From: Veillonella rogosae JCM 15642 | GTDB taxonomy: Bacteria > Bacillota > Negativicutes > Veillonellales > Veillonellaceae | Assembly: GCF_002959775.1 (NCBI RefSeq) | Contig: NZ_PPCX01000006.1 | Location: forward strand, 1 to 64,000 | DNA: 64,000 bases | Reading direction: 5' to 3' | Part shown: one piece after another, positions 1-64,000 of the stretch | Layout of the letters: every line of letters begins with the position of its first letter | Numbering within the stretch: the stretch's first letter is position 1 | Program-made: the position numbers and the translations under genes | The notes under the pieces: model-generated | Database searches by the model: none | What the model was told of the DNA's origin: nothing | What the model saw: the letters and a program-made list of their open reading frames with translations, nothing else

Positions 1-1408
<1,408 letters not shown>

Positions 1409-1485
1409 TTAAACAAAACATTAAGCAGAAATGTGCAACAAATATATATACTTCTATGTGGTTTTCAGAGTACAAACTCTGACAG

Positions 1486-1602
1486 ATTCAGTGGCGATGG
1501 CTATGAGGATCCACCTGTTCCCATCTCGAACACAGTAGTTAAGCTCATAAACGCCGAAAGTACTTGGCTGGAGACGGCCTGGGAGGATAGGAAGCCGCTG
1601 AT
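1486..1602 (+). rRNA. 5S ribosomal RNA
   Basis: A 117-nt segment about 77 nt after the 23S end carries the standard 5S landmarks: GTGGCGATGG near the start, CCCATCTCGAACAC in loop B/C, and CTGGGAGGATAGG near the 3' end. It completes the usual 23S-5S order of an rRNA operon. Ends are placed by terminal-helix pairing and may be off by 1-3 bases. Confidence 0.96.
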
Positions 1603-1612
1603 TAACAAAAAG

Positions 1613-1650
1613 AAAAAGGTCTACCTAAAGGTAGGCCTTTTTCTTTTTGC
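1613..1650 (+). terminator. Intrinsic terminator of the rRNA operon
   Basis: A 13-bp stem (AAAAAGGTCTACC pairing with GGTAGGCCTTTTT, one G-T pair) with a TAAA loop is followed by further T residues. It begins about 10 nt after the 5S gene. Confidence 0.9.
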
Positions 1651-2102
1651 TAGTCTTCGACTAGCTTACCCTGCTAGAGCCGTCTCCAGCCAAGGTTGTA
1701 CAAGTATTATCTATGGATAGTAATCTATGGGACGGCGTGGGAAGGGTAGGGTGTGAGGCCACAGAGGAGTAAAACGACGCATGGGGCCCACACATCACCT
1801 TCGACGAAGCCCTATGGTTTATTTTGTACATTGGCATAATGCATTATACATCACCATGGGCGAGTGTGATAGGAAGCCGCGTCTAATGGTAGGAGGTCAA
1901 CTACATCTAAACGATGCCGCGGTGCGTAGCACCTATGGTATCGAACCGTATAGCAGCTGAGAAATTTAGATTTATGTAAATAAACTAGTTTTAAGTGACA
2001 ACTTAGTTCGTAGCACCTATGGTATCGCATATAAAAAGAAATTTAGTAAGATCATAAACAGATAAATATATCTTCTATTGTAGTAATTATATAAAATATA
2101 AA
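1651..2102. other. Non-coding tail of the rRNA operon with 5S-like fragments
   Basis: No credible gene is seen here. Bases 1679-1694 (GCCGTCTCCAGCCAAG) are the exact reverse complement of 5S bases 1564-1579. Bases 1868-1880 (GATAGGAAGCCGC) repeat 5S bases 1586-1598 in direct orientation. A 19-bp direct repeat lies further on. The first half is more GC-rich than ordinary intergenic DNA in this window, and the remainder is AT-rich. It looks like rearranged rRNA-flank sequence. Confidence 0.6.
1925..2027. repeat. 19-bp direct repeat pair, 84 bp apart
   Basis: CGTAGCACCTATGGTATCG occurs at 1925-1943 and again, identical, at 2009-2027. The bases between are AT-rich and non-coding. No function is evident; a recombination footprint is one possibility. 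Confidence 0.85.
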
Positions 2103-2146
2103 AGCCCTATAAGCTAGTTAATAACAGCTTATAGGGCTCATTTTTA
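2103..2146. terminator. Strong hairpin, probable bidirectional terminator
   Basis: A perfect 13-bp stem (AGCCCTATAAGCT at 2103-2115 with AGCTTATAGGGCT at 2126-2138) is flanked by A residues on the left and CATTTTTATT on the right. It separates the rRNA operon tail from the minus-strand gene that follows. Confidence 0.8.
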
Positions 2147-2181
2147 TTCCTATCAATTTAATACAAAATTAATTTATATAC

Positions 2182-2205
2182 AAAAAAGAGCCGCCGAAGC
2201 GACTC
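2182..2205 (-). terminator. Terminator of the Mop-type gene
   Basis: Hairpin GAGCCGC-CGAA-GCGACTC at 2188-2205 with an A-run at 2182-2187, which is a U-run on the minus strand. It begins 8 bp past the stop codon of the gene it serves. Confidence 0.8.
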
Positions 2206-2213
2206 TAGTTTTA

Positions 2214-2423
2214 TTATTCTACACCAACCATTACGCTAGTGGATTTGATAACAGCTACAACTTCTTTGCCAACTGCTAAGTCTAATTCTTTAACGGATTG
2301 AACTGTAATATCAGCTGTAAGAATGTTATCGTTACCTACATTAATCTTTACAATTGCGTTTACAGCACCTTCTTGAACTTCAACGATTGTACCTTTTAAT
2401 TGGTTTCTTGCGCTTAATTTCAT
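2214..2423 (-). CDS. Mop/TOBE-domain molybdate-binding protein
   Basis: A 69-residue protein consisting of a single TOBE (Mop) domain. It begins MKLSARNQLKGTIVEV and has the typical VNAIVKINV and LTADIT strands. Such 'molbindins' bind molybdate or tungstate as oligomers in the cytoplasm and are thought to store or buffer the oxyanion. The start is chosen at the ATG with AAGGAG 5-6 bases upstream; an in-frame upstream ATG would add 11 residues with no ribosome site. The gene is monocistronic with its own terminator. No mod transporter or molybdopterin gene is adjacent, so the link to a specific molybdoenzyme is unknown. Family assignment is secure; physiological role is inferred. Confidence 0.88.
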   Translation of the reverse strand: MKLSARNQLKGTIVEVQEGAVNAIVKINVGNDNILTADITVQSVKELDLAVGKEVVAVIKSTSVMVGVE

Positions 2424-2526
2424 GAAATACTCCTTATAAAAAAATATACAATACAAAGCTTTATTATTTTATCATTATACAAAAAAAATAACCATGATAT
2501 ATATCACATCTCGGAAATTTTATGCA

Positions 2527-2600
2527 TGGAGCGGGCGAAGGGAATCGAACCCTCCTCTCAAGCTTGGGAAGCTCGCATTCTACCGATGAACTACGCCCGC
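2527..2600 (-). tRNA. tRNA-Gly (anticodon CCC)
   Basis: On the minus strand the sequence folds as a full cloverleaf. The acceptor stem is GCGGGCG/CGCCCGC, the D arm contains GTTCATCGGTAGAAT, the T arm contains GGTTCGATTCC, and CCA is encoded at the 3' end (2527-2529). The seven-base anticodon loop is TTCCCAA, giving CCC, which reads GGG glycine codons. It closely resembles E. coli glyU. A TATGAT/TACAAT-like -10 box lies just upstream. Confidence 0.96.
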
Positions 2601-2791
2601 ATGATGTACATATTGTATCATATAAAAGTTGATATGAATAGATGATAAACTTCATAATATAATATTTATATAGACTATATTCATGTATACATTAAACTGC
2701 ATTGATTATTTTCGAAATATTGTGTTATCATTAATATATAAAGATTATACGTACTTTTCGTATATTAAATAATAGAATAGAGGGGTGCTTA

Positions 2792-3949
2792 ATGAACTAT
2801 ATAAAAGCATTTTTCCAATCAGAGTCTGCAGGTGGGATATCGCTCCTGTCCGCGGCTATTTTAGGTGTGCTCGTTGCTAATTCACCAATGGCTGATCAGT
2901 ACTTTGCTACTATGCAAATACATCTTGGTCCTATGACTATATTAGAATGGGTAAATGACGCATTAATGGCGTTATTTTTCCTATATGTTGGTATAGAGAT
3001 TAAGAAGGAAATGATTTCTGGCGAGCTAGATACTAAGCATAAACGAGTACTTCCTGTATTAGCTGCATTTGCAGGTGTTTTTACTCCAGCTATAGTATAT
3101 TACTTTGCCGCTGGGTATATGCCAGAGTTTAGACATGGTTGGGGGATTCCAACTGCTACAGATATCGCATTTGCTATAGGCGTTATTACAATGCTTGGTA
3201 ATATGGTATCTCCAGCGATGAAAGCTTTCTTAGCTGCTTTAGCTGTTATTGATGATTTAATTGCTATAGTAGTTATTGCTCTCTTTTATGGAGCTGGCGT
3301 CAATTTTATGGATTTAATAGCTGCAGCTGCGGTAACAGGTTTACTGGTATATACTAATAAACAAGGCTATTTACGACCATTACCGTATTGTGTACTTGGT
3401 TTAGTTCTTTGGTATCTTGTTTTAAAATCTGGTGTTCATGCTACTATTGCTGGTGTTGTACTAGCCATGACGATTCCATTTAAAGGTGAAGTTTTGGATA
3501 AAGTAGTATATCCAATGGAGGAATGGGCTCATGCCTTAAAAAATTGGGTAAACTTCTTTATTATTCCACTATTTAGTTTCTTGAATGCTGGTGTATCTTT
3601 TGCTGATTTCTCTATGGAAAACTTATTCCATCCAGTGATTATAGGTGTTTCATTAGGTTTAATTTTAGGTAAACAATTAGGCATATTCTCTGCCGTGTAT
3701 ATTTTGGTTCAATCTAAAGCGATTAAAATGCCAACTAATACGACATGGCCTGAGATTTATGGCACAGCTATTTTATGTGGTATCGGCTTTACTATGAGTC
3801 TTTTTGTTGCGACATTGGCTTTCCCACCGGGTATAACTCAAGAAATGGCTAAGGTAGGTATCTTTATAGGTTCTATTGTAGCTGGTTTACTAGGTGCAGT
3901 TGTTCTAACTTTAGCTTACCAAATACGCAAGATGCGTGGTAAAATTTAA
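2792..3949 (+). CDS. nhaA: Na+/H+ antiporter NhaA, first copy
   Basis: An inner-membrane Na+(Li+)/H+ antiporter of 385 residues, the usual NhaA length, with about 12 predicted membrane segments. The ion-binding residues known from E. coli NhaA are visible: Asp124 in TATDIAF, the Asp154-Asp155 pair in AVIDDLIAI, and a conserved Lys near residue 300 in LGKQLG. The start ATG follows AGAGGGGTG. A second nhaA begins 36 bp after its stop, so the two are probably co-transcribed. A short dyad (TATACG...CGTATA at 2746-2764) lies in the leader and might be regulatory; that is speculation. No nhaR regulator is adjacent. Confidence 0.96.
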   Translation: MNYIKAFFQSESAGGISLLSAAILGVLVANSPMADQYFATMQIHLGPMTILEWVNDALMALFFLYVGIEIKKEMISGELDTKHKRVLPVLAAFAGVFTPAIVYYFAAGYMPEFRHGWGIPTATDIAFAIGVITMLGNMVSPAMKAFLAALAVIDDLIAIVVIALFYGAGVNFMDLIAAAAVTGLLVYTNKQGYLRPLPYCVLGLVLWYLVLKSGVHATIAGVVLAMTIPFKGEVLDKVVYPMEEWAHALKNWVNFFIIPLFSFLNAGVSFADFSMENLFHPVIIGVSLGLILGKQLGIFSAVYILVQSKAIKMPTNTTWPEIYGTAILCGIGFTMSLFVATLAFPPGITQEMAKVGIFIGSIVAGLLGAVVLTLAYQIRKMRGKI

Positions 3950-3985
3950 TAAGGTAATCTTTTTGAAAGTATAGAAAGGATTCAA

Positions 3986-5158
3986 ATGGAACGCATATTT
4001 GTACTCTTACGTTCTCCAGGTGCAGCTACGTCTGTATTATTAGGAGCAACAGTACTCGCTTTAATTTTAGCGAACTCTCCATCATCTGAACAATACTTCC
4101 AGATTGTTAATCACCATATCGGTAATTTAACAATTCTTGAATGGGTTAATGATGCTTTGATGGCCATATTCTTCTTATTTGTAGGACTCGAAGTTAAGCG
4201 TGAGTTTGTAGCCGGTGAGCTTAATACGAATGCCAAGCGCGTAATGCCTGGTATTGCTGCTTTGTTCGGTGTTCTTACACCAGCTTTTATTTATTACTTA
4301 ATCGCAGGTTTTGATCCCGAATATATTCATGGGTGGGCTATACCGACGGCTACAGATATTGCATTCTCTATCGGTATCATCTCTGCATTAGGTTCTCGAG
4401 TGCCGAACTCTATGAAGGTATTTTTAACAGCTCTTGCTGTTATTGATGATTTAATAGCTATTATTGTAATTGCCATTTTCTATGCTGCAAGTATACAAAC
4501 ATTTTATTTAGTAGCTGCAGCGGTAGTTGTAGGTGCGTTAATTTACTGTAACAAACAAGGCTATGTAAGACCATTACCATATATCATTTTAGGTTTTATA
4601 CTTTGGTATTGTGTATTAAAATCTGGTCTACATGCTACCATGGCGGGTGTAATCTTAGCCATGACAATTCCTGAAAAAGGTAAATGTGGACATAAATACG
4701 TTCGTCCAATGCAACATTGGGAACATCTACTATCTAACTGGGTTAGTTTCCTAATCGTACCAATCTTTGCCTTCTTTAATGCAGGTGTAGATTTACGTAA
4801 TGTAACTATTAATGACTTATCGCATCCGGTAGTACTTGGTGTAGCATTAGGTCTTATCCTTGGTAAACAACTTGGTATCTTCGGAGCCGTATTTGCTATG
4901 GTAAAATGTGGTCTTGTGCCAATGCCAACAGAAGCAAATTGGAAACATGTATATGGTACTGCTATTGTATGTGGTATCGGTTTCACAATGAGTATCTTCG
5001 TATCTATTTTGGCATTTGCTCCAGGACATGCTCAAGAGATGGCTAAAGGTGGCGTAATTTTAGGCTCCTTAATCTCTGCCGTACTTGGCTATGTATTCTT
5101 ACGAATTGTTGGTGCAAATCGTAAGGAATGCCATATCGGTGTATATCATAACTGCTAA
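3986..5158 (+). CDS. nhaA: Na+/H+ antiporter NhaA, second copy
   Basis: A 390-residue paralogue of the preceding gene. The two align without gaps through the first 150 residues, so the key acids fall at the same positions (Asp124, Asp154, Asp155). The LGKQLGIF motif and the same membrane topology are present. The sequences have diverged considerably elsewhere (cytoplasmic loops, N-terminus, and a C-terminal Cys/His-containing tail ending HIGVYHNC). This suggests an old duplication and possibly different pH or ion optima. The start ATG follows AGAAAGGA. A nested terminator hairpin follows. Confidence 0.95.
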   Translation: MERIFVLLRSPGAATSVLLGATVLALILANSPSSEQYFQIVNHHIGNLTILEWVNDALMAIFFLFVGLEVKREFVAGELNTNAKRVMPGIAALFGVLTPAFIYYLIAGFDPEYIHGWAIPTATDIAFSIGIISALGSRVPNSMKVFLTALAVIDDLIAIIVIAIFYAASIQTFYLVAAAVVVGALIYCNKQGYVRPLPYIILGFILWYCVLKSGLHATMAGVILAMTIPEKGKCGHKYVRPMQHWEHLLSNWVSFLIVPIFAFFNAGVDLRNVTINDLSHPVVLGVALGLILGKQLGIFGAVFAMVKCGLVPMPTEANWKHVYGTAIVCGIGFTMSIFVSILAFAPGHAQEMAKGGVILGSLISAVLGYVFLRIVGANRKECHIGVYHNC

Positions 5159-5175
5159 AATTAAATAAATGTATT

Positions 5176-5263
5176 AAATCTCCATTGTAGTCTGAACAGT
5201 ATTTCAAATTTAGAAGAATAATTCTAAATGAAAATTTTATCAGTATGCAGTGGAGATTTTTCA
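5176..5263 (+). terminator. Nested-hairpin terminator after the nhaA pair
   Basis: An outer stem pairs AAATCTCCATTG (5176-5187) with CAGTGGAGATTT (5248-5259), followed by TTTC. The long loop contains a second perfect hairpin, ATTTAGAA/TTCTAAAT. The shape is a two-tier intrinsic terminator. Confidence 0.7.
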
Positions 5264-5419
5264 TTGTTACCCTATATTCTTATGATATATATGTGATACA
5301 CCTTTGAGATCTTTATTAATAGCTTAATATATATGAATTTTTGATATTGGTAAAGAATCTATGGTTTATAAATTATTTAAAACTATATAGTATACTACTT
5401 GTTGTAAGGTGAGGTGTAT

Positions 5420-6028
5420 ATGGTAAAGAAAATAATTATTGCATGTACGCTTGTTTGTATGACTACAATGGTATCTTCTGTATCATTGGCGAAAACGATT
5501 GATAAGGGACAACGGGGGCACCATGTAAGTAAGGTCCAAACAATGTTAAAACATCAAGGGTTTTTGCATGATTCTGTAGATGGCATTTATGGTCATAACA
5601 CAGAACAGGCCGTACGAAAATTTCAAAAGTCTAAGGGGCTTGCCGTAGATGGGCGAGTTGGTCCTGCAACAATGAATGCTTTAGAAAAGATGGAGACTCG
5701 ATATGGTGGTCATGGTACAGCATTAAGTCATGATGGTGTGCCGAATAAATACTCTCGAGTATTAACTATGCAGGCTAGTGCTTACTCTTCTCAAGATCCT
5801 GGCAATGGAAATTATACGGCTACGGGCAGTCGCTTGAAAAAAGGGATTGTATCTGTGGATCCTAGATTGATTCCATTGGGCACAAGGCTATACGTTGAGG
5901 GCTATGGCTATGCTGTAGCTGATGATGTAGGTGGTGCTATTAAAGGTCATCGCATTGACTTGGCATATGATTCTCGCTCTGAAGCATTGCAGTTTGGTCG
6001 TCAAACTGTAAAGGTATACGTCTTATAA
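5420..6028 (+). CDS. Secreted peptidoglycan-binding 3D-domain protein
   Basis: A 202-residue exported cell-wall protein. Residues 1-24 form a signal peptide (MVKKIIIACTL...SVSLAK). A peptidoglycan-binding domain of the PG_binding_1 type spans roughly 27-90 (GIYGHNTEQAVRKFQ, VDGRVGPATMNAL). A C-terminal 3D domain covers about 113-202, with its three conserved aspartate motifs (SVDPRLIPLGTRL, ADDVGGAI, IDLAYDS). The 3D fold resembles the catalytic barrel of MltA-type lytic transglycosylases, so glycan-strand cleavage is plausible but unproven. The ATG at 5420 is preferred over an in-frame GTG six bases earlier because AAGGTGAGG sits at proper spacing. A second 3D-domain protein is encoded at 24579-25556. 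Confidence 0.88.
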   Translation: MVKKIIIACTLVCMTTMVSSVSLAKTIDKGQRGHHVSKVQTMLKHQGFLHDSVDGIYGHNTEQAVRKFQKSKGLAVDGRVGPATMNALEKMETRYGGHGTALSHDGVPNKYSRVLTMQASAYSSQDPGNGNYTATGSRLKKGIVSVDPRLIPLGTRLYVEGYGYAVADDVGGAIKGHRIDLAYDSRSEALQFGRQTVKVYVL

Positions 6029-6032
6029 TCAA

Positions 6033-6106
6033 AGCTCTCTAGTATATTATTCTAAGATAGGTTCAATCGACTTATCTCAAGATATATGTACTAGAGAGTT
6101 TTTTCT
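6033..6106 (+). terminator. Intrinsic terminator with long loop
   Basis: CTCTCTAGTA (6035-6044) pairs with TACTAGAGAG (6089-6098), followed by a T-rich run. The loop holds a weaker inner stem (AGATAG/TTATCT). Confidence 0.75.
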
Positions 6107-6130
6107 TTTACCGAATTATGATGTTATCGA

Positions 6131-6161
6131 AAACTCGAATATTCGGAGATTATGGTATAAT
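6131..6161 (+). promoter_or_regulatory. purR promoter with overlapping PurBox-like sites
   Basis: A TATAAT -10 box lies at 6156-6161. Directly upstream, bases 6138-6150 read on the minus strand as ATCTCCGAATATT, matching 11 of 13 positions of the Gram-positive PurBox (AWWWCCGAACWWT). An overlapping plus-strand site at 6131-6143 matches 10 of 13. Both share the palindrome CGAATATTCG. This placement would allow PurR to repress or tune its own gene. Consensus is from recalled knowledge; binding is inferred. Confidence 0.45.
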
Positions 6162-6248
6162 AAATAATAGATATATGGGAGGATAACTCATCATTTTTAA
6201 TAAATGGGTGTATTCAATAGTTATATGATAAATGGTAAAGGAAAGTCT

Positions 6249-7067
6249 ATGGATAAAGTACGGCGCGTGGAACGAATGGTGGCAATGACCAAATTGTTAG
6301 TTGATTCACCGCAAAAATTGATTCCTTTGAATTATTTTTGTGACTTCTTTGGCATGGCGAAATCTACAGTTAGTGAAGATTTAACCTGTGTAAGACAGTC
6401 TATGGAACACTTTCAACTGGGAACATTAGAAACGGTAGCCGGTGTAGCTGGTGGGGTGCGATTTATTCCTCATCGTAAAGGCTCTCAAGCAAATGATATT
6501 TTACGAGATGTACAAGCTCGTTTAAAGGAGACGGATCGTATTATTCCTGGCGGTTTTATTTATATGTCTGATATTCTCTACGACTGGCATGTGATGACTC
6601 GCCTTGGGGAAATTATTATGACTCGCTTTATGGACCGCAATCCAGATTATATTTTGACTGTAGAAACGAAGGGGATTCCGTTAGCTGTTATGGTAGCTAG
6701 AGCGTTTAATAAACCTCTCGTTATTGCTCGTCGTGATAGTAAGGTTACTGAAGGGTCTGCTATTAGTATTAACTATGTAACTGGCTCCTCTGGGCGTATT
6801 CAAACTATGACGCTTACTAAACGTGCTATTCCACCGAATGCTAGGGTTTTGATTATCGATGACTTTATGAAAGCTGGAGGTACAGCAAAAGGTCTTAAAG
6901 AACTTGTACTTGAAATGAGTGGTATTGTAGTTGGTACGGGTGTTCTTGTAGCAACGGCAGAGCCAAATCCAAAGTTAATCGATGATTATGAATCACTATT
7001 TACCTTCTATGGTATCGATGAAAATACAAAGAAAATAAGTATTGAACCAGTATTTGATGAAGAGTAA
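6249..7067 (+). CDS. purR: Purine operon repressor PurR (PRPP-sensing, Bacillus type)
   Basis: A 272-residue cytoplasmic regulator with an N-terminal winged-helix domain (about residues 1-75, MDKVRRVERMVAMTKLL...STVSEDL). The rest is a type I phosphoribosyltransferase-like domain carrying the PRPP loop VLIIDDFMKAGGTAKG. In B. subtilis PurR binds PurBox DNA and releases it when PRPP accumulates. The start used here is the ATG preceded by AAAGGAAAG; an earlier ATG at 6204 has no good ribosome site at the right distance. It sits upstream of glmU and prs, the enzyme that makes PurR's effector, as in Bacillus (where yabJ and spoVG lie between; both are absent here). Confidence 0.93.
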   Translation: MDKVRRVERMVAMTKLLVDSPQKLIPLNYFCDFFGMAKSTVSEDLTCVRQSMEHFQLGTLETVAGVAGGVRFIPHRKGSQANDILRDVQARLKETDRIIPGGFIYMSDILYDWHVMTRLGEIIMTRFMDRNPDYILTVETKGIPLAVMVARAFNKPLVIARRDSKVTEGSAISINYVTGSSGRIQTMTLTKRAIPPNARVLIIDDFMKAGGTAKGLKELVLEMSGIVVGTGVLVATAEPNPKLIDDYESLFTFYGIDENTKKISIEPVFDEE

Positions 7068-7198
7068 AGATAAATATTAATATTAAGCACATTATAGGCT
7101 AGTATAATATTTTTATATTGACTATTGGTTAATAGGTTAAAAAATGTAATTAATATTAAAATGTCAGACATATAAGAGATAATAGATAGGAGATTACT

Positions 7199-8572
7199 AT
7201 GAATATTGCAAGCCTTATTTTAGCTGCTGGTAAGGGTACGCGCATGAAGTCTAAATTGCCAAAGGTATTGCACAAGGTTGGCGGCAAAGCTATGGTAGAG
7301 CGCGTTCTTGAAACAGTTCAGTCAATCGGTACAAACCGCGATGTGGTTATCGTAGGTTTTGGTGGTGATGCGGTACAAAATTATTTAGGTGATCGCGCTG
7401 AATTCGTTCGCCAAGAAGAGCAAAATGGCACAGGGCATGCCGTAAAAATGGCTCAGCCAGTGCTTGGTGATTATGATGGTACAATCTTATTATTGTGTGG
7501 TGATACTCCACTCGTTACAAAGGAAAGCTTAGAAGCTCTTTTAGAGGAGCATAAAAACTCTGGTGCAGCTGCTACGATTTTAACAGCACATATGCCTGAC
7601 CCAACTGGTTATGGTCGCATTATTCGTAATGAAGTAGGTTCCGTAGTTCGCATTGTAGAACAAAAAGATGGTAAACCAGAGGAATTAGCCGTTCAAGAAG
7701 TAAATACTGGTATGTACGCTTTTGATAGCAAAAAATTATGGCCTTGCTTAGATCAACTATCTGACGATAATGCGCAAGGTGAATTGTATATCACAGATGT
7801 AGTAGGTATTCTCGTAAATGGTGGCGATACTGTAAGCGCTTATATGACTAAAGACTTTGAAGAGTCTCTAGGCGTAAACTCTCGCTTGCAATTAGCTGAA
7901 GCTGAGTCTATTTTAAAACACCGTAAAAATGTTGAATTAATGACAGCCGGTGTAACAATTATTGATCCAGCAAATACTTACGTAGCTCCAGAGGTAACAG
8001 TAGGGGCGGATACAATCTTGCATCCTGGTACAATCCTTGAAGGAGATACTGTCATTGGTGAGCGTTGTGAAATTGGTCCACATACTCGTTTGACAAATGT
8101 GAAAGTTGGTAACGATACGATTATTCACTTTACCTATGGTCATGACTGTGAAGTAAAAGATGGTGTAGATGTAGGTCCATATGTTCACTTGCGTCCGAAT
8201 ACAGTACTGGGTAATAAGGTTCATGTAGGCAACTTTGTAGAGGTTAAAAACTCCAACGTCGGTGAAGGAACTAAGTTCCCACATCTTTCCTATATCGGCG
8301 ATAGCGATGTAGGCTCTGGAGTTAACATCGGATGTGGTACGATTACTGTAAACTACGATGGTAAAGTTAAACACCGTACCACAATTGGCAATGGTGCTTT
8401 TGTAGGCTGTAATAGTAACTTAGTAGCTCCTGTAACAGTAGGTAATTATAGTTATGTTGGTGCAGGCTCTACTATTACTAAAGACGTGCCAGATAAGGCT
8501 TTGGCAGTGGGCCGCAGCAAGCAAATTGTGAAAGAAAATTGGGTAACAGAGGATACTTTCAAAAAGAAATAA
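7199..8572 (+). CDS. glmU: Bifunctional UDP-N-acetylglucosamine pyrophosphorylase / glucosamine-1-phosphate acetyltransferase
   Basis: A 457-residue cytoplasmic enzyme that acetylates glucosamine-1-phosphate and couples the product to UTP, making UDP-GlcNAc for peptidoglycan and lipid A. The N-terminal nucleotidyltransferase shows LILAAGKGTRMKSKLPKVLH. The C-terminal half is a left-handed beta helix of hexapeptide repeats, with the acetyltransferase His in YVHLRPNT and the GCGTITVNYDG segment. The start ATG is preceded by ATAGGAGATT. Full length for the family. It lies between purR and prs, as in other Firmicutes. Confidence 0.97.
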   Translation: MNIASLILAAGKGTRMKSKLPKVLHKVGGKAMVERVLETVQSIGTNRDVVIVGFGGDAVQNYLGDRAEFVRQEEQNGTGHAVKMAQPVLGDYDGTILLLCGDTPLVTKESLEALLEEHKNSGAAATILTAHMPDPTGYGRIIRNEVGSVVRIVEQKDGKPEELAVQEVNTGMYAFDSKKLWPCLDQLSDDNAQGELYITDVVGILVNGGDTVSAYMTKDFEESLGVNSRLQLAEAESILKHRKNVELMTAGVTIIDPANTYVAPEVTVGADTILHPGTILEGDTVIGERCEIGPHTRLTNVKVGNDTIIHFTYGHDCEVKDGVDVGPYVHLRPNTVLGNKVHVGNFVEVKNSNVGEGTKFPHLSYIGDSDVGSGVNIGCGTITVNYDGKVKHRTTIGNGAFVGCNSNLVAPVTVGNYSYVGAGSTITKDVPDKALAVGRSKQIVKENWVTEDTFKKK

Positions 8573-8588
8573 AAAATTTTCGTATTTT

Positions 8589-8617
8589 TTAACACAATTA
8601 GAGCAAAATAGTATACA
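8589..8617 (+). promoter_or_regulatory. Probable prs promoter
   Basis: TTAACA (8589-8594) is separated by 17 bp from TATACA (8612-8617) in the gap between glmU and prs. This would allow prs-pth to be transcribed separately from glmU. Assigned by eye only. Confidence 0.5.
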
Positions 8618-8697
8618 ATAAAAAGGCAATAGTGTGTATCTGTAATGGATGATTATGGATAAGTAACCAGTATAGGAACAAATGAAAGGGTATCAAA

Positions 8698-9651
8698 ATG
8701 GCATTTGAAGACGGCAAAAAACTTAAGATTTTCACAGGTAATGCAAATCCAGCATTGGCAAAAGAAATTTGTGATTATTTAGGTTTGCCTTTAGGTGAAG
8801 CATTTGTAGGTCGCTTCAACAATGGCGAAGTACAAATTATGATTGATGAAAGCGTACGTGGCAAAGATGTATTTATCATTCAACCAACTAGCTATCCTGT
8901 AAACGATAATTTAATGGAATTAATGGTTATGGCTGATGCGTTAAAACGTGCTTCTGCACGCCATATTACTGCTGTAGTTCCTTACTACGGTTATGCTCGC
9001 CAAGACCGCAAAACTCGTGGTCGTGAGCCTATTACAGCTAAATTAGTAGCTAATTTGATGCAAACATCCGGTATTACACGTCTTGTAACAATTGACTTAC
9101 ATGCAGGTCAAATTCAAGGCTTCTTTGATGTGCCTGTAGATCATTTATATGGTGCATCCATATTGGCTAAATATATTAATGAAAAAAATCTTGAAGATGT
9201 TATCGTTGTTTCACCAGACCTTGGTGGCGTAACACGTGCTCGTGACTTGGCTGACCGTATTGGTGCACCAATCGCAATTATCGAGAAAAAACGTCCTGAA
9301 CCAGGCGTTGCTAAAGTTATGAACCTCATTGGCGACGTAAAAGGTAAAAACTGTATTATCGTTGATGATATCGTAGATACAGCTGGTTCCCTTGTAGAGG
9401 GTGCGAAAGCTTTGGAAGAGTTTGGTGCTAAATCTGTAACAGCGGCTGTTACTCATGCCGTATTAACAGATCCTGCTAGCGAACGCATTGCGAACTCTAA
9501 CATTAAAGAGCTTATCGTTACAAATACAATACCATTACCAGAAAATTGTAAATTGGAAAATGTTACACAATTGTCTGTTGCTCCATTGTTGGGCGAAGCA
9601 ATTATGCGTATCTTCCATGAAGTATCTGTAAGTAATTTGTTCGACAAATAA
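8698..9651 (+). CDS. prs: Ribose-phosphate pyrophosphokinase (PRPP synthetase)
   Basis: A 317-residue cytoplasmic enzyme that transfers pyrophosphate from ATP to ribose-5-phosphate, giving PRPP for purine, pyrimidine, histidine and NAD synthesis. Visible motifs are the flexible catalytic loop region ([17 protein letters not shown]), the regulatory segment [19 protein letters not shown], and the PRPP-binding loop [14 protein letters not shown]. Length and motifs are those of class I enzymes, which need Mg2+ and phosphate and are inhibited by ADP. It is followed 10 bp later by pth. Confidence 0.97.
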
Positions 9652-9661
9652 TAGGTGATTC

Positions 9662-10240
9662 TTGAAATTAGTAGTAGGCCTTGGTAATCCAGGCAAGCAA
9701 TATGAAAAGACAAAACATAATATTGGATTTATGGTTGTCGATGCCATCGCGGATAGTGTTCCTCACACTCCTTGGAGAGAGGAACAACGGGCAGAGGTGT
9801 GCAGCATTACCGTAAATGGTGAAAAAGTATTGCTTGTAAAGCCTCAAACTTTTATGAATGCAAGTGGTGACTCTGTAGGACCGTTGATGCGGTATTATAA
9901 GATTGATCCATCTGATGTGTATTGCATTTATGATGATATGGATTTACCAGTAGGTAAATTGCGTATTCGACCAAATGGAAGTTCTGGCGGTCACAATGGT
10001 ATTAAGTCTTTAATATCTCATTTGGGAACAGAGAATTTCCCGCGCTTCCGCGTAGGCATAGGTCGTCCGTTACCACAGTGGACTGTCATAGATCATGTGT
10101 TAGCACCATTTAGTGAAGAGTCACAAGAGAAGGTACAAAAGGGTATTAAGGATACAGTAAAAGCTGTATTAGGTACCTTAGAAGTGGGTATCGATAAGGG
10201 GATGAACCAATTCAATCCTAAACGTCGTCCACATCGATAA
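9662..10240 (+). CDS. pth: Peptidyl-tRNA hydrolase
   Basis: A 192-residue cytoplasmic esterase that recycles peptidyl-tRNAs dropped by stalled ribosomes. It shows the family signatures GLGNPGKQYEKTKHNIGFM (with catalytic His), PQTFMNASG, and DDMDLPVGKLRIRPNGSSGG. Translation most probably starts at the TTG at 9662, since AGGTG lies 6 bases upstream and the first family residues (KLVVGLGNPG) follow at once; no ATG fits. It is followed by a strong terminator that closes the glmU-prs-pth group. Confidence 0.95.
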   Translation: MKLVVGLGNPGKQYEKTKHNIGFMVVDAIADSVPHTPWREEQRAEVCSITVNGEKVLLVKPQTFMNASGDSVGPLMRYYKIDPSDVYCIYDDMDLPVGKLRIRPNGSSGGHNGIKSLISHLGTENFPRFRVGIGRPLPQWTVIDHVLAPFSEESQEKVQKGIKDTVKAVLGTLEVGIDKGMNQFNPKRRPHR

Positions 10241-10253
10241 ATACATGCATAAG

Positions 10254-10286
10254 GGCATGAGTCTCATAGAGATTCATGCCTTTTTT
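10254..10286 (+). terminator. Intrinsic terminator after pth
   Basis: A 12-bp stem (GGCATGAGTCTC at 10254-10265 with GAGATTCATGCC at 10269-10280) with a 3-base loop and six T residues directly after. Confidence 0.9.
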
Positions 10287-10297
10287 ACGAGGTATAT

Positions 10298-11779
10298 ATG
10301 AGTAAGCAAGAAAAAATGCCTTTTGTAGAGGCCTTAGAAGCATATAAAGAACAACATTTTGTGCCCTTTCATACACCAGGTCATAAAATTGGTGTTGAAG
10401 CGCCTCAACGACTAAAAAATTGGATGGGACCTGCTTTGCCATATGATTTAGGTGTTATGTATGCCTTAGATGACTTACATGAACCAGAAGGGGCATTAAA
10501 GGAAGCACAAGACTTAACAGCTGAGTTATATGGTGCTGATCACTGTTGGTTTTCCATCAATGGCACTACGGCCTTGATCGAAGCTATGATTATGGGGACT
10601 GTAGGTCCCGATGAAACGATTATCATTCCTCGAGAAGCACATCGTTCCGTTATTAGTGGATTAGTGTTATCTGGTGCGAAGCCTGTCTATATGGATTGCC
10701 AATTTGATGATCGGTGGGGTATCCCTCTAGGTGTATCAGTGGAGGATGCTGTTAAAACGATGGATGCTCATCCAGAGGCTAAGGCGATTCTCTTAGTGTA
10801 TCCAAACTATTATGGTGTAGGTGTAGATATTGTAAAGATTGTAAAAGAAGCGCATAAACGAGAGATGATTGTTCTTGTTGATGAAGCGCACGGACCTCAT
10901 TTACCATTTTCAGAAAATTTACCTGTTGAAGCCATTGCAGCAGGTGCAGACTTAGTGGCACAAAGTACGCATAAATCGGTAGGTTCTTTGACGCAAACCT
11001 CTTGGCTATTAGGCCAAGGCGAAAGAATTAATAAACGTCGTATTACACAAATGCATCAAATGCTACAAAGTACGAGTCCCAATTATATTTTCCTTGCCTC
11101 CTTAGATATGGCGCGTTATCAATTAGCCACCGAAGGTAAGGCGCTAATAAGTCGAACCGTAGAATTGAGCCTATATTTACGGAATGAGTTGCATAAGATT
11201 TCTGGTGTCACAACTATGGAATATAGGGATATTCAAGAGCGAGTGGCTAACTATGATTGTACTAAGGTCCTTATCGATGTAAAAGGATTAGGTCTTACCG
11301 GTGTTGTTTTTGAACGAATGTTGAGAAAACAACGTATTGAGGTAGAACTAGTGCAAGCTCATCATGTACTAGTACTCATTACAATTGGCGATACTAAGGC
11401 ATCTGTAGATGCTTTAATTAAGGCTGTAAAAACTGTAAGTGATGAAGTACTAAATGGTTCATATACAACTGACCATAGCTTAGACGGTAATTTTAATGTG
11501 CTTAGTAAAGATTCAGCTCTATTACCTGAGCCAGTCGTTCGTGTAACACCTCGCAATGCTATGTATGCTCATCGTGAGCAGGTTCCGTTACGTGAAGCAT
11601 TACATCGTATTGCTGGGGAGACAATAGCTTATTATCCCCCAGGGATTCCTTGTGTAGCCGTAGGTGAAGTGATTAGTGAGTCTGTGTTACAATATATAGA
11701 GAATCGAAAGGCTCTAGGTTACGTGCCGAATGGAGCCGATGATATGACATTAGAAACAATCTGGGTGTTACAGGAGTAA
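10298..11779 (+). CDS. Orn/Lys/Arg decarboxylase family protein (YaaO/SpeA-like)
   Basis: A 493-residue PLP-dependent amino-acid decarboxylase of the aspartate-aminotransferase fold, as in B. subtilis YaaO and SpeA. It lacks the N-terminal wing domain of the large proteobacterial CadA/SpeF enzymes. The PLP lysine lies in STHKSVGSLTQ and the cofactor aspartate in LVDEAHGPH. The gene is directly upstream of tmk, as yaaO is in B. subtilis, with a 2-bp gap. The substrate (arginine, lysine or ornithine) cannot be read from sequence. Veillonella and Selenomonas are known to attach cadaverine or putrescine to peptidoglycan, but the Selenomonas decarboxylase for that belongs to a different fold, so that role is not claimed here. 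Confidence 0.88.
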   Translation: MSKQEKMPFVEALEAYKEQHFVPFHTPGHKIGVEAPQRLKNWMGPALPYDLGVMYALDDLHEPEGALKEAQDLTAELYGADHCWFSINGTTALIEAMIMGTVGPDETIIIPREAHRSVISGLVLSGAKPVYMDCQFDDRWGIPLGVSVEDAVKTMDAHPEAKAILLVYPNYYGVGVDIVKIVKEAHKREMIVLVDEAHGPHLPFSENLPVEAIAAGADLVAQSTHKSVGSLTQTSWLLGQGERINKRRITQMHQMLQSTSPNYIFLASLDMARYQLATEGKALISRTVELSLYLRNELHKISGVTTMEYRDIQERVANYDCTKVLIDVKGLGLTGVVFERMLRKQRIEVELVQAHHVLVLITIGDTKASVDALIKAVKTVSDEVLNGSYTTDHSLDGNFNVLSKDSALLPEPVVRVTPRNAMYAHREQVPLREALHRIAGETIAYYPPGIPCVAVGEVISESVLQYIENRKALGYVPNGADDMTLETIWVLQE

Positions 11780-11781
11780 TT

Positions 11782-12468
11782 ATGGGGACTTTAATCATAT
11801 TAGAAGGCGGAGATGGTAGTGGCAAAGCTACGCAAACTAAACTATTAGTAGAACGCTTAATCAAGGAAGGACATGCAGTTAAATCTGTAAGCTTCCCAAA
11901 CTATGATAGCGGCGCTGCTATGCCTATTAAAATGTATTTAGCCGGTGAATTTGGTAAAGATGTACATGATGTAAACCCTTATGTGGCAAGTTCCATGTAT
12001 GCCATAGATCGCTTTGCATCCTTTAGAACTGATTGGGAAGAGTTCTATAAAAATGGGGGCATTATTATTGCAGATCGCTATACGACGTCTAATATGGTGC
12101 ACCAAATGGTAAAATACGATGATCAGAAGGAACGTACTGCATTTTTGAATTGGCTTGAAGACTTTGAATTTAAAAAGTTTGGATTGCCTACACCTGATGC
12201 GGTATGTCTGTTAGATATGCCTCTTGAAGTGAGTGAAGCCCTTATGGCGGAGCGTACTGGCAAAACGGGAGGCAGTACAGGTGATATTCACGAAGGAAAT
12301 CATCAATACTTAGTAGCTGTTCACGATGCCTATGAAGAGTTAGTAGAACGCTACCAATGGCACCGCATCCCTTGTGCTAGTAAAGATGAATTTAGTCAGT
12401 ATACGTTGCGCACCATTGAAGAAATTCATAACGATGTATATCAAGCAGTAGTAAATCTACTGCCTTAG
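11782..12468 (+). CDS. tmk: Thymidylate (dTMP) kinase
   Basis: A 228-residue cytoplasmic kinase that phosphorylates dTMP to dTDP for DNA synthesis. The P-loop is GGDGSGKATQTK, and the DRY motif is seen in IIADRYTTSN. The LID-like segment (AERTGKTGGSTGDIHE) is Lys/Arg-containing. It is slightly longer than the common 205-215 residues. It begins 2 bp after the decarboxylase stop with the ribosome site CAGGAG inside that gene, indicating translational coupling. A terminator follows, although holB continues in the same direction. The intervening yaaQ and yaaR genes of Bacillus are missing. Confidence 0.93.
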   Translation: MGTLIILEGGDGSGKATQTKLLVERLIKEGHAVKSVSFPNYDSGAAMPIKMYLAGEFGKDVHDVNPYVASSMYAIDRFASFRTDWEEFYKNGGIIIADRYTTSNMVHQMVKYDDQKERTAFLNWLEDFEFKKFGLPTPDAVCLLDMPLEVSEALMAERTGKTGGSTGDIHEGNHQYLVAVHDAYEELVERYQWHRIPCASKDEFSQYTLRTIEEIHNDVYQAVVNLLP

Positions 12469-12473
12469 GATAG

Positions 12474-12500
12474 GGCGGCTCTTTTAAAAGTCGCCTTTTT
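12474..12500 (+). terminator. Terminator between tmk and holB
   Basis: GGCGGCT (12474-12480) pairs with AGTCGCC (12489-12495), followed by TTTTT. A TATAAT at 12505-12510 may begin a new transcript for holB. Confidence 0.75.
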
Positions 12501-12543
12501 CTTATATAATATTAATATTGAGCATGTATTGATAGGAGGGGCT

Positions 12544-13584
12544 ATGACATATTTTGATTCTATAATTGGTCAAGATTCGATCAAGGCACACCTATCGGAA
12601 CTTGTAAATCGCAATGCATTACCACATAGCCTTTTATTTTATGGTGAAGCAGGTCTTGGCAAGCTAGATATGGCCATAGGTCTTGCGTCTCTATTATTGG
12701 GGCGCCAAGTATTTTCTCAACCTAAGGGGACAGCTTATTTAGAGGCTGTTAAAGAAGCACGTCTTGCCAATGGTGAGACCGAAAAACGCATCGAAGCAGA
12801 AGGTTTGCCTATCTATATGGATAAGGGTGATGCCTTTTGGATTCGTCCTATGAAGACGACCTTAAGGGTGGAACAGTGGTATTCATTATTGCAAGATCAT
12901 CTGTCAGTAGCAGGTAATGGTAACCGCGTTGTCATTGTGGAGGACTTTCATACGGCAAATGCAGTTATGGCAAATGCCATGCTTAAAACCATTGAAGAGC
13001 CGCCTGAACAGGTGTATTTCATCATAATTACGAACAAGATTAACACTGTGTTACCAACTATCATTTCTAGATGTATGGGCGTTGGCTTTAATAGTGTTGA
13101 TGTAGATACGATTCGAAAGGCTCTTGTAGCTCGTGGAATCACTGGTGATATGGAGCAGGCTTTGTTAGCAGGTCATGGTAATCCACAGTTAGTGGAGAAA
13201 CTAGCTACTCAAGGTCGCATTGAAATGCTAGAGTTAGCAGTTAAAGTGATGGATATCCTCGCCTTTGAAACGAGATGGTTTTCTATGATTTCGCTAGCTT
13301 GTGAAAGCTTACCTCGTGAAAGTCTAACCGAGTTAATGCACTGGCTACGTCTTGTAAGTAGAGATATGATGGCTCTTAAAATGGGGGCCCAAGACGCACA
13401 ATTACAAGTACCAATGTACAAAACTCAATTATTACGATTATTACCGCGCTGGTCTATGCAAGCACTGTCAGAGGTTATTACCGAAACATTGCAAGCAGAA
13501 CGGGCTTTGCGCTTACACATAAAAACCGCTCTCGTGGTGGACGGTCTCAGTATCGCCCTTCATGATGCTCGGGAGGAGGATTAA
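12544..13584 (+). CDS. holB: DNA polymerase III delta' subunit (clamp loader)
   Basis: A 346-residue AAA+ protein of the clamp loader. It is recognised by its start (YFDSIIGQDSIKAHLSELV), by the NAMLKTIEEPPEQVYFIIIT motif, and by IISRC, the usual SRC sensor. The nucleotide loop is degenerate (GEAGLGKLD, lacking the Ser/Thr after Lys), as expected of delta', which does not hydrolyse ATP. Unusually, the four zinc cysteines normally found just after this loop are absent, replaced by an Ala/Glu/Lys-rich stretch. The ATG at 12544 follows GGAGGGG; the in-frame TTG at 12529 is less likely. Its stop abuts the ricT start. Confidence 0.88.
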   Translation: MTYFDSIIGQDSIKAHLSELVNRNALPHSLLFYGEAGLGKLDMAIGLASLLLGRQVFSQPKGTAYLEAVKEARLANGETEKRIEAEGLPIYMDKGDAFWIRPMKTTLRVEQWYSLLQDHLSVAGNGNRVVIVEDFHTANAVMANAMLKTIEEPPEQVYFIIITNKINTVLPTIISRCMGVGFNSVDVDTIRKALVARGITGDMEQALLAGHGNPQLVEKLATQGRIEMLELAVKVMDILAFETRWFSMISLACESLPRESLTELMHWLRLVSRDMMALKMGAQDAQLQVPMYKTQLLRLLPRWSMQALSEVITETLQAERALRLHIKTALVVDGLSIALHDAREED

Positions 13585-14430
13585 ATGCTAACCATAGTTG
13601 GCGTACGCTTTAAAAAGGCAGGTAAGATTTATTATTTTCTGCCTGAACAATTAGAATTATCTGTTGGAGATGGGGTTATCGTTGAAACGGCACGTGGCGT
13701 TGAATACGGTACGGTTGTGATTGGACCAAAAGAGGTCTTTGAAGATGCTGTTGTAGCCCCTGTTAAGCCTGTTATTAGAAAGGCAACTCCAAAGGATTTG
13801 AAACAAATCGAGAAAAATAAAGAGCGCGAAGAAAAAGCCTTTGAAATTTGTCTCGAAAAAATTGGAAAACGTAAGTTACCGATGAAGCTCATCAATGTGG
13901 AATACACATTCGATATGAATAAAATTATATTTTTCTTTACTGCGGAGGGTCGTATCGACTTCCGTGAGCTAGTTAAGGATTTAGCAACAGTATTTAGAAC
14001 TCGCATCGAGTTGCGTCAAGTAGGCGTCCGTGATGAGGCTAAGGTTTTAAATGGTATTGGCGCTTGTGGTCGACCTTTATGTTGCTCTAACTTCTTAGGT
14101 GACTTCACACCTGTATCGATTCGAATGGCTAAGGACCAAAATTTGAGTCTGAATCCTACAAAAATTTCAGGTGTATGCGGTCGTTTAATGTGCTGTCTTA
14201 ACTACGAAGATGACTTATATAAAAAAGGTGGCGACCTATATGTGAAGAAGGAACGCCCTCAAGCTCCTCAAGAGGTTGCACCTCCAGGGATTGGTAAAGA
14301 GGTTGTAACTGATGAAGGTATTGGTAAGGTCTTAAAGGTAAATCACCATAAACATACGGTGAAGGTACAGCTAGAAGCTGGCCGTACTATTGATTTGAAA
14401 TGGTCCGAGGTGGCATTGCCTGATGAATGA
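13585..14430 (+). CDS. ricT: PSP1-domain protein RicT (YaaT)
   Basis: A 281-residue cytoplasmic protein of the PSP1/YaaT family. Conserved cysteines are clustered in GIGACGRPLCCSNFLGDF and SGVCGRLMCCLNYEDD. In B. subtilis YaaT forms a Y-complex with YlbF and YmcA that carries Fe-S clusters and steers RNase Y mRNA processing; competence, biofilm and sporulation depend on it. The partners are not in this window. Translation starts directly after the holB stop, and its end overlaps the next gene by 8 bp, so the three are coupled. In a non-sporulating coccus the RNA-processing role is the likelier one. Confidence 0.9.
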   Translation: MLTIVGVRFKKAGKIYYFLPEQLELSVGDGVIVETARGVEYGTVVIGPKEVFEDAVVAPVKPVIRKATPKDLKQIEKNKEREEKAFEICLEKIGKRKLPMKLINVEYTFDMNKIIFFFTAEGRIDFRELVKDLATVFRTRIELRQVGVRDEAKVLNGIGACGRPLCCSNFLGDFTPVSIRMAKDQNLSLNPTKISGVCGRLMCCLNYEDDLYKKGGDLYVKKERPQAPQEVAPPGIGKEVVTDEGIGKVLKVNHHKHTVKVQLEAGRTIDLKWSEVALPDE

Positions 14431-15148
14431 TCAAGAACGACTTGATGATTTAATTATAGATGGCTTACAGATTTATCAACGTTCTGATATGTTTCGCTTT
14501 TCCTTTGATGCTATAGCACTCATTCACTTTTGTCGTTTTAATAGTCGTCATGCTTATGTTGATTTTGGAACGGGAACAGGTGTTATGCCGCTCATAGGGA
14601 CGTCTTTAGGGGCGAGGCATATAACGGGCATAGATATCAACGAAACTCTTATTGAGTTAGCTCAGCGCAGTGTTGAGCACAATAGTAAACAAGATGTAGT
14701 AAAGATGTTGTGCGGCGATTATCGCCATATGTCTTACCGAGATATACAAGATAAGCCCTTTGATGGTGTTATTGTAAATCCCCCTTTTTATGATTCTGAA
14801 AGTGGTGCAAAGCCTACGTCTGAAGAGCGGGCTTTGGCACTTCATGATGGACATACAACATTGGATGAGGTTTTGAAAGCTGTACAGTCCTTTATTAAGT
14901 GTAAAGGGCGCTTGTGGATGATTTATAGTGCTAGTCGCTTACAATATGTGCTACATGAATTAGAAGTAGCCAACTTTCAAGCTAAGCGAATTCGATTTAT
15001 TCACGGTATGATAGATAAACCAGCGAAACTTGTGCTAATCGAAGCTATCTATCAAGGTCGGGCTGGACTTGTATTAGAGCCGCCACTTATTGTTTACGAG
15101 AATCCTAATGTGTACACGAAGGAGGTGTCCTCTTGGTATGAGCGATAA
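14423..15148 (+). CDS. tRNA1(Val) (adenine-N6)-methyltransferase-like protein (YabB/TrmN6)
   Basis: A 241-residue SAM-dependent methyltransferase. The SAM-binding glycine motif is YVDFGTGTGVMPL, and the catalytic motif of N6-adenine enzymes is VIVNPPFYDSESG. Its position between ricT and rsmI matches B. subtilis yabB, whose family includes E. coli TrmN6 (methylates A37 of tRNA-Val). Substrate is inferred from the family. The start ATG lies 8 bp inside ricT, and the end overlaps rsmI by 11 bp. The B. subtilis neighbours yabA and yazA are absent. Confidence 0.88.
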   Translation: MNDQERLDDLIIDGLQIYQRSDMFRFSFDAIALIHFCRFNSRHAYVDFGTGTGVMPLIGTSLGARHITGIDINETLIELAQRSVEHNSKQDVVKMLCGDYRHMSYRDIQDKPFDGVIVNPPFYDSESGAKPTSEERALALHDGHTTLDEVLKAVQSFIKCKGRLWMIYSASRLQYVLHELEVANFQAKRIRFIHGMIDKPAKLVLIEAIYQGRAGLVLEPPLIVYENPNVYTKEVSSWYER

Positions 15149-15986
15149 CGAATGGGGCACCTTATATTTGGTGCCTACACCGATAGGTAATTTAGAAGAT
15201 ATGACGTATCGTGCAGTTCGCATCCTAGGTGAAGTCGATGCTATCGCCGCAGAGGATACGCGCCATACAGGCATATTATTAAAACACTTTGATATTAAGA
15301 AACCTTTGATTTCTTATCATGAACATAATAAGGAAGAAAAGGGTTCTTATATTATTGAGCTTTTATTAGAGGGACAGTCTATTGCTTGTGTTAGTGATGC
15401 GGGTATGCCAGCTATATCTGATCCAGGGGCTGATCTAGTAACAAAAGCGATTGAAGAAGGCATAACGGTAGTGCCATTACCCGGTGCAAATGCGGCGTTA
15501 ACAGCGCTAATTGCATCCGGATTAGATACGAAATCCTTTACCTTTGCAGGATTTTTACCTAAACGGGGTAAACATCGGATTGAAGAGTTACAACGACTTT
15601 CACAGGCGACGGGAACCTTGATGTTTTACGAAGCCCCCCATCGATTGCAGGAGGTCTTACAAGATATGTATGAAGCCTTTGGCAATCGTTCTATTACGGT
15701 GGCAAGGGAGTTGACTAAGAAGTTTGAAACCTTTGTGCGCACCGATTTGGAAAGTCTTGTAAATGATTTAGAACAGCTCACCTATAAAGGGGAATTCGTC
15801 CTCATCGTAGGTGGTGCTGATACAGTGGAATCTGACGGTAATGAAGTATCAGATGAACCAGTATCTTATGTAGATGCTGTACAAGCCCTTGTAGAAACAG
15901 GGGTACCTAAAAAAGAAGCAATTCGCCAGGTGGCAAAGCGATTTAACGTTTCCCGCCGGGATGTATATAATATTGTAGAACGTTAA
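15138..15986 (+). CDS. rsmI: 16S rRNA (cytidine-1402-2'-O)-methyltransferase
   Basis: A 282-residue tetrapyrrole-methylase-fold enzyme that methylates the ribose of C1402 in the ribosomal decoding centre. Signatures seen are LYLVPTPIGNLEDMTYRA at the start, AEDTRHTGILL, and CVSDAGMPAISDPGADL. The C-terminal helix-turn-helix-like segment typical of RsmI is present (KKEAIRQVAKRFNVSRRDVYN). The ATG at 15138 follows AAGGAGGTG; an upstream frame extension would read back through the previous gene. Coupled to trmN6 by overlap. Confidence 0.94.
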   Translation: MSDNEWGTLYLVPTPIGNLEDMTYRAVRILGEVDAIAAEDTRHTGILLKHFDIKKPLISYHEHNKEEKGSYIIELLLEGQSIACVSDAGMPAISDPGADLVTKAIEEGITVVPLPGANAALTALIASGLDTKSFTFAGFLPKRGKHRIEELQRLSQATGTLMFYEAPHRLQEVLQDMYEAFGNRSITVARELTKKFETFVRTDLESLVNDLEQLTYKGEFVLIVGGADTVESDGNEVSDEPVSYVDAVQALVETGVPKKEAIRQVAKRFNVSRRDVYNIVER

Positions 15987-16020
15987 ACCTTCCCATTCGA
16001 AGGTTAGAAGGAGACTCATC

Positions 16021-17964
16021 ATGGGAGACACAAAAAAAACGTATTATATTACGACACCTATTTATTATCCAAGTGCTAAGTTGCACATTGGACATACGTA
16101 CTGTACATCTGTAGCTGATACAATCGCTCGATTCAAGCGTTTGGCTGGTTATGATGTCCGTTTCTTGACTGGTTCTGATGAACATGGTCAAAAAATTCAA
16201 CGTGCTGCAGAAGCGCAAGGTATTACACCTCTTGAATACACTACGAATATCGTAAATGGCTTTAAAACATTGTGGGAGAAGATGCATATCTCTAACGATG
16301 ACTTCATTCGTACTACTGATGAACGCCATGAAAAGGTAGTGCAAGAGCTCTTTACAAAAGCTTATGAAAAAGGCGATATTTACAAGGCTGAATATGAAGG
16401 TTGGTACTGTACACCATGCGAAACATTCTGGACTGAGCAAAAACTTGGTGAAAACCACACATGCCCAGATTGCGGTCGCCCTGTAGAAAAAGTAAAAGAA
16501 GAGAGCTATTTCTTTAAACTCGCTAAATATGCAGATCAATGGTTGAAATTTATCGAAGAAAATCCTGATTTTATCCAACCTGAATCCCGTCGTAACGAGA
16601 TGATTCAATTCGTAAAACAAGGTTTAGAAGATTTGGCTGTATCTCGTACATCCTTTGACTGGGGTATCAAAGTGCCATTCGACCCTAAACATGTTGTGTA
16701 TGTTTGGTTCGATGCATTGGTTAACTATATTAGTGCCCTTGCTCCATTTGATGGGGATGGCGAATTATACAAAAAATATTGGCCTGCAGATCTTCATTTA
16801 GTAGGTAAGGAAATCGTTCGCTTCCATACTATTATTTGGCCTATGATGCTCATGAGCCTTGAGTTGCCATTACCTAAAAAGGTATTTGGTCACGGCTGGA
16901 TGATCGTTGATGGTACAAAGATGAGTAAATCTTTGGGCAATGTTATTGACCCAATCCCATTGATTGATACCTACGGTGCAGATTCTTTACGTTATTACTT
17001 ATTAAGTGAAATCACGCTTGGCAATGATGGTAACTTCACATTGCCTAATTTCGTTACAAAGATCAACGCAGACTTATCTAATGATTTAGGTAACTTATTG
17101 AACCGCACTATTGCTATGATTGAAAAATACCATGGTGGTGTAATTACTAAATGCGATGATATGGACGATTTAGATCGCGACGTATCTGCATTAGCAGTTC
17201 AAACTGTGAAAGATTTTGAAGCATCTATGGAAAACATGGAACTTAACAAGGGAATTAAAGCTGTATGGGCTCTCATCGGTCGCATGAATAAATACATCGA
17301 TGAAACAATGCCTTGGGTATTAGCTAAATCTGAAGATGCTAACGATAAAGCTCGTCTTCAATCTGCTATGTATCACTTAGCAGAGGCATTGCGCATCATT
17401 GCTATCTTAGTAAGCCCTGTTATCCCTGTAGGTGCTCCAAAAATCTGGGATCAATTAGGTCTTGTAGGTTTTGCTGAGGCTACATTAGAAGACGCTAAAA
17501 CGTGGGGTGCATTGCCAACAGGTACAAAAGTTGTGAAAGGTGAACCTATTTACCCACGTTTTGAAATCCCTGAAATGATAGAAGCTACTCCAGCAGAAGC
17601 TGAAGAGACTGTAGATACATCTAATATTCCACCATTAAAAGAAAATATTACGTACGATGACTTCGAGAAACTCGATCTTCGAGTAGCAAAAGTGGTTAGC
17701 TGTGAAAAAGTGCCTAAATCCAAAAAGCTATTGAAATTTGTATTGGATATCGGTATTGAAGAACGCACAGTACTAAGTGGTATTTCACAATATTACGAGC
17801 CTGAAGCTATGGTTGGTAAAAAGGTAATTTATTTATCTAACTTGGCTCCTAAGAAGATGATGGGCATCGAGTCTTATGGCATGATTTTGTCCGCATCTGA
17901 TTGGGAAGAACATTTAGAGGTAACAAATATCGAATCTTTACCAGCAGGAAGTGTGGTTAAATAA
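16021..17964 (+). CDS. metG: Methionyl-tRNA synthetase
   Basis: A 647-residue cytoplasmic class I synthetase that charges tRNA-Met. It has the HIGH motif (AKLHIGHTYC), the zinc knuckle (CTPCETFW ... CPDCGRPVE), and KMSKSLGNV. The C-terminal 100 residues form a tRNA-binding (EMAP/Trbp111-like) domain (YDDFEKLDLRVAKVVSCEKV...) that dimerises. Preceded by AGAAGGAGA. Its stop and the tatD start overlap in TAATG, as with metS-yabD in Bacillus. Confidence 0.97.
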   Translation: MGDTKKTYYITTPIYYPSAKLHIGHTYCTSVADTIARFKRLAGYDVRFLTGSDEHGQKIQRAAEAQGITPLEYTTNIVNGFKTLWEKMHISNDDFIRTTDERHEKVVQELFTKAYEKGDIYKAEYEGWYCTPCETFWTEQKLGENHTCPDCGRPVEKVKEESYFFKLAKYADQWLKFIEENPDFIQPESRRNEMIQFVKQGLEDLAVSRTSFDWGIKVPFDPKHVVYVWFDALVNYISALAPFDGDGELYKKYWPADLHLVGKEIVRFHTIIWPMMLMSLELPLPKKVFGHGWMIVDGTKMSKSLGNVIDPIPLIDTYGADSLRYYLLSEITLGNDGNFTLPNFVTKINADLSNDLGNLLNRTIAMIEKYHGGVITKCDDMDDLDRDVSALAVQTVKDFEASMENMELNKGIKAVWALIGRMNKYIDETMPWVLAKSEDANDKARLQSAMYHLAEALRIIAILVSPVIPVGAPKIWDQLGLVGFAEATLEDAKTWGALPTGTKVVKGEPIYPRFEIPEMIEATPAEAEETVDTSNIPPLKENITYDDFEKLDLRVAKVVSCEKVPKSKKLLKFVLDIGIEERTVLSGISQYYEPEAMVGKKVIYLSNLAPKKMMGIESYGMILSASDWEEHLEVTNIESLPAGSVVK

Positions 17965-18734
17965 TGAAACTCTTTGATACACATGCTCATGTGAATGACG
18001 GCCGTTTTGATAATGACCGTGATGAGATGTTACAAGCTTGCTTTGATGCTGGCGTAGAATACATTATGATTCCAGGAGTAGATAGAGGTACTGTTGAATC
18101 AGGACTAGCTTTAGCAAAACAGTATGATCGTTTATATGCTGCTGTAGGCACACATCCTCATGAGTCTAATGATTTTACAGAAGAAGATTACGAGTTCTAT
18201 AAGGAGCAAGCACTCAATAACGATAAGGTTCGCGCTATCGGTGAAATTGGTTTAGATTATTACTATGATTTCTCTGATCGTGAAACACAAAGACGCGTAT
18301 TCATTCGTCAGTTGGAGTTAGCTCGTGAAGTAGAGTTGCCAATTATTATTCATGATCGCGATGCGCATGGTGATATTATGAATATCTTGCGCAATGAAGG
18401 GAAGGATAATTGGGGCATTTTCCACTGTTACTCCGGTAGCTGGGAAATGGCTAAGGAAGCTATTAAATTAGGCTTCTATATTTCCTTTGCCGGCCCTGTA
18501 GTATTCCCTAAGTCTACTAATATTAAGGAAGTAGCTCGCCAAGTATCCTTAGATAGAATACTTATTGAAACAGATTCACCATATTTGACGCCACCTCCAT
18601 TTAGAGGACGTCGCAACGATCCTAGCAAAACTCAATTTGTGGCAGAGGAAATTGCACGTTTAAAAGGTATCGATGTAGATGAGTTCTGTGAAATTACTTT
18701 CAATAATGGTAAACGAGTGTTTGGCATCGAGTAG
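17964..18734 (+). CDS. tatD: TatD-family metal-dependent DNase
   Basis: A 256-residue TIM-barrel hydrolase of the amidohydrolase group. Metal-binding residues are visible in FDTHAHVND, AIGEIGLDYYY, IIIHDRDAH, FHCYSG and LIETDSPYLTPPP. Family members are 3'-5' exonucleases acting in DNA repair and turnover. The start overlaps the metG stop by one base. It ends the housekeeping run; a terminator follows about 100 bp on. Confidence 0.94.
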   Translation: MKLFDTHAHVNDGRFDNDRDEMLQACFDAGVEYIMIPGVDRGTVESGLALAKQYDRLYAAVGTHPHESNDFTEEDYEFYKEQALNNDKVRAIGEIGLDYYYDFSDRETQRRVFIRQLELAREVELPIIIHDRDAHGDIMNILRNEGKDNWGIFHCYSGSWEMAKEAIKLGFYISFAGPVVFPKSTNIKEVARQVSLDRILIETDSPYLTPPPFRGRRNDPSKTQFVAEEIARLKGIDVDEFCEITFNNGKRVFGIE

Positions 18735-18837
18735 CTATAGACTAGTAGACAATATTTCTAACGCACTACATATAAGCTAAATTCTCACGGTCGTAGCTTT
18801 GGAATAGAGATTAAAACTATATAGAAATATAAATTAT

Positions 18838-18876
18838 AAAACGCGATTCTCCCTTTGCGGTGAGAATCGCGTTTTT
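18838..18876 (+). terminator. Intrinsic terminator after tatD
   Basis: A 14-bp stem (AAAACGCGATTCTC with GAGAATCGCGTTTT) with a 10-base loop and an extra T after the stem. Confidence 0.9.
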
Positions 18877-18932
18877 CTATGGTATACTAAAGTATATTCA
18901 TACTGAACACGTAGTAGGATGAGGGTAGTAGG

Positions 18933-20480
18933 ATGAAACGTATTGCATTTATAGATTTAGGTTCTAACTCTGTTCGATTTGTCATTTATGAGATTTCAAA
19001 AACAGGTAGCTATAGACTGATATATCAAGAAAAAAATAGTGTGCGCCTCAGTGAAAATATGTGGGGCACACAGAAACTAACAAATGAGGCAATGGAACGT
19101 TCCTTGCGTTCTTTGAAAGCCTTTGTTCATATGGCGGAAGCTATGGATGTTGATACGATTAAAGCTGTTGCTACGGCTGCCGTACGCCTTGCTAAAAATG
19201 GCGATATATTTATAAAGACTGTAAAAGAACAAACAGGCCTAGATTTAGAATGCATTGCAGGTGAAGAAGAGGCTCGATTAGGCTTTCTTGGTGTCATCAA
19301 TACCATTGGACTCAAAGACTTTATTATCTTTGACTTAGGTGGGGCAAGTACGGAGGTAACCCTAGTACGAGATCGTCATATTGCAGAGGTTATAAGTTTG
19401 CCAATTGGTGCACTTACCTTGACAGGCACGTATCAAAAGGGGGAGGAGTATACCCCTAAAGAGCTTGAAAAAATGACCAAAGCAGTGAGGAAAGTAATTA
19501 AAGAACATACTTGGCTTCGCAATGTAAAATTACCACTCCTTGGCATTGGTGGTACAGCACGTAATATAGCTAAAATGGATCAACGAAAGTTATCGTATCC
19601 TATTACAAAACTCCATAACTATGAAATACCATATCATCGATTCCACGAAATTTTCGAAGATGTAAAAGGTAAATCTTTAGAGGAGCGTAAAAAGATAAGT
19701 GGCTTGTCTTCAGATCGTGCAGATATCATTATCGCAGGCCTTACCATTGTGGAAGAATTATTTAACTACGTAAATACTAAAACTCTCGTTGTTGGTGGTT
19801 GTGGTTTACGTGAAGGTTTATTCTATGACTACTATGGAACACATTATTTAGGTGGAAATCCTATTATCGATGATATATTAGTTCATTCTGCTGAAAATGT
19901 ACTGTTAGGCATGACTAAACATGAGCTAGTACACGCCAAATATATTACTGGTTTAGCTACAACCTTATTTGATGAATTAGAGTCACTTCATAAAGCAGAT
20001 AAGAACGCAAGAAGATGCTTAATTACGGCTGGCCTACTTCATGATATAGGTAAACGGGTTAATTACTATAGCCACGCACGTCATGGTTGTTACATGCTCG
20101 TAAATAGTAATTTATATGGCATTTCTCACGTAGAACAAGCTTTTAGTGCTTTCTTAGTTATGAACTCCCATGGATTGACACCTAAAGAGTATAAAAACTT
20201 CTTATATGGTAAATTATTAGATCAAGATCAACGCTCATTAGGTCAAAAATTATCTATTATCTTAGCCTTGGCTGAGGCTCTCGATGAAAGTCATGAACAA
20301 TTTATTCGACGATTAGAGATAGCTATTAAATATACTAGTGTGGCCTTAAAGGTACACTATTTAGAAGGCCACGATGTGAGCGTTACGAAAGCGGCTGTTG
20401 AAAAATTAGCAAAATCTTTCAAAAAAGAATTCAAAAAAGAGTTAGAAATAGAGTGGATGGAGGCTCGTAAGGAGGCATAA
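18933..20480 (+). CDS. ppx: Ppx/GppA phosphatase with HD domain (exopolyphosphatase)
   Basis: A 515-residue protein. The N-terminal 300 residues are an actin-like Ppx/GppA domain with both phosphate loops intact (FIDLGSNSVRFVIYEI and IFDLGGASTEVTLV) and the LGIGGTARN segment. The C-terminal part holds an HD domain (GLLHDIGKRVNYYSHARHG). The enzyme is expected to remove terminal phosphates from polyphosphate and/or hydrolyse pppGpp in the cytoplasm. It starts a three-gene operon with a degenerate paralogue and ppk1 (1-bp and 11-bp overlaps). Which substrate is preferred cannot be read from sequence. Confidence 0.9.
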   Translation: MKRIAFIDLGSNSVRFVIYEISKTGSYRLIYQEKNSVRLSENMWGTQKLTNEAMERSLRSLKAFVHMAEAMDVDTIKAVATAAVRLAKNGDIFIKTVKEQTGLDLECIAGEEEARLGFLGVINTIGLKDFIIFDLGGASTEVTLVRDRHIAEVISLPIGALTLTGTYQKGEEYTPKELEKMTKAVRKVIKEHTWLRNVKLPLLGIGGTARNIAKMDQRKLSYPITKLHNYEIPYHRFHEIFEDVKGKSLEERKKISGLSSDRADIIIAGLTIVEELFNYVNTKTLVVGGCGLREGLFYDYYGTHYLGGNPIIDDILVHSAENVLLGMTKHELVHAKYITGLATTLFDELESLHKADKNARRCLITAGLLHDIGKRVNYYSHARHGCYMLVNSNLYGISHVEQAFSAFLVMNSHGLTPKEYKNFLYGKLLDQDQRSLGQKLSIILALAEALDESHEQFIRRLEIAIKYTSVALKVHYLEGHDVSVTKAAVEKLAKSFKKEFKKELEIEWMEARKEA

Positions 20481-22045
20481 TGGCATTACCAAAAGCATTA
20501 CGATATGCAGTATTACATGTGGGCTCCAGTAGTATGAGCATTACTATTGTAGAATATAGGGACATCGATGATGTACGTATTATCGATCATGCGGCGCGAG
20601 AAGTAACCTTTGGAGAGGAATTATTTCAAACGTCTCGCTTAAGCTTTAAAACGATAGAAGAAATCTGTCATATTTTAAAAGGTTACAAGCAATTAATGGC
20701 AGATTATGGTGTAACTCGTTCTAGATTATATGGGACAACCGTAATTCGTGAGGCTGCTAATCGTCGTAGTATTCTAGATCAAATCTACATCCAAACAGGT
20801 ATGCGTGTTGACGTTATCGACATGCCAAAAGAGGTATATTACAAATATGCCCTGTTATACTATAAGATGACGAATCAGTATCGATTGACAGATCCTACCA
20901 AGGCGACATTATTCCTTGATATTACATCTGGTGGTGTAGGTTTAACAGTATGGCGTGGTGAAAGTTTATTATTCCAACGCAATATGCATAGTGGTTCCTT
21001 GCGCGTTATGGAATCTTTTAACCGTAACCAACGTTCTTCTACGTCGTTTCCTATGGCGATTACCGAATACTTGCATCGCATGATTGGCCCATTGCGTGAG
21101 GAACTTCAAACTTTCAATATTAATAGTGTCATTTTATCTGGTGATGAAGCTCAATATATGGCACGTCTCATGGGGGATGAAAGTAATAAGGACGATATTA
21201 TTACTATTGAACCTGAACGATTTAAAGGCCTCATTAACTCCTTTGATGGTGTAACGGCTACCAAGTTGATAAACCGCTATAAATTGCCTGAGTATAAGGC
21301 TAATATTTTGATGCCTACCATGATTTTGTTTAATGAAATCATAACTGCTATAGAGCCAAAATCGTTAATTTTTAGTAGTTTTTCTTTCTCTCAAGGGATT
21401 AGTTGGTTCTACGGAGTTGAAGCGGAAAATAACCCATTTATGTATCAACTGCGAGAGCAAAACGCTCAATTAGCTCGCGCTGTTGCAGAGAGATATCATA
21501 CCGATAGCATTCACGATGCTGAGGTAGAACGATTTAGTTCATTATTCTGTAAAACATTACGGCATAAAGGTTTACCAGAGCGGTGGGGCTATTTATGTCG
21601 TATAGCCGCTATCCTTTGCTCTGTAGGTAAATTTGTAAATTTGCGGAATCATGGGGAGCATGCCTATCATATCGTGATGGGTACAGATATTTTTGGACTT
21701 TCAGAAGAAGAAAAACAAGTAGTGGCCAATGTTGTATATTATCACTACAAAGGCACACCATCTGATGACGATGCTTACTTTAATGCACTAACTGAATTGC
21801 AAAAGATTCAAGTGACAAAGTTAGTAGCTGTCATTCGCGTAGCTTGTGCCCTTGATGCGGGCAGTAATCAAAAGATTTCAGATGTTACCTTAGAGGAGCG
21901 GGATAATGTATTATATGTATTCTGCCGGACTAATGAAGATATCTCTTTAGAATGGTGGACATTTATAGGTGACTCTGAATATTTTACAGAAGTCTTTGGT
22001 ATGGAAATAAAGTTAGTAAGAGGAGGTGACCGCCATGTTCAGTAA
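20480..22045 (+). CDS. Degenerate Ppx/GppA-like protein, probable non-catalytic paralogue
   Basis: A 521-residue protein with the overall Ppx/GppA-HD layout of its upstream neighbour but altered active-site motifs. The first phosphate loop reads LHVGSSSMSITIV (His for the usual Asp, Ser for Asn). The second reads LFLDITSGGVGLTVW, lacking the DLGGxSTE acid. The HD site reads AAILCSVGKFVNLRNHGEH, with the His-Asp pair lost. It starts in the TAATG shared with ppx and overlaps ppk1 by 11 bp, so synthesis of all three is coupled. It may regulate or pair with the active Ppx or with Ppk; that is inference. Frame and length are intact, so it is not a pseudogene. Confidence 0.82.
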   Translation: MALPKALRYAVLHVGSSSMSITIVEYRDIDDVRIIDHAAREVTFGEELFQTSRLSFKTIEEICHILKGYKQLMADYGVTRSRLYGTTVIREAANRRSILDQIYIQTGMRVDVIDMPKEVYYKYALLYYKMTNQYRLTDPTKATLFLDITSGGVGLTVWRGESLLFQRNMHSGSLRVMESFNRNQRSSTSFPMAITEYLHRMIGPLREELQTFNINSVILSGDEAQYMARLMGDESNKDDIITIEPERFKGLINSFDGVTATKLINRYKLPEYKANILMPTMILFNEIITAIEPKSLIFSSFSFSQGISWFYGVEAENNPFMYQLREQNAQLARAVAERYHTDSIHDAEVERFSSLFCKTLRHKGLPERWGYLCRIAAILCSVGKFVNLRNHGEHAYHIVMGTDIFGLSEEEKQVVANVVYYHYKGTPSDDDAYFNALTELQKIQVTKLVAVIRVACALDAGSNQKISDVTLEERDNVLYVFCRTNEDISLEWWTFIGDSEYFTEVFGMEIKLVRGGDRHVQ

Positions 22046-24152
22046 TGCAAAATACTATTTTAACCGTGAACTATCTTGGTTAAAGTTTAATCAGCGTGTA
22101 CTATTAGAATCGATAGATAGCAATACGCCTTTATTAGAACGGTTACGCTTTATTGCTATCGCTAGCTCAAATTTAGACGAGTTCTTTATGATTCGAGTGG
22201 CTGGTCTACGACATCAAGTGGTGAATGGCATCATTAAATATGATGCTGCGCATATGGATGCAAAGGCACAATTAAAGGCCATTGATGAGTCTGTACAACG
22301 ACTCGTTTCTATGCAAAGTACATATTTAAACAATGTGCTCACTGAACTTGAAAACCACGGTTTCTTCTTTACTAAACCGGATCAGCTCGATGTAAAATCA
22401 AAAGTTTGGTTACGTCATTACTTTGAGGAACATATCTATCCTGTTGTAACGCCATTAGCCGTTGACTCTGGACATCCGTTTCCGTTTTTAACAAATCATA
22501 CTATCAATGCTATTGTGCGTATCTTTCAAATACTACCGGATGGAACAAAGGATTATAAGATTGCTATCTTGCCTATTCCATCTGTACTAGATCGTATTAT
22601 TGAAATCCCAAGTAGAGGTAATAAAGAACATCGGTTTGTTTACTTAGAGGATGTTATTACCTACTATGCAAACCAATTCTTCCAAGGTTACGGCATTGAA
22701 GATTATATGGTATTCCGTATCACTCGTGATGCGGACTTAGAAATCGATGAAGAAGAGGCAACGGATTTACTATCGGAGGTAGAGGAATCCTTGCGTCGTC
22801 GTCGTCGTGGTGATGCGGTGCGCTTAGAAGTATGTGGGGATGTGAAAGACCACTTGCTTGACTTTGTCCTTACAAGTGTTGAGCTTGAACAAAAGGATGT
22901 ATATCGTATTGATGGTCACTTGGACTGTCGTATGTACTTTGATTTTTGCAACTATCCTGGATTAGATGAACTGCGGTACGAGCCTTTTGACTCCAAGATT
23001 CCTAGTGAATTAGTTGATCATGAAGGTGAAAGTCTGTTCTCTATAATTGGTAAACAAGATCTTTTTGTTCATCATCCTTTTGAATCTTTTACTGTAGTTG
23101 AACAGTTTATTGCTCAAGCTGCAGTTGATCCTGATGTGCTTGCCATTAAACAAACCTTGTATCGCGTAAGTGGTGATTCTCCAATTATTGCATCCTTAAT
23201 TAAGGCTGCAGATAATGGAAAACAAGTTACCGTTCTTATGGAGGTTAAGGCTCGTTTTGATGAAGAAAATAACATTCAAATGGCCCGTCGCCTTGAAAAA
23301 GCCGGCTGTCATGTAATTTATGGGTTGAAAGGTCTTAAAACACACTCTAAAATCACTATGGTGGTCCGTAGAGAAAATGATGGCATAAGGCGTTATGTTC
23401 ATCTTGCTACAGGTAACTATAATGGCAAAACTGCTCGTGTCTATACGGACTGTGGTATATTTACGTGTAATGATGAATATGGTGACGATGCATCTCGCTT
23501 CTTCAATTTGATTTCTGGCTATTCTGATCCACCAATTTGGAATAAATTTATCGTAGCGCCCTTAAATTTACGGGAAAAAATTATAGAATTGATTGATCGT
23601 GAAATTGAATTGGCTAAAAAAGGGGAGGATGCTTATATCATCGCTAAGATGAACTCCTTACTTGATAAAAACGTTATTGCCAAGCTATATGAAGCGTCTA
23701 CTGCAGGTGTTCGTATCGAGCTCATCGTTCGTGGTATTTGTACACTTCGTCCTGGTATTGCCGGTGTAAGTGATAATATTACGGTTCGCTCCATAGTAGG
23801 TCGTTTCTTAGAACATCATCGTTTATTTTATTTCCGTAATGGTGGTAATGAAAGTCTGTATTTATCTAGCGCAGACTGGATGCCTCGTAATTTAAATGAA
23901 CGTGTAGAGCTCATGGTTCCGATTGAAGATAAGCGTCATAAAGAACGTGTGAAGGGCATATTGGATCTTTATTTGGAAGATACCTTAAAAGCTCATATTA
24001 TGAGAGCTGATGGTTCCTATCGCAAGATTAATGATCGAGAGTATCCAATTTCTGCTCAAGAAGAGCTTATGAAAGCAGCTATTGAGAATGAACGTAAGGA
24101 GTCGATGACCGTCATCGAACGTCTACAACCAATGCTGAAAATGAATAAGTAA
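22035..24152 (+). CDS. ppk1: Polyphosphate kinase 1
   Basis: A 705-residue enzyme that reversibly makes polyphosphate from ATP. It has the N-terminal Ppk helical domain (YYFNRELSWLKFNQRVL, SSNLDEFFMIRVAGL). Two phospholipase-D-like C-terminal domains follow, with the phosphohistidine region GLKTHSKITMVVRR, HLATGNYNGKTARVYTD, and FLEHHRLFYF. The ATG at 22035 follows AGAGGAGGTGACC; a GTG nine bases upstream would leave no spacing from the ribosome site. It is the last gene of the ppx operon and has its own terminator. Confidence 0.95.
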   Translation: MFSNAKYYFNRELSWLKFNQRVLLESIDSNTPLLERLRFIAIASSNLDEFFMIRVAGLRHQVVNGIIKYDAAHMDAKAQLKAIDESVQRLVSMQSTYLNNVLTELENHGFFFTKPDQLDVKSKVWLRHYFEEHIYPVVTPLAVDSGHPFPFLTNHTINAIVRIFQILPDGTKDYKIAILPIPSVLDRIIEIPSRGNKEHRFVYLEDVITYYANQFFQGYGIEDYMVFRITRDADLEIDEEEATDLLSEVEESLRRRRRGDAVRLEVCGDVKDHLLDFVLTSVELEQKDVYRIDGHLDCRMYFDFCNYPGLDELRYEPFDSKIPSELVDHEGESLFSIIGKQDLFVHHPFESFTVVEQFIAQAAVDPDVLAIKQTLYRVSGDSPIIASLIKAADNGKQVTVLMEVKARFDEENNIQMARRLEKAGCHVIYGLKGLKTHSKITMVVRRENDGIRRYVHLATGNYNGKTARVYTDCGIFTCNDEYGDDASRFFNLISGYSDPPIWNKFIVAPLNLREKIIELIDREIELAKKGEDAYIIAKMNSLLDKNVIAKLYEASTAGVRIELIVRGICTLRPGIAGVSDNITVRSIVGRFLEHHRLFYFRNGGNESLYLSSADWMPRNLNERVELMVPIEDKRHKERVKGILDLYLEDTLKAHIMRADGSYRKINDREYPISAQEELMKAAIENERKESMTVIERLQPMLKMNK

Positions 24153-24205
24153 TGAAATTTGACTTATAGATGGTATTATGAATTTTAATACAACTATGTA
24201 GTACG

Positions 24206-24235
24206 AAAAAAGCCTGTTTATACAGGCTTTTTTCT
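24206..24235 (+). terminator. Intrinsic terminator after ppk1
   Basis: Perfect 12-bp stem AAAAAAGCCTGT / ACAGGCTTTTTT with a 4-base loop. Confidence 0.92.
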
Positions 24236-24578
24236 ATGTATATCTATTTGAAAATGAGATAAAAATGAAGTTTTAGAAAATGTTGAAAATCTTGGTAACA
24301 ATTTAAAAACACATAAAAATACAATTTTGGTAATAAAAAAACTGTGTATACTATATATGGTATGAGTGTCGTATATATGTACACAATTCGGAATATATTG
24401 TATGGTACTTAAAAATATCGATATGTTCGCATGTAGTGGACTTTTTGTGTAAAACCCCAAAAAATATAATATGAAAATTCAGTAATTATATATGTTTAAG
24501 CTCTATTGTTAACCTAATGCGTTTGACAGGTTATATCTATCTGTAGTAGAATAATACCATTACAGGAGGGATTACAAC
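24236..24578 (+). other. Long AT-rich leader region upstream of the yabE-like gene
   Basis: No gene is seen in this stretch. It contains AT-rich runs and, near its end, the promoter listed separately. I looked for a riboswitch fold, such as the c-di-AMP class that often precedes wall-hydrolase genes, and found no recognisable core. Confidence 0.5.
24523..24552 (+). promoter_or_regulatory. Promoter of the yabE-like gene
   Basis: A perfect -35 box TTGACA (24523-24528) is separated by 18 bp from TAGAAT (24547-24552). The ribosome site AGGAGGG and the start codon follow within 30 bp. Confidence 0.7.
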
Positions 24579-25556
24579 ATGAGAATTCATAAGACACACA
24601 AACGATATATTTCGTCTGTTGTTGCCGGATTGATTGTAACAGCTGTAACTATGACAGGTTTTTCTTATAATGATAAAACCGTTACCGTTATGGTAGATGG
24701 TGCAGCACACACTGTTAGAACGCATTTAAATTCTAATGAAGGCATCGTACGCGACGCTGGGGTTAAATTAAATCCAAATGATAAAGTTATTTCCAGCTCT
24801 ACATCAGTTCAAAATGGTACAACACTAACTGTTGTTCGCGCTATTCCAGTTTATGTAACTGTGAATGGTAGAACAAGAGCTGTTTTCACTACAGAAACAA
24901 CGGCTCAAGGCGTTGCTAATGAGCTCGGCTTTAAAACACCTAACTATGTAGTTGTAGGTGATGCAAATGGTTCTGTATTAAGTGGTACACATATTACAAT
25001 TGCTCAAGTAACAAGTCGTTCTTTATCTACAGTAGATCAAGAAGTTGCTATTGAGGTTATCCGTCAAAAAGATGATACAATGGCTAAAGGCGAAGAAGAG
25101 GTTGTTCAAGTTGGTCAACCTGGGTTAGAACGAGTACAACGTGAAACATTATATAGCAATGGTACAGTTATTAAAACAAATGACGTATCTAAAGTAACAC
25201 AACGCGCAATGGTTCCTACCATTATTAAAGAAGGTACCCGTGAAGTGACTACTTCTCGTAATGTAGCGGGTCGTGCATCTCGGGCTATCGTAATGGAAGC
25301 ATCTGCTTACCTAGCAGGCGATGGAGATGGTTTGGGTATTACGGCTACAGGTGTTCCTGCAGTTCGTGGTATTGCTGCTGTTGACCCTGATGTTATTCCA
25401 TTAGGTACACGCTTGTTTATTCCAGGCTACGGTGAAGCTATTGCAGCTGATACAGGTGGTGCTATTATAGGCAATAAAATTGACCTTGTAATGGACTCCT
25501 ACGGCGAGGCTATGGAATTTGGGCGTCAAGACGTAACAGTGTACGTTTTAGACTAA
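24579..25556 (+). CDS. yabE: YabE-like secreted protein: DUF348, G5 and 3D domains
   Basis: A 325-residue wall-associated protein. Residues about 14-32 form an N-terminal hydrophobic anchor or signal. Two ubiquitin-like DUF348 units follow (VTVMVDGAAHTVRTHL and VYVTVNGRTRAVFTTET). A G5 domain lies around 155-220, and a C-terminal 3D domain carries AAVDPDVIPLGTRLFI, AADTGGAI and IDLVMDS. B. subtilis YabE is an Rpf/resuscitation-factor-like presumed wall hydrolase, encoded between yabD (tatD) and rnmV. Here the same anchor genes flank it at a distance, with the polyphosphate operon and the msr/MetE-like genes interposed. Enzymatic activity is inferred from the 3D fold. Confidence 0.9.
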   Translation: MRIHKTHKRYISSVVAGLIVTAVTMTGFSYNDKTVTVMVDGAAHTVRTHLNSNEGIVRDAGVKLNPNDKVISSSTSVQNGTTLTVVRAIPVYVTVNGRTRAVFTTETTAQGVANELGFKTPNYVVVGDANGSVLSGTHITIAQVTSRSLSTVDQEVAIEVIRQKDDTMAKGEEEVVQVGQPGLERVQRETLYSNGTVIKTNDVSKVTQRAMVPTIIKEGTREVTTSRNVAGRASRAIVMEASAYLAGDGDGLGITATGVPAVRGIAAVDPDVIPLGTRLFIPGYGEAIAADTGGAIIGNKIDLVMDSYGEAMEFGRQDVTVYVLD

Positions 25557-25568
25557 ATAAAACGATTT

Positions 25569-25600
25569 GAGGATATATCAATAGATATATCCTCTTTTTT
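25569..25600 (+). terminator. Intrinsic terminator after the yabE-like gene
   Basis: Perfect 11-bp stem GAGGATATATC / GATATATCCTC with AATA loop and six T residues. Confidence 0.92.
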
Positions 25601-25675
25601 ATTGGCGATCATATTTTATTTATAGCTATATTATATAACTATTTTATACATTCTGAATGTTACGAAAAAAATGCT

Positions 25676-25703
25676 AAAAAAACGACTTACATTTGTAAGT
25701 CGT
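25676..25703 (-). terminator. Terminator of the msrAB group
   Basis: Stem ACGACTTAC (25682-25690) / GTAAGTCGT (25695-25703). A run of A at 25676-25682 forms the U-tract for minus-strand transcripts. Confidence 0.85.
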
Positions 25704-25713
25704 CTTTTGTTAT

Positions 25714-26652
25714 TTAATCTTCGATATACGGTAAAAGATATTCGTATTTTGTACCTTTTAACTCTTCTTTAGGAATAAAGGTTAAGGCAGATCCATTGAT
25801 GCAGTAGCGAAGGGAGCCATTAGGCCCATCTTCGAATACATGGCCTAAGTGAGCATTACCGATGCGGCTTCGCACTTCAATACGATTCATACCATGAGAG
25901 TCGTCTTGATAGTATTTAATAACATCCTTAGCGATTGGCTTTGTAAAGCTTGGCCAACCGCAATGGGAATTAAATTTATGTGATGATACGAAGAGGGGCT
26001 CTCCAGTAGTAATATCTACGTAGAGACCTGCTTTAAATTCATCTGTTAATTCGTGACTAAAAGGAGCATCAGTAGCAGAATTTTGGGTAACTTCATACTC
26101 TTGTGGTGATAGTGCATCTAAAGATTCTTTAGATGGTTTATTATACGCATTATCATCGATAAGTGGCTCATCGGATAGGTCTAATGGAATATGACAATAA
26201 CCGTTAGGGTTTTTATCTAAGTAATCTTGATGATACTCCTCCGCAGAGTAGTAGTTCTCTAAAGGTAACACCTCGATAGCAAAGGGTTTGCCTTCAAAGG
26301 CTTGCGCACGAGCTAAGGTGCTTTCAATAATAGATTTATCTGCTGTATCCGTATAGTAAATACCAGTACGGTATTGAATACCTACGTCACCGCCTTGTTT
26401 ATTAACACTAAATGGATCGATAGCACGTAGGAAATATTGAATCAAATGGTCCAAGGAAAGTGTGTCTGCATCGTAGGTCACCTTGAGGGCTTCAACGTGG
26501 CCACTATTGTGACATACATCTTCATAGCTTGGATTTTCAGTAGGGCCATTGGCATAGCCTACTTCAGTCGAAAGGACACCTTCGATTTTTTTGATGTATC
26601 CTTGCAGGCCCCAGAAACAACCGCCTCCTAAATATATAGTATGTTCATTCAT
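25714..26652 (-). CDS. msrAB: Fused peptide methionine sulfoxide reductase MsrA-MsrB
   Basis: A 312-residue fusion that repairs both stereoisomers of oxidised methionine in proteins. MsrA occupies roughly residues 1-155, with catalytic Cys12 in LGGGCFWG. MsrB covers about 180-312 (HELTDEFKAGLYVD, CGWPSFTKPI, HLGHVFEDGP), with catalytic Cys in RYCING. The zinc-binding CxxC pairs of some MsrB proteins are missing, as in many fused forms. No signal peptide is seen, so it should act in the cytoplasm. Its start codon abuts the stop of the upstream MetE-like gene, so the two form one operon joining methionine synthesis and repair. Confidence 0.95.
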   Translation of the reverse strand: MNEHTIYLGGGCFWGLQGYIKKIEGVLSTEVGYANGPTENPSYEDVCHNSGHVEALKVTYDADTLSLDHLIQYFLRAIDPFSVNKQGGDVGIQYRTGIYYTDTADKSIIESTLARAQAFEGKPFAIEVLPLENYYSAEEYHQDYLDKNPNGYCHIPLDLSDEPLIDDNAYNKPSKESLDALSPQEYEVTQNSATDAPFSHELTDEFKAGLYVDITTGEPLFVSSHKFNSHCGWPSFTKPIAKDVIKYYQDDSHGMNRIEVRSRIGNAHLGHVFEDGPNGSLRYCINGSALTFIPKEELKGTKYEYLLPYIED

Positions 26653-27774
26653 TTAATCACCCCATACTTCTTGAGCTATTTCTTTAACTAATGCTAGTTT
26701 AGCCCATTGTTCCTCTTCGGTCAATTGGTTACCAATCTCACAAGACGCAAAGCCGCATTGAGGAGATAAGCAAAGTCTTTCGAGAGGAATATATTGTGTA
26801 GCCTCTTGAATGCGTTTTTTAATAACTTCTTTGTCTTCTAATTCTGGACGTTTAGATGTAATTAGACCTAATACGACCTTCTTGTTAGGAGATACTTCGC
26901 GCAATGGCTCAAAGCCACCGGAACGATCATCGTCAAATTCTAGGTAATAAGCATCTACATTTTCTTTGGCAAATAGAATAGGGGCAATTGGTTCATAACC
27001 GCCGCTAGCAGCCCAAGTAGAGTTGTAATTACCACGACATACATGGGTAGTGAAGGCTAAATCTTGAGGGCGACCTTCTAGGGCCAAATTGTTTAAGCGC
27101 AAATATTTAGCTGTTTCGCCCTCAATGGTTACGCTTTTGTCTTTTTGACGACCTGTCCAGTAAGCGTGGTCACAGCACATACCCCAAGTACAATCATCAA
27201 ACTGGATGTTGCGGCAACCAGCGTCATACAAATCTTTGATAACTTGACGATACGCAGCGGCAATGTCTTGAATGAGTTCTTCTAAATCAGGGTAGAAGGA
27301 GCGTGTGGTAATGCCGTTATCCTCACGGAATAATTCCGCTAAGAATTGAGATGGGGCTGGGATTGTTTGACGTGCCGTAGTATTTTCGTCTTCAAATTGT
27401 TTTACAAATTTGAAATGTTCAACGAATGGGTGGTTTGTCCCCGTAATTTTGCCAGTAAGGGCGAGGGAACCTGGCGCTGTTTCTTGACCGACGAATTTGT
27501 AACCGTGTTCCAGTTCAATTTCTTTTACGCCGTTAAATCCCCACATGAAATCTAGATGCCAATAGGCACGACGAAACTCGCCATCTGTAATAACTGGTAG
27601 GCCAGCAGCCTTTTGTTTTTGAATGAGGTCTGTAATGAGACGATCTTCAACGGCTGTTAATTCTTCTCTAGAAATATTTCCATTATTGAAAGCTTCGCGA
27701 GCTTCTTTTAATTCTTCAGGACGTAGGAAAGAACCTACAATATCAAAGTGGAATGGTGCTAATTGTTTGGACAT
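26653..27774 (-). CDS. MetE C-terminal-like cobalamin-independent methionine synthase family protein (YxjG/YxjH type)
   Basis: A 373-residue TIM-barrel protein related to the C-terminal catalytic half of MetE. It starts FHFDIVGSFLRPEELKEAR and lacks the N-terminal MetE barrel. Zinc-ligand candidates are the His and Cys in TTHVCRGNYN and the Cys in LSPQCGFAS. It also has NIQFDDCTWGM and the GLITSKRPELED segment. Members such as B. subtilis YxjG/YxjH are methionine-related methyltransferases whose methyl donor is not settled. The start ATG is preceded by AAGGAGG. Co-transcribed with msrAB. A LysR-type regulator lies upstream on the same strand and may control it. Confidence 0.85.
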   Translation of the reverse strand: MSKQLAPFHFDIVGSFLRPEELKEAREAFNNGNISREELTAVEDRLITDLIQKQKAAGLPVITDGEFRRAYWHLDFMWGFNGVKEIELEHGYKFVGQETAPGSLALTGKITGTNHPFVEHFKFVKQFEDENTTARQTIPAPSQFLAELFREDNGITTRSFYPDLEELIQDIAAAYRQVIKDLYDAGCRNIQFDDCTWGMCCDHAYWTGRQKDKSVTIEGETAKYLRLNNLALEGRPQDLAFTTHVCRGNYNSTWAASGGYEPIAPILFAKENVDAYYLEFDDDRSGGFEPLREVSPNKKVVLGLITSKRPELEDKEVIKKRIQEATQYIPLERLCLSPQCGFASCEIGNQLTEEEQWAKLALVKEIAQEVWGD

Positions 27775-27825
27775 AATAGTAATCCTCCTTATATAAACGG
27801 TAAAACCGATAATTTCGATAGGTTT

Positions 27826-27854
27826 ATTATAACGAAGTATGAGTATATGTAAAA
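27826..27854 (-). promoter_or_regulatory. Probable promoter of the MetE-like/msrAB operon
   Basis: On the minus strand TATAAT (27826-27831) has a weak -35 TTTTAC (27849-27854) 17 bp upstream. The leader to the start codon is about 45 nt. Several short AT-rich dyads upstream (around 27870-27925) could bind the LysR-type protein. No SAM riboswitch is visible. Confidence 0.4.
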
Positions 27855-27935
27855 ATATCTATATCTTAGAGTTGGGTATAACCTAAAGCTATATAGGCGT
27901 ATAAATTTGTTTATTAAGTTATATCTAGGTATAAA

Positions 27936-28010
27936 AAAGCACTCTCCTGAAATGAGCTGAATCTCAAAATTGTGTCCAATTTTGGGGCAGTTCATAAAAG
28001 AGAGTGCTTT
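27936..28010. repeat. IS3-end-like palindrome inside a bidirectional terminator (copy A)
   Basis: The outer stem is a perfect 11-bp pair, AAAGCACTCTC (27936-27946) and GAGAGTGCTTT (28000-28010), flanked by an A-run on the left. It acts as terminator for the minus-strand lysR gene. In its loop lies a 42-bp imperfect palindrome (27953-27994) centred on CAAAATTG-TGTC-CAATTTTG. Its right end, read inward, is TGAACTGCCCCAAAATTGG. The same core recurs at 57361-57407, again within a terminator loop. Resemblance to IS3-family termini is from memory. Confidence 0.75.
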
Positions 28011-28090
28011 CAATATACTATTTAATACAATTATTTAATTCGCCTAGAGTTATTAAAATGTACAACTCTATTAATACTATAATTTTGTAA

Positions 28091-29029
28091 TTATTTTTTA
28101 TCGTCTGGTAGTTGAATATGTCTGCCATAGTTGCCAACGTATTGTTCTAAGGCTTGAATATATTCTTGGCCTAAACGACTGCGTTGCATTTTGTTGTTAG
28201 TAATATAGCCAATGTGCATCAAGCCTTCTTCTGCGAGCGGCACAGAGATGATATTTTCACCATTAACCTCTTTGTCGATTACACCACTAGATACAGTGTA
28301 CCCATCCAGTCCAAGTAAAAGACTAAATAAAGATGCTCTATCGCGAACGCGGATGTGTTTTGGACGTACAACGGTACTGAAAATTTCTTCAGAGAAATAG
28401 AAGGAGTTATGATCCCCTTGTTCAAAAGAGATATATGGATATTCTTCTAATTCATCCATAGAAACTACATCTTTATTGGCTAACGGATGTGTTTTACCGA
28501 TAAAGATATGAGGGTGAGCCGTAAATAATTCTGTAAAAGTTAATTCGTTGGTATGAATTAATTTTTCCAATACAGGACGATTGAAATCATTATAATAGAG
28601 CAAACCGATTTCACTCTTCATATGGGCTACGTCGTCGATGATTTCATAGGTTTGTGTTTCGCGCAAGGATACATCGTATTGATCGATACCTGCACCTTTT
28701 AAAAGCTCTACAAAGGCATTAACTGCAAAGGAGTAATGTTGAGTAGAAACGGAAAATTGTTTTTTCCCGCCACTTTGGCTCTTGTATTGCTCCTCTAAAA
28801 GGGCCGCTTGCTCAAGGACTTGGCGTGCATAGCCGAGGAAACGTTCTCCTTCTTTAGAAACAGTAATACCTTTATTGGTGCGATCGAAAATGGTAATGCC
28901 CATTTCCTTTTCTAATTCTTTAATGGCCTTTGTAAGGCTAGGTTGAGATACAAATAATCTCTTGGCAGCTTCACTAATACTACCTATATTGGCAATTGTT
29001 GTGACATACTTTAATTGTTGTAAGGTCAT
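28091..29029 (-). CDS. LysR-family transcriptional regulator
   Basis: A 312-residue DNA-binding regulator. The N-terminal winged helix-turn-helix is typical (MTLQQLKYVTTIANIGSISE, RLFVSQPSLTKAIKELEKEMG). A two-lobed effector-binding domain spans about 90-300. The effector is unknown. It is divergent from rnmV (105-bp gap) and lies upstream of the MetE-like/msrAB operon on the same strand. Methionine or sulfur metabolism is a reasonable guess, not shown. The start ATG is preceded by AAGGAGG on the minus strand. Confidence 0.9.
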   Translation of the reverse strand: MTLQQLKYVTTIANIGSISEAAKRLFVSQPSLTKAIKELEKEMGITIFDRTNKGITVSKEGERFLGYARQVLEQAALLEEQYKSQSGGKKQFSVSTQHYSFAVNAFVELLKGAGIDQYDVSLRETQTYEIIDDVAHMKSEIGLLYYNDFNRPVLEKLIHTNELTFTELFTAHPHIFIGKTHPLANKDVVSMDELEEYPYISFEQGDHNSFYFSEEIFSTVVRPKHIRVRDRASLFSLLLGLDGYTVSSGVIDKEVNGENIISVPLAEEGLMHIGYITNNKMQRSRLGQEYIQALEQYVGNYGRHIQLPDDKK

Positions 29030-29134
29030 AATTGGCCTCCTTTTATATATTACACTACTTATACTACTCGATTATAAGTATTTAAGCAATGTTATATATG
29101 TGTTACAATGTACTAATAGAATAAAGGAGGAACT

Positions 29135-29668
29135 ATGCTTAAACAAGTCATCGTCGTAGAAGGAAAATCTGATATCCAACGTATTGCCCAAGCTGTAGAG
29201 GCTGACTGCATAGCAACTGAAGGTTTTACCCTTCGAAAAGGCGTTATTGATATGATTCGCGTAGCCTATGAAAAGCGTGGCATCATTATATTAACTGATC
29301 CAGATACGGCAGGGGAGCGAATTCGTCGAGTATTGACGAAAAAATTCCCTAATGCACAACATGCCTTTGTCCCTCGTGACGAAGCTTTTGCAAATGATGA
29401 TATTGGCATAGAACAAGCATCTCCTGAATCCATTAGAAAGGCTTTATCTACATTACATGTAGAGTCTTTAGAATCATCCAATGAATTTTCCATGGTGGAT
29501 TTAGTGCGGTATGGACTTTCCGGTATGCCAGATAGTGTAGCTCGTCGAGCTGTTATCGGTGCAAAATTAGGGATTGGCTACGGAAATGGTAAGCAGTTTT
29601 TATATCGGTTAAATCATTACGGTATAACGCGAGATGCTTATGAAGAGGCAGTAAATAGTTTGAAATAG
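29135..29668 (+). CDS. rnmV: Ribonuclease M5
   Basis: A 177-residue TOPRIM-domain nuclease that trims 5S rRNA precursors at both ends. The catalytic acids appear in IVVEGKSDIQRI and ILTDPDTAGERIRR. Pairing with rsmA downstream (8-bp gap) is the conserved Firmicutes arrangement. RBS AAAGGAGG precedes the ATG, and a TACAAT -10 box lies at about 29104. A 5S rRNA gene, its substrate, is at the start of this window. Confidence 0.95.
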   Translation: MLKQVIVVEGKSDIQRIAQAVEADCIATEGFTLRKGVIDMIRVAYEKRGIIILTDPDTAGERIRRVLTKKFPNAQHAFVPRDEAFANDDIGIEQASPESIRKALSTLHVESLESSNEFSMVDLVRYGLSGMPDSVARRAVIGAKLGIGYGNGKQFLYRLNHYGITRDAYEEAVNSLK

Positions 29669-29676
29669 GAGTTAAG

Positions 29677-30531
29677 ATGTTAGAATCAGTAATTGCAAGC
29701 CCTGAGGTAGTACATTATATATGTAAACGCTTCGACATTAAAATGAGCAAAAAGCTAGGGCAAAACTTTCTTATTAAACGAGGTATCGTAGATGAAATCG
29801 TTCATGCTGCGGAGTTGACGCCTGGTGAACCTGTATTAGAGGTTGGTCCTGGTATTGGTACCTTAACACAAGGTTTAGCACAAAGCGGTGCAGATGTAAC
29901 GGCTATTGAGCTTGATCGTCGTCTATTAGAAGTATTAGATACAACATTAGCATCTTATGACAATGTACGCATCGTTCATGGTGATGTATTGAAACTAGAT
30001 GTACCGACTATCATGAACCATAAACCGTTTAAGGTGGTTGCTAATTTGCCGTACTATATTACAACGCCAATTATCATGTCACTATTGGAAAGTAAATTAC
30101 CAATTGAGCGCCTCGTTGTAATGGTACAAAAGGAAGTTGCTTTGCGCATGGTAGCAAAGCCTGGTACAAAGGACTATGGTGCTTTATCTGTAGCGGTTCA
30201 GTATTATACAGAGCCAGATATTGTTCTTGATGTACCGCCTAAATCCTTCTTACCAGCTCCTGCGGTAACAAGTTCTGTCATTCGCTGCGTATTGCGTGAC
30301 AAACCACCAGTAGATGTCATTGATGAGAAACTATTCTTCCGCGTTGTGAAAGCTGGTTTTGCGCAACGTCGTAAAACATTTTCCAATACCATGAAAACAA
30401 CGGGCTTATCCAAAGATAGAATCGAAGAGCTATTAGCAAAAGCAAATATCGACGGTCAACGGAGAGGAGAGACCTTTACTCTTCAAGAATTTGCCGACGT
30501 AGCTAATGCATGGGCTTCTTTAATTAAATAG
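29677..30531 (+). CDS. rsmA: 16S rRNA (adenine-1518/1519-N6)-dimethyltransferase
   Basis: A 284-residue SAM-dependent enzyme (KsgA) that dimethylates two adjacent adenines near the 3' end of 16S rRNA. Motifs are KKLGQNFLIKRGI, VLEVGPGIGTLTQGL, and the catalytic VVANLPYYITTPI. The start ATG follows AGGAGTTAAG. A strong terminator follows. Loss of this enzyme confers kasugamycin resistance in other bacteria. Confidence 0.96.
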   Translation: MLESVIASPEVVHYICKRFDIKMSKKLGQNFLIKRGIVDEIVHAAELTPGEPVLEVGPGIGTLTQGLAQSGADVTAIELDRRLLEVLDTTLASYDNVRIVHGDVLKLDVPTIMNHKPFKVVANLPYYITTPIIMSLLESKLPIERLVVMVQKEVALRMVAKPGTKDYGALSVAVQYYTEPDIVLDVPPKSFLPAPAVTSSVIRCVLRDKPPVDVIDEKLFFRVVKAGFAQRRKTFSNTMKTTGLSKDRIEELLAKANIDGQRRGETFTLQEFADVANAWASLIK

Positions 30532-30540
30532 TATAATGCA

Positions 30541-30590
30541 AAAAGAGCTTATTAGATTGAGAGTGTATCAATCTAATAAGCTCTTTTATG
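30541..30590 (+). terminator. Very strong terminator after rsmA
   Basis: A perfect 20-bp stem starting AAAAGAGCTTATTAG (30541) and closing at 30587, with a 7-base loop. The A/T ends allow function in both directions. Confidence 0.92.
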
Positions 30591-30609
30591 CTAATAAATT
30601 TTTTCATAA

Positions 30610-30636
30610 AAAAAGGACCCAAATGGGTCCTTTTTA
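30610..30636 (-). terminator. Terminator of gltS
   Basis: AAAAAGGACCC (30610-30620), AAAT loop, GGGTCCTTTTT (30625-30635). It runs up to the gltS stop codon. Confidence 0.85.
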
Positions 30637-31884
30637 TTAGTACAAGAAGCCTGCCATTGATGTAATGAGGAAGGCATTTGCAAAGTCGATTAAGAATGCA
30701 CCTACCAAGGAAACTACGAGCCATGCACGAGGGGATGGACCGTGTTTGCCTGCTAAGGATAACATGTTAACCAACGCATTTGGTGTAGCACCTAGACCGA
30801 AGCCGATGGCACCAGCGCCAAGCATAACGGCGTCGTAGTTGCGACCAAAGATGAAGTAGATAAGGTATGCAAATATACAGATAAGTACCATTTGCGCTAC
30901 TAAGATTGTAATAAGTGGTAATGCAAGATCGATTAATTGAACTAGTTTCAAGCTATTGATAGCCATTGTTACGAATAAGGACAATGCTACGTTAGATACT
31001 GCATCAAGTGCAGAATCGTTGATTTTGTAAGCTTTAGTGTAGTCACCAACGTTACGAATTACAGCTGCACAAATCATAGCGCCGATGTATGCAGGTAGTG
31101 GAGTAAGAACAGATAAACCAGCACTTACGATAGTACCGATACCTAATGCAAGACCAATCCACATACAAATAGTTAAAAGATCTTGAGAGTTGAATTGTTT
31201 GCCGCCGATTTCAACGTGAGCCTCGCTCATGTCGATACCGTCATCTTCAAATAATTCAGGATTTTGGTAAGGTGTTTTTACTTTGTGCATTTTAATAATG
31301 CGTTCACCTACAGGAGCACCTAAGACTGTACCAGCAACCATACCGAATGTTGCGGCTGCAACTGCAGCAGATGCTGTACCAGGGATTCCTAACATTTGTT
31401 CGTAATATGGACCGAAGGCACCAGCCGTACCTAGACCGCCGATCATAGATACGGAGCCAGCCATAATACCGATGATTGGTTCAATGCCTAAAGCTTTAGC
31501 AATCATAATACCTGCAGTATTTTGAACAACAATCCACACTGCACAAGCTAGGAAGAAGAAGATAATGAAAATGCCGCCTTTTTTGAGGACTTTCAAGGAA
31601 GCCATCAAACCGATAGTGGTAAAGAAAGCGAGCATTAAGAATGTTTGTAGAGAGCCTTCAAATGTAATGTTTAAAATCTTGTAATAAGAAAGAATAGCAG
31701 TTAAAAATGCAAATGGAAGGGCCCCTACAGCAGGTGCAGGCATACACATTCTTTGTAAGAACTGTGAATGTTTGTTAATCCATGTACCTATGAACAAGGT
31801 AATAACAGCGAGACCTACGGTTTGGATCATGGACAGTTTTAATGTCCATACATTGTTGACTAAGGCTAAGTCAATTAGTGGCAT
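30637..31884 (-). CDS. gltS: Sodium/glutamate symporter GltS
   Basis: A 415-residue inner-membrane Na+-coupled glutamate carrier with about 10 hydrophobic segments in two inverted halves. Diagnostic stretches are MPAPAVGALPFA, GSVSMIGGLGTAGAFGP and GATPNALVNMLSLAGKHGPSP, which form the two pore-loop regions. It begins LIDLALVNNVWTLKLSMIQ. Read alone with its own leader and terminator. Glutamate import fits an amino-acid-dependent anaerobe. Confidence 0.94.
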   Translation of the reverse strand: MPLIDLALVNNVWTLKLSMIQTVGLAVITLFIGTWINKHSQFLQRMCMPAPAVGALPFAFLTAILSYYKILNITFEGSLQTFLMLAFFTTIGLMASLKVLKKGGIFIIFFFLACAVWIVVQNTAGIMIAKALGIEPIIGIMAGSVSMIGGLGTAGAFGPYYEQMLGIPGTASAAVAAATFGMVAGTVLGAPVGERIIKMHKVKTPYQNPELFEDDGIDMSEAHVEIGGKQFNSQDLLTICMWIGLALGIGTIVSAGLSVLTPLPAYIGAMICAAVIRNVGDYTKAYKINDSALDAVSNVALSLFVTMAINSLKLVQLIDLALPLITILVAQMVLICIFAYLIYFIFGRNYDAVMLGAGAIGFGLGATPNALVNMLSLAGKHGPSPRAWLVVSLVGAFLIDFANAFLITSMAGFLY

Positions 31885-32170
31885 AAAATCACTCCTTTAA
31901 AAAAATAAACCTATATTTTATGGTATCATGAATGGTTGAAAAATACTATAGAATATACACTGTATAAAAATCTTATATATTTTCTTTACAACACTCACAA
32001 CAACATTAAAACCTATACTTATATGTATATAATATGTATATAACTATTTATAATTATATACATAGCATACTTGATATGTCAAAAAGTAATATCATAAATT
32101 ACTTACCTACATAATCATATTATATGTATTCGACTTAAATCTGTGATTTTCCTCCTACATATAAAAAAAT

Positions 32171-32222
32171 AAACTGGAATATATTTCTTAAATTCATAAT
32201 TCTATGAAATATATTCCAGTTT
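32171..32222 (-). terminator. Hairpin, probable prfC terminator
   Basis: A 17-bp perfect stem (AAACTGGAATATATTTC with GAAATATATTCCAGTTT). An A-run just left of it is the U-tract for minus-strand transcripts. It lies 200 bp past the prfC stop. Confidence 0.75.
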
Positions 32223-32350
32223 TAAATTTTAAAATTCTTATATAGTCTTATTTTGCTTAGCTTCTTGAATTCATATGGGGCAAATTTAACCCGTATATAC
32301 ATATAAGGGTATAACTAAAATGTATATTCTGATACATAAAATAATTAGAA

Positions 32351-32377
32351 GTTATAGCGGTTATAGCTGTTATAGAT
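32351..32377. repeat. Three tandem 9-bp units GTTATAG(C/A)N
   Basis: GTTATAGCG, GTTATAGCT and GTTATAGAT follow directly on one another. A fourth GTTATAGC lies at 32423-32430, over the prfC stop codon. Probably slippage; function unknown. Confidence 0.7.
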
Positions 32378-32423
32378 TGTATTAGCATTGTAGAAAATAT
32401 ATGTATTATAGTTAGTTTAAGCG

Positions 32424-34019
32424 TTATAGCTCATGATGTAGTTTAGGCGTAGTTAGGAAGGTAACATCTGGATTACGTTCTAGAACCCAACCCATTTGCC
32501 ATTCGTTGGAAATGAGAACTACCGTGCGATCGCGATTATCTTTTACAATCATCGCATTATCAACACCTTTCAAGGATGCAATATCTACTTCCCCGTCAAT
32601 CCAGCGAGCAACACTATATGGCAATGTATGATTTAGTAAATCTACACCATATTCGTTTTTGAGGCGATATTCTAATACTTCAAATTGAAGCATACCAACG
32701 GCGCCAACTACGAAGGAGTCAAGGGCGCCTGGTTGTTCAAAGATTTGAACAGCACCTTCTTGAGCCAATTGAGTCATACCCTTTTGGAATTGTTTACGCT
32801 TCATCGTATCTTTTGGAGATACGCGAGCAAAGAATTCCGGTGGGAATACAGGGAAGTCACCGAAGGTTACTTTGTGCTTTGGTGCGCATAATGTGTCGCC
32901 TACGCCCATTGTACCAGCATCGAAGACACCGATAATATCGCCAGGGTATGCATCCTCTACGATAGTACGTTCTGTAGCTAAGAATTGTTGAGGTTGAGAT
33001 AGGCGAATCGTTTTGTTGGATTGTCGATGTAATACGGACATGCCTTTTTCGAATTTACCAGAGCAGATACGCATGAATACGATGCGATCGTGGTGGTTAG
33101 GGTCCATATTAGCTTGGATTTTAAATACTAAGGCGGAGAAGTCTTCGCTAGTAGGTTGTACTATTTCTTCTACAGCTTGACGTGGAGCAGGGGATGGCGC
33201 CAATTCTAAGAATTTTTCTAAGAATGGTTTTACCCCAAAGTTTGTCATAGCAGAGCCAAAGAACATTGGCGTCAATTCTCCGGCACGAACCTTATCAAAG
33301 TCAAACGGATCGCCTGCAACGTCAAGCAATTCAATATCATCAAGCAAAGCTTGATATACATCATCGCCTAATAACTCTTTCATGCGAGGATCAGTTAAAG
33401 CGCCTTTTTCAGAGGCTAGTTTTTCTTGACCATGTGTTTCATCTTTTGCAAAGAGCTCGATAGTTTCATGTTCTCTATCGTATACACCTTTGTACTCGCC
33501 ATTGATACCAATAGGCCAGTTCATAGGGCATGTACGAATGCCAAGAACATTTTCGATTTCTTCCATCAAGTCGAATGGACTACGACCGAAATGGTCAATT
33601 TTGTTTACAAACGTAAAGATAGGAATGCCGCGCTCTTTAGATACGGCAAATAGTTTTTTCGTCTGTGCTTCCACGCCTTTTGCTACATCGATAAGCATGA
33701 CAGCGCTATCAGCAGCCATCAATGTACGGTACGTATCTTCGGAGAAGTCCTGGTGACCAGGCGTGTCGAGGATGTTTACGCGACAACCGTCATAGTCAAA
33801 TTGCAACACGGAACTCGTTACGGAAATACCACGTTGTTTTTCGATTTCCATCCAGTCAGATACAGCGTGTTTTGCAGTTTTACGAGACTTTACGGAACCC
33901 GCCAAGTGGATGGCACCACCGTATAGTAGTAATTTTTCTGTTAATGTTGTTTTACCCGCATCCGGGTGAGATATGATAGCAAACGTACGACGACGTTGTA
34001 CTTCTTCTAAAAATGTCAT
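32424..34019 (-). CDS. prfC: Peptide chain release factor 3
   Basis: A 531-residue translational GTPase that removes RF1/RF2 from the ribosome after termination. The G motifs are visible: AIISHPDAGKTTLTEKLL (P-loop), DTPGHQDFSEDTYR, and FVNKIDHFGR. Domain II and the C-terminal LQFEVLEYRLKNEYGV segment follow. Full length. Read alone, divergent from topB with a 118-bp gap to its upstream leader. Confidence 0.96.
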   Translation of the reverse strand: MTFLEEVQRRRTFAIISHPDAGKTTLTEKLLLYGGAIHLAGSVKSRKTAKHAVSDWMEIEKQRGISVTSSVLQFDYDGCRVNILDTPGHQDFSEDTYRTLMAADSAVMLIDVAKGVEAQTKKLFAVSKERGIPIFTFVNKIDHFGRSPFDLMEEIENVLGIRTCPMNWPIGINGEYKGVYDREHETIELFAKDETHGQEKLASEKGALTDPRMKELLGDDVYQALLDDIELLDVAGDPFDFDKVRAGELTPMFFGSAMTNFGVKPFLEKFLELAPSPAPRQAVEEIVQPTSEDFSALVFKIQANMDPNHHDRIVFMRICSGKFEKGMSVLHRQSNKTIRLSQPQQFLATERTIVEDAYPGDIIGVFDAGTMGVGDTLCAPKHKVTFGDFPVFPPEFFARVSPKDTMKRKQFQKGMTQLAQEGAVQIFEQPGALDSFVVGAVGMLQFEVLEYRLKNEYGVDLLNHTLPYSVARWIDGEVDIASLKGVDNAMIVKDNRDRTVVLISNEWQMGWVLERNPDVTFLTTPKLHHEL

Positions 34020-34197
34020 GGTTCACCTCTATTAGTATGTTTGTATAAGTAGATATATATTACAGTTCTACTTTTACAGTCTATATCGTAAAAATTATAC
34101 ATGATTTTTCTAGTTATGACCACTAAATTGTAGTATAATGAGATTTCATAGAACGGCTTGGGGATTAGCCGTTATCTTCATGTTAAGGAGGGGGATC

Positions 34198-36507
34198 ATG
34201 CGGTTATTTATTGCGGAAAAGCCATCCATGGCTCGCGAAATTAGTAAATGCTTGCCAGAAAATAAAAATATCCAAAAGCGGAATGGCTATTTTATCCAAG
34301 GTGATGATGTAGTGACTTGGGTGGTTGGTCACGTGTTACATCAAGCAGAACCAGGCGATTACGACGATAAATATATTCGTTGGCGCCCTCAAGATCTGCC
34401 GATTGTGCCAGACGAGTGGAAACTACTCGTTACAGATAGCAGTCGCCAACAGTTTGAGACGGTAAAAGACCTGATTGGTAAAGCGGATATTATCGTAAAT
34501 GCAGGTGACCCGGACAGGGAAGGGCAACTTTTAGTTGATGAAGTATTGTACTATGTCGGTAATACAAAGCCAGTACAGCGAATTTTACTAAATGCGCTCG
34601 ATGAAAAATCTATTCGTTCTGCTCTTAATGATTTACGAGATAATAAGGACTTTCATAATTTATATCAATCGGCATTGGCAAGAGCTCGTGCAGATTGGCT
34701 TATCGGTATGAATTTATCTCGCGCTTATACTTTAGCTGAACGTTATAAGGGCAATAAGGTGACATTGCCTATAGGGCGAGTTAAGACCCCTACCTTGGCG
34801 CTTGTGGTACGTAGAGAACGAGAGTTAGCTGCATTTAAGCCAGTAGACTATTTTACTGTGAAAGTTTTGTATAACCATCCTAATGGTGTATTCTGGGCTA
34901 CATGGCAACCTACAGATGAGCAAAAAGGCTTAGATCCTGATGGTCGTCTCATTAATAAGGCTATAGCTGATGCATTAGTTGAACAGTTGAAAGATGGTCC
35001 AGATGGCATTATTAAGGCTGTTACTAAATCCAAGAAGAAAGATGCACAGCGGCTACCATTATCCTTGTCGTCCTTACAGGTATTGGCCGGTAAAGCCTTT
35101 TCCTATGATCCTCAAACTGTACTTGATACGGCACAGAAATTATACGAAAAGAAATTGACCACCTATCCTCGTTCTGATTGTGAATATTTACCACCAAATC
35201 AATATGGTGATCGTAATGCGATTCTCAACAATTTACAGAATGCAGGTGATGAGCGGTTAGCACAGTGGGCTAGTGATGCTGACCGCTCTATTAAGAGCCG
35301 CGCTTGGAATGAAAAGAAAATTACGGCCCATCATGCTATTATTCCCACTACGGTTGCTTGTAATATAAATAGCTTGACTCGTGAGGAACGAAATATTTAC
35401 TTCCTTATCAGCCAAGCTTATATTGCTCAGTTTTATGGAGAGCATGTTTATGAGCAAACTAAAATTGTAGTAGAGCAGTGTAAAGAAGAGTTTGTTGCTA
35501 ATGGTCGTGTGGTTATTGAAGAAGGCTGGAAGATCCTATATAAACGACAAAAGTCTAAGTCTACAACAGATAATGAGGAGCCGGATTTAACCGATGAACG
35601 TGGGGCCGAATCAGATCCTAAAAAAGAGGTTCCTGAAGAGGCAGATCACTTGCCGGCCGTTAAAAAGAACGACACTGTTTTATTTACGGACTCCTCTGTA
35701 GAGGCGAAGCAAACAAAGCCACCATCTCGCTTTACGCCGTCTACTTTGTTACAAGCAATGAAGGAAATTCACAAGTTTGTAAAAAACGAAGATTTGAAAA
35801 AGCAATTAAAAGCGGTGTCTGGTATTGGTACGGAGGCGACTCGTGCTAATATTATTGACGAGCTCATCAGTCGTGGATTTATGAAAACATCGGGAAAGAA
35901 GCAAGTTCTATCACCAACTGAAACGGGCTATCTCTTAGTTGATGCATTGCCTGATGAACTGTTATATCCTGATGAAACGGCTGTATGGGAGGAACGATTG
36001 GCGCTCATGAGTGAAGGTGAGGATACATTAGATTCTTTCTTGTCTGATCAGATTAAGTTTTTGAAACATTTGATTGATAAACTGGGCTTTGATAAACAAG
36101 GTAGTCCTGGTCAGATGATGCCAAATGTGGTTCGCACGATAACGAATCAAAATCGGAAACGCCCTATGGATAATACTGACGTTGATGTATCTTCCTTGCC
36201 TGTTTGTCCGAAGTGTAATAAGGGCCATTTGCAACAGCGAAATGGCAAATTTGGCGCCTTTTTAGGCTGTACCAATTATCCTGCATGTAAGCATACGCAA
36301 CCTGTTGAAGGTGTGAATCCTAATGGTGAAAGTAATATTGAAATATCTGATGACGATAAACAATATAAATGTCCGCGATGTAAACAAGGTTATTTTGTAA
36401 AGCAAGAGGTGAGAGGTCGAGTAAACTGGATTTGTAGTAATCGATCTCAATGTAAAACTCAGTGCTCCGATGTAGATGGAGTACCAAGTATTTACGTGAA
36501 TAAGTAA
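34198..36507 (+). CDS. topB: DNA topoisomerase III
   Basis: A 769-residue type IA topoisomerase that decatenates DNA. The TOPRIM domain starts RLFIAEKPSMAREI and contains NAGDPDREGQLLVDEVL. The active-site Tyr is in LTTYPRSDCEYLP. An acidic, Lys-rich linker of about 60 residues (440-505) interrupts the core. Two C-terminal zinc-ribbon-like Cys4 repeats follow (CPKCNKGHLQQ...CTNYPAC; CPRCKQGYF...CSNRSQC). The ATG at 34198 follows AAGGAGGGGG; an in-frame ATG 60 bases earlier has no ribosome site. Monocistronic. Confidence 0.95.
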   Translation: MRLFIAEKPSMAREISKCLPENKNIQKRNGYFIQGDDVVTWVVGHVLHQAEPGDYDDKYIRWRPQDLPIVPDEWKLLVTDSSRQQFETVKDLIGKADIIVNAGDPDREGQLLVDEVLYYVGNTKPVQRILLNALDEKSIRSALNDLRDNKDFHNLYQSALARARADWLIGMNLSRAYTLAERYKGNKVTLPIGRVKTPTLALVVRRERELAAFKPVDYFTVKVLYNHPNGVFWATWQPTDEQKGLDPDGRLINKAIADALVEQLKDGPDGIIKAVTKSKKKDAQRLPLSLSSLQVLAGKAFSYDPQTVLDTAQKLYEKKLTTYPRSDCEYLPPNQYGDRNAILNNLQNAGDERLAQWASDADRSIKSRAWNEKKITAHHAIIPTTVACNINSLTREERNIYFLISQAYIAQFYGEHVYEQTKIVVEQCKEEFVANGRVVIEEGWKILYKRQKSKSTTDNEEPDLTDERGAESDPKKEVPEEADHLPAVKKNDTVLFTDSSVEAKQTKPPSRFTPSTLLQAMKEIHKFVKNEDLKKQLKAVSGIGTEATRANIIDELISRGFMKTSGKKQVLSPTETGYLLVDALPDELLYPDETAVWEERLALMSEGEDTLDSFLSDQIKFLKHLIDKLGFDKQGSPGQMMPNVVRTITNQNRKRPMDNTDVDVSSLPVCPKCNKGHLQQRNGKFGAFLGCTNYPACKHTQPVEGVNPNGESNIEISDDDKQYKCPRCKQGYFVKQEVRGRVNWICSNRSQCKTQCSDVDGVPSIYVNK

Positions 36508-36569
36508 ATATTAATCTATTATAGTTAAATATATACTAATATAGAAACTACTAATGTAGTTTGATAATT

Positions 36570-36606
36570 AAAAGACGCGTACAGCTATGCTGTGCGCGTC
36601 TTTTGG
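36570..36606 (+). terminator. Terminator after topB, possibly bidirectional
   Basis: A 16-bp stem, AAAAGACGCGTACAGC with GCTGTGCGCGTCTTTT (one G-T pair). The A/T ends suit the converging helicase gene too. Confidence 0.88.
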
Positions 36607-36669
36607 TTGATATATTCTTTGAAGAGAAATAATATCTTCATTTACTAAACAATCAATATATATGCTGTA

Positions 36670-37968
36670 TTATCTACGTTTGCCACGACGTCCTGTTTGA
36701 GACGTAGCTGTGCGGCGTTGGCGTGTGTTGGAACCCTTATGACCACGTGCTTTGTGGGCCTTAGCCTTAGTAGCTTGGTAAGAGCTACTTACTTTAGGTT
36801 TACTTGTTGCTTTTGAACGTTTTGGTGCAGCACTTGCGTTACCCTTAGTTTTGATTTGACCATCTTTAGTGTATTTTGTAAGCGTTGCTTGAATGGCACG
36901 CTCGATGCGTCGCAACCAAGATTCATCTTGTGGTGTTGCAAAGGTTACGGCCACACCAGAATTACCAGCGCGACCAGTACGGCCAATACGATGGATGTAG
37001 TAATCTACATCGCGAGGTACATCGTAGTTATATACATGAGTAATACCTTCAATATCGATACCACGAGCTGCAATATCTGTAGCAACTAAGATTTGTGTTT
37101 TCGCTTTAGCAAAGTCTCGCAAAATTTGTGTACGACGGCCTTGTGTTAAGTCGCCGTGCATTTCTGCTATGTTAAGACCAGCTGCAGTCAATTCATAGGA
37201 TAAACGAACGGCACCTTCTCGTTTATTACAGAAAACGATGGCTAAGAATGGATTATCTTCTTCGATCATTTTGATGAGACGTTCTGTTTTCTCTTCAGGG
37301 TTCATCATATACACTCGTTGATCAATCGATTCAAGGGTAACATGTTTACCTTCAGCTGTAACAGAAACTGGCTTAGACATATATGCCTTTGCAAGGTTAC
37401 GAATTTTGTCTGGAATCGTTGCAGAGAATAGTAATAGTTGTCTATTCGCATCTGTTTGACTGATGAGACTTTCAATATCAGGCAAGAAACCCATATGAAG
37501 CATTTGGTCTGCTTCGTCTAGTACAACACGGCGAATACAATCTAAATGTAAAGAACCTCGTTTCGCGTGATCTAGTAGGCGACCTGGTGTACCTAAAATC
37601 ACTTGTGGACGACGACCTAGTTGTTGTAATTGGGCTTCAATTGTTTTACCGCCGATAAGAGGTAGGATATCTACGTTTAGAATAGCTCCAATTTCTTTCG
37701 CCTCATCTGCGATTTGTTTTATAAGTTCACGTGTAGGTGCAATGATAAGCACTTGTTCTTGATGTACATCTGTATGTACACGCTGAAGAATAGGCAATAA
37801 GAAGGCAAGAGTCTTGCCTGTGCCTGTTTGAGCTTTTGCTATAACATCATTCCCTTTAAATACCACAGGAATGGATTGTTCTTGGATTGGCGTGGGCTCC
37901 TTGATACCTTGTTTTTGTAGGGCTTGGATAAGCTCATCGCAAACGCCTAAAGTTTTAAAAGATTTCAT
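36670..37968 (-). CDS. DEAD-box ATP-dependent RNA helicase
   Basis: A 432-residue cytoplasmic RNA helicase with the Q motif (EPTPIQEQSIP), P-loop AKAQTGTGKT, PTRELIKQI, VLDEADQMLHMGF, LLFSATIPD, ATDIAARGIDIEG and HRIGRTGRAG. After about residue 370 comes a basic low-complexity tail rich in Lys, Arg, Ser and Thr, ending GRRGKRR. It likely binds RNA in place of a defined accessory domain. Roles in ribosome assembly, RNA decay or cold adaptation are typical; which Csh-type paralogue it matches is not decided. Confidence 0.92.
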   Translation of the reverse strand: MKSFKTLGVCDELIQALQKQGIKEPTPIQEQSIPVVFKGNDVIAKAQTGTGKTLAFLLPILQRVHTDVHQEQVLIIAPTRELIKQIADEAKEIGAILNVDILPLIGGKTIEAQLQQLGRRPQVILGTPGRLLDHAKRGSLHLDCIRRVVLDEADQMLHMGFLPDIESLISQTDANRQLLLFSATIPDKIRNLAKAYMSKPVSVTAEGKHVTLESIDQRVYMMNPEEKTERLIKMIEEDNPFLAIVFCNKREGAVRLSYELTAAGLNIAEMHGDLTQGRRTQILRDFAKAKTQILVATDIAARGIDIEGITHVYNYDVPRDVDYYIHRIGRTGRAGNSGVAVTFATPQDESWLRRIERAIQATLTKYTKDGQIKTKGNASAAPKRSKATSKPKVSSSYQATKAKAHKARGHKGSNTRQRRTATSQTGRRGKRR

Positions 37969-38219
37969 GGATAGTCCTTTCTATAATACATATTATATTA
38001 ATTATACCTTATGCACATAGCAGGGGCAAATAAATTGAATTGTTATCCTTGGTAGTATTATTAGCGGGAAATCATAGATGAATTTTAAATAAAATAGGTG
38101 TGAAATTATATTAAAATCACAACTAATTGATAATAAATCGAAAAACAACGATTTAATGAATATTTATGAGAATGAAAAACATTAAAATATAAATATTAAA
38201 ATAGAGTTTAAAGGGATAA

Positions 38220-38306
38220 ATGAGAATGATTAAGTTATCAGTAATGATAATCTTAGTAATTTTTCTTATTTTATATTTCTACTATGAATTAAGTGTAGAG
38301 AGGTAA
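38220..38306 (+). CDS. Possible 28-residue hydrophobic peptide
   Basis: An ATG at 38220 opens a short frame (MRMIKLSVMIILVIFLILYF..., ending ELSVER). It would form one membrane helix with basic residues at the N-terminus. AAAGGG lies 4 bases before this ATG and 10 bases before an alternative ATG at 38226. It lies ahead of the feoA promoter and overlaps Fur-box-like sequence, so it could equally be a chance frame in AT-rich DNA. Function unknown; no relative recognised. Confidence 0.25.
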   Translation: MRMIKLSVMIILVIFLILYFYYELSVER

Positions 38307-38407
38307 ATACTATATCCAATGGGGGTTATCTTGAATCATAATAAAATAATATTCATAGTTAATATGAGAAAAAAGTATATATATAAGATAGAAAATAACA
38401 ATAAAAT

Positions 38408-38447
38408 TGATAATAATTGTTGAAATTAATGCTTGATTTGGTATAAT
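38408..38447 (+). promoter_or_regulatory. feoAB promoter with Fur-like site
   Basis: TTGAAA (38420-38425), 16-bp spacer, TATAAT (38442-38447). TGATAATAATTGTTG at 38408-38422 covers the -35 box. It matches one Fur half-site (TGATAAT) fully and the other 4 of 7. Iron-dependent repression is inferred. Confidence 0.5.
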
Positions 38448-38529
38448 AGTTTAAGATATTAATACGCATTCTTATTTGGTGTGGTTAATATGAGGTTGTT
38501 AGGTACAAAAAATAAATAGGAGGTGTAAT

Positions 38530-38760
38530 ATGGCTATCAAAAAATTGAAAGACATGAAGCCAGGTGAGTCTGGTCTTATTGTTGCTCTACATGGCAGTGG
38601 CAATGTTAAACATCGTCTGATTGACATGGGCCTTGTTAAAGGTACAAAAATTCATGTTATGAAGTTTGCCCCTTTGGGTGATCCAGTAGAAGTTAAAGTT
38701 AAAAACTTTGAATTAGCACTTCGTACAAGTGAAGCTGGCATGATTGATGTAGAGGTATAA
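38530..38760 (+). CDS. feoA: Ferrous iron transport protein A
   Basis: A 76-residue cytoplasmic SH3-like protein (LKDMKPGESGLIVALHGSG, HRLIDMGLVKGTKIHV, EAGMIDVEV). It supports Fe2+ uptake by FeoB, probably by contacting its G domain. Good ribosome site TAGGAGGTG. It is followed 12 bp later by feoB. Confidence 0.94.
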   Translation: MAIKKLKDMKPGESGLIVALHGSGNVKHRLIDMGLVKGTKIHVMKFAPLGDPVEVKVKNFELALRTSEAGMIDVEV

Positions 38761-38772
38761 TAGGAGGTCTAT

Positions 38773-41145
38773 ATGGCAGAAAATAGGCAAATTCGTATTG
38801 CCTTAGCAGGTAACCCTAACTGTGGTAAAACTACAATGTTTAACAATATCACAGGGGCGAAGCAACACGTTGGTAACTATGCCGGCGTTACGGTAGAAAA
38901 GAAAGAAGGCCATGCTAATTTTAATGGTCGTGATTTATTATTTATTGACTTACCAGGTACGTATAGTTTAACAGCACGTTCATTGGATGAGTTAGTAGCT
39001 CGAAATGTAATCGTAAACGATAATCCAGATGTAATCGTAAACGTTCTTGATGCATCTAACTTAGAACGTAACTTGTATTTAGCGGCACAACTGTTGGAAC
39101 TTGAAAAGCCAATGGTTATTGCTCTAAACATGTCTGACGTTGCTGAAGAAATGGGCATCAAATACGACTTTAAAAAAATGGCTGAATTAACAGGCGCTAC
39201 AATCGTTAGTACAGTAGGTCGTACAAACATTGGTACAAAAGAGTTGTTAGAAGCAACAATTAGCGTAGCTGCTTCTCAAAAAGCGCCTGGTGTAACAGTT
39301 AATTATGGTGATTTATTAGAAGGCAAAATTGCTGAACTAGTAGCAGCACTTGAAGAAGCTGGTACAGTAACGTATCCACTACGTTGGATCGCTATTAAAT
39401 TATTAGAAAACGATCCAGATGTGGTGGAAAAAGTTAAAGGCTTTGCGAATACAGAGGCAGTTTTACAAAAGGCAGCTGCTATCCGTGAAGAAATCAAAGA
39501 TCAAGTTGATCTTGATATAGTATTCCAAGAATATCGTCATCGTTATGCTGTTGAAGTATATAACCAATCTTTAACACAAGCTCCAAAAGAAATAGAAACA
39601 CGCTCCGATCGTTATGATAAAATCTTAACACACCGTATTTGGGGCTTACCAATCTTCATGATTGTTATGTACCTATTGTTTGCGTTCGTAAACATCGTAG
39701 GTGGTATTCCTCAAGGTTGGATTGAAGATGGCTTTGCTGCATTACAAGCTTATGCAGTTCAAAATATTCCAGAAGGTCAATTACAGTCCCTTGTATCTGA
39801 CGGTATTATCGCCGGTGTAGGTGCCGTACTTTCCTTCTTACCATTGATTCTATTGCTATTCCTTGGTATTTCCTTCTTGGAAGATACTGGTTATATGGCC
39901 CGTGCAGCCTTCGTTATCGACCGCGTAATGCGCGCTTGTGGTTTGCATGGTAAATCCTTTATTCCTTTATTATTAGGCTTTGGCTGTTCCGTACCATCCG
40001 TAATGGGCGCTCGCATCCTTGATAACTATAAGGATCGAATGGTTACAATTTTGATTACACCATTCATGAGCTGTTCTGCTCGTTTACCTGTATACATCTT
40101 ATTTGCTAATGCGTTCTTCCCAAATGGATGGGATAGTACATTAGTTGTATTCTCTGTATACTTCTTAGGTATTATCTTTGGTGTTATCTTTGCGAAAATC
40201 TTCCGTAAATTCATTTTCTCTGGTGAGGCTGAACCATTTGTAATGGAATTACCTCCTTACCACTTGCCTACATTGAAAGCAACTTGGTTACATATGTATG
40301 AACGTGCTAAGTTGTATATCATCAAAGCTGGTACATTCATCATGGCCGCATCCATCTTGATTTGGGTCATCACTGCGTACCCAATGGATGTAGAATACTC
40401 CAAAGATTACGATGCAATGAAAGAACAAGTTGCTCAAGAGTACGAAGTAAAAGATACAGCTACATTAGCTCAATTCGGTATCACTACAGATGACCAAAAG
40501 GATGCAGTTGATAAAATTGTAGAAGACATGAAAGCTACTGTACAAGATGCTACTGATGCTGCTAAGAACGCAGGAGAAGATGAACCTGAAGTAGCTGTAG
40601 AAGCTGATTCTGCAGCACCTGAATTATTCAATGATATTAAAGATAAAAATAAAGACTTGTTCCCAGCAGCATGGGCAATGTATAAAAACAGTGCTAACTT
40701 AGATGCTGAAAATGACAAACTTGGTAAAGAACAAGCTGCGGAAAAAATTGAACAATCCTATGCAGCATCCTTTGGTAAAGCTATCAACCCAGTGCTAGAA
40801 CCATTGGGGTTTGATTGGAAAATGGGCCTATCATTAGTAGCTGGTTTAGCGGCTAAAGAGGTTGTTATCTCTACATTAGGTACTGTTTACGCTGTTGGTG
40901 GAGATGATCAAAATCCAGCACCGTTGACTGATTACTTACAAAATGACCCTCATTTCACACCGTTAATCGGTTTAACAATGATGCTGTTCATCTTAATCTA
41001 TCCTCCATGTTTGGCAACATTAGCAGTTATCAAACGTGAAACTGGCTCTTGGAAATGGGTTGCGTTCATGTTCTTCTATGAAAACACATTTGCTTGGATT
41101 GCATGTTTCATCTTCTACAATGTAGGCCTTGCATTAGGTTTCTAA
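38773..41145 (+). CDS. feoB: Ferrous iron transporter FeoB
   Basis: A 790-residue inner-membrane Fe2+ transporter. The N-terminal G domain has GNPNCGKTTMFNNITG, DLPGTYSL and NMSD. The helical GDI-like region follows, then two Gate repeats with conserved cysteines (GFGCSVPSVMGAR; MSCSARLPVY) and about 8-10 membrane segments. Between roughly residues 540 and 670 an acidic, Ala-rich soluble insert of about 130 residues separates two membrane segments. The usual loop before PLGFDWK is shorter. It acts with FeoA and the downstream Cys-rich peptide. Confidence 0.95.
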   Translation: MAENRQIRIALAGNPNCGKTTMFNNITGAKQHVGNYAGVTVEKKEGHANFNGRDLLFIDLPGTYSLTARSLDELVARNVIVNDNPDVIVNVLDASNLERNLYLAAQLLELEKPMVIALNMSDVAEEMGIKYDFKKMAELTGATIVSTVGRTNIGTKELLEATISVAASQKAPGVTVNYGDLLEGKIAELVAALEEAGTVTYPLRWIAIKLLENDPDVVEKVKGFANTEAVLQKAAAIREEIKDQVDLDIVFQEYRHRYAVEVYNQSLTQAPKEIETRSDRYDKILTHRIWGLPIFMIVMYLLFAFVNIVGGIPQGWIEDGFAALQAYAVQNIPEGQLQSLVSDGIIAGVGAVLSFLPLILLLFLGISFLEDTGYMARAAFVIDRVMRACGLHGKSFIPLLLGFGCSVPSVMGARILDNYKDRMVTILITPFMSCSARLPVYILFANAFFPNGWDSTLVVFSVYFLGIIFGVIFAKIFRKFIFSGEAEPFVMELPPYHLPTLKATWLHMYERAKLYIIKAGTFIMAASILIWVITAYPMDVEYSKDYDAMKEQVAQEYEVKDTATLAQFGITTDDQKDAVDKIVEDMKATVQDATDAAKNAGEDEPEVAVEADSAAPELFNDIKDKNKDLFPAAWAMYKNSANLDAENDKLGKEQAAEKIEQSYAASFGKAINPVLEPLGFDWKMGLSLVAGLAAKEVVISTLGTVYAVGGDDQNPAPLTDYLQNDPHFTPLIGLTMMLFILIYPPCLATLAVIKRETGSWKWVAFMFFYENTFAWIACFIFYNVGLALGF

Positions 41146-41376
41146 TTCGTGAGTCATTAAATACAGTATTTTAGCCACTTTATAGGTAGTTGAAAGAACT
41201 GCATTGAATAATTGCGATTTAGTTATAGTTAATTTGAAAATAATACTTGCTAATTATCAATATTCGTGGTTAAATGATAATGAGAAAAGGGAAATATCCT
41301 TTTGATATTGCTTTTATCTTATTTATCACTAAGACAGATATTGTGATTTAGTTGATATTGAGAAAGAGGCATAATA

Positions 41377-41577
41377 ATGGATAATCTTGTTATAGGACTC
41401 ATAGTTGTTCTAGCATTAGCTTATATTGGTTTTAAAATGTTTAAACAAGTTGGCGGTAAAGGTGGCTGCGGCTGTGGCGGCGGTGGATCTGACTCCGGCA
41501 AATCATCTAGTTGTGGTGGAAGCTGCAGTTGTGATGGTTCCAATAAAGCGTTAGGCATTAAACGAGCTGATAAGTAA
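41377..41577 (+). CDS. FeoB-associated Cys-rich membrane protein
   Basis: A 66-residue protein with one N-terminal membrane helix (LVIGLIVVLALAYIGFKMF) followed by a Gly/Cys/Ser-rich tail containing GGCGCGGGG, SSSCGGSCSCDG and a Lys-containing end. This is the small FeoB-associated family found after feoB in many Firmicutes. The cysteines may hold Fe2+ or an Fe-S cluster. It lies 230 bp after feoB; the gap contains TGATAATGAG (Fur-like), so it may have its own iron-controlled promoter. Confidence 0.88.
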   Translation: MDNLVIGLIVVLALAYIGFKMFKQVGGKGGCGCGGGGSDSGKSSSCGGSCSCDGSNKALGIKRADK

Positions 41578-41687
41578 TCAGAACAACACTCAAGTTATTG
41601 GAAGAGAAGCGGAGTCTCTATAATGGCTCCTCTTTTCAAATATAGTAATTAAATTTTTTATCATATTTAGTAGAAAGGAATATTATC

Positions 41688-41948
41688 ATGTTCAACATCG
41701 ATCAAAAAAATCTTAAAAACGCTAACTTATTCGCAGCAGGTCTTGCATTGGGTACTGTAGGTCTTAAAGTGTTAACTTCTAAAGACGCTAAAAAAGTATA
41801 TGCTGGTATCGTAGCAGCTGGCCTTCGCGCTAAAGAAACTGTATTAGAAACAGCTGAAAAAGTACAAGCATCCGCATCTGATGTATTGGCAGAAGCTCAA
41901 GAAATCAACGAAGCACGCAACGAAGAAATCTTTGAAGAAAACAAATAA
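41688..41948 (+). CDS. Small DUF6110-like protein preceding a metal ATPase
   Basis: An 86-residue protein with a glycine/alanine-rich hydrophobic stretch (residues about 13-30, LFAAGLALGTVGLKVLTSKD) and a long, acidic, probably helical tail (ETVLETAEKVQASASDVL...). The family commonly sits directly before a P1B ATPase, which starts 16 bp later here. A chaperone or regulatory subunit role is inferred from that pairing only. Ribosome site GAAAGGAA. Confidence 0.75.
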   Translation: MFNIDQKNLKNANLFAAGLALGTVGLKVLTSKDAKKVYAGIVAAGLRAKETVLETAEKVQASASDVLAEAQEINEARNEEIFEENK

Positions 41949-41964
41949 TTAGAGGATTGCACAT

Positions 41965-44103
41965 ATGTTACAATTTTCTGTAGTAAAAAAACTCAGAAAT
42001 CGCTTGCATGTTAAGGTAACTGGTCATCACTTTACAGAGGCTGAAGCAGCTTATGTAGAGGATACATTACTCCTTAATGATGCAATTGTAGATGTAACCT
42101 TCTACACTCGTAGCAGTCAAATCGCCATTAAACATACTGGCGATGTTGATGCTGTGCGTGAAGCAGTGCTAGGTCTACGCGATTTAGATTTGTCTGAAGC
42201 TCCTGCTTTGAACGAATATTCTCCTCGCTTGGTAAATAAAAAATACCGTGAAATGATGATCAACCGCACTGCACTTTACTTAGGTAAAAAAGCAGTGCTT
42301 CCTGCACCGATCGCGGCTGCATGGGCTTGGTTTGACGGTATTAAATTTATCGGTAAAGCGATTAAAACATTGTGGCAACGTAAGTTAACCGTAGAAGTAC
42401 TTGATGGCGTAGCTATTGGTGCTGCTTTACTTCAAAAAGACTACCCTACAGCTGGTGCTGTTATGTACCTATTGGGTATTGGTGATATCTTAGAAGAATG
42501 GACTCACCGTAAGTCCGTATTGAATCTTGCTCAAAGCATGTCTTTGAATGTAGATAAAGTATGGGTATTAGTTGACGATATCGAAGTGAGCAAACCTGTT
42601 AACGAGGTTGTGGCTGGCGATCAAATTATCATTCGTCAAGGCGAAGTGATTCCATTGGATGGCGTCGTTATCGATGGTGTTGTCCTTGTTAATGAAAGCT
42701 CTATGACTGGTGAACCAGAAGCAGTTCGTCGCGATAAAGACAGTTCTGTATATGCAGGTACTGTTGTTGAAGACGGTAAAGCTATTGTAGAAGTACGCAG
42801 TACATCTAAAACATCTCGTTACGAAAAGATCGTTAACCTTATTGAAGAGTCTGAACAAATGAAATCTGGTATGGAACAACAAGCATACCGCATGGCAGAT
42901 AAATTAGTTCCAATTAGCTTTATTGGTGCTGGTTTAACATATTTGTTGACTCGAAATGTAATGAAAGCATTGTCTTTCGTTATGGTTGACTTCTCTTGTG
43001 CTCTAAAATTATCCATTCCATTGGCAGTACTTTCCGCTATGCAAGAAGCATCTAAACGCGGTATCACTGTTAAAGGTGGTAAGTTCTTAGAACAAATTGC
43101 ACAAGCAGATATGATTGTGTTCGATAAAACTGGTACTCTTACAAAAGCAGAACCTGAGTTTGAACAAATCATCCCGTTCAACGGTCATGATGCAGATGAA
43201 ATGTTGAAATTAGCTGCATGTATTGAGGAACATTTCCCTCACTCCATGGCAAAAGCGATTGTACGCGCTGCTAAGGATCATGACTTGCCTCACAAGGAAA
43301 TGCATTCCGATGTAGAATACGTTGTAGCTCATGGTATTGCATCTAAAGTCGGTCGCTACCGTGTACGCATTGGTAGTGCTCACTACATCTTTGATGATGA
43401 AAAGACAAAAATTCCTGCAGATGAACAAGAAAAATTCAACAATTTACCAAATTCATCTTCTCATATTTACCTCGCTATTGGGGGTACATTAGCAGCGGTT
43501 ATTTGTATTAAAGACCCTGTTCGAGAGGAAGCAAAACAAGTTATAGCTGATTTACACACTTTGGGTATTAAAAAGATTGTCATGATGACTGGTGACTCCA
43601 AACGTAATGCACAACGTGTAGCTGACGAACTCGGTATTGATGAATTACATGCTGAAGTATTGCCAGAAGATAAAGCAGCTTATGTAAAGCAAGCTAAAGC
43701 TGAAGGCTATACAGTAATGATGGTAGGGGATGGCATCAATGACTCCCCAGCTATTTCTGAAGCTCATGTAGGTATTGCGATGAATGAAGGCGCTCCAATC
43801 GCTCAAAAGATTGCGAACGTTACTATTTCTTCCGATAACTTACAAGCTCTTGTAGATTTACGCCGCATTTCTATGGCATTGATGAAACGCATCAAAGTAA
43901 ATTACAATGGTATCGTTGGTTTCAATGGTGCTCTTGTAGGTGGTGGTGTACTCGGTATTATGCCGCCAAGTCAAACAGCATGGTTGCATAATCTATTCAC
44001 ATTGGGTATCGGCTTAGAAAGCATGACTCCATTGTTGAAGAAAGAAGAACAACAGGAAACTGTTCCTACAATTGATGTAACAGCTGATTCTGTAGTAGCT
44101 TAA
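41965..44103 (+). CDS. P1B-type metal-transporting ATPase with non-canonical CPx motif
   Basis: A 712-residue inner-membrane P-type ATPase. An N-terminal ferredoxin-like region (1-75) lacks the CxxC metal site. The actuator motif is SMTGEPE (246-252), the phosphorylated Asp387 is in DKTGTLT, a variant HP motif is EHFPHSMAKAI, and the hinge is GDGINDSPA. In the membrane helix where P1B pumps carry CPC or SPC, it reads FSC (Phe343-Ser344-Cys345 in VDFSCALKLSIP), so the proline is gone. This sort of sequence is seen in CtpC-like pumps. Export of Mn2+, Fe2+ or Zn2+ is plausible. Its place after feoAB favours iron or manganese balance. Confidence 0.85.
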   Translation: MLQFSVVKKLRNRLHVKVTGHHFTEAEAAYVEDTLLLNDAIVDVTFYTRSSQIAIKHTGDVDAVREAVLGLRDLDLSEAPALNEYSPRLVNKKYREMMINRTALYLGKKAVLPAPIAAAWAWFDGIKFIGKAIKTLWQRKLTVEVLDGVAIGAALLQKDYPTAGAVMYLLGIGDILEEWTHRKSVLNLAQSMSLNVDKVWVLVDDIEVSKPVNEVVAGDQIIIRQGEVIPLDGVVIDGVVLVNESSMTGEPEAVRRDKDSSVYAGTVVEDGKAIVEVRSTSKTSRYEKIVNLIEESEQMKSGMEQQAYRMADKLVPISFIGAGLTYLLTRNVMKALSFVMVDFSCALKLSIPLAVLSAMQEASKRGITVKGGKFLEQIAQADMIVFDKTGTLTKAEPEFEQIIPFNGHDADEMLKLAACIEEHFPHSMAKAIVRAAKDHDLPHKEMHSDVEYVVAHGIASKVGRYRVRIGSAHYIFDDEKTKIPADEQEKFNNLPNSSSHIYLAIGGTLAAVICIKDPVREEAKQVIADLHTLGIKKIVMMTGDSKRNAQRVADELGIDELHAEVLPEDKAAYVKQAKAEGYTVMMVGDGINDSPAISEAHVGIAMNEGAPIAQKIANVTISSDNLQALVDLRRISMALMKRIKVNYNGIVGFNGALVGGGVLGIMPPSQTAWLHNLFTLGIGLESMTPLLKKEEQQETVPTIDVTADSVVA

Positions 44104-44109
44104 TTAAAG

Positions 44110-44152
44110 ACCTCCATACTTGGTAAGTATTTACCTGTGTGGAGGTTTTTCT
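44110..44152 (+). terminator. Terminator after the metal ATPase
   Basis: ACCTCCATAC (44110-44119) pairs with GTGTGGAGGT (44137-44146), followed by TTTTC and more T residues. Confidence 0.85.
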
Positions 44153-44218
44153 TTTTTGATGACATTTATCCTTGATTATTGTAAAATACAAAGAGATTAC
44201 ATATCATAGGAGATCTAT

Positions 44219-44623
44219 ATGAACATTTTGATAGATATTTGTAAACGATCTTTTTATTTGAATCTATTTATCGTGGTAATTCCGATTATTGCGTATATGA
44301 TTCATAATGGATCGAGTGCGACAGTAGCATTAGTATGGTATTTGTTGTTATCCCTATTTATGCCTTGGGCGTATTTATCGTTTAAAGACAGTACCTTTGG
44401 TGATGGTAAATCTATAAGCCGTATTGCTTACATAGTGAGTTGGATTGCCATTCATGGCATTGCATACAAAGGCATTTTCCTAGGTGTAGATTTATCTATG
44501 TTGTGGGGCTGGCCAACTGTAGGCAGAGATGTGGCTTTTTTAGTGTCTATGTATATTGGTGTCACAATTAGTCTAATTGTTGCTTACGGTTTAACTCGAT
44601 TAGTGGGAGGCCGTAATGAATAA
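44219..44623 (+). CDS. Unknown membrane protein, four predicted helices
   Basis: A 134-residue hydrophobic protein with about four membrane segments (around 12-28, 33-52, 66-85 and 103-127). I do not recognise a family. It starts after TAGGAGATC and overlaps the next gene by 8 bp, so the two are translated together and may form a complex. With the ECF S component downstream the trio may be one transport or envelope unit; this is inference. Confidence 0.75.
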   Translation: MNILIDICKRSFYLNLFIVVIPIIAYMIHNGSSATVALVWYLLLSLFMPWAYLSFKDSTFGDGKSISRIAYIVSWIAIHGIAYKGIFLGVDLSMLWGWPTVGRDVAFLVSMYIGVTISLIVAYGLTRLVGGRNE

Positions 44624-45458
44624 AAGTTTTTGGCAATTTACCTTTGTTTGCGCGCTCTTTGTTAGTGCCGTTACGACAGTACTTTCATTAAGTGGTGCCT
44701 TATCATTGCCAGTATTAGTATTTCCCGTATTATCGCTGGTGATACCCTTTATGGTGCGCCGACTAAAGAATGCTAAATTTAATGATGACTTGCCGTTGCA
44801 TATGGGCTATCATACATACAGCTGGGCGTGGTGGACTGTATTTTCTTTTCTTCACACGCCGTTTAGCTTTAATGTAGACAATGGTATAACTAAAGCATTA
44901 CTATTATTTGTAGTGTACTTTATTGTTCAAGTTCTTATTGAACTATGCGGTTTACTAGGAACAAAGTTTTTCAATCGTACCCACCGTTTGGGCATGATCG
45001 ATGAAGCCCTCGATATAATTGGTTATATTATACCGATTCCGTTCTTGTATATCGGTTCCATTCTACATATTGATTTGCAAGATCCCATGGTATATTTTAT
45101 GTATGCATCATCAATGAATGTAAATATATTATTTGCTGAGCTTGTTTTGTTGCTAGTATCTTTATTGGTATTTGTATTTTACTTATATCCTCGTGATTTA
45201 GCATATAAAGGTGTGCGTTTATTGCGCATTGTTATTACTGCAGCTATGTGGCTTGCTATGAATGCTCATATATTATATGGTGGCTACATTCCTGAATTTA
45301 TTTTATCTTTAGTTCCCACCGTTTTCCCAACGTACCAAGGTAATCCGCTTATATTTATAACGCCAGCTCTTTTAGAGGCTGGTATGATAGGTGTGGCTGT
45401 AATTATTGGTGCATTGGTAGAGCGTGGTATTATTTCACAACGCCGTGAAAGTATTTAA
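44616..45458 (+). CDS. Unknown polytopic membrane protein
   Basis: A 280-residue protein with about seven to eight hydrophobic segments. The intracellular-type loops are rich in Arg/Lys (VRRLKNAKFNDD, FFNRTHRLGM) and the C-terminus is basic (QRRESI). No motif or family is recognised. It starts inside the previous gene (GGGAGGCCGTA before ATG) and is followed 50 bp later by an ECF S component. It does not resemble EcfT or an ATPase. Confidence 0.75.
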   Translation: MNKSFWQFTFVCALFVSAVTTVLSLSGALSLPVLVFPVLSLVIPFMVRRLKNAKFNDDLPLHMGYHTYSWAWWTVFSFLHTPFSFNVDNGITKALLLFVVYFIVQVLIELCGLLGTKFFNRTHRLGMIDEALDIIGYIIPIPFLYIGSILHIDLQDPMVYFMYASSMNVNILFAELVLLLVSLLVFVFYLYPRDLAYKGVRLLRIVITAAMWLAMNAHILYGGYIPEFILSLVPTVFPTYQGNPLIFITPALLEAGMIGVAVIIGALVERGIISQRRESI

Positions 45459-45508
45459 TTTCTAGTTTCGACTTATATCCAGAATGGAATGAGAGCGAAG
45501 GAGGATTT

Positions 45509-46303
45509 ATGAACAACAATGAACGTCTAGTGGATGATAACTCAACTGTATCAATCCAAGATAATGAAAAGAGAAATCCTATGGAGAGCCCAAAAGCTGA
45601 AAAACAAAAGAAAAGTAGTATTACTATTCGTGAACTTACCATTATCGGTTTATTGGCCGGTATTACGATTGCTTTAGGTTTATCTGGCTATGGTATCATC
45701 CCATTGGGACCACTCAATGTCACAACACTACATGTACCAACATTGATTGGTGCCATTGTAGAGGGTCCTAAGGTAGGTGGCTTTGTAGGCTTTATTTTTG
45801 GTTGCTATAGCTTGTGGCAAAATATTACAGCGCCTAATATCTTATCTCCACTATTTATCAATCCCATAATTTCTGTGTTGCCTCGTGTATTGTTCCCAAT
45901 CTTAGCATATTTAGTATATCTAGTATTGTGGAAAGTGCCTCAAGGCCCACGTATTATCGTTACCGCATTTATGGGCACAATCTTCCATACAATCATGGTT
46001 ATGGGCTTAATCTTCTTGCTTTACGCAGATATGTTTGCTCTTAAAATGAACCTTAGCCCAGATCAAGTGTTAGGATCTATTCTTTTCTTATCTGCTACAC
46101 ATGGTATTCCAGAGGCTGTTTTTGCGGCTGTTATCGTTACACCAGTTGCCATGGCATTGCGTAAAGTATTGCGTAAGGATAAGCCTAAGAAAACTAAAGG
46201 TGAAGATGTAACTGTAACAGAAGCTAAAGAACCTGAATTAGCTGGAACTACTGTAGTAGAAACTAAAGAAGCTAACGCCGGAGAAGAAAACTTAACGAAA
46301 TAA
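45509..46303 (+). CDS. ECF-transporter S component, substrate unknown
   Basis: A 264-residue membrane protein. After a hydrophilic N-terminal tail of about 35 residues come six predicted helices (ITIRELTIIGLLAGITIALG, PLGPLNVTTLHVPTLIGAIV, GPKVGGFVGFIFG, ...). A Lys/Glu/Thr-rich C-terminal tail of about 45 residues follows. The ECF-type substrate-binding fold is recognised from the conserved first helices and the LHVPTLIGAIVEGPKVG segment. S components bind a vitamin or metal and need EcfA/A'/T, none of which is encoded here. Start after AAGGAGGA. Both charged tails are unusual. Confidence 0.8.
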   Translation: MNNNERLVDDNSTVSIQDNEKRNPMESPKAEKQKKSSITIRELTIIGLLAGITIALGLSGYGIIPLGPLNVTTLHVPTLIGAIVEGPKVGGFVGFIFGCYSLWQNITAPNILSPLFINPIISVLPRVLFPILAYLVYLVLWKVPQGPRIIVTAFMGTIFHTIMVMGLIFLLYADMFALKMNLSPDQVLGSILFLSATHGIPEAVFAAVIVTPVAMALRKVLRKDKPKKTKGEDVTVTEAKEPELAGTTVVETKEANAGEENLTK

Positions 46304-46307
46304 GTAT

Positions 46308-46337
46308 TTTACAGGCTTTTTATAAATATGATAAAAT
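46308..46337 (+). promoter_or_regulatory. Probable promoter of the SCIFF precursor gene
   Basis: TTTACA (46308-46313), 18-bp spacer, TAAAAT (46332-46337), about 35 bp before the start codon and just after the ECF gene stop. Confidence 0.5.
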
Positions 46338-46371
46338 AAATATCATTCGATAAGTATTGAGGAGGATAACC

Positions 46372-46515
46372 ATGGCTAAACGCATTCGTACTATCAACAC
46401 TGAATCCTTACAAAAAACTGCTAAAACTGGCGGTTGTGGGGAATGTCAAACATCTTGCCAATCCGCTTGCAAAACAAGCTGCACAGTTGGTAACCAAGTT
46501 TGCAAACAAAAATAA
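46372..46515 (+). CDS. scfA: SCIFF (six-cysteine) ranthipeptide precursor
   Basis: A 47-residue precursor peptide. The leader, MAKRIRTINTESLQKTAKTGG, is followed by a Cys-rich core with six cysteines at 22, 25, 29, 33, 37 and 44 (CGECQTSCQSACKTSC...CKQK). This is the 'six cysteines in forty-five residues' family, whose members are cross-linked by thioether bonds between Cys and acceptor residues such as Thr, by a radical SAM enzyme. The maturase gene follows. Strong ribosome site GAGGAGGAT. A terminator between the two genes should give more precursor than enzyme. Biological role of SCIFF is unsettled; signalling has been proposed in clostridia. Confidence 0.93.
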   Translation: MAKRIRTINTESLQKTAKTGGCGECQTSCQSACKTSCTVGNQVCKQK

Positions 46516-46520
46516 TAAAG

Positions 46521-46545
46521 AGGCTCGCTTAGCGGGCCTTTTTTA
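46521..46545 (+). terminator. Terminator/attenuator between SCIFF precursor and maturase
   Basis: AGGCTCGC (46521-46528), TTA loop, GCGGGCCT (46532-46539), then six T residues. Confidence 0.85.
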
Positions 46546-46681
46546 TTTATGTTTATAATACATACCTTGTATGGTATATCTTTATGACTCTTTTCATAAC
46601 CTTTACGTTAGAAATGTGGTACAATTATCTAGAAAGTTCTATATACTAGAACTTTTACCATACATATCAATTGGAGGTACC

Positions 46682-48091
46682 ATGTTAGAATTAAAACCAA
46701 TGATCCATAAGTTTCGGATGAAGGATAACTACTACTGCTTAGATGTAAATAGCGGTATTATTCACGTTATCGACGAACTCATCGATAGAGTTCTTGACAT
46801 ATATGATGGCACCAATCGCGATGCTGTACATGCTGCGTTAGATGCTAAAGAAGATGCAGTAGAACTCGATGAGATTATGGACGAGTTAGATGAGCTCATT
46901 AAAGCAGAACAATTATTTGCTCCAATGAGTACAGAATTTAAACTTGTAGTAGGTGAAAAGCCTATCGTTAAGGCTTTATGTCTTAATATTGCTCATGATT
47001 GTAACTTAGCATGTAAATATTGCTTTGCTAGTCAAGGTGATTACGGCGGTGTAAAACGTGAGTTAATGAGTTTTGATGTAGCAAAACGGGCGGTAGATTT
47101 TCTCATTAAAATGAGTGGTCCTCGTCAACATTGTGAAATAGACTTCTTTGGTGGTGAACCGCTATTGAACTGGGATGTTGTTAAACAAACCGTTGAATAC
47201 ATTGAGTCCATTCAAGAACAGCACAATAAAATCTTTAAGCTTACATTAACTACGAACGGCATGCTTTTAACACAAGATAAAATTGACTATGTAAACGAGC
47301 ATAAGTTGAGTCTTGTATTATCCTTGGACGGTCGTGAATCCGTGCATAATGCAATGCGACCAGTAGCAGGTAGTGGTGCCGAGTCTTATAAATATATTGC
47401 TAAAAACCTTATCAATGCCGTAAAACAACGTCATGGTTTAGAATACTATGTGCGTGGTACATATACGCATAAAAACTTAGACTTTACTAAAGATGTTATG
47501 GCTATGTCTGATCTTGGTTTTGAACATTTGTCCATGGAGCCTGTTGTAGGCGAAGAAGGGGACTATGTTCTTCGTGAAGAAGATTGGCCAGCACTTGAAA
47601 AAGAATATGAAAAATTGGCAGATATCTATTTGGAACGTCAATTAGAAGGTTGGGGTGAGAAGTTTAACTTCTTCCACTTCCGTATGGATTTGTACCGCGG
47701 TCCATGTATGGCAAAACGTCTTCGTGGTTGTGGTGCTGGTCATGAATATATGGCAATTGTTCCAAATGGTGATATTTACCCATGTCATCAATTTGTTGGT
47801 AAAGACGGTTTCGTAATTGGTAATGTGTATGAGGGCTTGCAAAATACAGAAATCCCTAAAGATTTCCGTAACACCCATGTATTCTCAAAACCAACATGTG
47901 CTGAATGTTGGGCTAAATTCTTCTGTTCTGGTGGTTGTCATGCTAACAATATTACATTAGGTGGCGACTTAGAAACACCGTATGAATTTGGTTGTCGTCT
48001 ACAAAAGAAACGTATTGAATGTGCCATCATGATCCAAGCTGAGTTGGAACAAGCGGGTATCGATGGTAGTATTCCTGTCGCTTTAGGTTAA
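46682..48091 (+). CDS. scfB: Radical SAM SCIFF maturase (thioether-forming, SPASM type)
   Basis: A 469-residue enzyme. An N-terminal peptide-recognition-like region (about 1-90, MIHKFRMKDNYYCLDVNSG) is followed by the radical SAM core with the CX3CX2C motif in HDCNLACKYCFAS, which holds the 4Fe-4S cluster. A C-terminal SPASM domain has Cys motifs GPCMAKRLRGCGAGH, IYPCHQF and TCAECWAKFFCSGGC for further clusters. It is expected to forge thioether bridges in the six-Cys peptide encoded just upstream. The ATG at 46682 after TGGAGGTACC is preferred; upstream in-frame sequence overlaps the likely leader. No peptidase or exporter gene is adjacent. Confidence 0.93.
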   Translation: MLELKPMIHKFRMKDNYYCLDVNSGIIHVIDELIDRVLDIYDGTNRDAVHAALDAKEDAVELDEIMDELDELIKAEQLFAPMSTEFKLVVGEKPIVKALCLNIAHDCNLACKYCFASQGDYGGVKRELMSFDVAKRAVDFLIKMSGPRQHCEIDFFGGEPLLNWDVVKQTVEYIESIQEQHNKIFKLTLTTNGMLLTQDKIDYVNEHKLSLVLSLDGRESVHNAMRPVAGSGAESYKYIAKNLINAVKQRHGLEYYVRGTYTHKNLDFTKDVMAMSDLGFEHLSMEPVVGEEGDYVLREEDWPALEKEYEKLADIYLERQLEGWGEKFNFFHFRMDLYRGPCMAKRLRGCGAGHEYMAIVPNGDIYPCHQFVGKDGFVIGNVYEGLQNTEIPKDFRNTHVFSKPTCAECWAKFFCSGGCHANNITLGGDLETPYEFGCRLQKKRIECAIMIQAELEQAGIDGSIPVALG

Positions 48092-48126
48092 TTATCAATT
48101 ATTCTCCGAGTATAGTAGGAGTTCAT

Positions 48127-50409
48127 ATGAAAGAAAATAGTAATCAAACTATAGAACGCTGGGGAATTCGCTATACCGGTATAGTTCAAGGGGTCGGATT
48201 CCGGCCCCTTGTTTCTATGTGTGCCCATTCTCTAGGATTAACTGGTATTGTATATAATGATAGTCACGGTGTATATGTTGAAATACAAGGTCCTCTAGGA
48301 GCATTACAACTATTTTTAGATGCTATTCAAGAAGAGCAACCTCGTTTATGCCGTATCACTAGTCAAACAGTGCAGCCGCTTACTATAAAAGATGAGGAAA
48401 CTACATTTTCCGTTGAACCATCTCCATTAGGAGAAGATGTTAGTACGTTTATCAGTGCAGACACGGCGCCTTGTGAAGATTGCCTTAAAGAGTTACAACA
48501 TGATAAGCGAAGACAGGAATATTCTTTTGTCAATTGCACAAATTGTGGACCACGATATACGATAATCAAATCGTTGCCCTATGACCGGGAACGAACGACG
48601 ATGAACGAGTTTCCCATGTGTGAAGCTTGTCTAGCTGAGTATGAAGATATAGAGGGGCGTCGGTATAGAGCTGAACCAAATGCATGCTCTCATTGTGGTC
48701 CTCGTTATACTTTATACAAGCCAAATCGCACGGCTGTAGATACGGTAAATGTATGGAATACAACGCGTGAATTGATCAATGAAGGTAGCATTATCGCTAT
48801 AAAAGGGGTAGGTGGCTATCATCTTGTATGCGATGCACGAAATGACGCGGTTGTACAACGCTTACGGAAGCGTAAGAATAGGCCTCATAAGCCATTAGCT
48901 ATTATGGTTGGTTCATTAGATACAGCTATAGAGTTAGTTCAAATTAGCGATGTAGAACTAGATGTATTGACGGGGATGGAACGTCCTATTGTGCTATTAG
49001 AAAGAAATCATAATAGCTCTGTCCGTTTAAGTTCTCACGTAGCACCTGATAATCATATGCTAGGCGTAATGTTGCCGTATACACCGATGCACGAGGTCTT
49101 ATTACCCTCTGATGCAGCCTGGGTTATGACTAGTGGTAACAGAAGCGGTGATCCCGTATTATATAACGATGACCAAGCGTTTAATGAGCTAGGTGAGGTA
49201 GCAGATTATTTTCTCGTTCATAATCGTGAAATCTACGCACCTCTTGATGATTCTGTAGTGATGGTTATCAATAATAAACCACGCTTTATTCGTCGCAGTC
49301 GTGGCTACGTACCTGAGCCGATTCATTGTGAAAGTATAGAGGCGACACCGATACTGGCTATGGGCAGTGATTTAAAAAACGCTTTTGCCCTCAATAAAGG
49401 GAATGAAATTTTAATAGGGCCTCATATTGGTGACCTAGAAAATGCATCTACCCATGAAACGCTAGAGTGGACGATTAATCGCTATGAAAATTTATTTTCC
49501 ATAAAGCCTAACAGAATCATTGTAGATAGTCATCCCCAATTTTTCTCCTCTCATTTAGGGGAACATATTGGTGAAAGCTCACAAATACCAGTTGTGACTA
49601 TTCAGCATCATCATGCACATATAGCCTCTGTTATGGCTGAACACAATTTGATAGGCCCTGTACTAGGCATTGCTATGGATGGTACTGGTTATAGTCCCGA
49701 TGGAACCATATGGGGAGGAGAGTTTCTTCTCTGTAAAGGCAATCAATATCAACGATTAGCTCATATTCATGAGGCGCCTTTACCAGGTGGGGAAAAAGCT
49801 GTCTCTGAACCTTGGCGTCAAGCCTTATGGTACATACGTAATTATTATGGAAATGATATTCCTTATGCTTACCAAACATGGATGGAAAATCTTCCGAAAG
49901 GTTGGGAAATTCTAGATAAAGCATTACAGTCTACAATGCCCATGATACAAGCAACTAGTTGTGGTCGTTTATTTGATGCTGTAGGATCTCTCTTAGGGCT
50001 AGGTATGATACATACATATGATGCACAAATTACCATTGCCTTAGAAGCCTTATGCGGCGAAGAAAAAGGTTCTTTACTTGACTATAATTATGATGGGAAA
50101 GTTCTAGACTTTACACCTACTGTACAAGCCATTATGGATGGCGTTGTACAAGGTAAATCGCGTGCTCATCTAGCTGCATCTTTCCATAAAACAATTGCTA
50201 TTGCAGTTTGTGAAACTGCAGCCGATTTAATGGAACGTTATAAAATTAGTGATGCTGCTATATCAGGTGGCGTATTCCAGAACCGTAAATTAGTAGAATT
50301 GATCTATCGTACATGGCATGTAGGCAATTTATATATGAATGAAGCTGTACCAGCTAATGATGGAGGACTTGCTTTAGGCCAATTATGGCTTGGGAGTCAA
50401 ATCCGATAG
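48127..50409 (+). CDS. hypF: Carbamoyltransferase HypF
   Basis: A 760-residue cytoplasmic enzyme that uses carbamoyl phosphate to make the cyanide ligands of [NiFe] hydrogenase. Domains in order: acylphosphatase (RYTGIVQGVGFRPL), two zinc fingers (CEDCLKEL...CTNCGPRYT and CEACLAEY...CSHCGPRYT), YrdC-like (GGYHLVCDARND...), and a Kae1-like carbamoyltransferase (HHHAHIASVMAEHNL, GIAMDGTGYSPDG). Full length. It starts the hyp run 35 bp after the SCIFF maturase, in the same direction. Confidence 0.96.
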   Translation: MKENSNQTIERWGIRYTGIVQGVGFRPLVSMCAHSLGLTGIVYNDSHGVYVEIQGPLGALQLFLDAIQEEQPRLCRITSQTVQPLTIKDEETTFSVEPSPLGEDVSTFISADTAPCEDCLKELQHDKRRQEYSFVNCTNCGPRYTIIKSLPYDRERTTMNEFPMCEACLAEYEDIEGRRYRAEPNACSHCGPRYTLYKPNRTAVDTVNVWNTTRELINEGSIIAIKGVGGYHLVCDARNDAVVQRLRKRKNRPHKPLAIMVGSLDTAIELVQISDVELDVLTGMERPIVLLERNHNSSVRLSSHVAPDNHMLGVMLPYTPMHEVLLPSDAAWVMTSGNRSGDPVLYNDDQAFNELGEVADYFLVHNREIYAPLDDSVVMVINNKPRFIRRSRGYVPEPIHCESIEATPILAMGSDLKNAFALNKGNEILIGPHIGDLENASTHETLEWTINRYENLFSIKPNRIIVDSHPQFFSSHLGEHIGESSQIPVVTIQHHHAHIASVMAEHNLIGPVLGIAMDGTGYSPDGTIWGGEFLLCKGNQYQRLAHIHEAPLPGGEKAVSEPWRQALWYIRNYYGNDIPYAYQTWMENLPKGWEILDKALQSTMPMIQATSCGRLFDAVGSLLGLGMIHTYDAQITIALEALCGEEKGSLLDYNYDGKVLDFTPTVQAIMDGVVQGKSRAHLAASFHKTIAIAVCETAADLMERYKISDAAISGGVFQNRKLVELIYRTWHVGNLYMNEAVPANDGGLALGQLWLGSQIR

Positions 50410-50579
50410 TTAGGCTGAGCTATTTGTAGCGGCTATCACTAAATAATGTTTGCAATTGTGATACAATCATATTAGATATATTTATATATTCTGAGGAAGA
50501 TTTTTTGAAAAACTTCTGATTAAAGTGATTTTTTTACTATATAAACGAGTGTTATTAGAAATAAAGATAAGGAGATCGT

Positions 50580-50831
50580 ATGTGCTTAGCTGTACCAGCC
50601 CGATTAATTGCTGTGAATGATGCTATTGGCACTGTTGAATTGACGGGTGCTACACGGGATTGTAGCTTGCTCCTCGTACCAGAAGCAAAGGTAGGGGACT
50701 GGCTATTAGTTCATGCAGGTTTTGCAGTACAAATTGTTGATGAAGAAGAGGCTCAAAAAACATTAGAGGCCTTTAAGGAGTTAGAAGAACTTGAAGAAGC
50801 TTACTTTGCAGGAAAAGCAGAACACAGCTGA
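50580..50831 (+). CDS. hypC: Hydrogenase assembly chaperone HypC
   Basis: An 83-residue chaperone beginning MCLAVPARLIAV. Its Cys2 is the residue that, after Met removal, carries the Fe(CN)2CO unit between HypD and the hydrogenase large subunit. Acidic C-terminus. Ribosome site AAGGAG. A 170-bp gap separates it from hypF; hypD overlaps it by 41 bp. Confidence 0.94.
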   Translation: MCLAVPARLIAVNDAIGTVELTGATRDCSLLLVPEAKVGDWLLVHAGFAVQIVDEEEAQKTLEAFKELEELEEAYFAGKAEHS

Positions 50832-51909
50832 TACATTGTTAAAACGTATCAATGCACTTCATGAACCCGGCGAAACTGTGCGGCTTATGGAGGTGTGTGG
50901 CACACATACAGTGTCGATTTTTCGAGAAGGTCTTCGTCAACTCTTGCCAAGTGGCATTGAACTTGTTAGTGGACCAGGATGTCCTGTATGTGTAACGGAT
51001 CAAACATATATGGATAAGGCATTAGCCTATGCCGAACGTGAGGATACTATTATTGCTACCTTTGGGGACATGTTAAAGGTTCCTGGTAGTTATAGCAGCC
51101 TCAGTGAAGCTCAAACTAAGGGGGCTCATATCCATGTAATCTATACACCTTTAGAGGTGATAGAATTAAGCAAAAAACATCCAGAAAAGAAAATAGTCTT
51201 TTTAGCTATTGGCTTTGAAACGACTATAGCAGTCATTTGTGCTACTGTGAAAGCTGTTCACGAGGCAGGACTAAAGAATGTTTTCTTCCTCGTATCTCAT
51301 AAATTAGTACCACCTGCTTTGCGGGCTTTACTAGATAGACAAGAAGGCCATATTGACGGCTTTATCTTGCCGGGCCATGTGAGTGTTATTATTGGCGAAG
51401 AACCATATGGTTTCTTACCTGAAGAATATGGTATTCCCTCTTGTATCGCTGGCTTTGACGGCTTAGAAATTCTGTCTGCTATTGCTAATATTTTAGAGCA
51501 ACGAAAAACTGGTAATATTGTTGTGGGTAATACGTACCATTCTGTAGTTATGCAGAAGGGGAATCCTGTGGCTCAAGCTATGATGAAGGAAGTTTACGAC
51601 ATATGTGATGATGCATGGCGTGGTATTGGTATTATTCCAAACTCTGGCTTGGCTTTAAAAGATAAGTATGCCGCTTATGATGCTGAGCGTGCGCTACCCA
51701 TTGAGCTAGAGAAACCATCCCTTGATCCAAAAGGGTGTCAATGTGGACGAGTTTTGCAAGGCCTTATTAAACCAAGTGAATGTCCATTATTTGGTAAAAG
51801 TTGTACTGCGGATCATCCCGTAGGGGCTTGTATGGTCTCTGTAGAAGGTAGTTGTGCTGCTTGGTACAAATATGGATATTCCAGTGGTGGATCGACGTGG
51901 GAGGATTAA
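50791..51909 (+). CDS. hypD: Hydrogenase maturation protein HypD
   Basis: A 372-residue Fe-S protein on which the Fe(CN)2CO group is assembled. Key motifs are LMEVCGTHTVSIF, SGPGCPVCVT, GFETT, and the C-terminal cluster-binding cysteines (GCQCGRVLQG...CPLFGKSC...GACMVS). There is no ATG near the N-terminus. The TTG at 50791, within hypC, has AAGGAG 10 bases upstream and gives the usual family length; a TTG at 50806 is the alternative. The overlap implies coupling with hypC. Confidence 0.93.
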   Translation: MKKLTLQEKQNTADTLLKRINALHEPGETVRLMEVCGTHTVSIFREGLRQLLPSGIELVSGPGCPVCVTDQTYMDKALAYAEREDTIIATFGDMLKVPGSYSSLSEAQTKGAHIHVIYTPLEVIELSKKHPEKKIVFLAIGFETTIAVICATVKAVHEAGLKNVFFLVSHKLVPPALRALLDRQEGHIDGFILPGHVSVIIGEEPYGFLPEEYGIPSCIAGFDGLEILSAIANILEQRKTGNIVVGNTYHSVVMQKGNPVAQAMMKEVYDICDDAWRGIGIIPNSGLALKDKYAAYDAERALPIELEKPSLDPKGCQCGRVLQGLIKPSECPLFGKSCTADHPVGACMVSVEGSCAAWYKYGYSSGGSTWED

Positions 51910-51910
51910 T

Positions 51911-52918
51911 ATGGAACGAGTTCGCTTAGTCCATGGTAATGGCGGTCGATTCAGTCATGAATTGACAGAGCGTTTTATTTTGAAATATTTTACTAATGAT
52001 TTATTGGCCCCTTTACACGATGGGGCTCAATTTCCTGTTACAGCAGGGCGCATGGCATTCTCTACGGACTCATATGTAGTACAACCAGCATTTTTCCCTG
52101 GTGGAAATATTGGTAAACTCGCAGTATGTGGTACCGTTAATGACCTTGCCATGAATGGGGCAGTTCCACAATATTTAAGCTGTGGCCTCATTTTGGAGGA
52201 AGGCCTTGCCTTTGAGGAATTAGATGAAATTCTTCGTACCATGGCAGAGATGGCCAAGGCTGCAAATATACAAATCGTTACTGGTGACACAAAGGTTGTA
52301 AAAAAAGGTGAAGTCGATAAAATCTATATTAATACTGCTGGTATTGGTATGATTCCAGACGGGATAGATATTGGACCGCATCGCGTAAAAGCGGGCATGG
52401 ATATTATCTTATCTGGAGCTATTGGAGATCACTCCATTGCCGTTATGGGACAGCGATTTGGTTTAGATTTATCTGATTCTTTAAAAACAGATTGCGCGCC
52501 TTTAAATAAGATGGTTCATGCGGTGCTTGATAAAGTAGGATCTCAAGTTGCCTTGTTGAGAGATCCTACAAGAGGTGGCTTAGGCACTGTGTTAAAAGAA
52601 ATTGCAGATCAAAGTCAAGTAGGGATTAAGGTTGAAGAAACGGCGATTCCCGTTCACGATGAAGTACAGTCTGTTTGTGATATTCTAGGCTATGACCCAC
52701 TATATTTAGCGAATGAAGGTAAAGTCGTTTTAGTAGTTGAACCAGAGATTACCGACCAAGTTCTTCAAGTTTTACATGGTTTTGAAGAAGGAAAAGAAGC
52801 AGTTCTCATTGGTAAAACCTTAGATAAAAATATTGGTAAAGTAGGATTGCAAACAGCTATTGGCGGTGTTCGTCTAGTCGATTTATTAGGTGAGGATCAA
52901 GTGCCACGTATTTGTTAG
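51911..52918 (+). CDS. hypE: Hydrogenase maturation protein HypE
   Basis: A 335-residue ATP-dependent dehydratase that turns the HypF-donated thiocarbamate on its C-terminal cysteine into thiocyanate. It has the PurM-like fold (GNGGRFSHELTERFI, STDSYVVQP, GDTKVV, RDPTRGGLGTVL) and the diagnostic C-terminal PRIC, where Cys is the carrier. The ATG after GGGAGGATTAAT, directly behind hypD, is chosen; an upstream in-frame ATG lies inside hypD. Last hyp gene here; hypA and hypB are not present in the window. Confidence 0.95.
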   Translation: MERVRLVHGNGGRFSHELTERFILKYFTNDLLAPLHDGAQFPVTAGRMAFSTDSYVVQPAFFPGGNIGKLAVCGTVNDLAMNGAVPQYLSCGLILEEGLAFEELDEILRTMAEMAKAANIQIVTGDTKVVKKGEVDKIYINTAGIGMIPDGIDIGPHRVKAGMDIILSGAIGDHSIAVMGQRFGLDLSDSLKTDCAPLNKMVHAVLDKVGSQVALLRDPTRGGLGTVLKEIADQSQVGIKVEETAIPVHDEVQSVCDILGYDPLYLANEGKVVLVVEPEITDQVLQVLHGFEEGKEAVLIGKTLDKNIGKVGLQTAIGGVRLVDLLGEDQVPRIC

Positions 52919-53010
52919 CTCTATAACTAGAAATAATAATTTAATTAATATATATAATTTCTTTCTTTTTTGTGATATTTGATGCTTTTTAAGTTTAGTT
53001 CTATTAGATA

Positions 53011-53039
53011 TTGACAGTATCGCGCTGTGATGATAGCAT
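53011..53039 (+). promoter_or_regulatory. Possible promoter of the exported-protein gene at 53180
   Basis: TTGACA (53011-53016), 17-bp spacer, TAGCAT (53034-53039). The leader would be about 130 nt. A second, weaker AT-rich candidate lies nearer the gene (around 53130-53155). Confidence 0.4.
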
Positions 53040-53179
53040 TAAATTAAGTTGTATAAAATTCACTACTCGTTCATCGTGTTTTTATACAATATTGGTATCT
53101 TTATGTGTAAGTTCTTATACTTTCACTAGAATCTATGTATAGAATTTGTTAAAATATAAGTATCTATAGGAGGCTTATT

Positions 53180-53626
53180 ATGAAAAAGAAAATTATTACA
53201 GCTGTTCTAGGGATTTGTTTAACTACAACTGCATTTGGTGGCATTTTGACTACTCAAGCTGGCGGCTTAAGCAGTATTCTTGGCGGTGCAGCTAAAATTG
53301 GCGGCATCGGTATTGTTATTAACAAATTCGGTCCTCAAATTGACACTTTCTTAAATAAATTATTGAAACAAAATAACTTAAGCACAGAATATACAACCAA
53401 AGTAGTACCTATTATTAGTATCGGTACAAAAGGTTATATTGGTGCTGCTCAAGTTACTGGTCCTGCATCTAGCATTGAAGAAGTTAAAGCGGTTGCTCAA
53501 GTAGAAGGTAGCTTTAACGGCATGGTTCGTGTTAAAGGTTTAGTTCCTGTTGATAGCACAAACCCAGTTGGTGCATCTCGTGTGCAAGGCGTAGGTGTAT
53601 CTGCGATTATTGATTTGAAAATTTAA
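53180..53626 (+). CDS. Exported protein of unknown function
   Basis: A 148-residue protein with a signal peptide (MKKKIITAVLGICLTTTAFG, cleavage near residue 27). A Gly/Ile-rich stretch follows (SSILGGAAKIGGIGIVINKFG), then a compact beta-rich region. I do not recognise the family. The following genes encode another exported protein and an LptD-like outer-membrane protein, so an envelope role is a fair guess. Ribosome site TAGGAGGC. Confidence 0.75.
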   Translation: MKKKIITAVLGICLTTTAFGGILTTQAGGLSSILGGAAKIGGIGIVINKFGPQIDTFLNKLLKQNNLSTEYTTKVVPIISIGTKGYIGAAQVTGPASSIEEVKAVAQVEGSFNGMVRVKGLVPVDSTNPVGASRVQGVGVSAIIDLKI

Positions 53627-53659
53627 TGGCCACTGAGCATATAAAATAGTAGACTCAGG

Positions 53660-53691
53660 GAATAAGCACGGTCTTAGGCCCGTGCTTATTC
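53660..53691 (+). terminator. Hairpin after the 53180 gene
   Basis: Perfect 12-bp stem GAATAAGCACGG / CCGTGCTTATTC with an 8-base loop. The T-tract is poor (TGTTGT), so termination may be partial. Confidence 0.6.
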
Positions 53692-53734
53692 TGTTGTATA
53701 ACAGTTATACATTAGATACGTTGTGGAGGAATTT

Positions 53735-54847
53735 ATGAAGAAGCAAGTACTTACACTTTTAATGGCATCCCTAATTTCAGGCACTGCATTTGCTGCTCCT
53801 GGTACAGTAACAGAGAAAACACATGTTTTGGAAACTACTGTATATGGTTCTGTACAAGATGGTGCCGTAGTGGACCGCATTAATCAACTTGACGAAACCG
53901 TGTATGGTACTGGTTTCAATGGAAACTCTGCGACATTGAGTAAACGTGTTGATACACTCTATAACTCCGTAGAAGGTAGTGGTACAAATATTTCTTTGCG
54001 TGAAGAAATGGACGCATTAGAATATACGTATCAAAATAGCATTAACGCAGGCTCTCTTGTTGATCGTGTAGAGAAAATGGAACGTAGCGTAAATGGTCGT
54101 ATCGGTAGTGGCTCTTTACAAAAGCGTATTGTTTCTTTAAAAACTAAAGTATATGGTAGCAATGTAACTCTTACTAACCAAGTAGGCACATTGGCAGGTG
54201 ACCAAGTATTTAAAGTAACTTTAAATGATGCTGTTTCTTCTAAAACAAGTCATGAAGGCGATACTATATCCTTCACTGTGGCTGAAAATGTAATGGATGG
54301 CAATGTATTGTTAGTTCCTGCTGGTACTGTAGGATCTGGTACGATTACGTCCTTGAAAAAGGCACGTTCCTTTGGTCGTAATGGTGCCTTAGATATTACA
54401 TTTGATACTATTCCTGCTATCGATGGCACAGAATTCACTGCTGTACAAGGTAAAGAAGCTAAAGACAAAACTCGTAGTGAAGTAAAAGCGGCTGGCGCTT
54501 CCGTAGCTGGTGCAGTTTTACTTGGACCTGTTGGTCTTGTTGGCGGTGCATTCGTTAAGGGGAAAAATATAGAGTATCCAGCTGGTTCTACAATCTATGT
54601 ACAACCACAAGACTCTGTAACTATTCAAGGTCTTGTTATCGGTGGTGACGGTTTAGCGCATAGCGATGATGAATTAGCTGATGCAGTAACTGTGCCAAAT
54701 GCAACTGGTGAAACTGAGGAATATGTTGAAAACAATGGTACTGAAGAAAATGAAGCTGTAGTTGAAGAAACTACTGAAGTTGAAGAACCAGAAGAAGTAG
54801 TAGAAAATGTCTCTCAACCTATCGTTGTTGTAAAACGCAATCAATAA
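53735..54847 (+). CDS. Exported repeat protein with acidic tail, unknown function
   Basis: A 370-residue exported protein. The signal peptide ends at TAFA (residue 20). Residues 31-141 hold six repeats of a motif like R(I/V)xxLexxVYG, at 31-38, 49-58, 71-81, 91-101, 111-121 and 131-141, each joined by a Gly/Ser/Asn-rich turn. A beta-rich domain (about 155-290: DQVFKVTLNDAVSSK, LLVPAGTVGSG) includes a Gly/Ala hydrophobic stretch (ASVAGAVLLGPVGLVGGAFV). The last 65 residues are strongly acidic. The ATG after GGAGGAATTT is chosen. It is 37 bp upstream of the LptD-like gene. Family not recognised. Confidence 0.78.
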   Translation: MKKQVLTLLMASLISGTAFAAPGTVTEKTHVLETTVYGSVQDGAVVDRINQLDETVYGTGFNGNSATLSKRVDTLYNSVEGSGTNISLREEMDALEYTYQNSINAGSLVDRVEKMERSVNGRIGSGSLQKRIVSLKTKVYGSNVTLTNQVGTLAGDQVFKVTLNDAVSSKTSHEGDTISFTVAENVMDGNVLLVPAGTVGSGTITSLKKARSFGRNGALDITFDTIPAIDGTEFTAVQGKEAKDKTRSEVKAAGASVAGAVLLGPVGLVGGAFVKGKNIEYPAGSTIYVQPQDSVTIQGLVIGGDGLAHSDDELADAVTVPNATGETEEYVENNGTEENEAVVEETTEVEEPEEVVENVSQPIVVVKRNQ

Positions 54848-54884
54848 TTAACAAATTCTTAAAGCAAGAGGAGTTCTAGTAACC

Positions 54885-56438
54885 ATGAGGAAACGTAAAG
54901 TACAATGGCTAGCAGCGGCATGTGTGTTTTGTTTAGCACAACCTGTATGGGCCGCTACGGAGTCAACCACGGTATATCAAGATCAATTGGATAGCGTAGG
55001 CCAATCTTATGCTGGGGAAATCTCTAAAGCATCTACACCTGAACATAGCAATATCCGTGTTGTACGTCGTGGTGAAAAGGCAAAATCTGCTGAGCCTACA
55101 GAGCAGTTACCTACTCGTATTGATGCAGACAAAATGTCTTATAATGGTTCCACAGGTAATGTATATGCACAGGGTGATGTAGTAGTTACTCAAGGTAATC
55201 AAACTTTGATGGCACCTCGTATTGAAGGTAATACGAAAACTACAGAGTACCGTACAGTTGGTGGCTATCACTACTTAGAAGATGGCGGTAAAACAAAGGA
55301 TATTACAGGTCAAAATATGACATATCGCACTAGCGACCGTCATTTCACAGCTGACCAAGCGATGGGGTGGAACGATCCATATTATGTAAAGGGACAAAAT
55401 GCAACCTTTGATGGTCAAACTGGACATATGGAAAAAGGCATGGTTACCACAAAACATGCGATGGCATTTAAACATACCCCGGACTACCGTGTAGAAGGGC
55501 AAGACATTAAAGTATATCCTGGCGATAAAGTCGTTATCAAAAAACCTTCCTTCTATATCAAAAACTTTAAAATTTTATCCTTGCCATCCTATACCGCTTC
55601 TTTACGTCATGATAAAAAGAATAAATTTAGTATTTTCTCTTTAATACCAAAACCTACGTATAATAGCGATAATGGTATTGGTTTACATGGCAGTACTGAA
55701 TATCCAATTGGTAAGAGAGGTGAAGCTTATCTTGATTACCGCTGGTATTCTAAAGCCGGCTTTAAACCACAGGTTGGGTATCGTCATTACTTACCTTGGG
55801 GGACTGCTTCTATTGGTTACAGCAAGGAATCCAATGAGTATAATGATAAAACTGTATGGATTGAAAAGATTGGTGAAGTTCGTTTAGATACACATACGTA
55901 CCATGTAGCACAATCTCCAATTACTGTACGTGGTGGAGTTAATGTCGGTTATTGGAAAGAGGATTCTGTAAAAGGTTCTCATAAAGAATACTATGCTGAG
56001 GTATCTCACGATCCGATTAAACTTGGTAAAAACGCAGATTTGCGCTTCTTAGGCGGTTACCAACGCGACTACTACGGTTATGATGGTTCTATTCGTAGCA
56101 TGCCTTATTGGGGGGCTAGATTCCAATCTAAAGTTGGCAATCGTGCAAATGTCTGGGTTAGCTATGATCAAAGAAATATTTCTTACAATAACTCTCCATA
56201 TCGATTCGATACGACAGAGCTTCCTAAGGAGCTCATTTATGGTGGCTCTTATAAATTAACTCGTCTAGATGATATTTCTGTAAGTGTTAAAAATAATATG
56301 ATGAGTGGGGATATTGATTCTATCTACTACACATGGCATCGTGATTTACACTCCTTCGATATGTACTTAACATATAAGGATGGTCATAAAAACAGAGATA
56401 ATCAATGGAAGATTAAATTTGTAGGTAAAGACTTTTAG
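54885..56438 (+). CDS. LptD/OstA-like outer-membrane protein
   Basis: A 517-residue protein with a signal peptide ending near VWAA (residue 24). A periplasmic OstA/LptA-like beta-jellyroll lies at about 75-215 (IDADKMSYNGSTGNVYAQGDV, MTYRTSDRHFTADQA). A beta barrel rich in alternating aromatic strands reaches a C-terminal Phe (KIKFVGKDF), the usual outer-membrane sorting signal. LptD places lipopolysaccharide in the outer leaflet. This one is shorter than proteobacterial LptD (about 750-800) and lacks its cysteines. It shows the organism is diderm. Followed 13 bp later by galU. Confidence 0.83.
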   Translation: MRKRKVQWLAAACVFCLAQPVWAATESTTVYQDQLDSVGQSYAGEISKASTPEHSNIRVVRRGEKAKSAEPTEQLPTRIDADKMSYNGSTGNVYAQGDVVVTQGNQTLMAPRIEGNTKTTEYRTVGGYHYLEDGGKTKDITGQNMTYRTSDRHFTADQAMGWNDPYYVKGQNATFDGQTGHMEKGMVTTKHAMAFKHTPDYRVEGQDIKVYPGDKVVIKKPSFYIKNFKILSLPSYTASLRHDKKNKFSIFSLIPKPTYNSDNGIGLHGSTEYPIGKRGEAYLDYRWYSKAGFKPQVGYRHYLPWGTASIGYSKESNEYNDKTVWIEKIGEVRLDTHTYHVAQSPITVRGGVNVGYWKEDSVKGSHKEYYAEVSHDPIKLGKNADLRFLGGYQRDYYGYDGSIRSMPYWGARFQSKVGNRANVWVSYDQRNISYNNSPYRFDTTELPKELIYGGSYKLTRLDDISVSVKNNMMSGDIDSIYYTWHRDLHSFDMYLTYKDGHKNRDNQWKIKFVGKDF

Positions 56439-56451
56439 TTAGGAGACTATT

Positions 56452-57315
56452 ATGCAACGCATTAGAAAAGCCGTAATTCCAGCAGCTGGTTTTGGCACAC
56501 GTTTCTTACCAGCTACTAAAGCACAACCAAAGGAAATGCTTCCTATTGTGGATACTCCTGCTATCCAGTATATTGTGAAAGAAGCCTTGGATTCTGGTAT
56601 TGAAGAGATCCTAATCATCACAGGTCGTAATAAACGCGCCATTGAGGACCATTTCGATAGTAGTGTTGAATTAGAATTATTGTTACAAAGCCAAGGTAAA
56701 AACAAACAATTGGCCATGATTAAGGATTTAGCGGATATTAAGGTTCACTTTATTCGTCAAAAAGCACCTCGCGGTCTTGGTGATGCTGTATTGTGTGCTA
56801 AAGCATTTATTGGTGATGAACCATTTGCAGTATTACTTGGTGATGATATTGTTTATAACCCAGAAAATCCATGTTTAAAGCAATTAATTGATTGCTATAA
56901 TGAGCATCCTGGTATTATCTTAGGGGCTCAATTTGTCCCTGAAGATAAAGTTAGCTCATATGGTATCGTATCTGGTGAGGCTTTAGCTGATAACCTATAT
57001 CGCGTTGATAACTTGGTGGAAAAACCTAAGCAAGAAGATGCTCCATCTCAACTTGCTGTATTAGGTCGTTATATCTTGACACCAGATATCTTTAACATCT
57101 TGGAAAACACTAAACCTGGCGTAGGTAATGAAGTTCAATTAACGGATGCCTTAGCAGCTTCTAAGACTGACACCTATGCATTGGCCTATGAAGGCATTCG
57201 CTATGATACAGGTGATAAATTAGGTTATTTGAAAGCTACTGTTGAGTATGCATTGCGCAACGAAGAGTTAGGTGAAAACTTCAAGGCATATTTAAAAGAG
57301 CTAGATTTTAAATAA
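56452..57315 (+). CDS. galU: UTP-glucose-1-phosphate uridylyltransferase
   Basis: A 287-residue cytoplasmic enzyme that makes UDP-glucose for surface polysaccharides and galactose metabolism. Motifs are KAVIPAAGFGTRFLPATKA, PKEMLPIVDTPAIQYIV, VLLGDDI, and LVEKPKQEDAPS. Full length. It is in one unit with the LptD-like gene, and its terminator carries the palindromic insert described next. A galE-like gene appears at the end of the window. Confidence 0.96.
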   Translation: MQRIRKAVIPAAGFGTRFLPATKAQPKEMLPIVDTPAIQYIVKEALDSGIEEILIITGRNKRAIEDHFDSSVELELLLQSQGKNKQLAMIKDLADIKVHFIRQKAPRGLGDAVLCAKAFIGDEPFAVLLGDDIVYNPENPCLKQLIDCYNEHPGIILGAQFVPEDKVSSYGIVSGEALADNLYRVDNLVEKPKQEDAPSQLAVLGRYILTPDIFNILENTKPGVGNEVQLTDALAASKTDTYALAYEGIRYDTGDKLGYLKATVEYALRNEELGENFKAYLKELDFK

Positions 57316-57339
57316 TAAATCTATAAGATTTAACATTAT

Positions 57340-57423
57340 AAAAGAACCTATGATATATCATGAACTGCACCTCCAAAAATTGTGTCCAATTTTGGAGGTG
57401 CGGTTCAATCATGGGTTCTTTTT
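57340..57423 (+). repeat. IS3-end-like palindrome inserted in the galU terminator (copy B)
   Basis: The outer terminator stem AAAAGAACCTATGAT (57340-57354) pairs with ATCATGGGTTCTTTT (57408-57422). Its loop contains a 47-bp near-perfect palindrome (57361-57407) with arms TGAACTGCACCTCC.../...GGAGGTGCGGTTCA around TTG-TGTC-CAA. ATCA is repeated directly on both sides (57357-57360 and 57408-57411), like a 4-bp target duplication. Deleting the palindrome plus one ATCA restores a simple hairpin. Related to copy A at 27953-27994. Confidence 0.8.
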
Positions 57424-57465
57424 GTTCTTCTAGTATATTTAGCTAATAAAGATATATTATTTTAT

Positions 57466-57523
57466 ATTTGTTAACAAATGGATAATGACTTTTGTTGACG
57501 AATGAAATGATGTTGATTATAAT
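57466..57523 (+). promoter_or_regulatory. Promoter with two related palindromic operators
   Basis: TTGACG (57495-57500), 17-bp spacer, TATAAT (57518-57523) make a strong promoter for the downstream cluster. A perfect 14-bp palindrome, ATTTGTTAACAAAT, lies at 57466-57479. An 11-of-13 copy, TTTGTTGACGAAT, at 57491-57503 overlaps the -35 box, 24 bp away. TTGTTAAC is the half-site used by Gram-positive BirA, though the usual spacing between half-sites (about 15 bp) is not matched exactly. Repression by BirA or another fatty-acid/biotin regulator is inferred. Confidence 0.6.
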
Positions 57524-57556
57524 CAATTTATTGAATGAATAAAGGACTGTGATTAT

Positions 57557-58123
57557 ATGAGAACATTATTTAAAGCATTATGTAATAATGACTTAGATCT
57601 ACCAGGTCATAGCGTTATTAAGCATATGCATTATGATTCTTCCGGTAGTGATGAAACTATATGTAAGATAGTATCTCAAGTTGCTAAAACTACGACTATT
57701 GGTATTATGGACAAATCGGGATTCTTGATGGTTGATTTACGTCCAGTGCCGAAACAATTTAGCATTCGCACTACCGTACATCAAGAGGAAATCAGTGGCG
57801 CTATATCGTTCTCTAAGAATGATATAGTACAATTCGTGAATGATATTAATGACACGAATCCAATTCATCGAGAGGCTCCTTATGTCGTACCTGGGTGCAT
57901 GATTCTTGAAACATTGTGGAATTATTGGAATATTAGTAAATCTGCGCTGCAAATGGCGATTTACTTTCATGCCCCTGTCATTGCAGAGGATATGGTGACC
58001 TTAGTGGAAGTCCCTGAGGATGCTCATGTAGAAGGTTATGTAGGTGATACATTGGTATTTTCTGCTACTTTTTTTGGTGAAAATGAAGATTCAACATCTT
58101 TGAAACAAAGATCTATTAGTTAG
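57557..58123 (+). CDS. MaoC-like hotdog-fold dehydratase
   Basis: A 188-residue protein. Its centre resembles the MaoC/FabZ-type hotdog fold with the hydratase motif DxNPxH in FVNDINDTNPIHRE, followed by VPGCMILETLWNY. The first 75 residues lack a recognised motif and may be a second, degenerate hotdog half. Likely acts on an acyl-thioester (3-hydroxyacyl dehydration or enoyl hydration). It is the first gene of a cluster with bioY (8-bp gap), a thiolase and an acyl-CoA ligase, which fits acyl-chain chemistry. Exact substrate unknown. Confidence 0.72.
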   Translation: MRTLFKALCNNDLDLPGHSVIKHMHYDSSGSDETICKIVSQVAKTTTIGIMDKSGFLMVDLRPVPKQFSIRTTVHQEEISGAISFSKNDIVQFVNDINDTNPIHREAPYVVPGCMILETLWNYWNISKSALQMAIYFHAPVIAEDMVTLVEVPEDAHVEGYVGDTLVFSATFFGENEDSTSLKQRSIS

Positions 58124-58131
58124 AGGTAATT

Positions 58132-58644
58132 ATGGAAGCAAGACGTTTAACAAAAATGGCTTTATTAACAGCCTTATTATGTATTTCAGCATATATTTCT
58201 TTTCCTTTGCCATTTAGTCCAGCCATGGTAACGGCATTGACTTTGGTGGCTACATTAACTGGTTTGCTGTTACAACCAAAAGATGCATTTATTGTATTTA
58301 TCATTTATGTTTTACTTGGTGCTGTAGGTTTACCAGTATTTGTTGGTGGTACAGCTGGTCTTGGTAAATTATTAGGGCCTACAGGGGGCTTTATCTTCTC
58401 TTGGCCAATAGCTTATACATTATTAAGTGTATTTAAAGGTTCTAAGAAGAGCTTTTTCTCTTATGCATGGCGTTCTATTGTAATTACAATTCCTGTAGTA
58501 TACCTATTTGGTGTGGCAGGCTTTATGATAGTTACAAAAACAGAACTTTGGGCAGCGTTGCCAGTAGTAATGTTCCCATTCATTCCAGGGGACATTGTAA
58601 AATGTCTCGTTGCTTCTTGGTTAGCAACTAAAATTAAAATTTAG
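58132..58644 (+). CDS. bioY: Biotin ECF-transporter S component BioY
   Basis: A 170-residue membrane protein with six predicted helices that binds biotin for uptake. The family is recognised from the start (RRLTKMALLTALLCISAYIS), FPLPFSPAMVTALTLVATLTGLLL, the YVLLGAVGLPVFVGGTAGLG segment, and LGPTGGFIFSWP. It works alone or with EcfA/EcfT encoded elsewhere. Presence next to a ligase and thiolase mirrors B. subtilis yhfU-yhfT-yhfS, which is under BirA control. Confidence 0.92.
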   Translation: MEARRLTKMALLTALLCISAYISFPLPFSPAMVTALTLVATLTGLLLQPKDAFIVFIIYVLLGAVGLPVFVGGTAGLGKLLGPTGGFIFSWPIAYTLLSVFKGSKKSFFSYAWRSIVITIPVVYLFGVAGFMIVTKTELWAALPVVMFPFIPGDIVKCLVASWLATKIKI

Positions 58645-58652
58645 AACCTAAT

Positions 58653-58684
58653 AAAAGGGGCATTCCTAGGGATGCCTCTTTTAT
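58653..58684 (+). terminator. Hairpin between bioY and the thiolase gene
   Basis: AAAAGGGGCATTC pairs with GGATGCCTCTTTT around CTAG, followed by A/T-rich sequence. It may partly terminate transcription, lowering expression of the two later genes. Confidence 0.6.
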
Positions 58685-58703
58685 TTTAATATAAGGAGTT
58701 CAT

Positions 58704-59810
58704 ATGTCAGTATATATTCACGACGGCCTTCGCAGCCCTATTGGCGTTTTAAATGGACAATATAAACATATGAGACCTGAAATGTTAGGGGCTCAACTTA
58801 TTAACGAATTAGTCAGACGGCATGCTATTTCACAAGTAGATGGAATCTTTTGTGGCAACGCAGTTGGCACTGGTGGTAATATTGGTCGTCTTATGGGACT
58901 AATGTGTAATTTACCGAATTCTGTTCCTGCTATTACCGTAGATATGCAATGTGCATCAGCTTTAATGAGTATTGAAATGGCCTATACGCACATTGCATCA
59001 GGTGTTATGGATGCTGCTATTGCTGGTGGTATTGAAAGCTCCTCCTTACAACCCGATCGAATCTATGCAGCTAGAGATGATCGAGAAGGTTTATATAAGG
59101 TAGCTCAATTTACCCCTGAAGATCGGTCTCCTTTAGCTATGCTTGAAGGGGCTGAGCGAACGATACATAAGCATAATATAACGAAGGAAGATTTATATCC
59201 CTACATTATTAACAGTCATCGACGTGCTTTTGGAGCTTTAGATAATCCACATTTACAGTCTTATATTATGCCCATTACGCTAGATGGCAAAGTTTGTGTA
59301 GACGAATGTATTCGTCCTAAGATGAACGAGAAACTCTTGTCTAGGATGAAGCCTTTATTGGGTCCTAATTCCATTACAAATGCAGGCAATGCTTGTTTAA
59401 CCCATGATGGAGCGGCATTTGTATACGTATCTAATACAAAGGGACCCTTTAGAATACATAGTGTTATGCCTTGGGCTGGAAATCCTCAGTTTAGTCCAGA
59501 AGGAGCATTAGAAAGTACTGAAGCTATTTTAAAGCTGACTGGCTTAACTATGGATGATATAGACGTAGTGGAATGGAACGAAGCCTTTGCCATCATCGAT
59601 GTGCTTTTTAATAAGGCGTATCCGAATCATATGGAAAAATATAATACGTTAGGCGGTGCGTTGGCGTATGGACATCCGTATGGTTGTTCTGGTGCTATTT
59701 TAGTACTTCATTGTATGGCAGCCCTAGAATCGTGTAATGGTAGATATGGTTTATGTGCCATTGCAGGCGCAGGCGGTACAGGTACAGCTTTGATTATGGA
59801 GCGTATGTAA
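58704..59810 (+). CDS. Thiolase-family acyltransferase (YhfS-like)
   Basis: A 368-residue thiolase. The nucleophilic Cys is in VDMQCASALMS, the active-site His in GGALAYGHPYGCSGA, the second Cys in YGLCAIAGAGGTG, and NEAF is present. Such enzymes cleave or form 3-ketoacyl-CoA. It is shorter than typical 390-residue thiolases. The next gene starts 1 bp after its stop, so the pair is coupled. In B. subtilis the equivalent YhfS lies with YhfT and BioY. Chain elongation toward a biotin precursor is a hypothesis only. Confidence 0.85.
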   Translation: MSVYIHDGLRSPIGVLNGQYKHMRPEMLGAQLINELVRRHAISQVDGIFCGNAVGTGGNIGRLMGLMCNLPNSVPAITVDMQCASALMSIEMAYTHIASGVMDAAIAGGIESSSLQPDRIYAARDDREGLYKVAQFTPEDRSPLAMLEGAERTIHKHNITKEDLYPYIINSHRRAFGALDNPHLQSYIMPITLDGKVCVDECIRPKMNEKLLSRMKPLLGPNSITNAGNACLTHDGAAFVYVSNTKGPFRIHSVMPWAGNPQFSPEGALESTEAILKLTGLTMDDIDVVEWNEAFAIIDVLFNKAYPNHMEKYNTLGGALAYGHPYGCSGAILVLHCMAALESCNGRYGLCAIAGAGGTGTALIMERM

Positions 59811-59811
59811 T

Positions 59812-61107
59812 ATGACAATCATTGAACGCTTGCAACAACATAAAGACTTACAACCATATAAAATTGCTCTCATAGTTGATGAGGAACAGTATACATATGG
59901 TCAGCTATATGATGCTATTATCTCTATGGAGTTTAACAATACAAGTAGAATAATTAATTTAGATCAGTTTAATGATGGTCAGAAAAATAAGGTACTCTTA
60001 ATTCAGAGTCTCTCTTTTGTAGAACAATTATTACAGTGGTTATGGGGGTTATATAAAGGGTATATCTCCATGGTGTGCCATAATGAAATGGATGTGGCTT
60101 ATATCGATGAGCTAGCTCGGATTATAAGTGTTGAAGGCGTTCCTACATCTGCAGACTTTGGTGTCCTTACCTCTGGAACTACGGGGCGCCCCAAACCTTT
60201 GTGGCGCAGTGAGAGCTCGTGGCGAGAGTTCTTTGATATTCAAAACAATATCTTTTATATAAACAAAGATACAAAAATCTTCTTACATGGTAGCTTTAGC
60301 TTCACAGGTGTTAGTAATATGGTTGTCGCTGTGCTATGGTCTGGTGGAACCGTTATTACAACGAGTTCGTTGCGTCCAATTCGATGGATACAGCTTATTG
60401 ATAAATATCATGTGGACCATATATATGCACTGCCAACAAAATTACGATTATTAGTACGTCATTGCAAAAGTAAACTAGACTGTATTAACTATATCATCGG
60501 AGGCTCTCAAGTACTGGATCGACAGTTGATGGAACAGTTAGAACTAATATGTCCGAATATGGAGTTTATTCTCTATTATGGTGCATCTGAACTTAACTAT
60601 ATAACATATTGTACAGGTAAAGAGTGGTTAGATAGAGAAGGTACTGTGGGAAGACCCTTTCCATCTGTCAAGATTGCAGAGCAGAACAGCGTTATTTATG
60701 TGACTACAAAGCATCATATTGAAGGCATTCCCGATACATATACTGTAAATGATTGTGGCTATATAGATAGCGATGGGTATCTCATGTTTAATGGGCGGCG
60801 AGGTGATGTGATCAATAAAGGGGGCTATAAAATTTCTATCCCCGAAATGGAATTATATTTACAATCCTTACAGGGCGTTTCTGAAGTGGCTGTTATTACA
60901 ATTAATGATGAAATACGCGGGGAAGACTTTGTTGCCTATGTGGTATTAGAGGATAATGCTGAATTAAGTAAAATTATAGAATGCATTCATCATGAAAGAC
61001 CTTCAGTGGAGTGGCCAAAAGCAATACTAGAAATTCCTATAATACCCCTTACGGAATGCTCAAAAGTTGATAAACGAAAACTAAAAGAATGGTATAATAA
61101 AGGGTAA
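59812..61107 (+). CDS. Acyl-CoA synthetase, AMP-binding family (YhfT-like)
   Basis: A 431-residue ANL-superfamily ligase, shorter than the usual 500-550 because the N-terminal domain is reduced. The P-loop is LTSGTTGRPKPLW, then YYGASELNYIT, the hinge GRRGDVINKGGYKIS, and the C-terminal catalytic Lys in ECSKVDKRKLKEW. It should activate a carboxylic acid as acyl-AMP and join it to CoA. The substrate is not readable; pairing with the thiolase and BioY points to a fatty or dicarboxylic acid. Confidence 0.85.
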   Translation: MTIIERLQQHKDLQPYKIALIVDEEQYTYGQLYDAIISMEFNNTSRIINLDQFNDGQKNKVLLIQSLSFVEQLLQWLWGLYKGYISMVCHNEMDVAYIDELARIISVEGVPTSADFGVLTSGTTGRPKPLWRSESSWREFFDIQNNIFYINKDTKIFLHGSFSFTGVSNMVVAVLWSGGTVITTSSLRPIRWIQLIDKYHVDHIYALPTKLRLLVRHCKSKLDCINYIIGGSQVLDRQLMEQLELICPNMEFILYYGASELNYITYCTGKEWLDREGTVGRPFPSVKIAEQNSVIYVTTKHHIEGIPDTYTVNDCGYIDSDGYLMFNGRRGDVINKGGYKISIPEMELYLQSLQGVSEVAVITINDEIRGEDFVAYVVLEDNAELSKIIECIHHERPSVEWPKAILEIPIIPLTECSKVDKRKLKEWYNKG

Positions 61108-61133
61108 TCGTTTTTCTATTAAAAGGAGGCATC

Positions 61134-62132
61134 ATGCAGATTAATAAGGCTGCGCTAGAGATTTTTGACTTTACGTCCTCTTTAGCCGTATATTCTGAAC
61201 ATGAACTAAAGGTTGGCGATCAAGCTATACAAGATTATATTGCTAATCATGTAGCTAAGGCGTTCAAAGACCCAGGTGCTAGAACAGGTACTTTACATGA
61301 TGCAAGTCCATTTGGTAAACAGCTTGTGGAGTATAAAAAGGGAGACCTCAAGTTTATAGATTTATCTAAGAATTTAGGTGAAAGCTTATTTGCCTATATG
61401 AAACAAGCAACGGACTCCGTAGTAATCGATACGATTATTTGTGAAGCTGTTACAGATACGACTTATATTTGTATTCTTTTGTGCCAAGCTCATGATGCTT
61501 TCACCCATCAACTATTTAGTGAAGATGATGGTACATTAGCTACAGAACTTGTTTCTCATAAGGCAGTACTACCTATGCCATCTCAAAAATTACGTGCCTT
61601 TGCATCTATTAATTTACATGATTTTAGTGTTCGTATTTTTGAACCAAAAGGTGAGTTTGATGGTGAAGTATCCTACATCTTAGCGGATAAGGTATTACAA
61701 TTAGGTACTAATCAATCCTCCCGAGATACAGTAAAAAAGGTGAAAGCCATTGTAGATAAGGTGGCTCAAGCGCATGAGTCTGATGGCATCATTGAATTGA
61801 CGACTGCAAAGTCTATGATTGCTAAAAATGCTGAAGTATCAGATACAGTCGATCCTGTTCGTATAGTAGAAGAGGTATTCAAAGCGAATCCGATTCAACA
61901 AGAGGCGGCTAAGAAAGAATTAGCTGATGCAGATATGATGCGGCCTTTACCGGTGAACCGTGAGTTTGCTACAAAGGTTGGAGAACATCATAAGATTAAA
62001 ACCGATACGGGCATTGAAATCTCTTTCCCTGTGGAATATATGAAAAATCGCGAGTTTATTGAAATCAAAACTAATGATGATGGAACGTTGCGCATTGAAT
62101 TAAAGAATATCAATAAAATTATGAATAAATAA
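61134..62132 (+). CDS. 37-kDa nucleoid-associated protein (NdpA/YejK family)
   Basis: A 332-residue cytoplasmic protein of the NA37 family, related to E. coli YejK/NdpA, which associates with the nucleoid. It is recognised by the overall pattern, e.g. AALEIFDFTSSLAVYSEHEL near the start, AFKDPGARTGTLHD, and a C-terminal domain with VEEVFKANPIQQEAAKKEL. Molecular function is not well defined; DNA binding is expected. Ribosome site AAAGGAGG. It may be the last gene of the preceding cluster (26-bp gap), though the function looks unrelated. Confidence 0.8.
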   Translation: MQINKAALEIFDFTSSLAVYSEHELKVGDQAIQDYIANHVAKAFKDPGARTGTLHDASPFGKQLVEYKKGDLKFIDLSKNLGESLFAYMKQATDSVVIDTIICEAVTDTTYICILLCQAHDAFTHQLFSEDDGTLATELVSHKAVLPMPSQKLRAFASINLHDFSVRIFEPKGEFDGEVSYILADKVLQLGTNQSSRDTVKKVKAIVDKVAQAHESDGIIELTTAKSMIAKNAEVSDTVDPVRIVEEVFKANPIQQEAAKKELADADMMRPLPVNREFATKVGEHHKIKTDTGIEISFPVEYMKNREFIEIKTNDDGTLRIELKNINKIMNK

Positions 62133-62235
62133 GAATGTTGAGTTAGATATAAATTTATGGCCATATATAATATATAGAAAAATATTATATATTGATTAGA
62201 TTTATTTGTTACGCTAATATATAAGGTGGGATATA

Positions 62236-62727
62236 GTGAGTAAAGAAAAACATAAAAAGACTAACGCATTGCGTATCTTAGATACCCATAAGGTACCTTA
62301 TAGCATTAGTGAGTATGAATGGTCTGAGGATCATGCCGCAGGACTTCATGTAGTAGAGGCACTAGGCCTCGAGGAAAAGGAAGTTTTTAAAACGCTAGTG
62401 GGTAAAGGTGATAAAACAGGTTACGTTGTATTCTGTATTCCAGTGGCCGCTGAACTAGATATGAAACAAGCTGCCCGAGTTAGTCATAATAAGTCTGTAG
62501 AGCTTGTTCCGGTTAAGGATTTGTTGGGAATTACAGGTTATTTGCGTGGTGGCTGTTCCCCTGTGGGCATGAAAAAAGCATTTCCTACGTACTTTGATGC
62601 TACTATGGAGTCTCTAGAGTTTGTATATGTTAGTGCAGGCCTACGTGGTATGCAAATGAAGGTAAATCCAAAAGATTTAGCATCTGTTGTAAATGCTGAA
62701 TTTATTGAACTTACAATGGATCATTAA
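62236..62727 (+). CDS. ybaK: Cys-tRNA(Pro)/Cys-tRNA(Cys) deacylase (YbaK/EbsC)
   Basis: A 163-residue editing enzyme that removes mischarged Cys from tRNA-Pro. The YbaK fold is seen in NALRILDTHKVPYSISEYEW, VFKTLVGKGDKTGYVVFCIP with the conserved Lys, and GYLRGGCSPVGMKK with its GxxP-like loop. It starts at GTG with AAGGTGGG upstream. Followed 9 bp later by the RNase HI gene. Confidence 0.92.
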   Translation: MSKEKHKKTNALRILDTHKVPYSISEYEWSEDHAAGLHVVEALGLEEKEVFKTLVGKGDKTGYVVFCIPVAAELDMKQAARVSHNKSVELVPVKDLLGITGYLRGGCSPVGMKKAFPTYFDATMESLEFVYVSAGLRGMQMKVNPKDLASVVNAEFIELTMDH

Positions 62728-62736
62728 GAGGTGTGT

Positions 62737-63462
62737 ATGGCTAAAAAGTTTTATGCAGTTCGCAATGGTCGTGTGCCAGGTGTCTATATGACTTGGGCTG
62801 ACTGTGAGAAGCAGGTAAAGGGCTTTGGTAGTGCTATCTACAAGTCTTTCCCTACGGAAGCAGAAGCTCTTGCTTTTGTGGAGGACTCAGGCTTATCCTT
62901 AAGTGATTTTATGAGTGCTAATAAGAGCGAACCTAAATCTTCTCGAGACGTGAAGTCTAAATCAATAAGCTCTAGATCAGTAAGTTCTAGTTCTAGGACT
63001 CAAAGTAAAGTGACAGCAAGTGTTGTGAAACCAGATTTTACTAAGCCAAACCATGTGGTTGCTTATATTGACGGTAGTTATAATAAAGGGACAAACACCG
63101 TTGGAGCAGGTGGTGTTATCTTCTTGAATGGGAATAGGGAGACCTTTTCATTTCCATCTACTGATGAACGATATACATCATTTTGGAATGTAGCTGGCGA
63201 GTTATTAGCTGCTATGTATGTTATGAAATATGCTGTTGATCGCGGCGTTCCTGAATGTTCACTTTATTATGACTATATGGGCATTGAAATGTGGGCTACG
63301 AAGGGGTGGAAACGGAATAATGCGCTTACTCAACAGTACGCAGCATTTTATGACTCCATAAAAGACCGTGTGCGCGTATACTTTCACAAGGTAGCTGCTC
63401 ATACGGGCGATACATATAATGAAATGGCCGATGCACTAGCTAAACAAGGTGCAGGTATTTAG
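62737..63462 (+). CDS. rnhA: Ribonuclease HI with N-terminal RNA:DNA-hybrid-binding domain
   Basis: A 241-residue protein. Residues 1-48 form the viroplasmin-like hybrid-binding domain (KKFYAVRNGRVPGVYMTWAD, SFPTEAEALAFVED). A Ser/Lys-rich linker (about 63-100) leads to the catalytic RNase H domain with its acidic tetrad: Asp in VAYIDGSYNKG, Glu in GELLAAMYVM, Asp in LYYDYMGIEMW, and Asp in EMADALAKQG. It removes RNA from RNA-DNA hybrids. The ATG at 62737 after AAGAGGTG is chosen over a GTG six bases earlier. Confidence 0.93.
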   Translation: MAKKFYAVRNGRVPGVYMTWADCEKQVKGFGSAIYKSFPTEAEALAFVEDSGLSLSDFMSANKSEPKSSRDVKSKSISSRSVSSSSRTQSKVTASVVKPDFTKPNHVVAYIDGSYNKGTNTVGAGGVIFLNGNRETFSFPSTDERYTSFWNVAGELLAAMYVMKYAVDRGVPECSLYYDYMGIEMWATKGWKRNNALTQQYAAFYDSIKDRVRVYFHKVAAHTGDTYNEMADALAKQGAGI

Positions 63463-63484
63463 AAATATAAGAAGGGAGGGTACT

Positions 63485-64000
63485 ATGAATATATGTGTTA
63501 CAGGTGGGGCCGGATTTATTGGCTCTCATCTTGTGGATCGATTAATTGAATTAGGGCACAATGTGCTTGTTATAGATAATTTGTCTACTGGTATGCGTTC
63601 TTTTGTACATGAAGCAGCTCAATTTATTGAGATGGATGTACGAGATCCTAAACTAGTATCTATTTTTGAAGAGTTTAAGCCCTCTATCGTATTTCACGAG
63701 GCAGCGCAAACTATGGTTCAATCCTCTATGGAGAACCCTAGTTATGACTGTGATGTGAATCTATTGGGTCTTATTAATGTTTTAGATGCATGTCGTCAGG
63801 TGAAAGTTGAACAATTCTTAATGCCTTCGTCCGCCGCTGTTTATGGGGATTTAGCAGTATTGCCGTTAACTGAGGAATTAAGTGGGATGCCGTCTTCCTT
63901 TTACGGACTAACAAAGCTTACTGCAGAAGGTTATTTACGTATTTATCGTGAAGCCTTTGGATTAAATACAGTGTGCTTTAGATATGCCAATGTATATGGA
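63485..64000 (+). CDS. galE: UDP-glucose 4-epimerase-like NAD-dependent epimerase (3' end outside window)
   Basis: The first 172 residues of a short-chain dehydrogenase/reductase. The NAD-binding loop is VTGGAGFIGSHLVDRL, VIDNLSTG follows, and the catalytic Ser and Tyr are in MPSSAAVYGD and SFYGLTKLTAE (YxxxK). GalE interconverts UDP-glucose and UDP-galactose; the family also includes other sugar-nucleotide epimerases. The ribosome site GAAGGGAGGG precedes the ATG. The frame runs open to the window edge. UDP-glucose from galU upstream would be a substrate. Confidence 0.85.
   Translation, partial: MNICVTGGAGFIGSHLVDRLIELGHNVLVIDNLSTGMRSFVHEAAQFIEMDVRDPKLVSIFEEFKPSIVFHEAAQTMVQSSMENPSYDCDVNLLGLINVLDACRQVKVEQFLMPSSAAVYGDLAVLPLTEELSGMPSSFYGLTKLTAEGYLRIYREAFGLNTVCFRYANVYG

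Follow-up and report, generated by a model that had tools for sequence, protein, structure and literature searches.

A SCIFF peptide precursor and its radical SAM maturase in Veillonella rogosae, members of a family near-universal in Negativicutes

Introduction

In ranthipeptides, the thioether joins the acceptor residue at its beta or gamma carbon, and in sactipeptides at its alpha carbon. Two SCIFF peptides have been characterized, those of Caldanaerobacter subterraneus (Tte1186a, modified by Tte1186) and Clostridium thermocellum (thermocellin; CteA, modified by CteB, PDB 5wgg and 5why). Each carries only one thioether rather than several, running from the fourth cysteine to a threonine, with the acceptor disputed (PMC8326336, PMC8172795) and the position of the CteA bond differing between reports (PMC8326336); hence, the mass shift expected of a SCIFF peptide may be a single loss of 2 Da. 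CteB combines RRE, radical SAM, and SPASM domains, and the leader of its substrate extends the RRE sheet (PMC6231123). A further ranthipeptide system is PapA/PapB (freyrasin) of Paenibacillus polymyxa. With regard to function, SCIFF disruption in C. beijerinckii altered sporulation and agr gene expression, and gene disruption led to the proposal of a quorum-sensing role in solventogenic clostridia (Chen et al. 2020, as cited in PMC8102284). In Veillonella parvula DSM 2008 and SHI-1, a "sactipeptide-like" cluster of a radical SAM enzyme and a cysteine-rich peptide was described in 2018 as transcribed at a higher level below pH 5.5 (PMC6284299), and a 2026 survey of rumen isolates recorded ranthipeptides of the TIGR03973 family in both Bacillota_A and Bacillota_C (PMC13289728). 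In the literature, we found no isolation of a SCIFF peptide from any diderm Firmicute.

Here, we analyze a 64,000-nucleotide stretch of the Veillonella rogosae JCM 15642 genome (contig NZ_PPCX01000006.1, positions 1 to 64,000; hereafter, the window), in which a sequence-only reading had singled out a 47-codon gene with six cysteines ahead of a radical SAM/SPASM enzyme as a SCIFF precursor with its thioether-forming maturase. All features described below lie on the plus strand.

Results

The precursor gene spans positions 46372–46515, beginning with an ATG at 46372 just downstream of an AGGAGG motif and with its stop codon ending at 46515. The encoded 47-residue peptide, MAKRIRTINTESLQKTAKTGGCGECQTSCQSACKTSCTVGNQVCKQK, comprises a leader of approximately residues 1–19 and a core between residues 22 and 44 with the six cysteines that had been claimed (positions 22, 25, 29, 33, 37, and 44). 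Clustering of cysteines alone is weak evidence, because 8 short frames in the window passed a loose six-cysteine test, compared to 0–4 in shuffled sequences. The identity of the precursor is settled by family models that exceed their curated cut-offs: in profile searches, the peptide scored 84.1 bits against TIGR03973 (equivalog cut-off of 50) and 85.9 bits against PF13165 (cut-off of 27), and the adjoining enzyme scored 587.6 bits against TIGR03974 (cut-off of 425). Similarity of the small frame to SCIFF peptides had been set beforehand as a test of the assignment, and the pairing of precursor and maturase is upheld at the equivalog level. The remark that the precursor is easily missed holds for gene callers only, since both TIGR03973 and PF13165 detect it. 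Two other matches to the precursor were set aside, namely, an Rfam hit to STnc540 (26.6 bits, below the gathering threshold of 38), taken as chance, and the nearest solved structure, epoxyqueuosine reductase (E = 0.011), a spurious ferredoxin-like cysteine match.

The maturase, a 469-residue radical SAM/SPASM enzyme of the ScfB/CteB family (46682–48091), starts with an ATG at 46682 preceded by GGAGG, and its stop codon ends at 48091; a longer, mechanically called start at 46571 was rejected, because the frames of several relatives also begin at the ATG corresponding to 46682. Both sets of motifs previously ascribed to the enzyme were found, i.e., the radical SAM motif C107-x3-C111-x2-C114 (CX3CX2C) and seven SPASM cysteines (C350, C368, C406-x2-C409-x5-C415-x3-C419, and C438). 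The best match in the PDB is CteB (5wgg; 449 residues aligned, E = 7.3e-145), with the radical SAM and SPASM cysteines of the two enzymes aligned. The first 90 residues of the maturase can be aligned with the corresponding stretch of CteB, which is described as an RRE domain (PMC6231123), and no separate RRE model in Pfam was matched. The maturase shares 98% identity with the enzymes of V. parvula SKV38 and near relatives, in line with a host of the V. parvula group. The score against the orphan exception family NF040492 (533 bits) falls below its cut-off of 855, and scores against the sactipeptide maturase models stayed below their cut-offs (RumMC, for instance, gave 125 bits against 720).

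The locus most closely resembles CteA/CteB: the maturases are alignable over their full length, including the radical SAM and SPASM cysteines, the precursors share membership in TIGR03973 and a conserved CKTSCT stretch at the known cross-link site, and the gene order is the same. Nevertheless, the Veillonella host is a diderm, its locus lies beside hypFCDE, and the modification here is predicted. Similarly, Tte1186a/Tte1186 is a SCIFF precursor and maturase, but from a different class of Bacillota, and its chemistry has been tested, with one thioether from the fourth cysteine reported (PMC8326336, PMC8172795), whereas the thioether of the Veillonella peptide is predicted. The V. parvula DSM 2008 and SHI-1 cluster (PMC6284299) is very probably the same locus as the one described here, given that each Veillonella genome encodes one full-length enzyme of this type; it was named a sactipeptide, whereas the bond expected for SCIFF is non-alpha and thus of the ranthipeptide kind. 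PapB is likewise a ranthipeptide maturase, and its model gives 270 bits on our enzyme (P0002), but this is below the cut-off of 340, and the Veillonella precursor lacks the Cys-x3-Asp repeats.

The precursor was detected in 341 of 380 Negativicutes genomes (227 of the 234 good ones), nearly always as one copy, and the maturase in all 28 Veillonellaceae genomes. These near-universal counts identify SCIFF as a class-wide core feature of the Negativicutes, the pair being a standard part of almost every genome; across the phylum, 203 of 249 genomes that are at least 90% complete carry the precursor. The occurrence of SCIFF in this diderm Firmicute is thus no surprise, and it had already been published for V. 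parvula (PMC6284299) and Bacillota_C (PMC13289728): the find is real but ordinary.

Precursor and maturase are adjacent in nearly all loci, and 4 near-complete genomes without the precursor (G321, G019, G042, and G040) are also without a full maturase. One 99%-complete metagenome-assembled genome (MAG; G177) has a normal precursor (L207, G177:C10, near 7803), but no full maturase was found in it, reflecting either an assembly gap or a true lone precursor. In the Selenomonadaceae genus g65, precursor and maturase were assigned to separate contigs in each of the 14 genomes compared, and in the fetched ones, the several kilobases surrounding either gene do not contain the other; in G037, which belongs to another family, the pair is likewise split and both genes are kept. 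The split-pair loci of rumen g65 and G037 are L067, L068, L069, L070, L071, L074, and L079, along with L175 and L192–L199. In named rumen MAG loci, a maturase without an adjoining precursor still scores as TIGR03974. Hence, the pair came apart in at least 2 clades with both genes retained, which supports the view that the two are functionally coupled and act in trans. At such loci, cluster rules based on gene neighborhood would catch half a cluster. Lone g65 precursors often adjoin a gene resembling those for polyprenyl diphosphate synthases, which is a housekeeping neighbor of no evident meaning.

All 30 genera sampled share an identical core segment, SCQSACKTSCT, and all six cysteines, which fall within approximately 45 residues, are kept in each of them, as expected if the earlier assignment were correct; the leader is more variable. 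Core invariance was counted on loci fetched by HMM, leaving out pattern-based column counts, which fix part of the core. Among 42 precursor codons compared across 22 Veillonellaceae loci, 34 vary only synonymously, 1 varies nonsynonymously, and 7 are invariant, indicating very strong purifying selection on the peptide product. A near-invariant core under such selection is hard to reconcile with an arms-race bacteriocin or a strain-specific pheromone, and the conservation favors a common physiological function rather than use as a weapon.

A promoter-like sequence, TTTACA-18-TAAAAT (46308–46337), precedes the precursor gene and is kept in an alignment of 9 Veillonella loci, although the sequence further upstream diverges. 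Between the 2 genes, an intrinsic-terminator-like hairpin with a T-run (46517–46543) bears out the terminator noted earlier. Downstream of the precursor, equivalent hairpins of changing sequence are present at all 23 Veillonellaceae loci, at 8 of the 11 Megasphaera-like loci, and in 19 of the 30 genera, compared to a baseline of 83 among 416 ordinary same-strand gaps, and a second hairpin test was positive in 37 of 42 intergenic regions against 1.8 predicted from shuffles, with many of the counted loci coming from close relatives and thus not being independent events. In other classes, the hairpin is less regular (10 of 19 loci). Ahead of the maturase, an extended -10-like element, TGGTACAAT (46617–46625), is kept in 9 aligned Veillonella loci, reads TGCTACAAT in locus L039, and is a candidate separate promoter of the maturase and hyp genes. 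Given the conserved terminator and a conserved promoter-like sequence for each gene, precursor and maturase are probably separate transcription units. From this layout, a greater dose of precursor than of maturase, as the sequence-only reading had supposed, is plausible: the terminator is conserved, yet the maturase has an extended -10 sequence of its own. Just downstream of the latter lies another conserved element, AAAGTTCTATATA (46631–46655), which in this strain contains the inverted repeat GTTCTA-TATAC-TAGAAC and might be an operator or a 5′ UTR element.

The neighbors are those reported earlier, an ECF S-component gene (PF12822) upstream of the precursor and hypF-hypC-hypD-hypE downstream of the maturase. 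hypF (48127–50409; TIGR00143, 714.5 bits) begins 35 nt after the maturase, with which it is probably cotranscribed, and is followed by hypC, hypD, and hypE (50580–52918; TIGR00074, TIGR00075, and TIGR02124); all 4 are neighbors outside of the SCIFF pair itself. Consistent with the earlier claim, profile searches recognized no dedicated exporter, protease, or immunity gene among the flanking genes, which do not have the makeup of a bacteriocin cluster. Two overlapping membrane-protein genes (44219–44623 and 44616–45458), located between a heavy-metal P-type ATPase gene and that of the ECF S-component, have no Pfam or NCBIfam match, and their order is kept across Veillonella.

The maturase-hyp order recurs in distant Negativicutes families, the longer order in the class being rapZ-yvcK-whiA-deacetylase-(unknown exported protein)-SCIFF-maturase-hyp-rpoN-cggR-gap-pgk. 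In many non-Veillonella families, the gene directly upstream of the precursor encodes an exported-looking protein of approximately 365 residues without a Pfam family (L151:6971–8062 and relatives). Among 31 SCIFF genomes, hypD is present in 21, located no more than 6 kb from SCIFF in 12 and elsewhere in 9, and is absent from 10. At several loci of other classes, SCIFF is preceded by queA-tgt-yajC and followed by secD/secF, as named by sequence inspection rather than family search. A search for synteny partners found no neighbor other than the maturase to be constant across classes, and the maturase-hyp adjacency is therefore best read as inherited gene order. The genome also encodes a [NiFe]-hydrogenase large subunit.

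Discussion

The locus is confirmed as belonging to a known family, in a lineage where that family was already known to occur. To the class-wide knowledge of the pair, the present analysis adds the conservation of core and codons, the terminator and promoter layout, the split pairs, and the hyp adjacency. We consider it highly probable (approximately 0.88) that this is a canonical SCIFF ranthipeptide pair, arranged in 2 transcription units, in which leader docking and thioether formation yield a product with a conserved, non-weapon role. The precursor would be transcribed from its own promoter into a short mRNA ending at the hairpin, and the maturase together with hypFCDE from the second promoter or by read-through. 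By analogy with the characterized homologs, the leader would dock on a putative recognition domain at the N terminus of the maturase, whereupon the radical SAM cluster would generate a 5′-deoxyadenosyl radical, leading to oxidation of a side-chain carbon of a core threonine. Judging by position, the sulfur of Cys33 would bond to Thr35, for which the Cys32-Thr34 bond of CteA is the precedent. The pattern of conservation suggests that the product serves a single-copy physiological role in anaerobic Bacillota.

As to what this role might be, the reading that we favor, although it falls somewhat short of even odds, is an intracellular or envelope housekeeping peptide (for example, a thiol, metal, or redox-active peptide or a cofactor derived from a peptide) needed for anaerobic metabolism. 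Near-universal occurrence in single copy with a near-invariant core, the lack of a dedicated exporter, and the loss of precursor along with maturase in 4 near-complete genomes are all in its favor; however, no partner enzyme is conserved, and the neighbors differ by class, with rapZ-yvcK-whiA and hyp in Negativicutes and queA-tgt-yajC and secDF elsewhere. We tentatively extend this reading to a more specific proposal, namely, that SCIFF could be a core, non-diversifying, and unsecreted housekeeping thiol/metal peptide or cofactor of monoderm and diderm anaerobic Bacillota alike, its dose set by the conserved terminator between precursor and maturase.

It is possible, if rather doubtful, that the modified peptide is instead exported as a quorum-sensing signal, which accumulates and regulates genes, as proposed for solventogenic clostridia. 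The changes in sporulation and agr expression upon disruption in C. beijerinckii (Chen et al. 2020, as cited in PMC8102284) and retention of the pair without local antimicrobial or immunity genes fit such a signal, but genes for an exporter, protease, or receptor are absent at the locus, and a changed transcriptome upon disruption does not show extracellular action. Furthermore, species-specific signaling could hardly be achieved with a core that is near-invariant across the whole class.

A tie of the peptide to [NiFe]-hydrogenase maturation through a maturase-hypFCDE operon, for which the 35-nt gap to hypF, the large subunit gene in the genome, and the proximity of hypD in 12 of the 21 genomes with hyp genes, spread over many families, speak, is improbable, considering that 10 of the 31 SCIFF genomes lack hypD and 9 have it elsewhere, that no such linkage was seen in the other classes sampled, and that inherited gene order accounts for the adjacency. 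Equally hard to credit is an antimicrobial, sactipeptide-like bacteriocin aiding Veillonella in competition at low pH, as proposed for V. parvula from the antiSMASH class and the higher transcription below pH 5.5 (PMC6284299): immunity and export genes are absent at the locus, the low-pH rise coincides with an overall higher transcription activity in that very study, and, because the same core is found in nearly all Negativicutes, the targets would also be producers. Finally, although loose six-cysteine frames are not rare in the window (8 such frames), a chance cysteine-rich frame beside a radical SAM protein acting on another substrate can be dismissed in view of the 84-bit TIGR03973 match and the almost purely synonymous variation across the Veillonellaceae, a codon pattern that already refutes it.

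SCIFF ranks among the modified peptides that are most widely distributed in anaerobic Bacillota. Since the Veillonella peptide is invariant and encoded in single copy, its non-antibiotic reading is testable in that genus, and the clades with split pairs, together with the reduced genomes missing both genes, offer natural comparisons for the purpose of the peptide.
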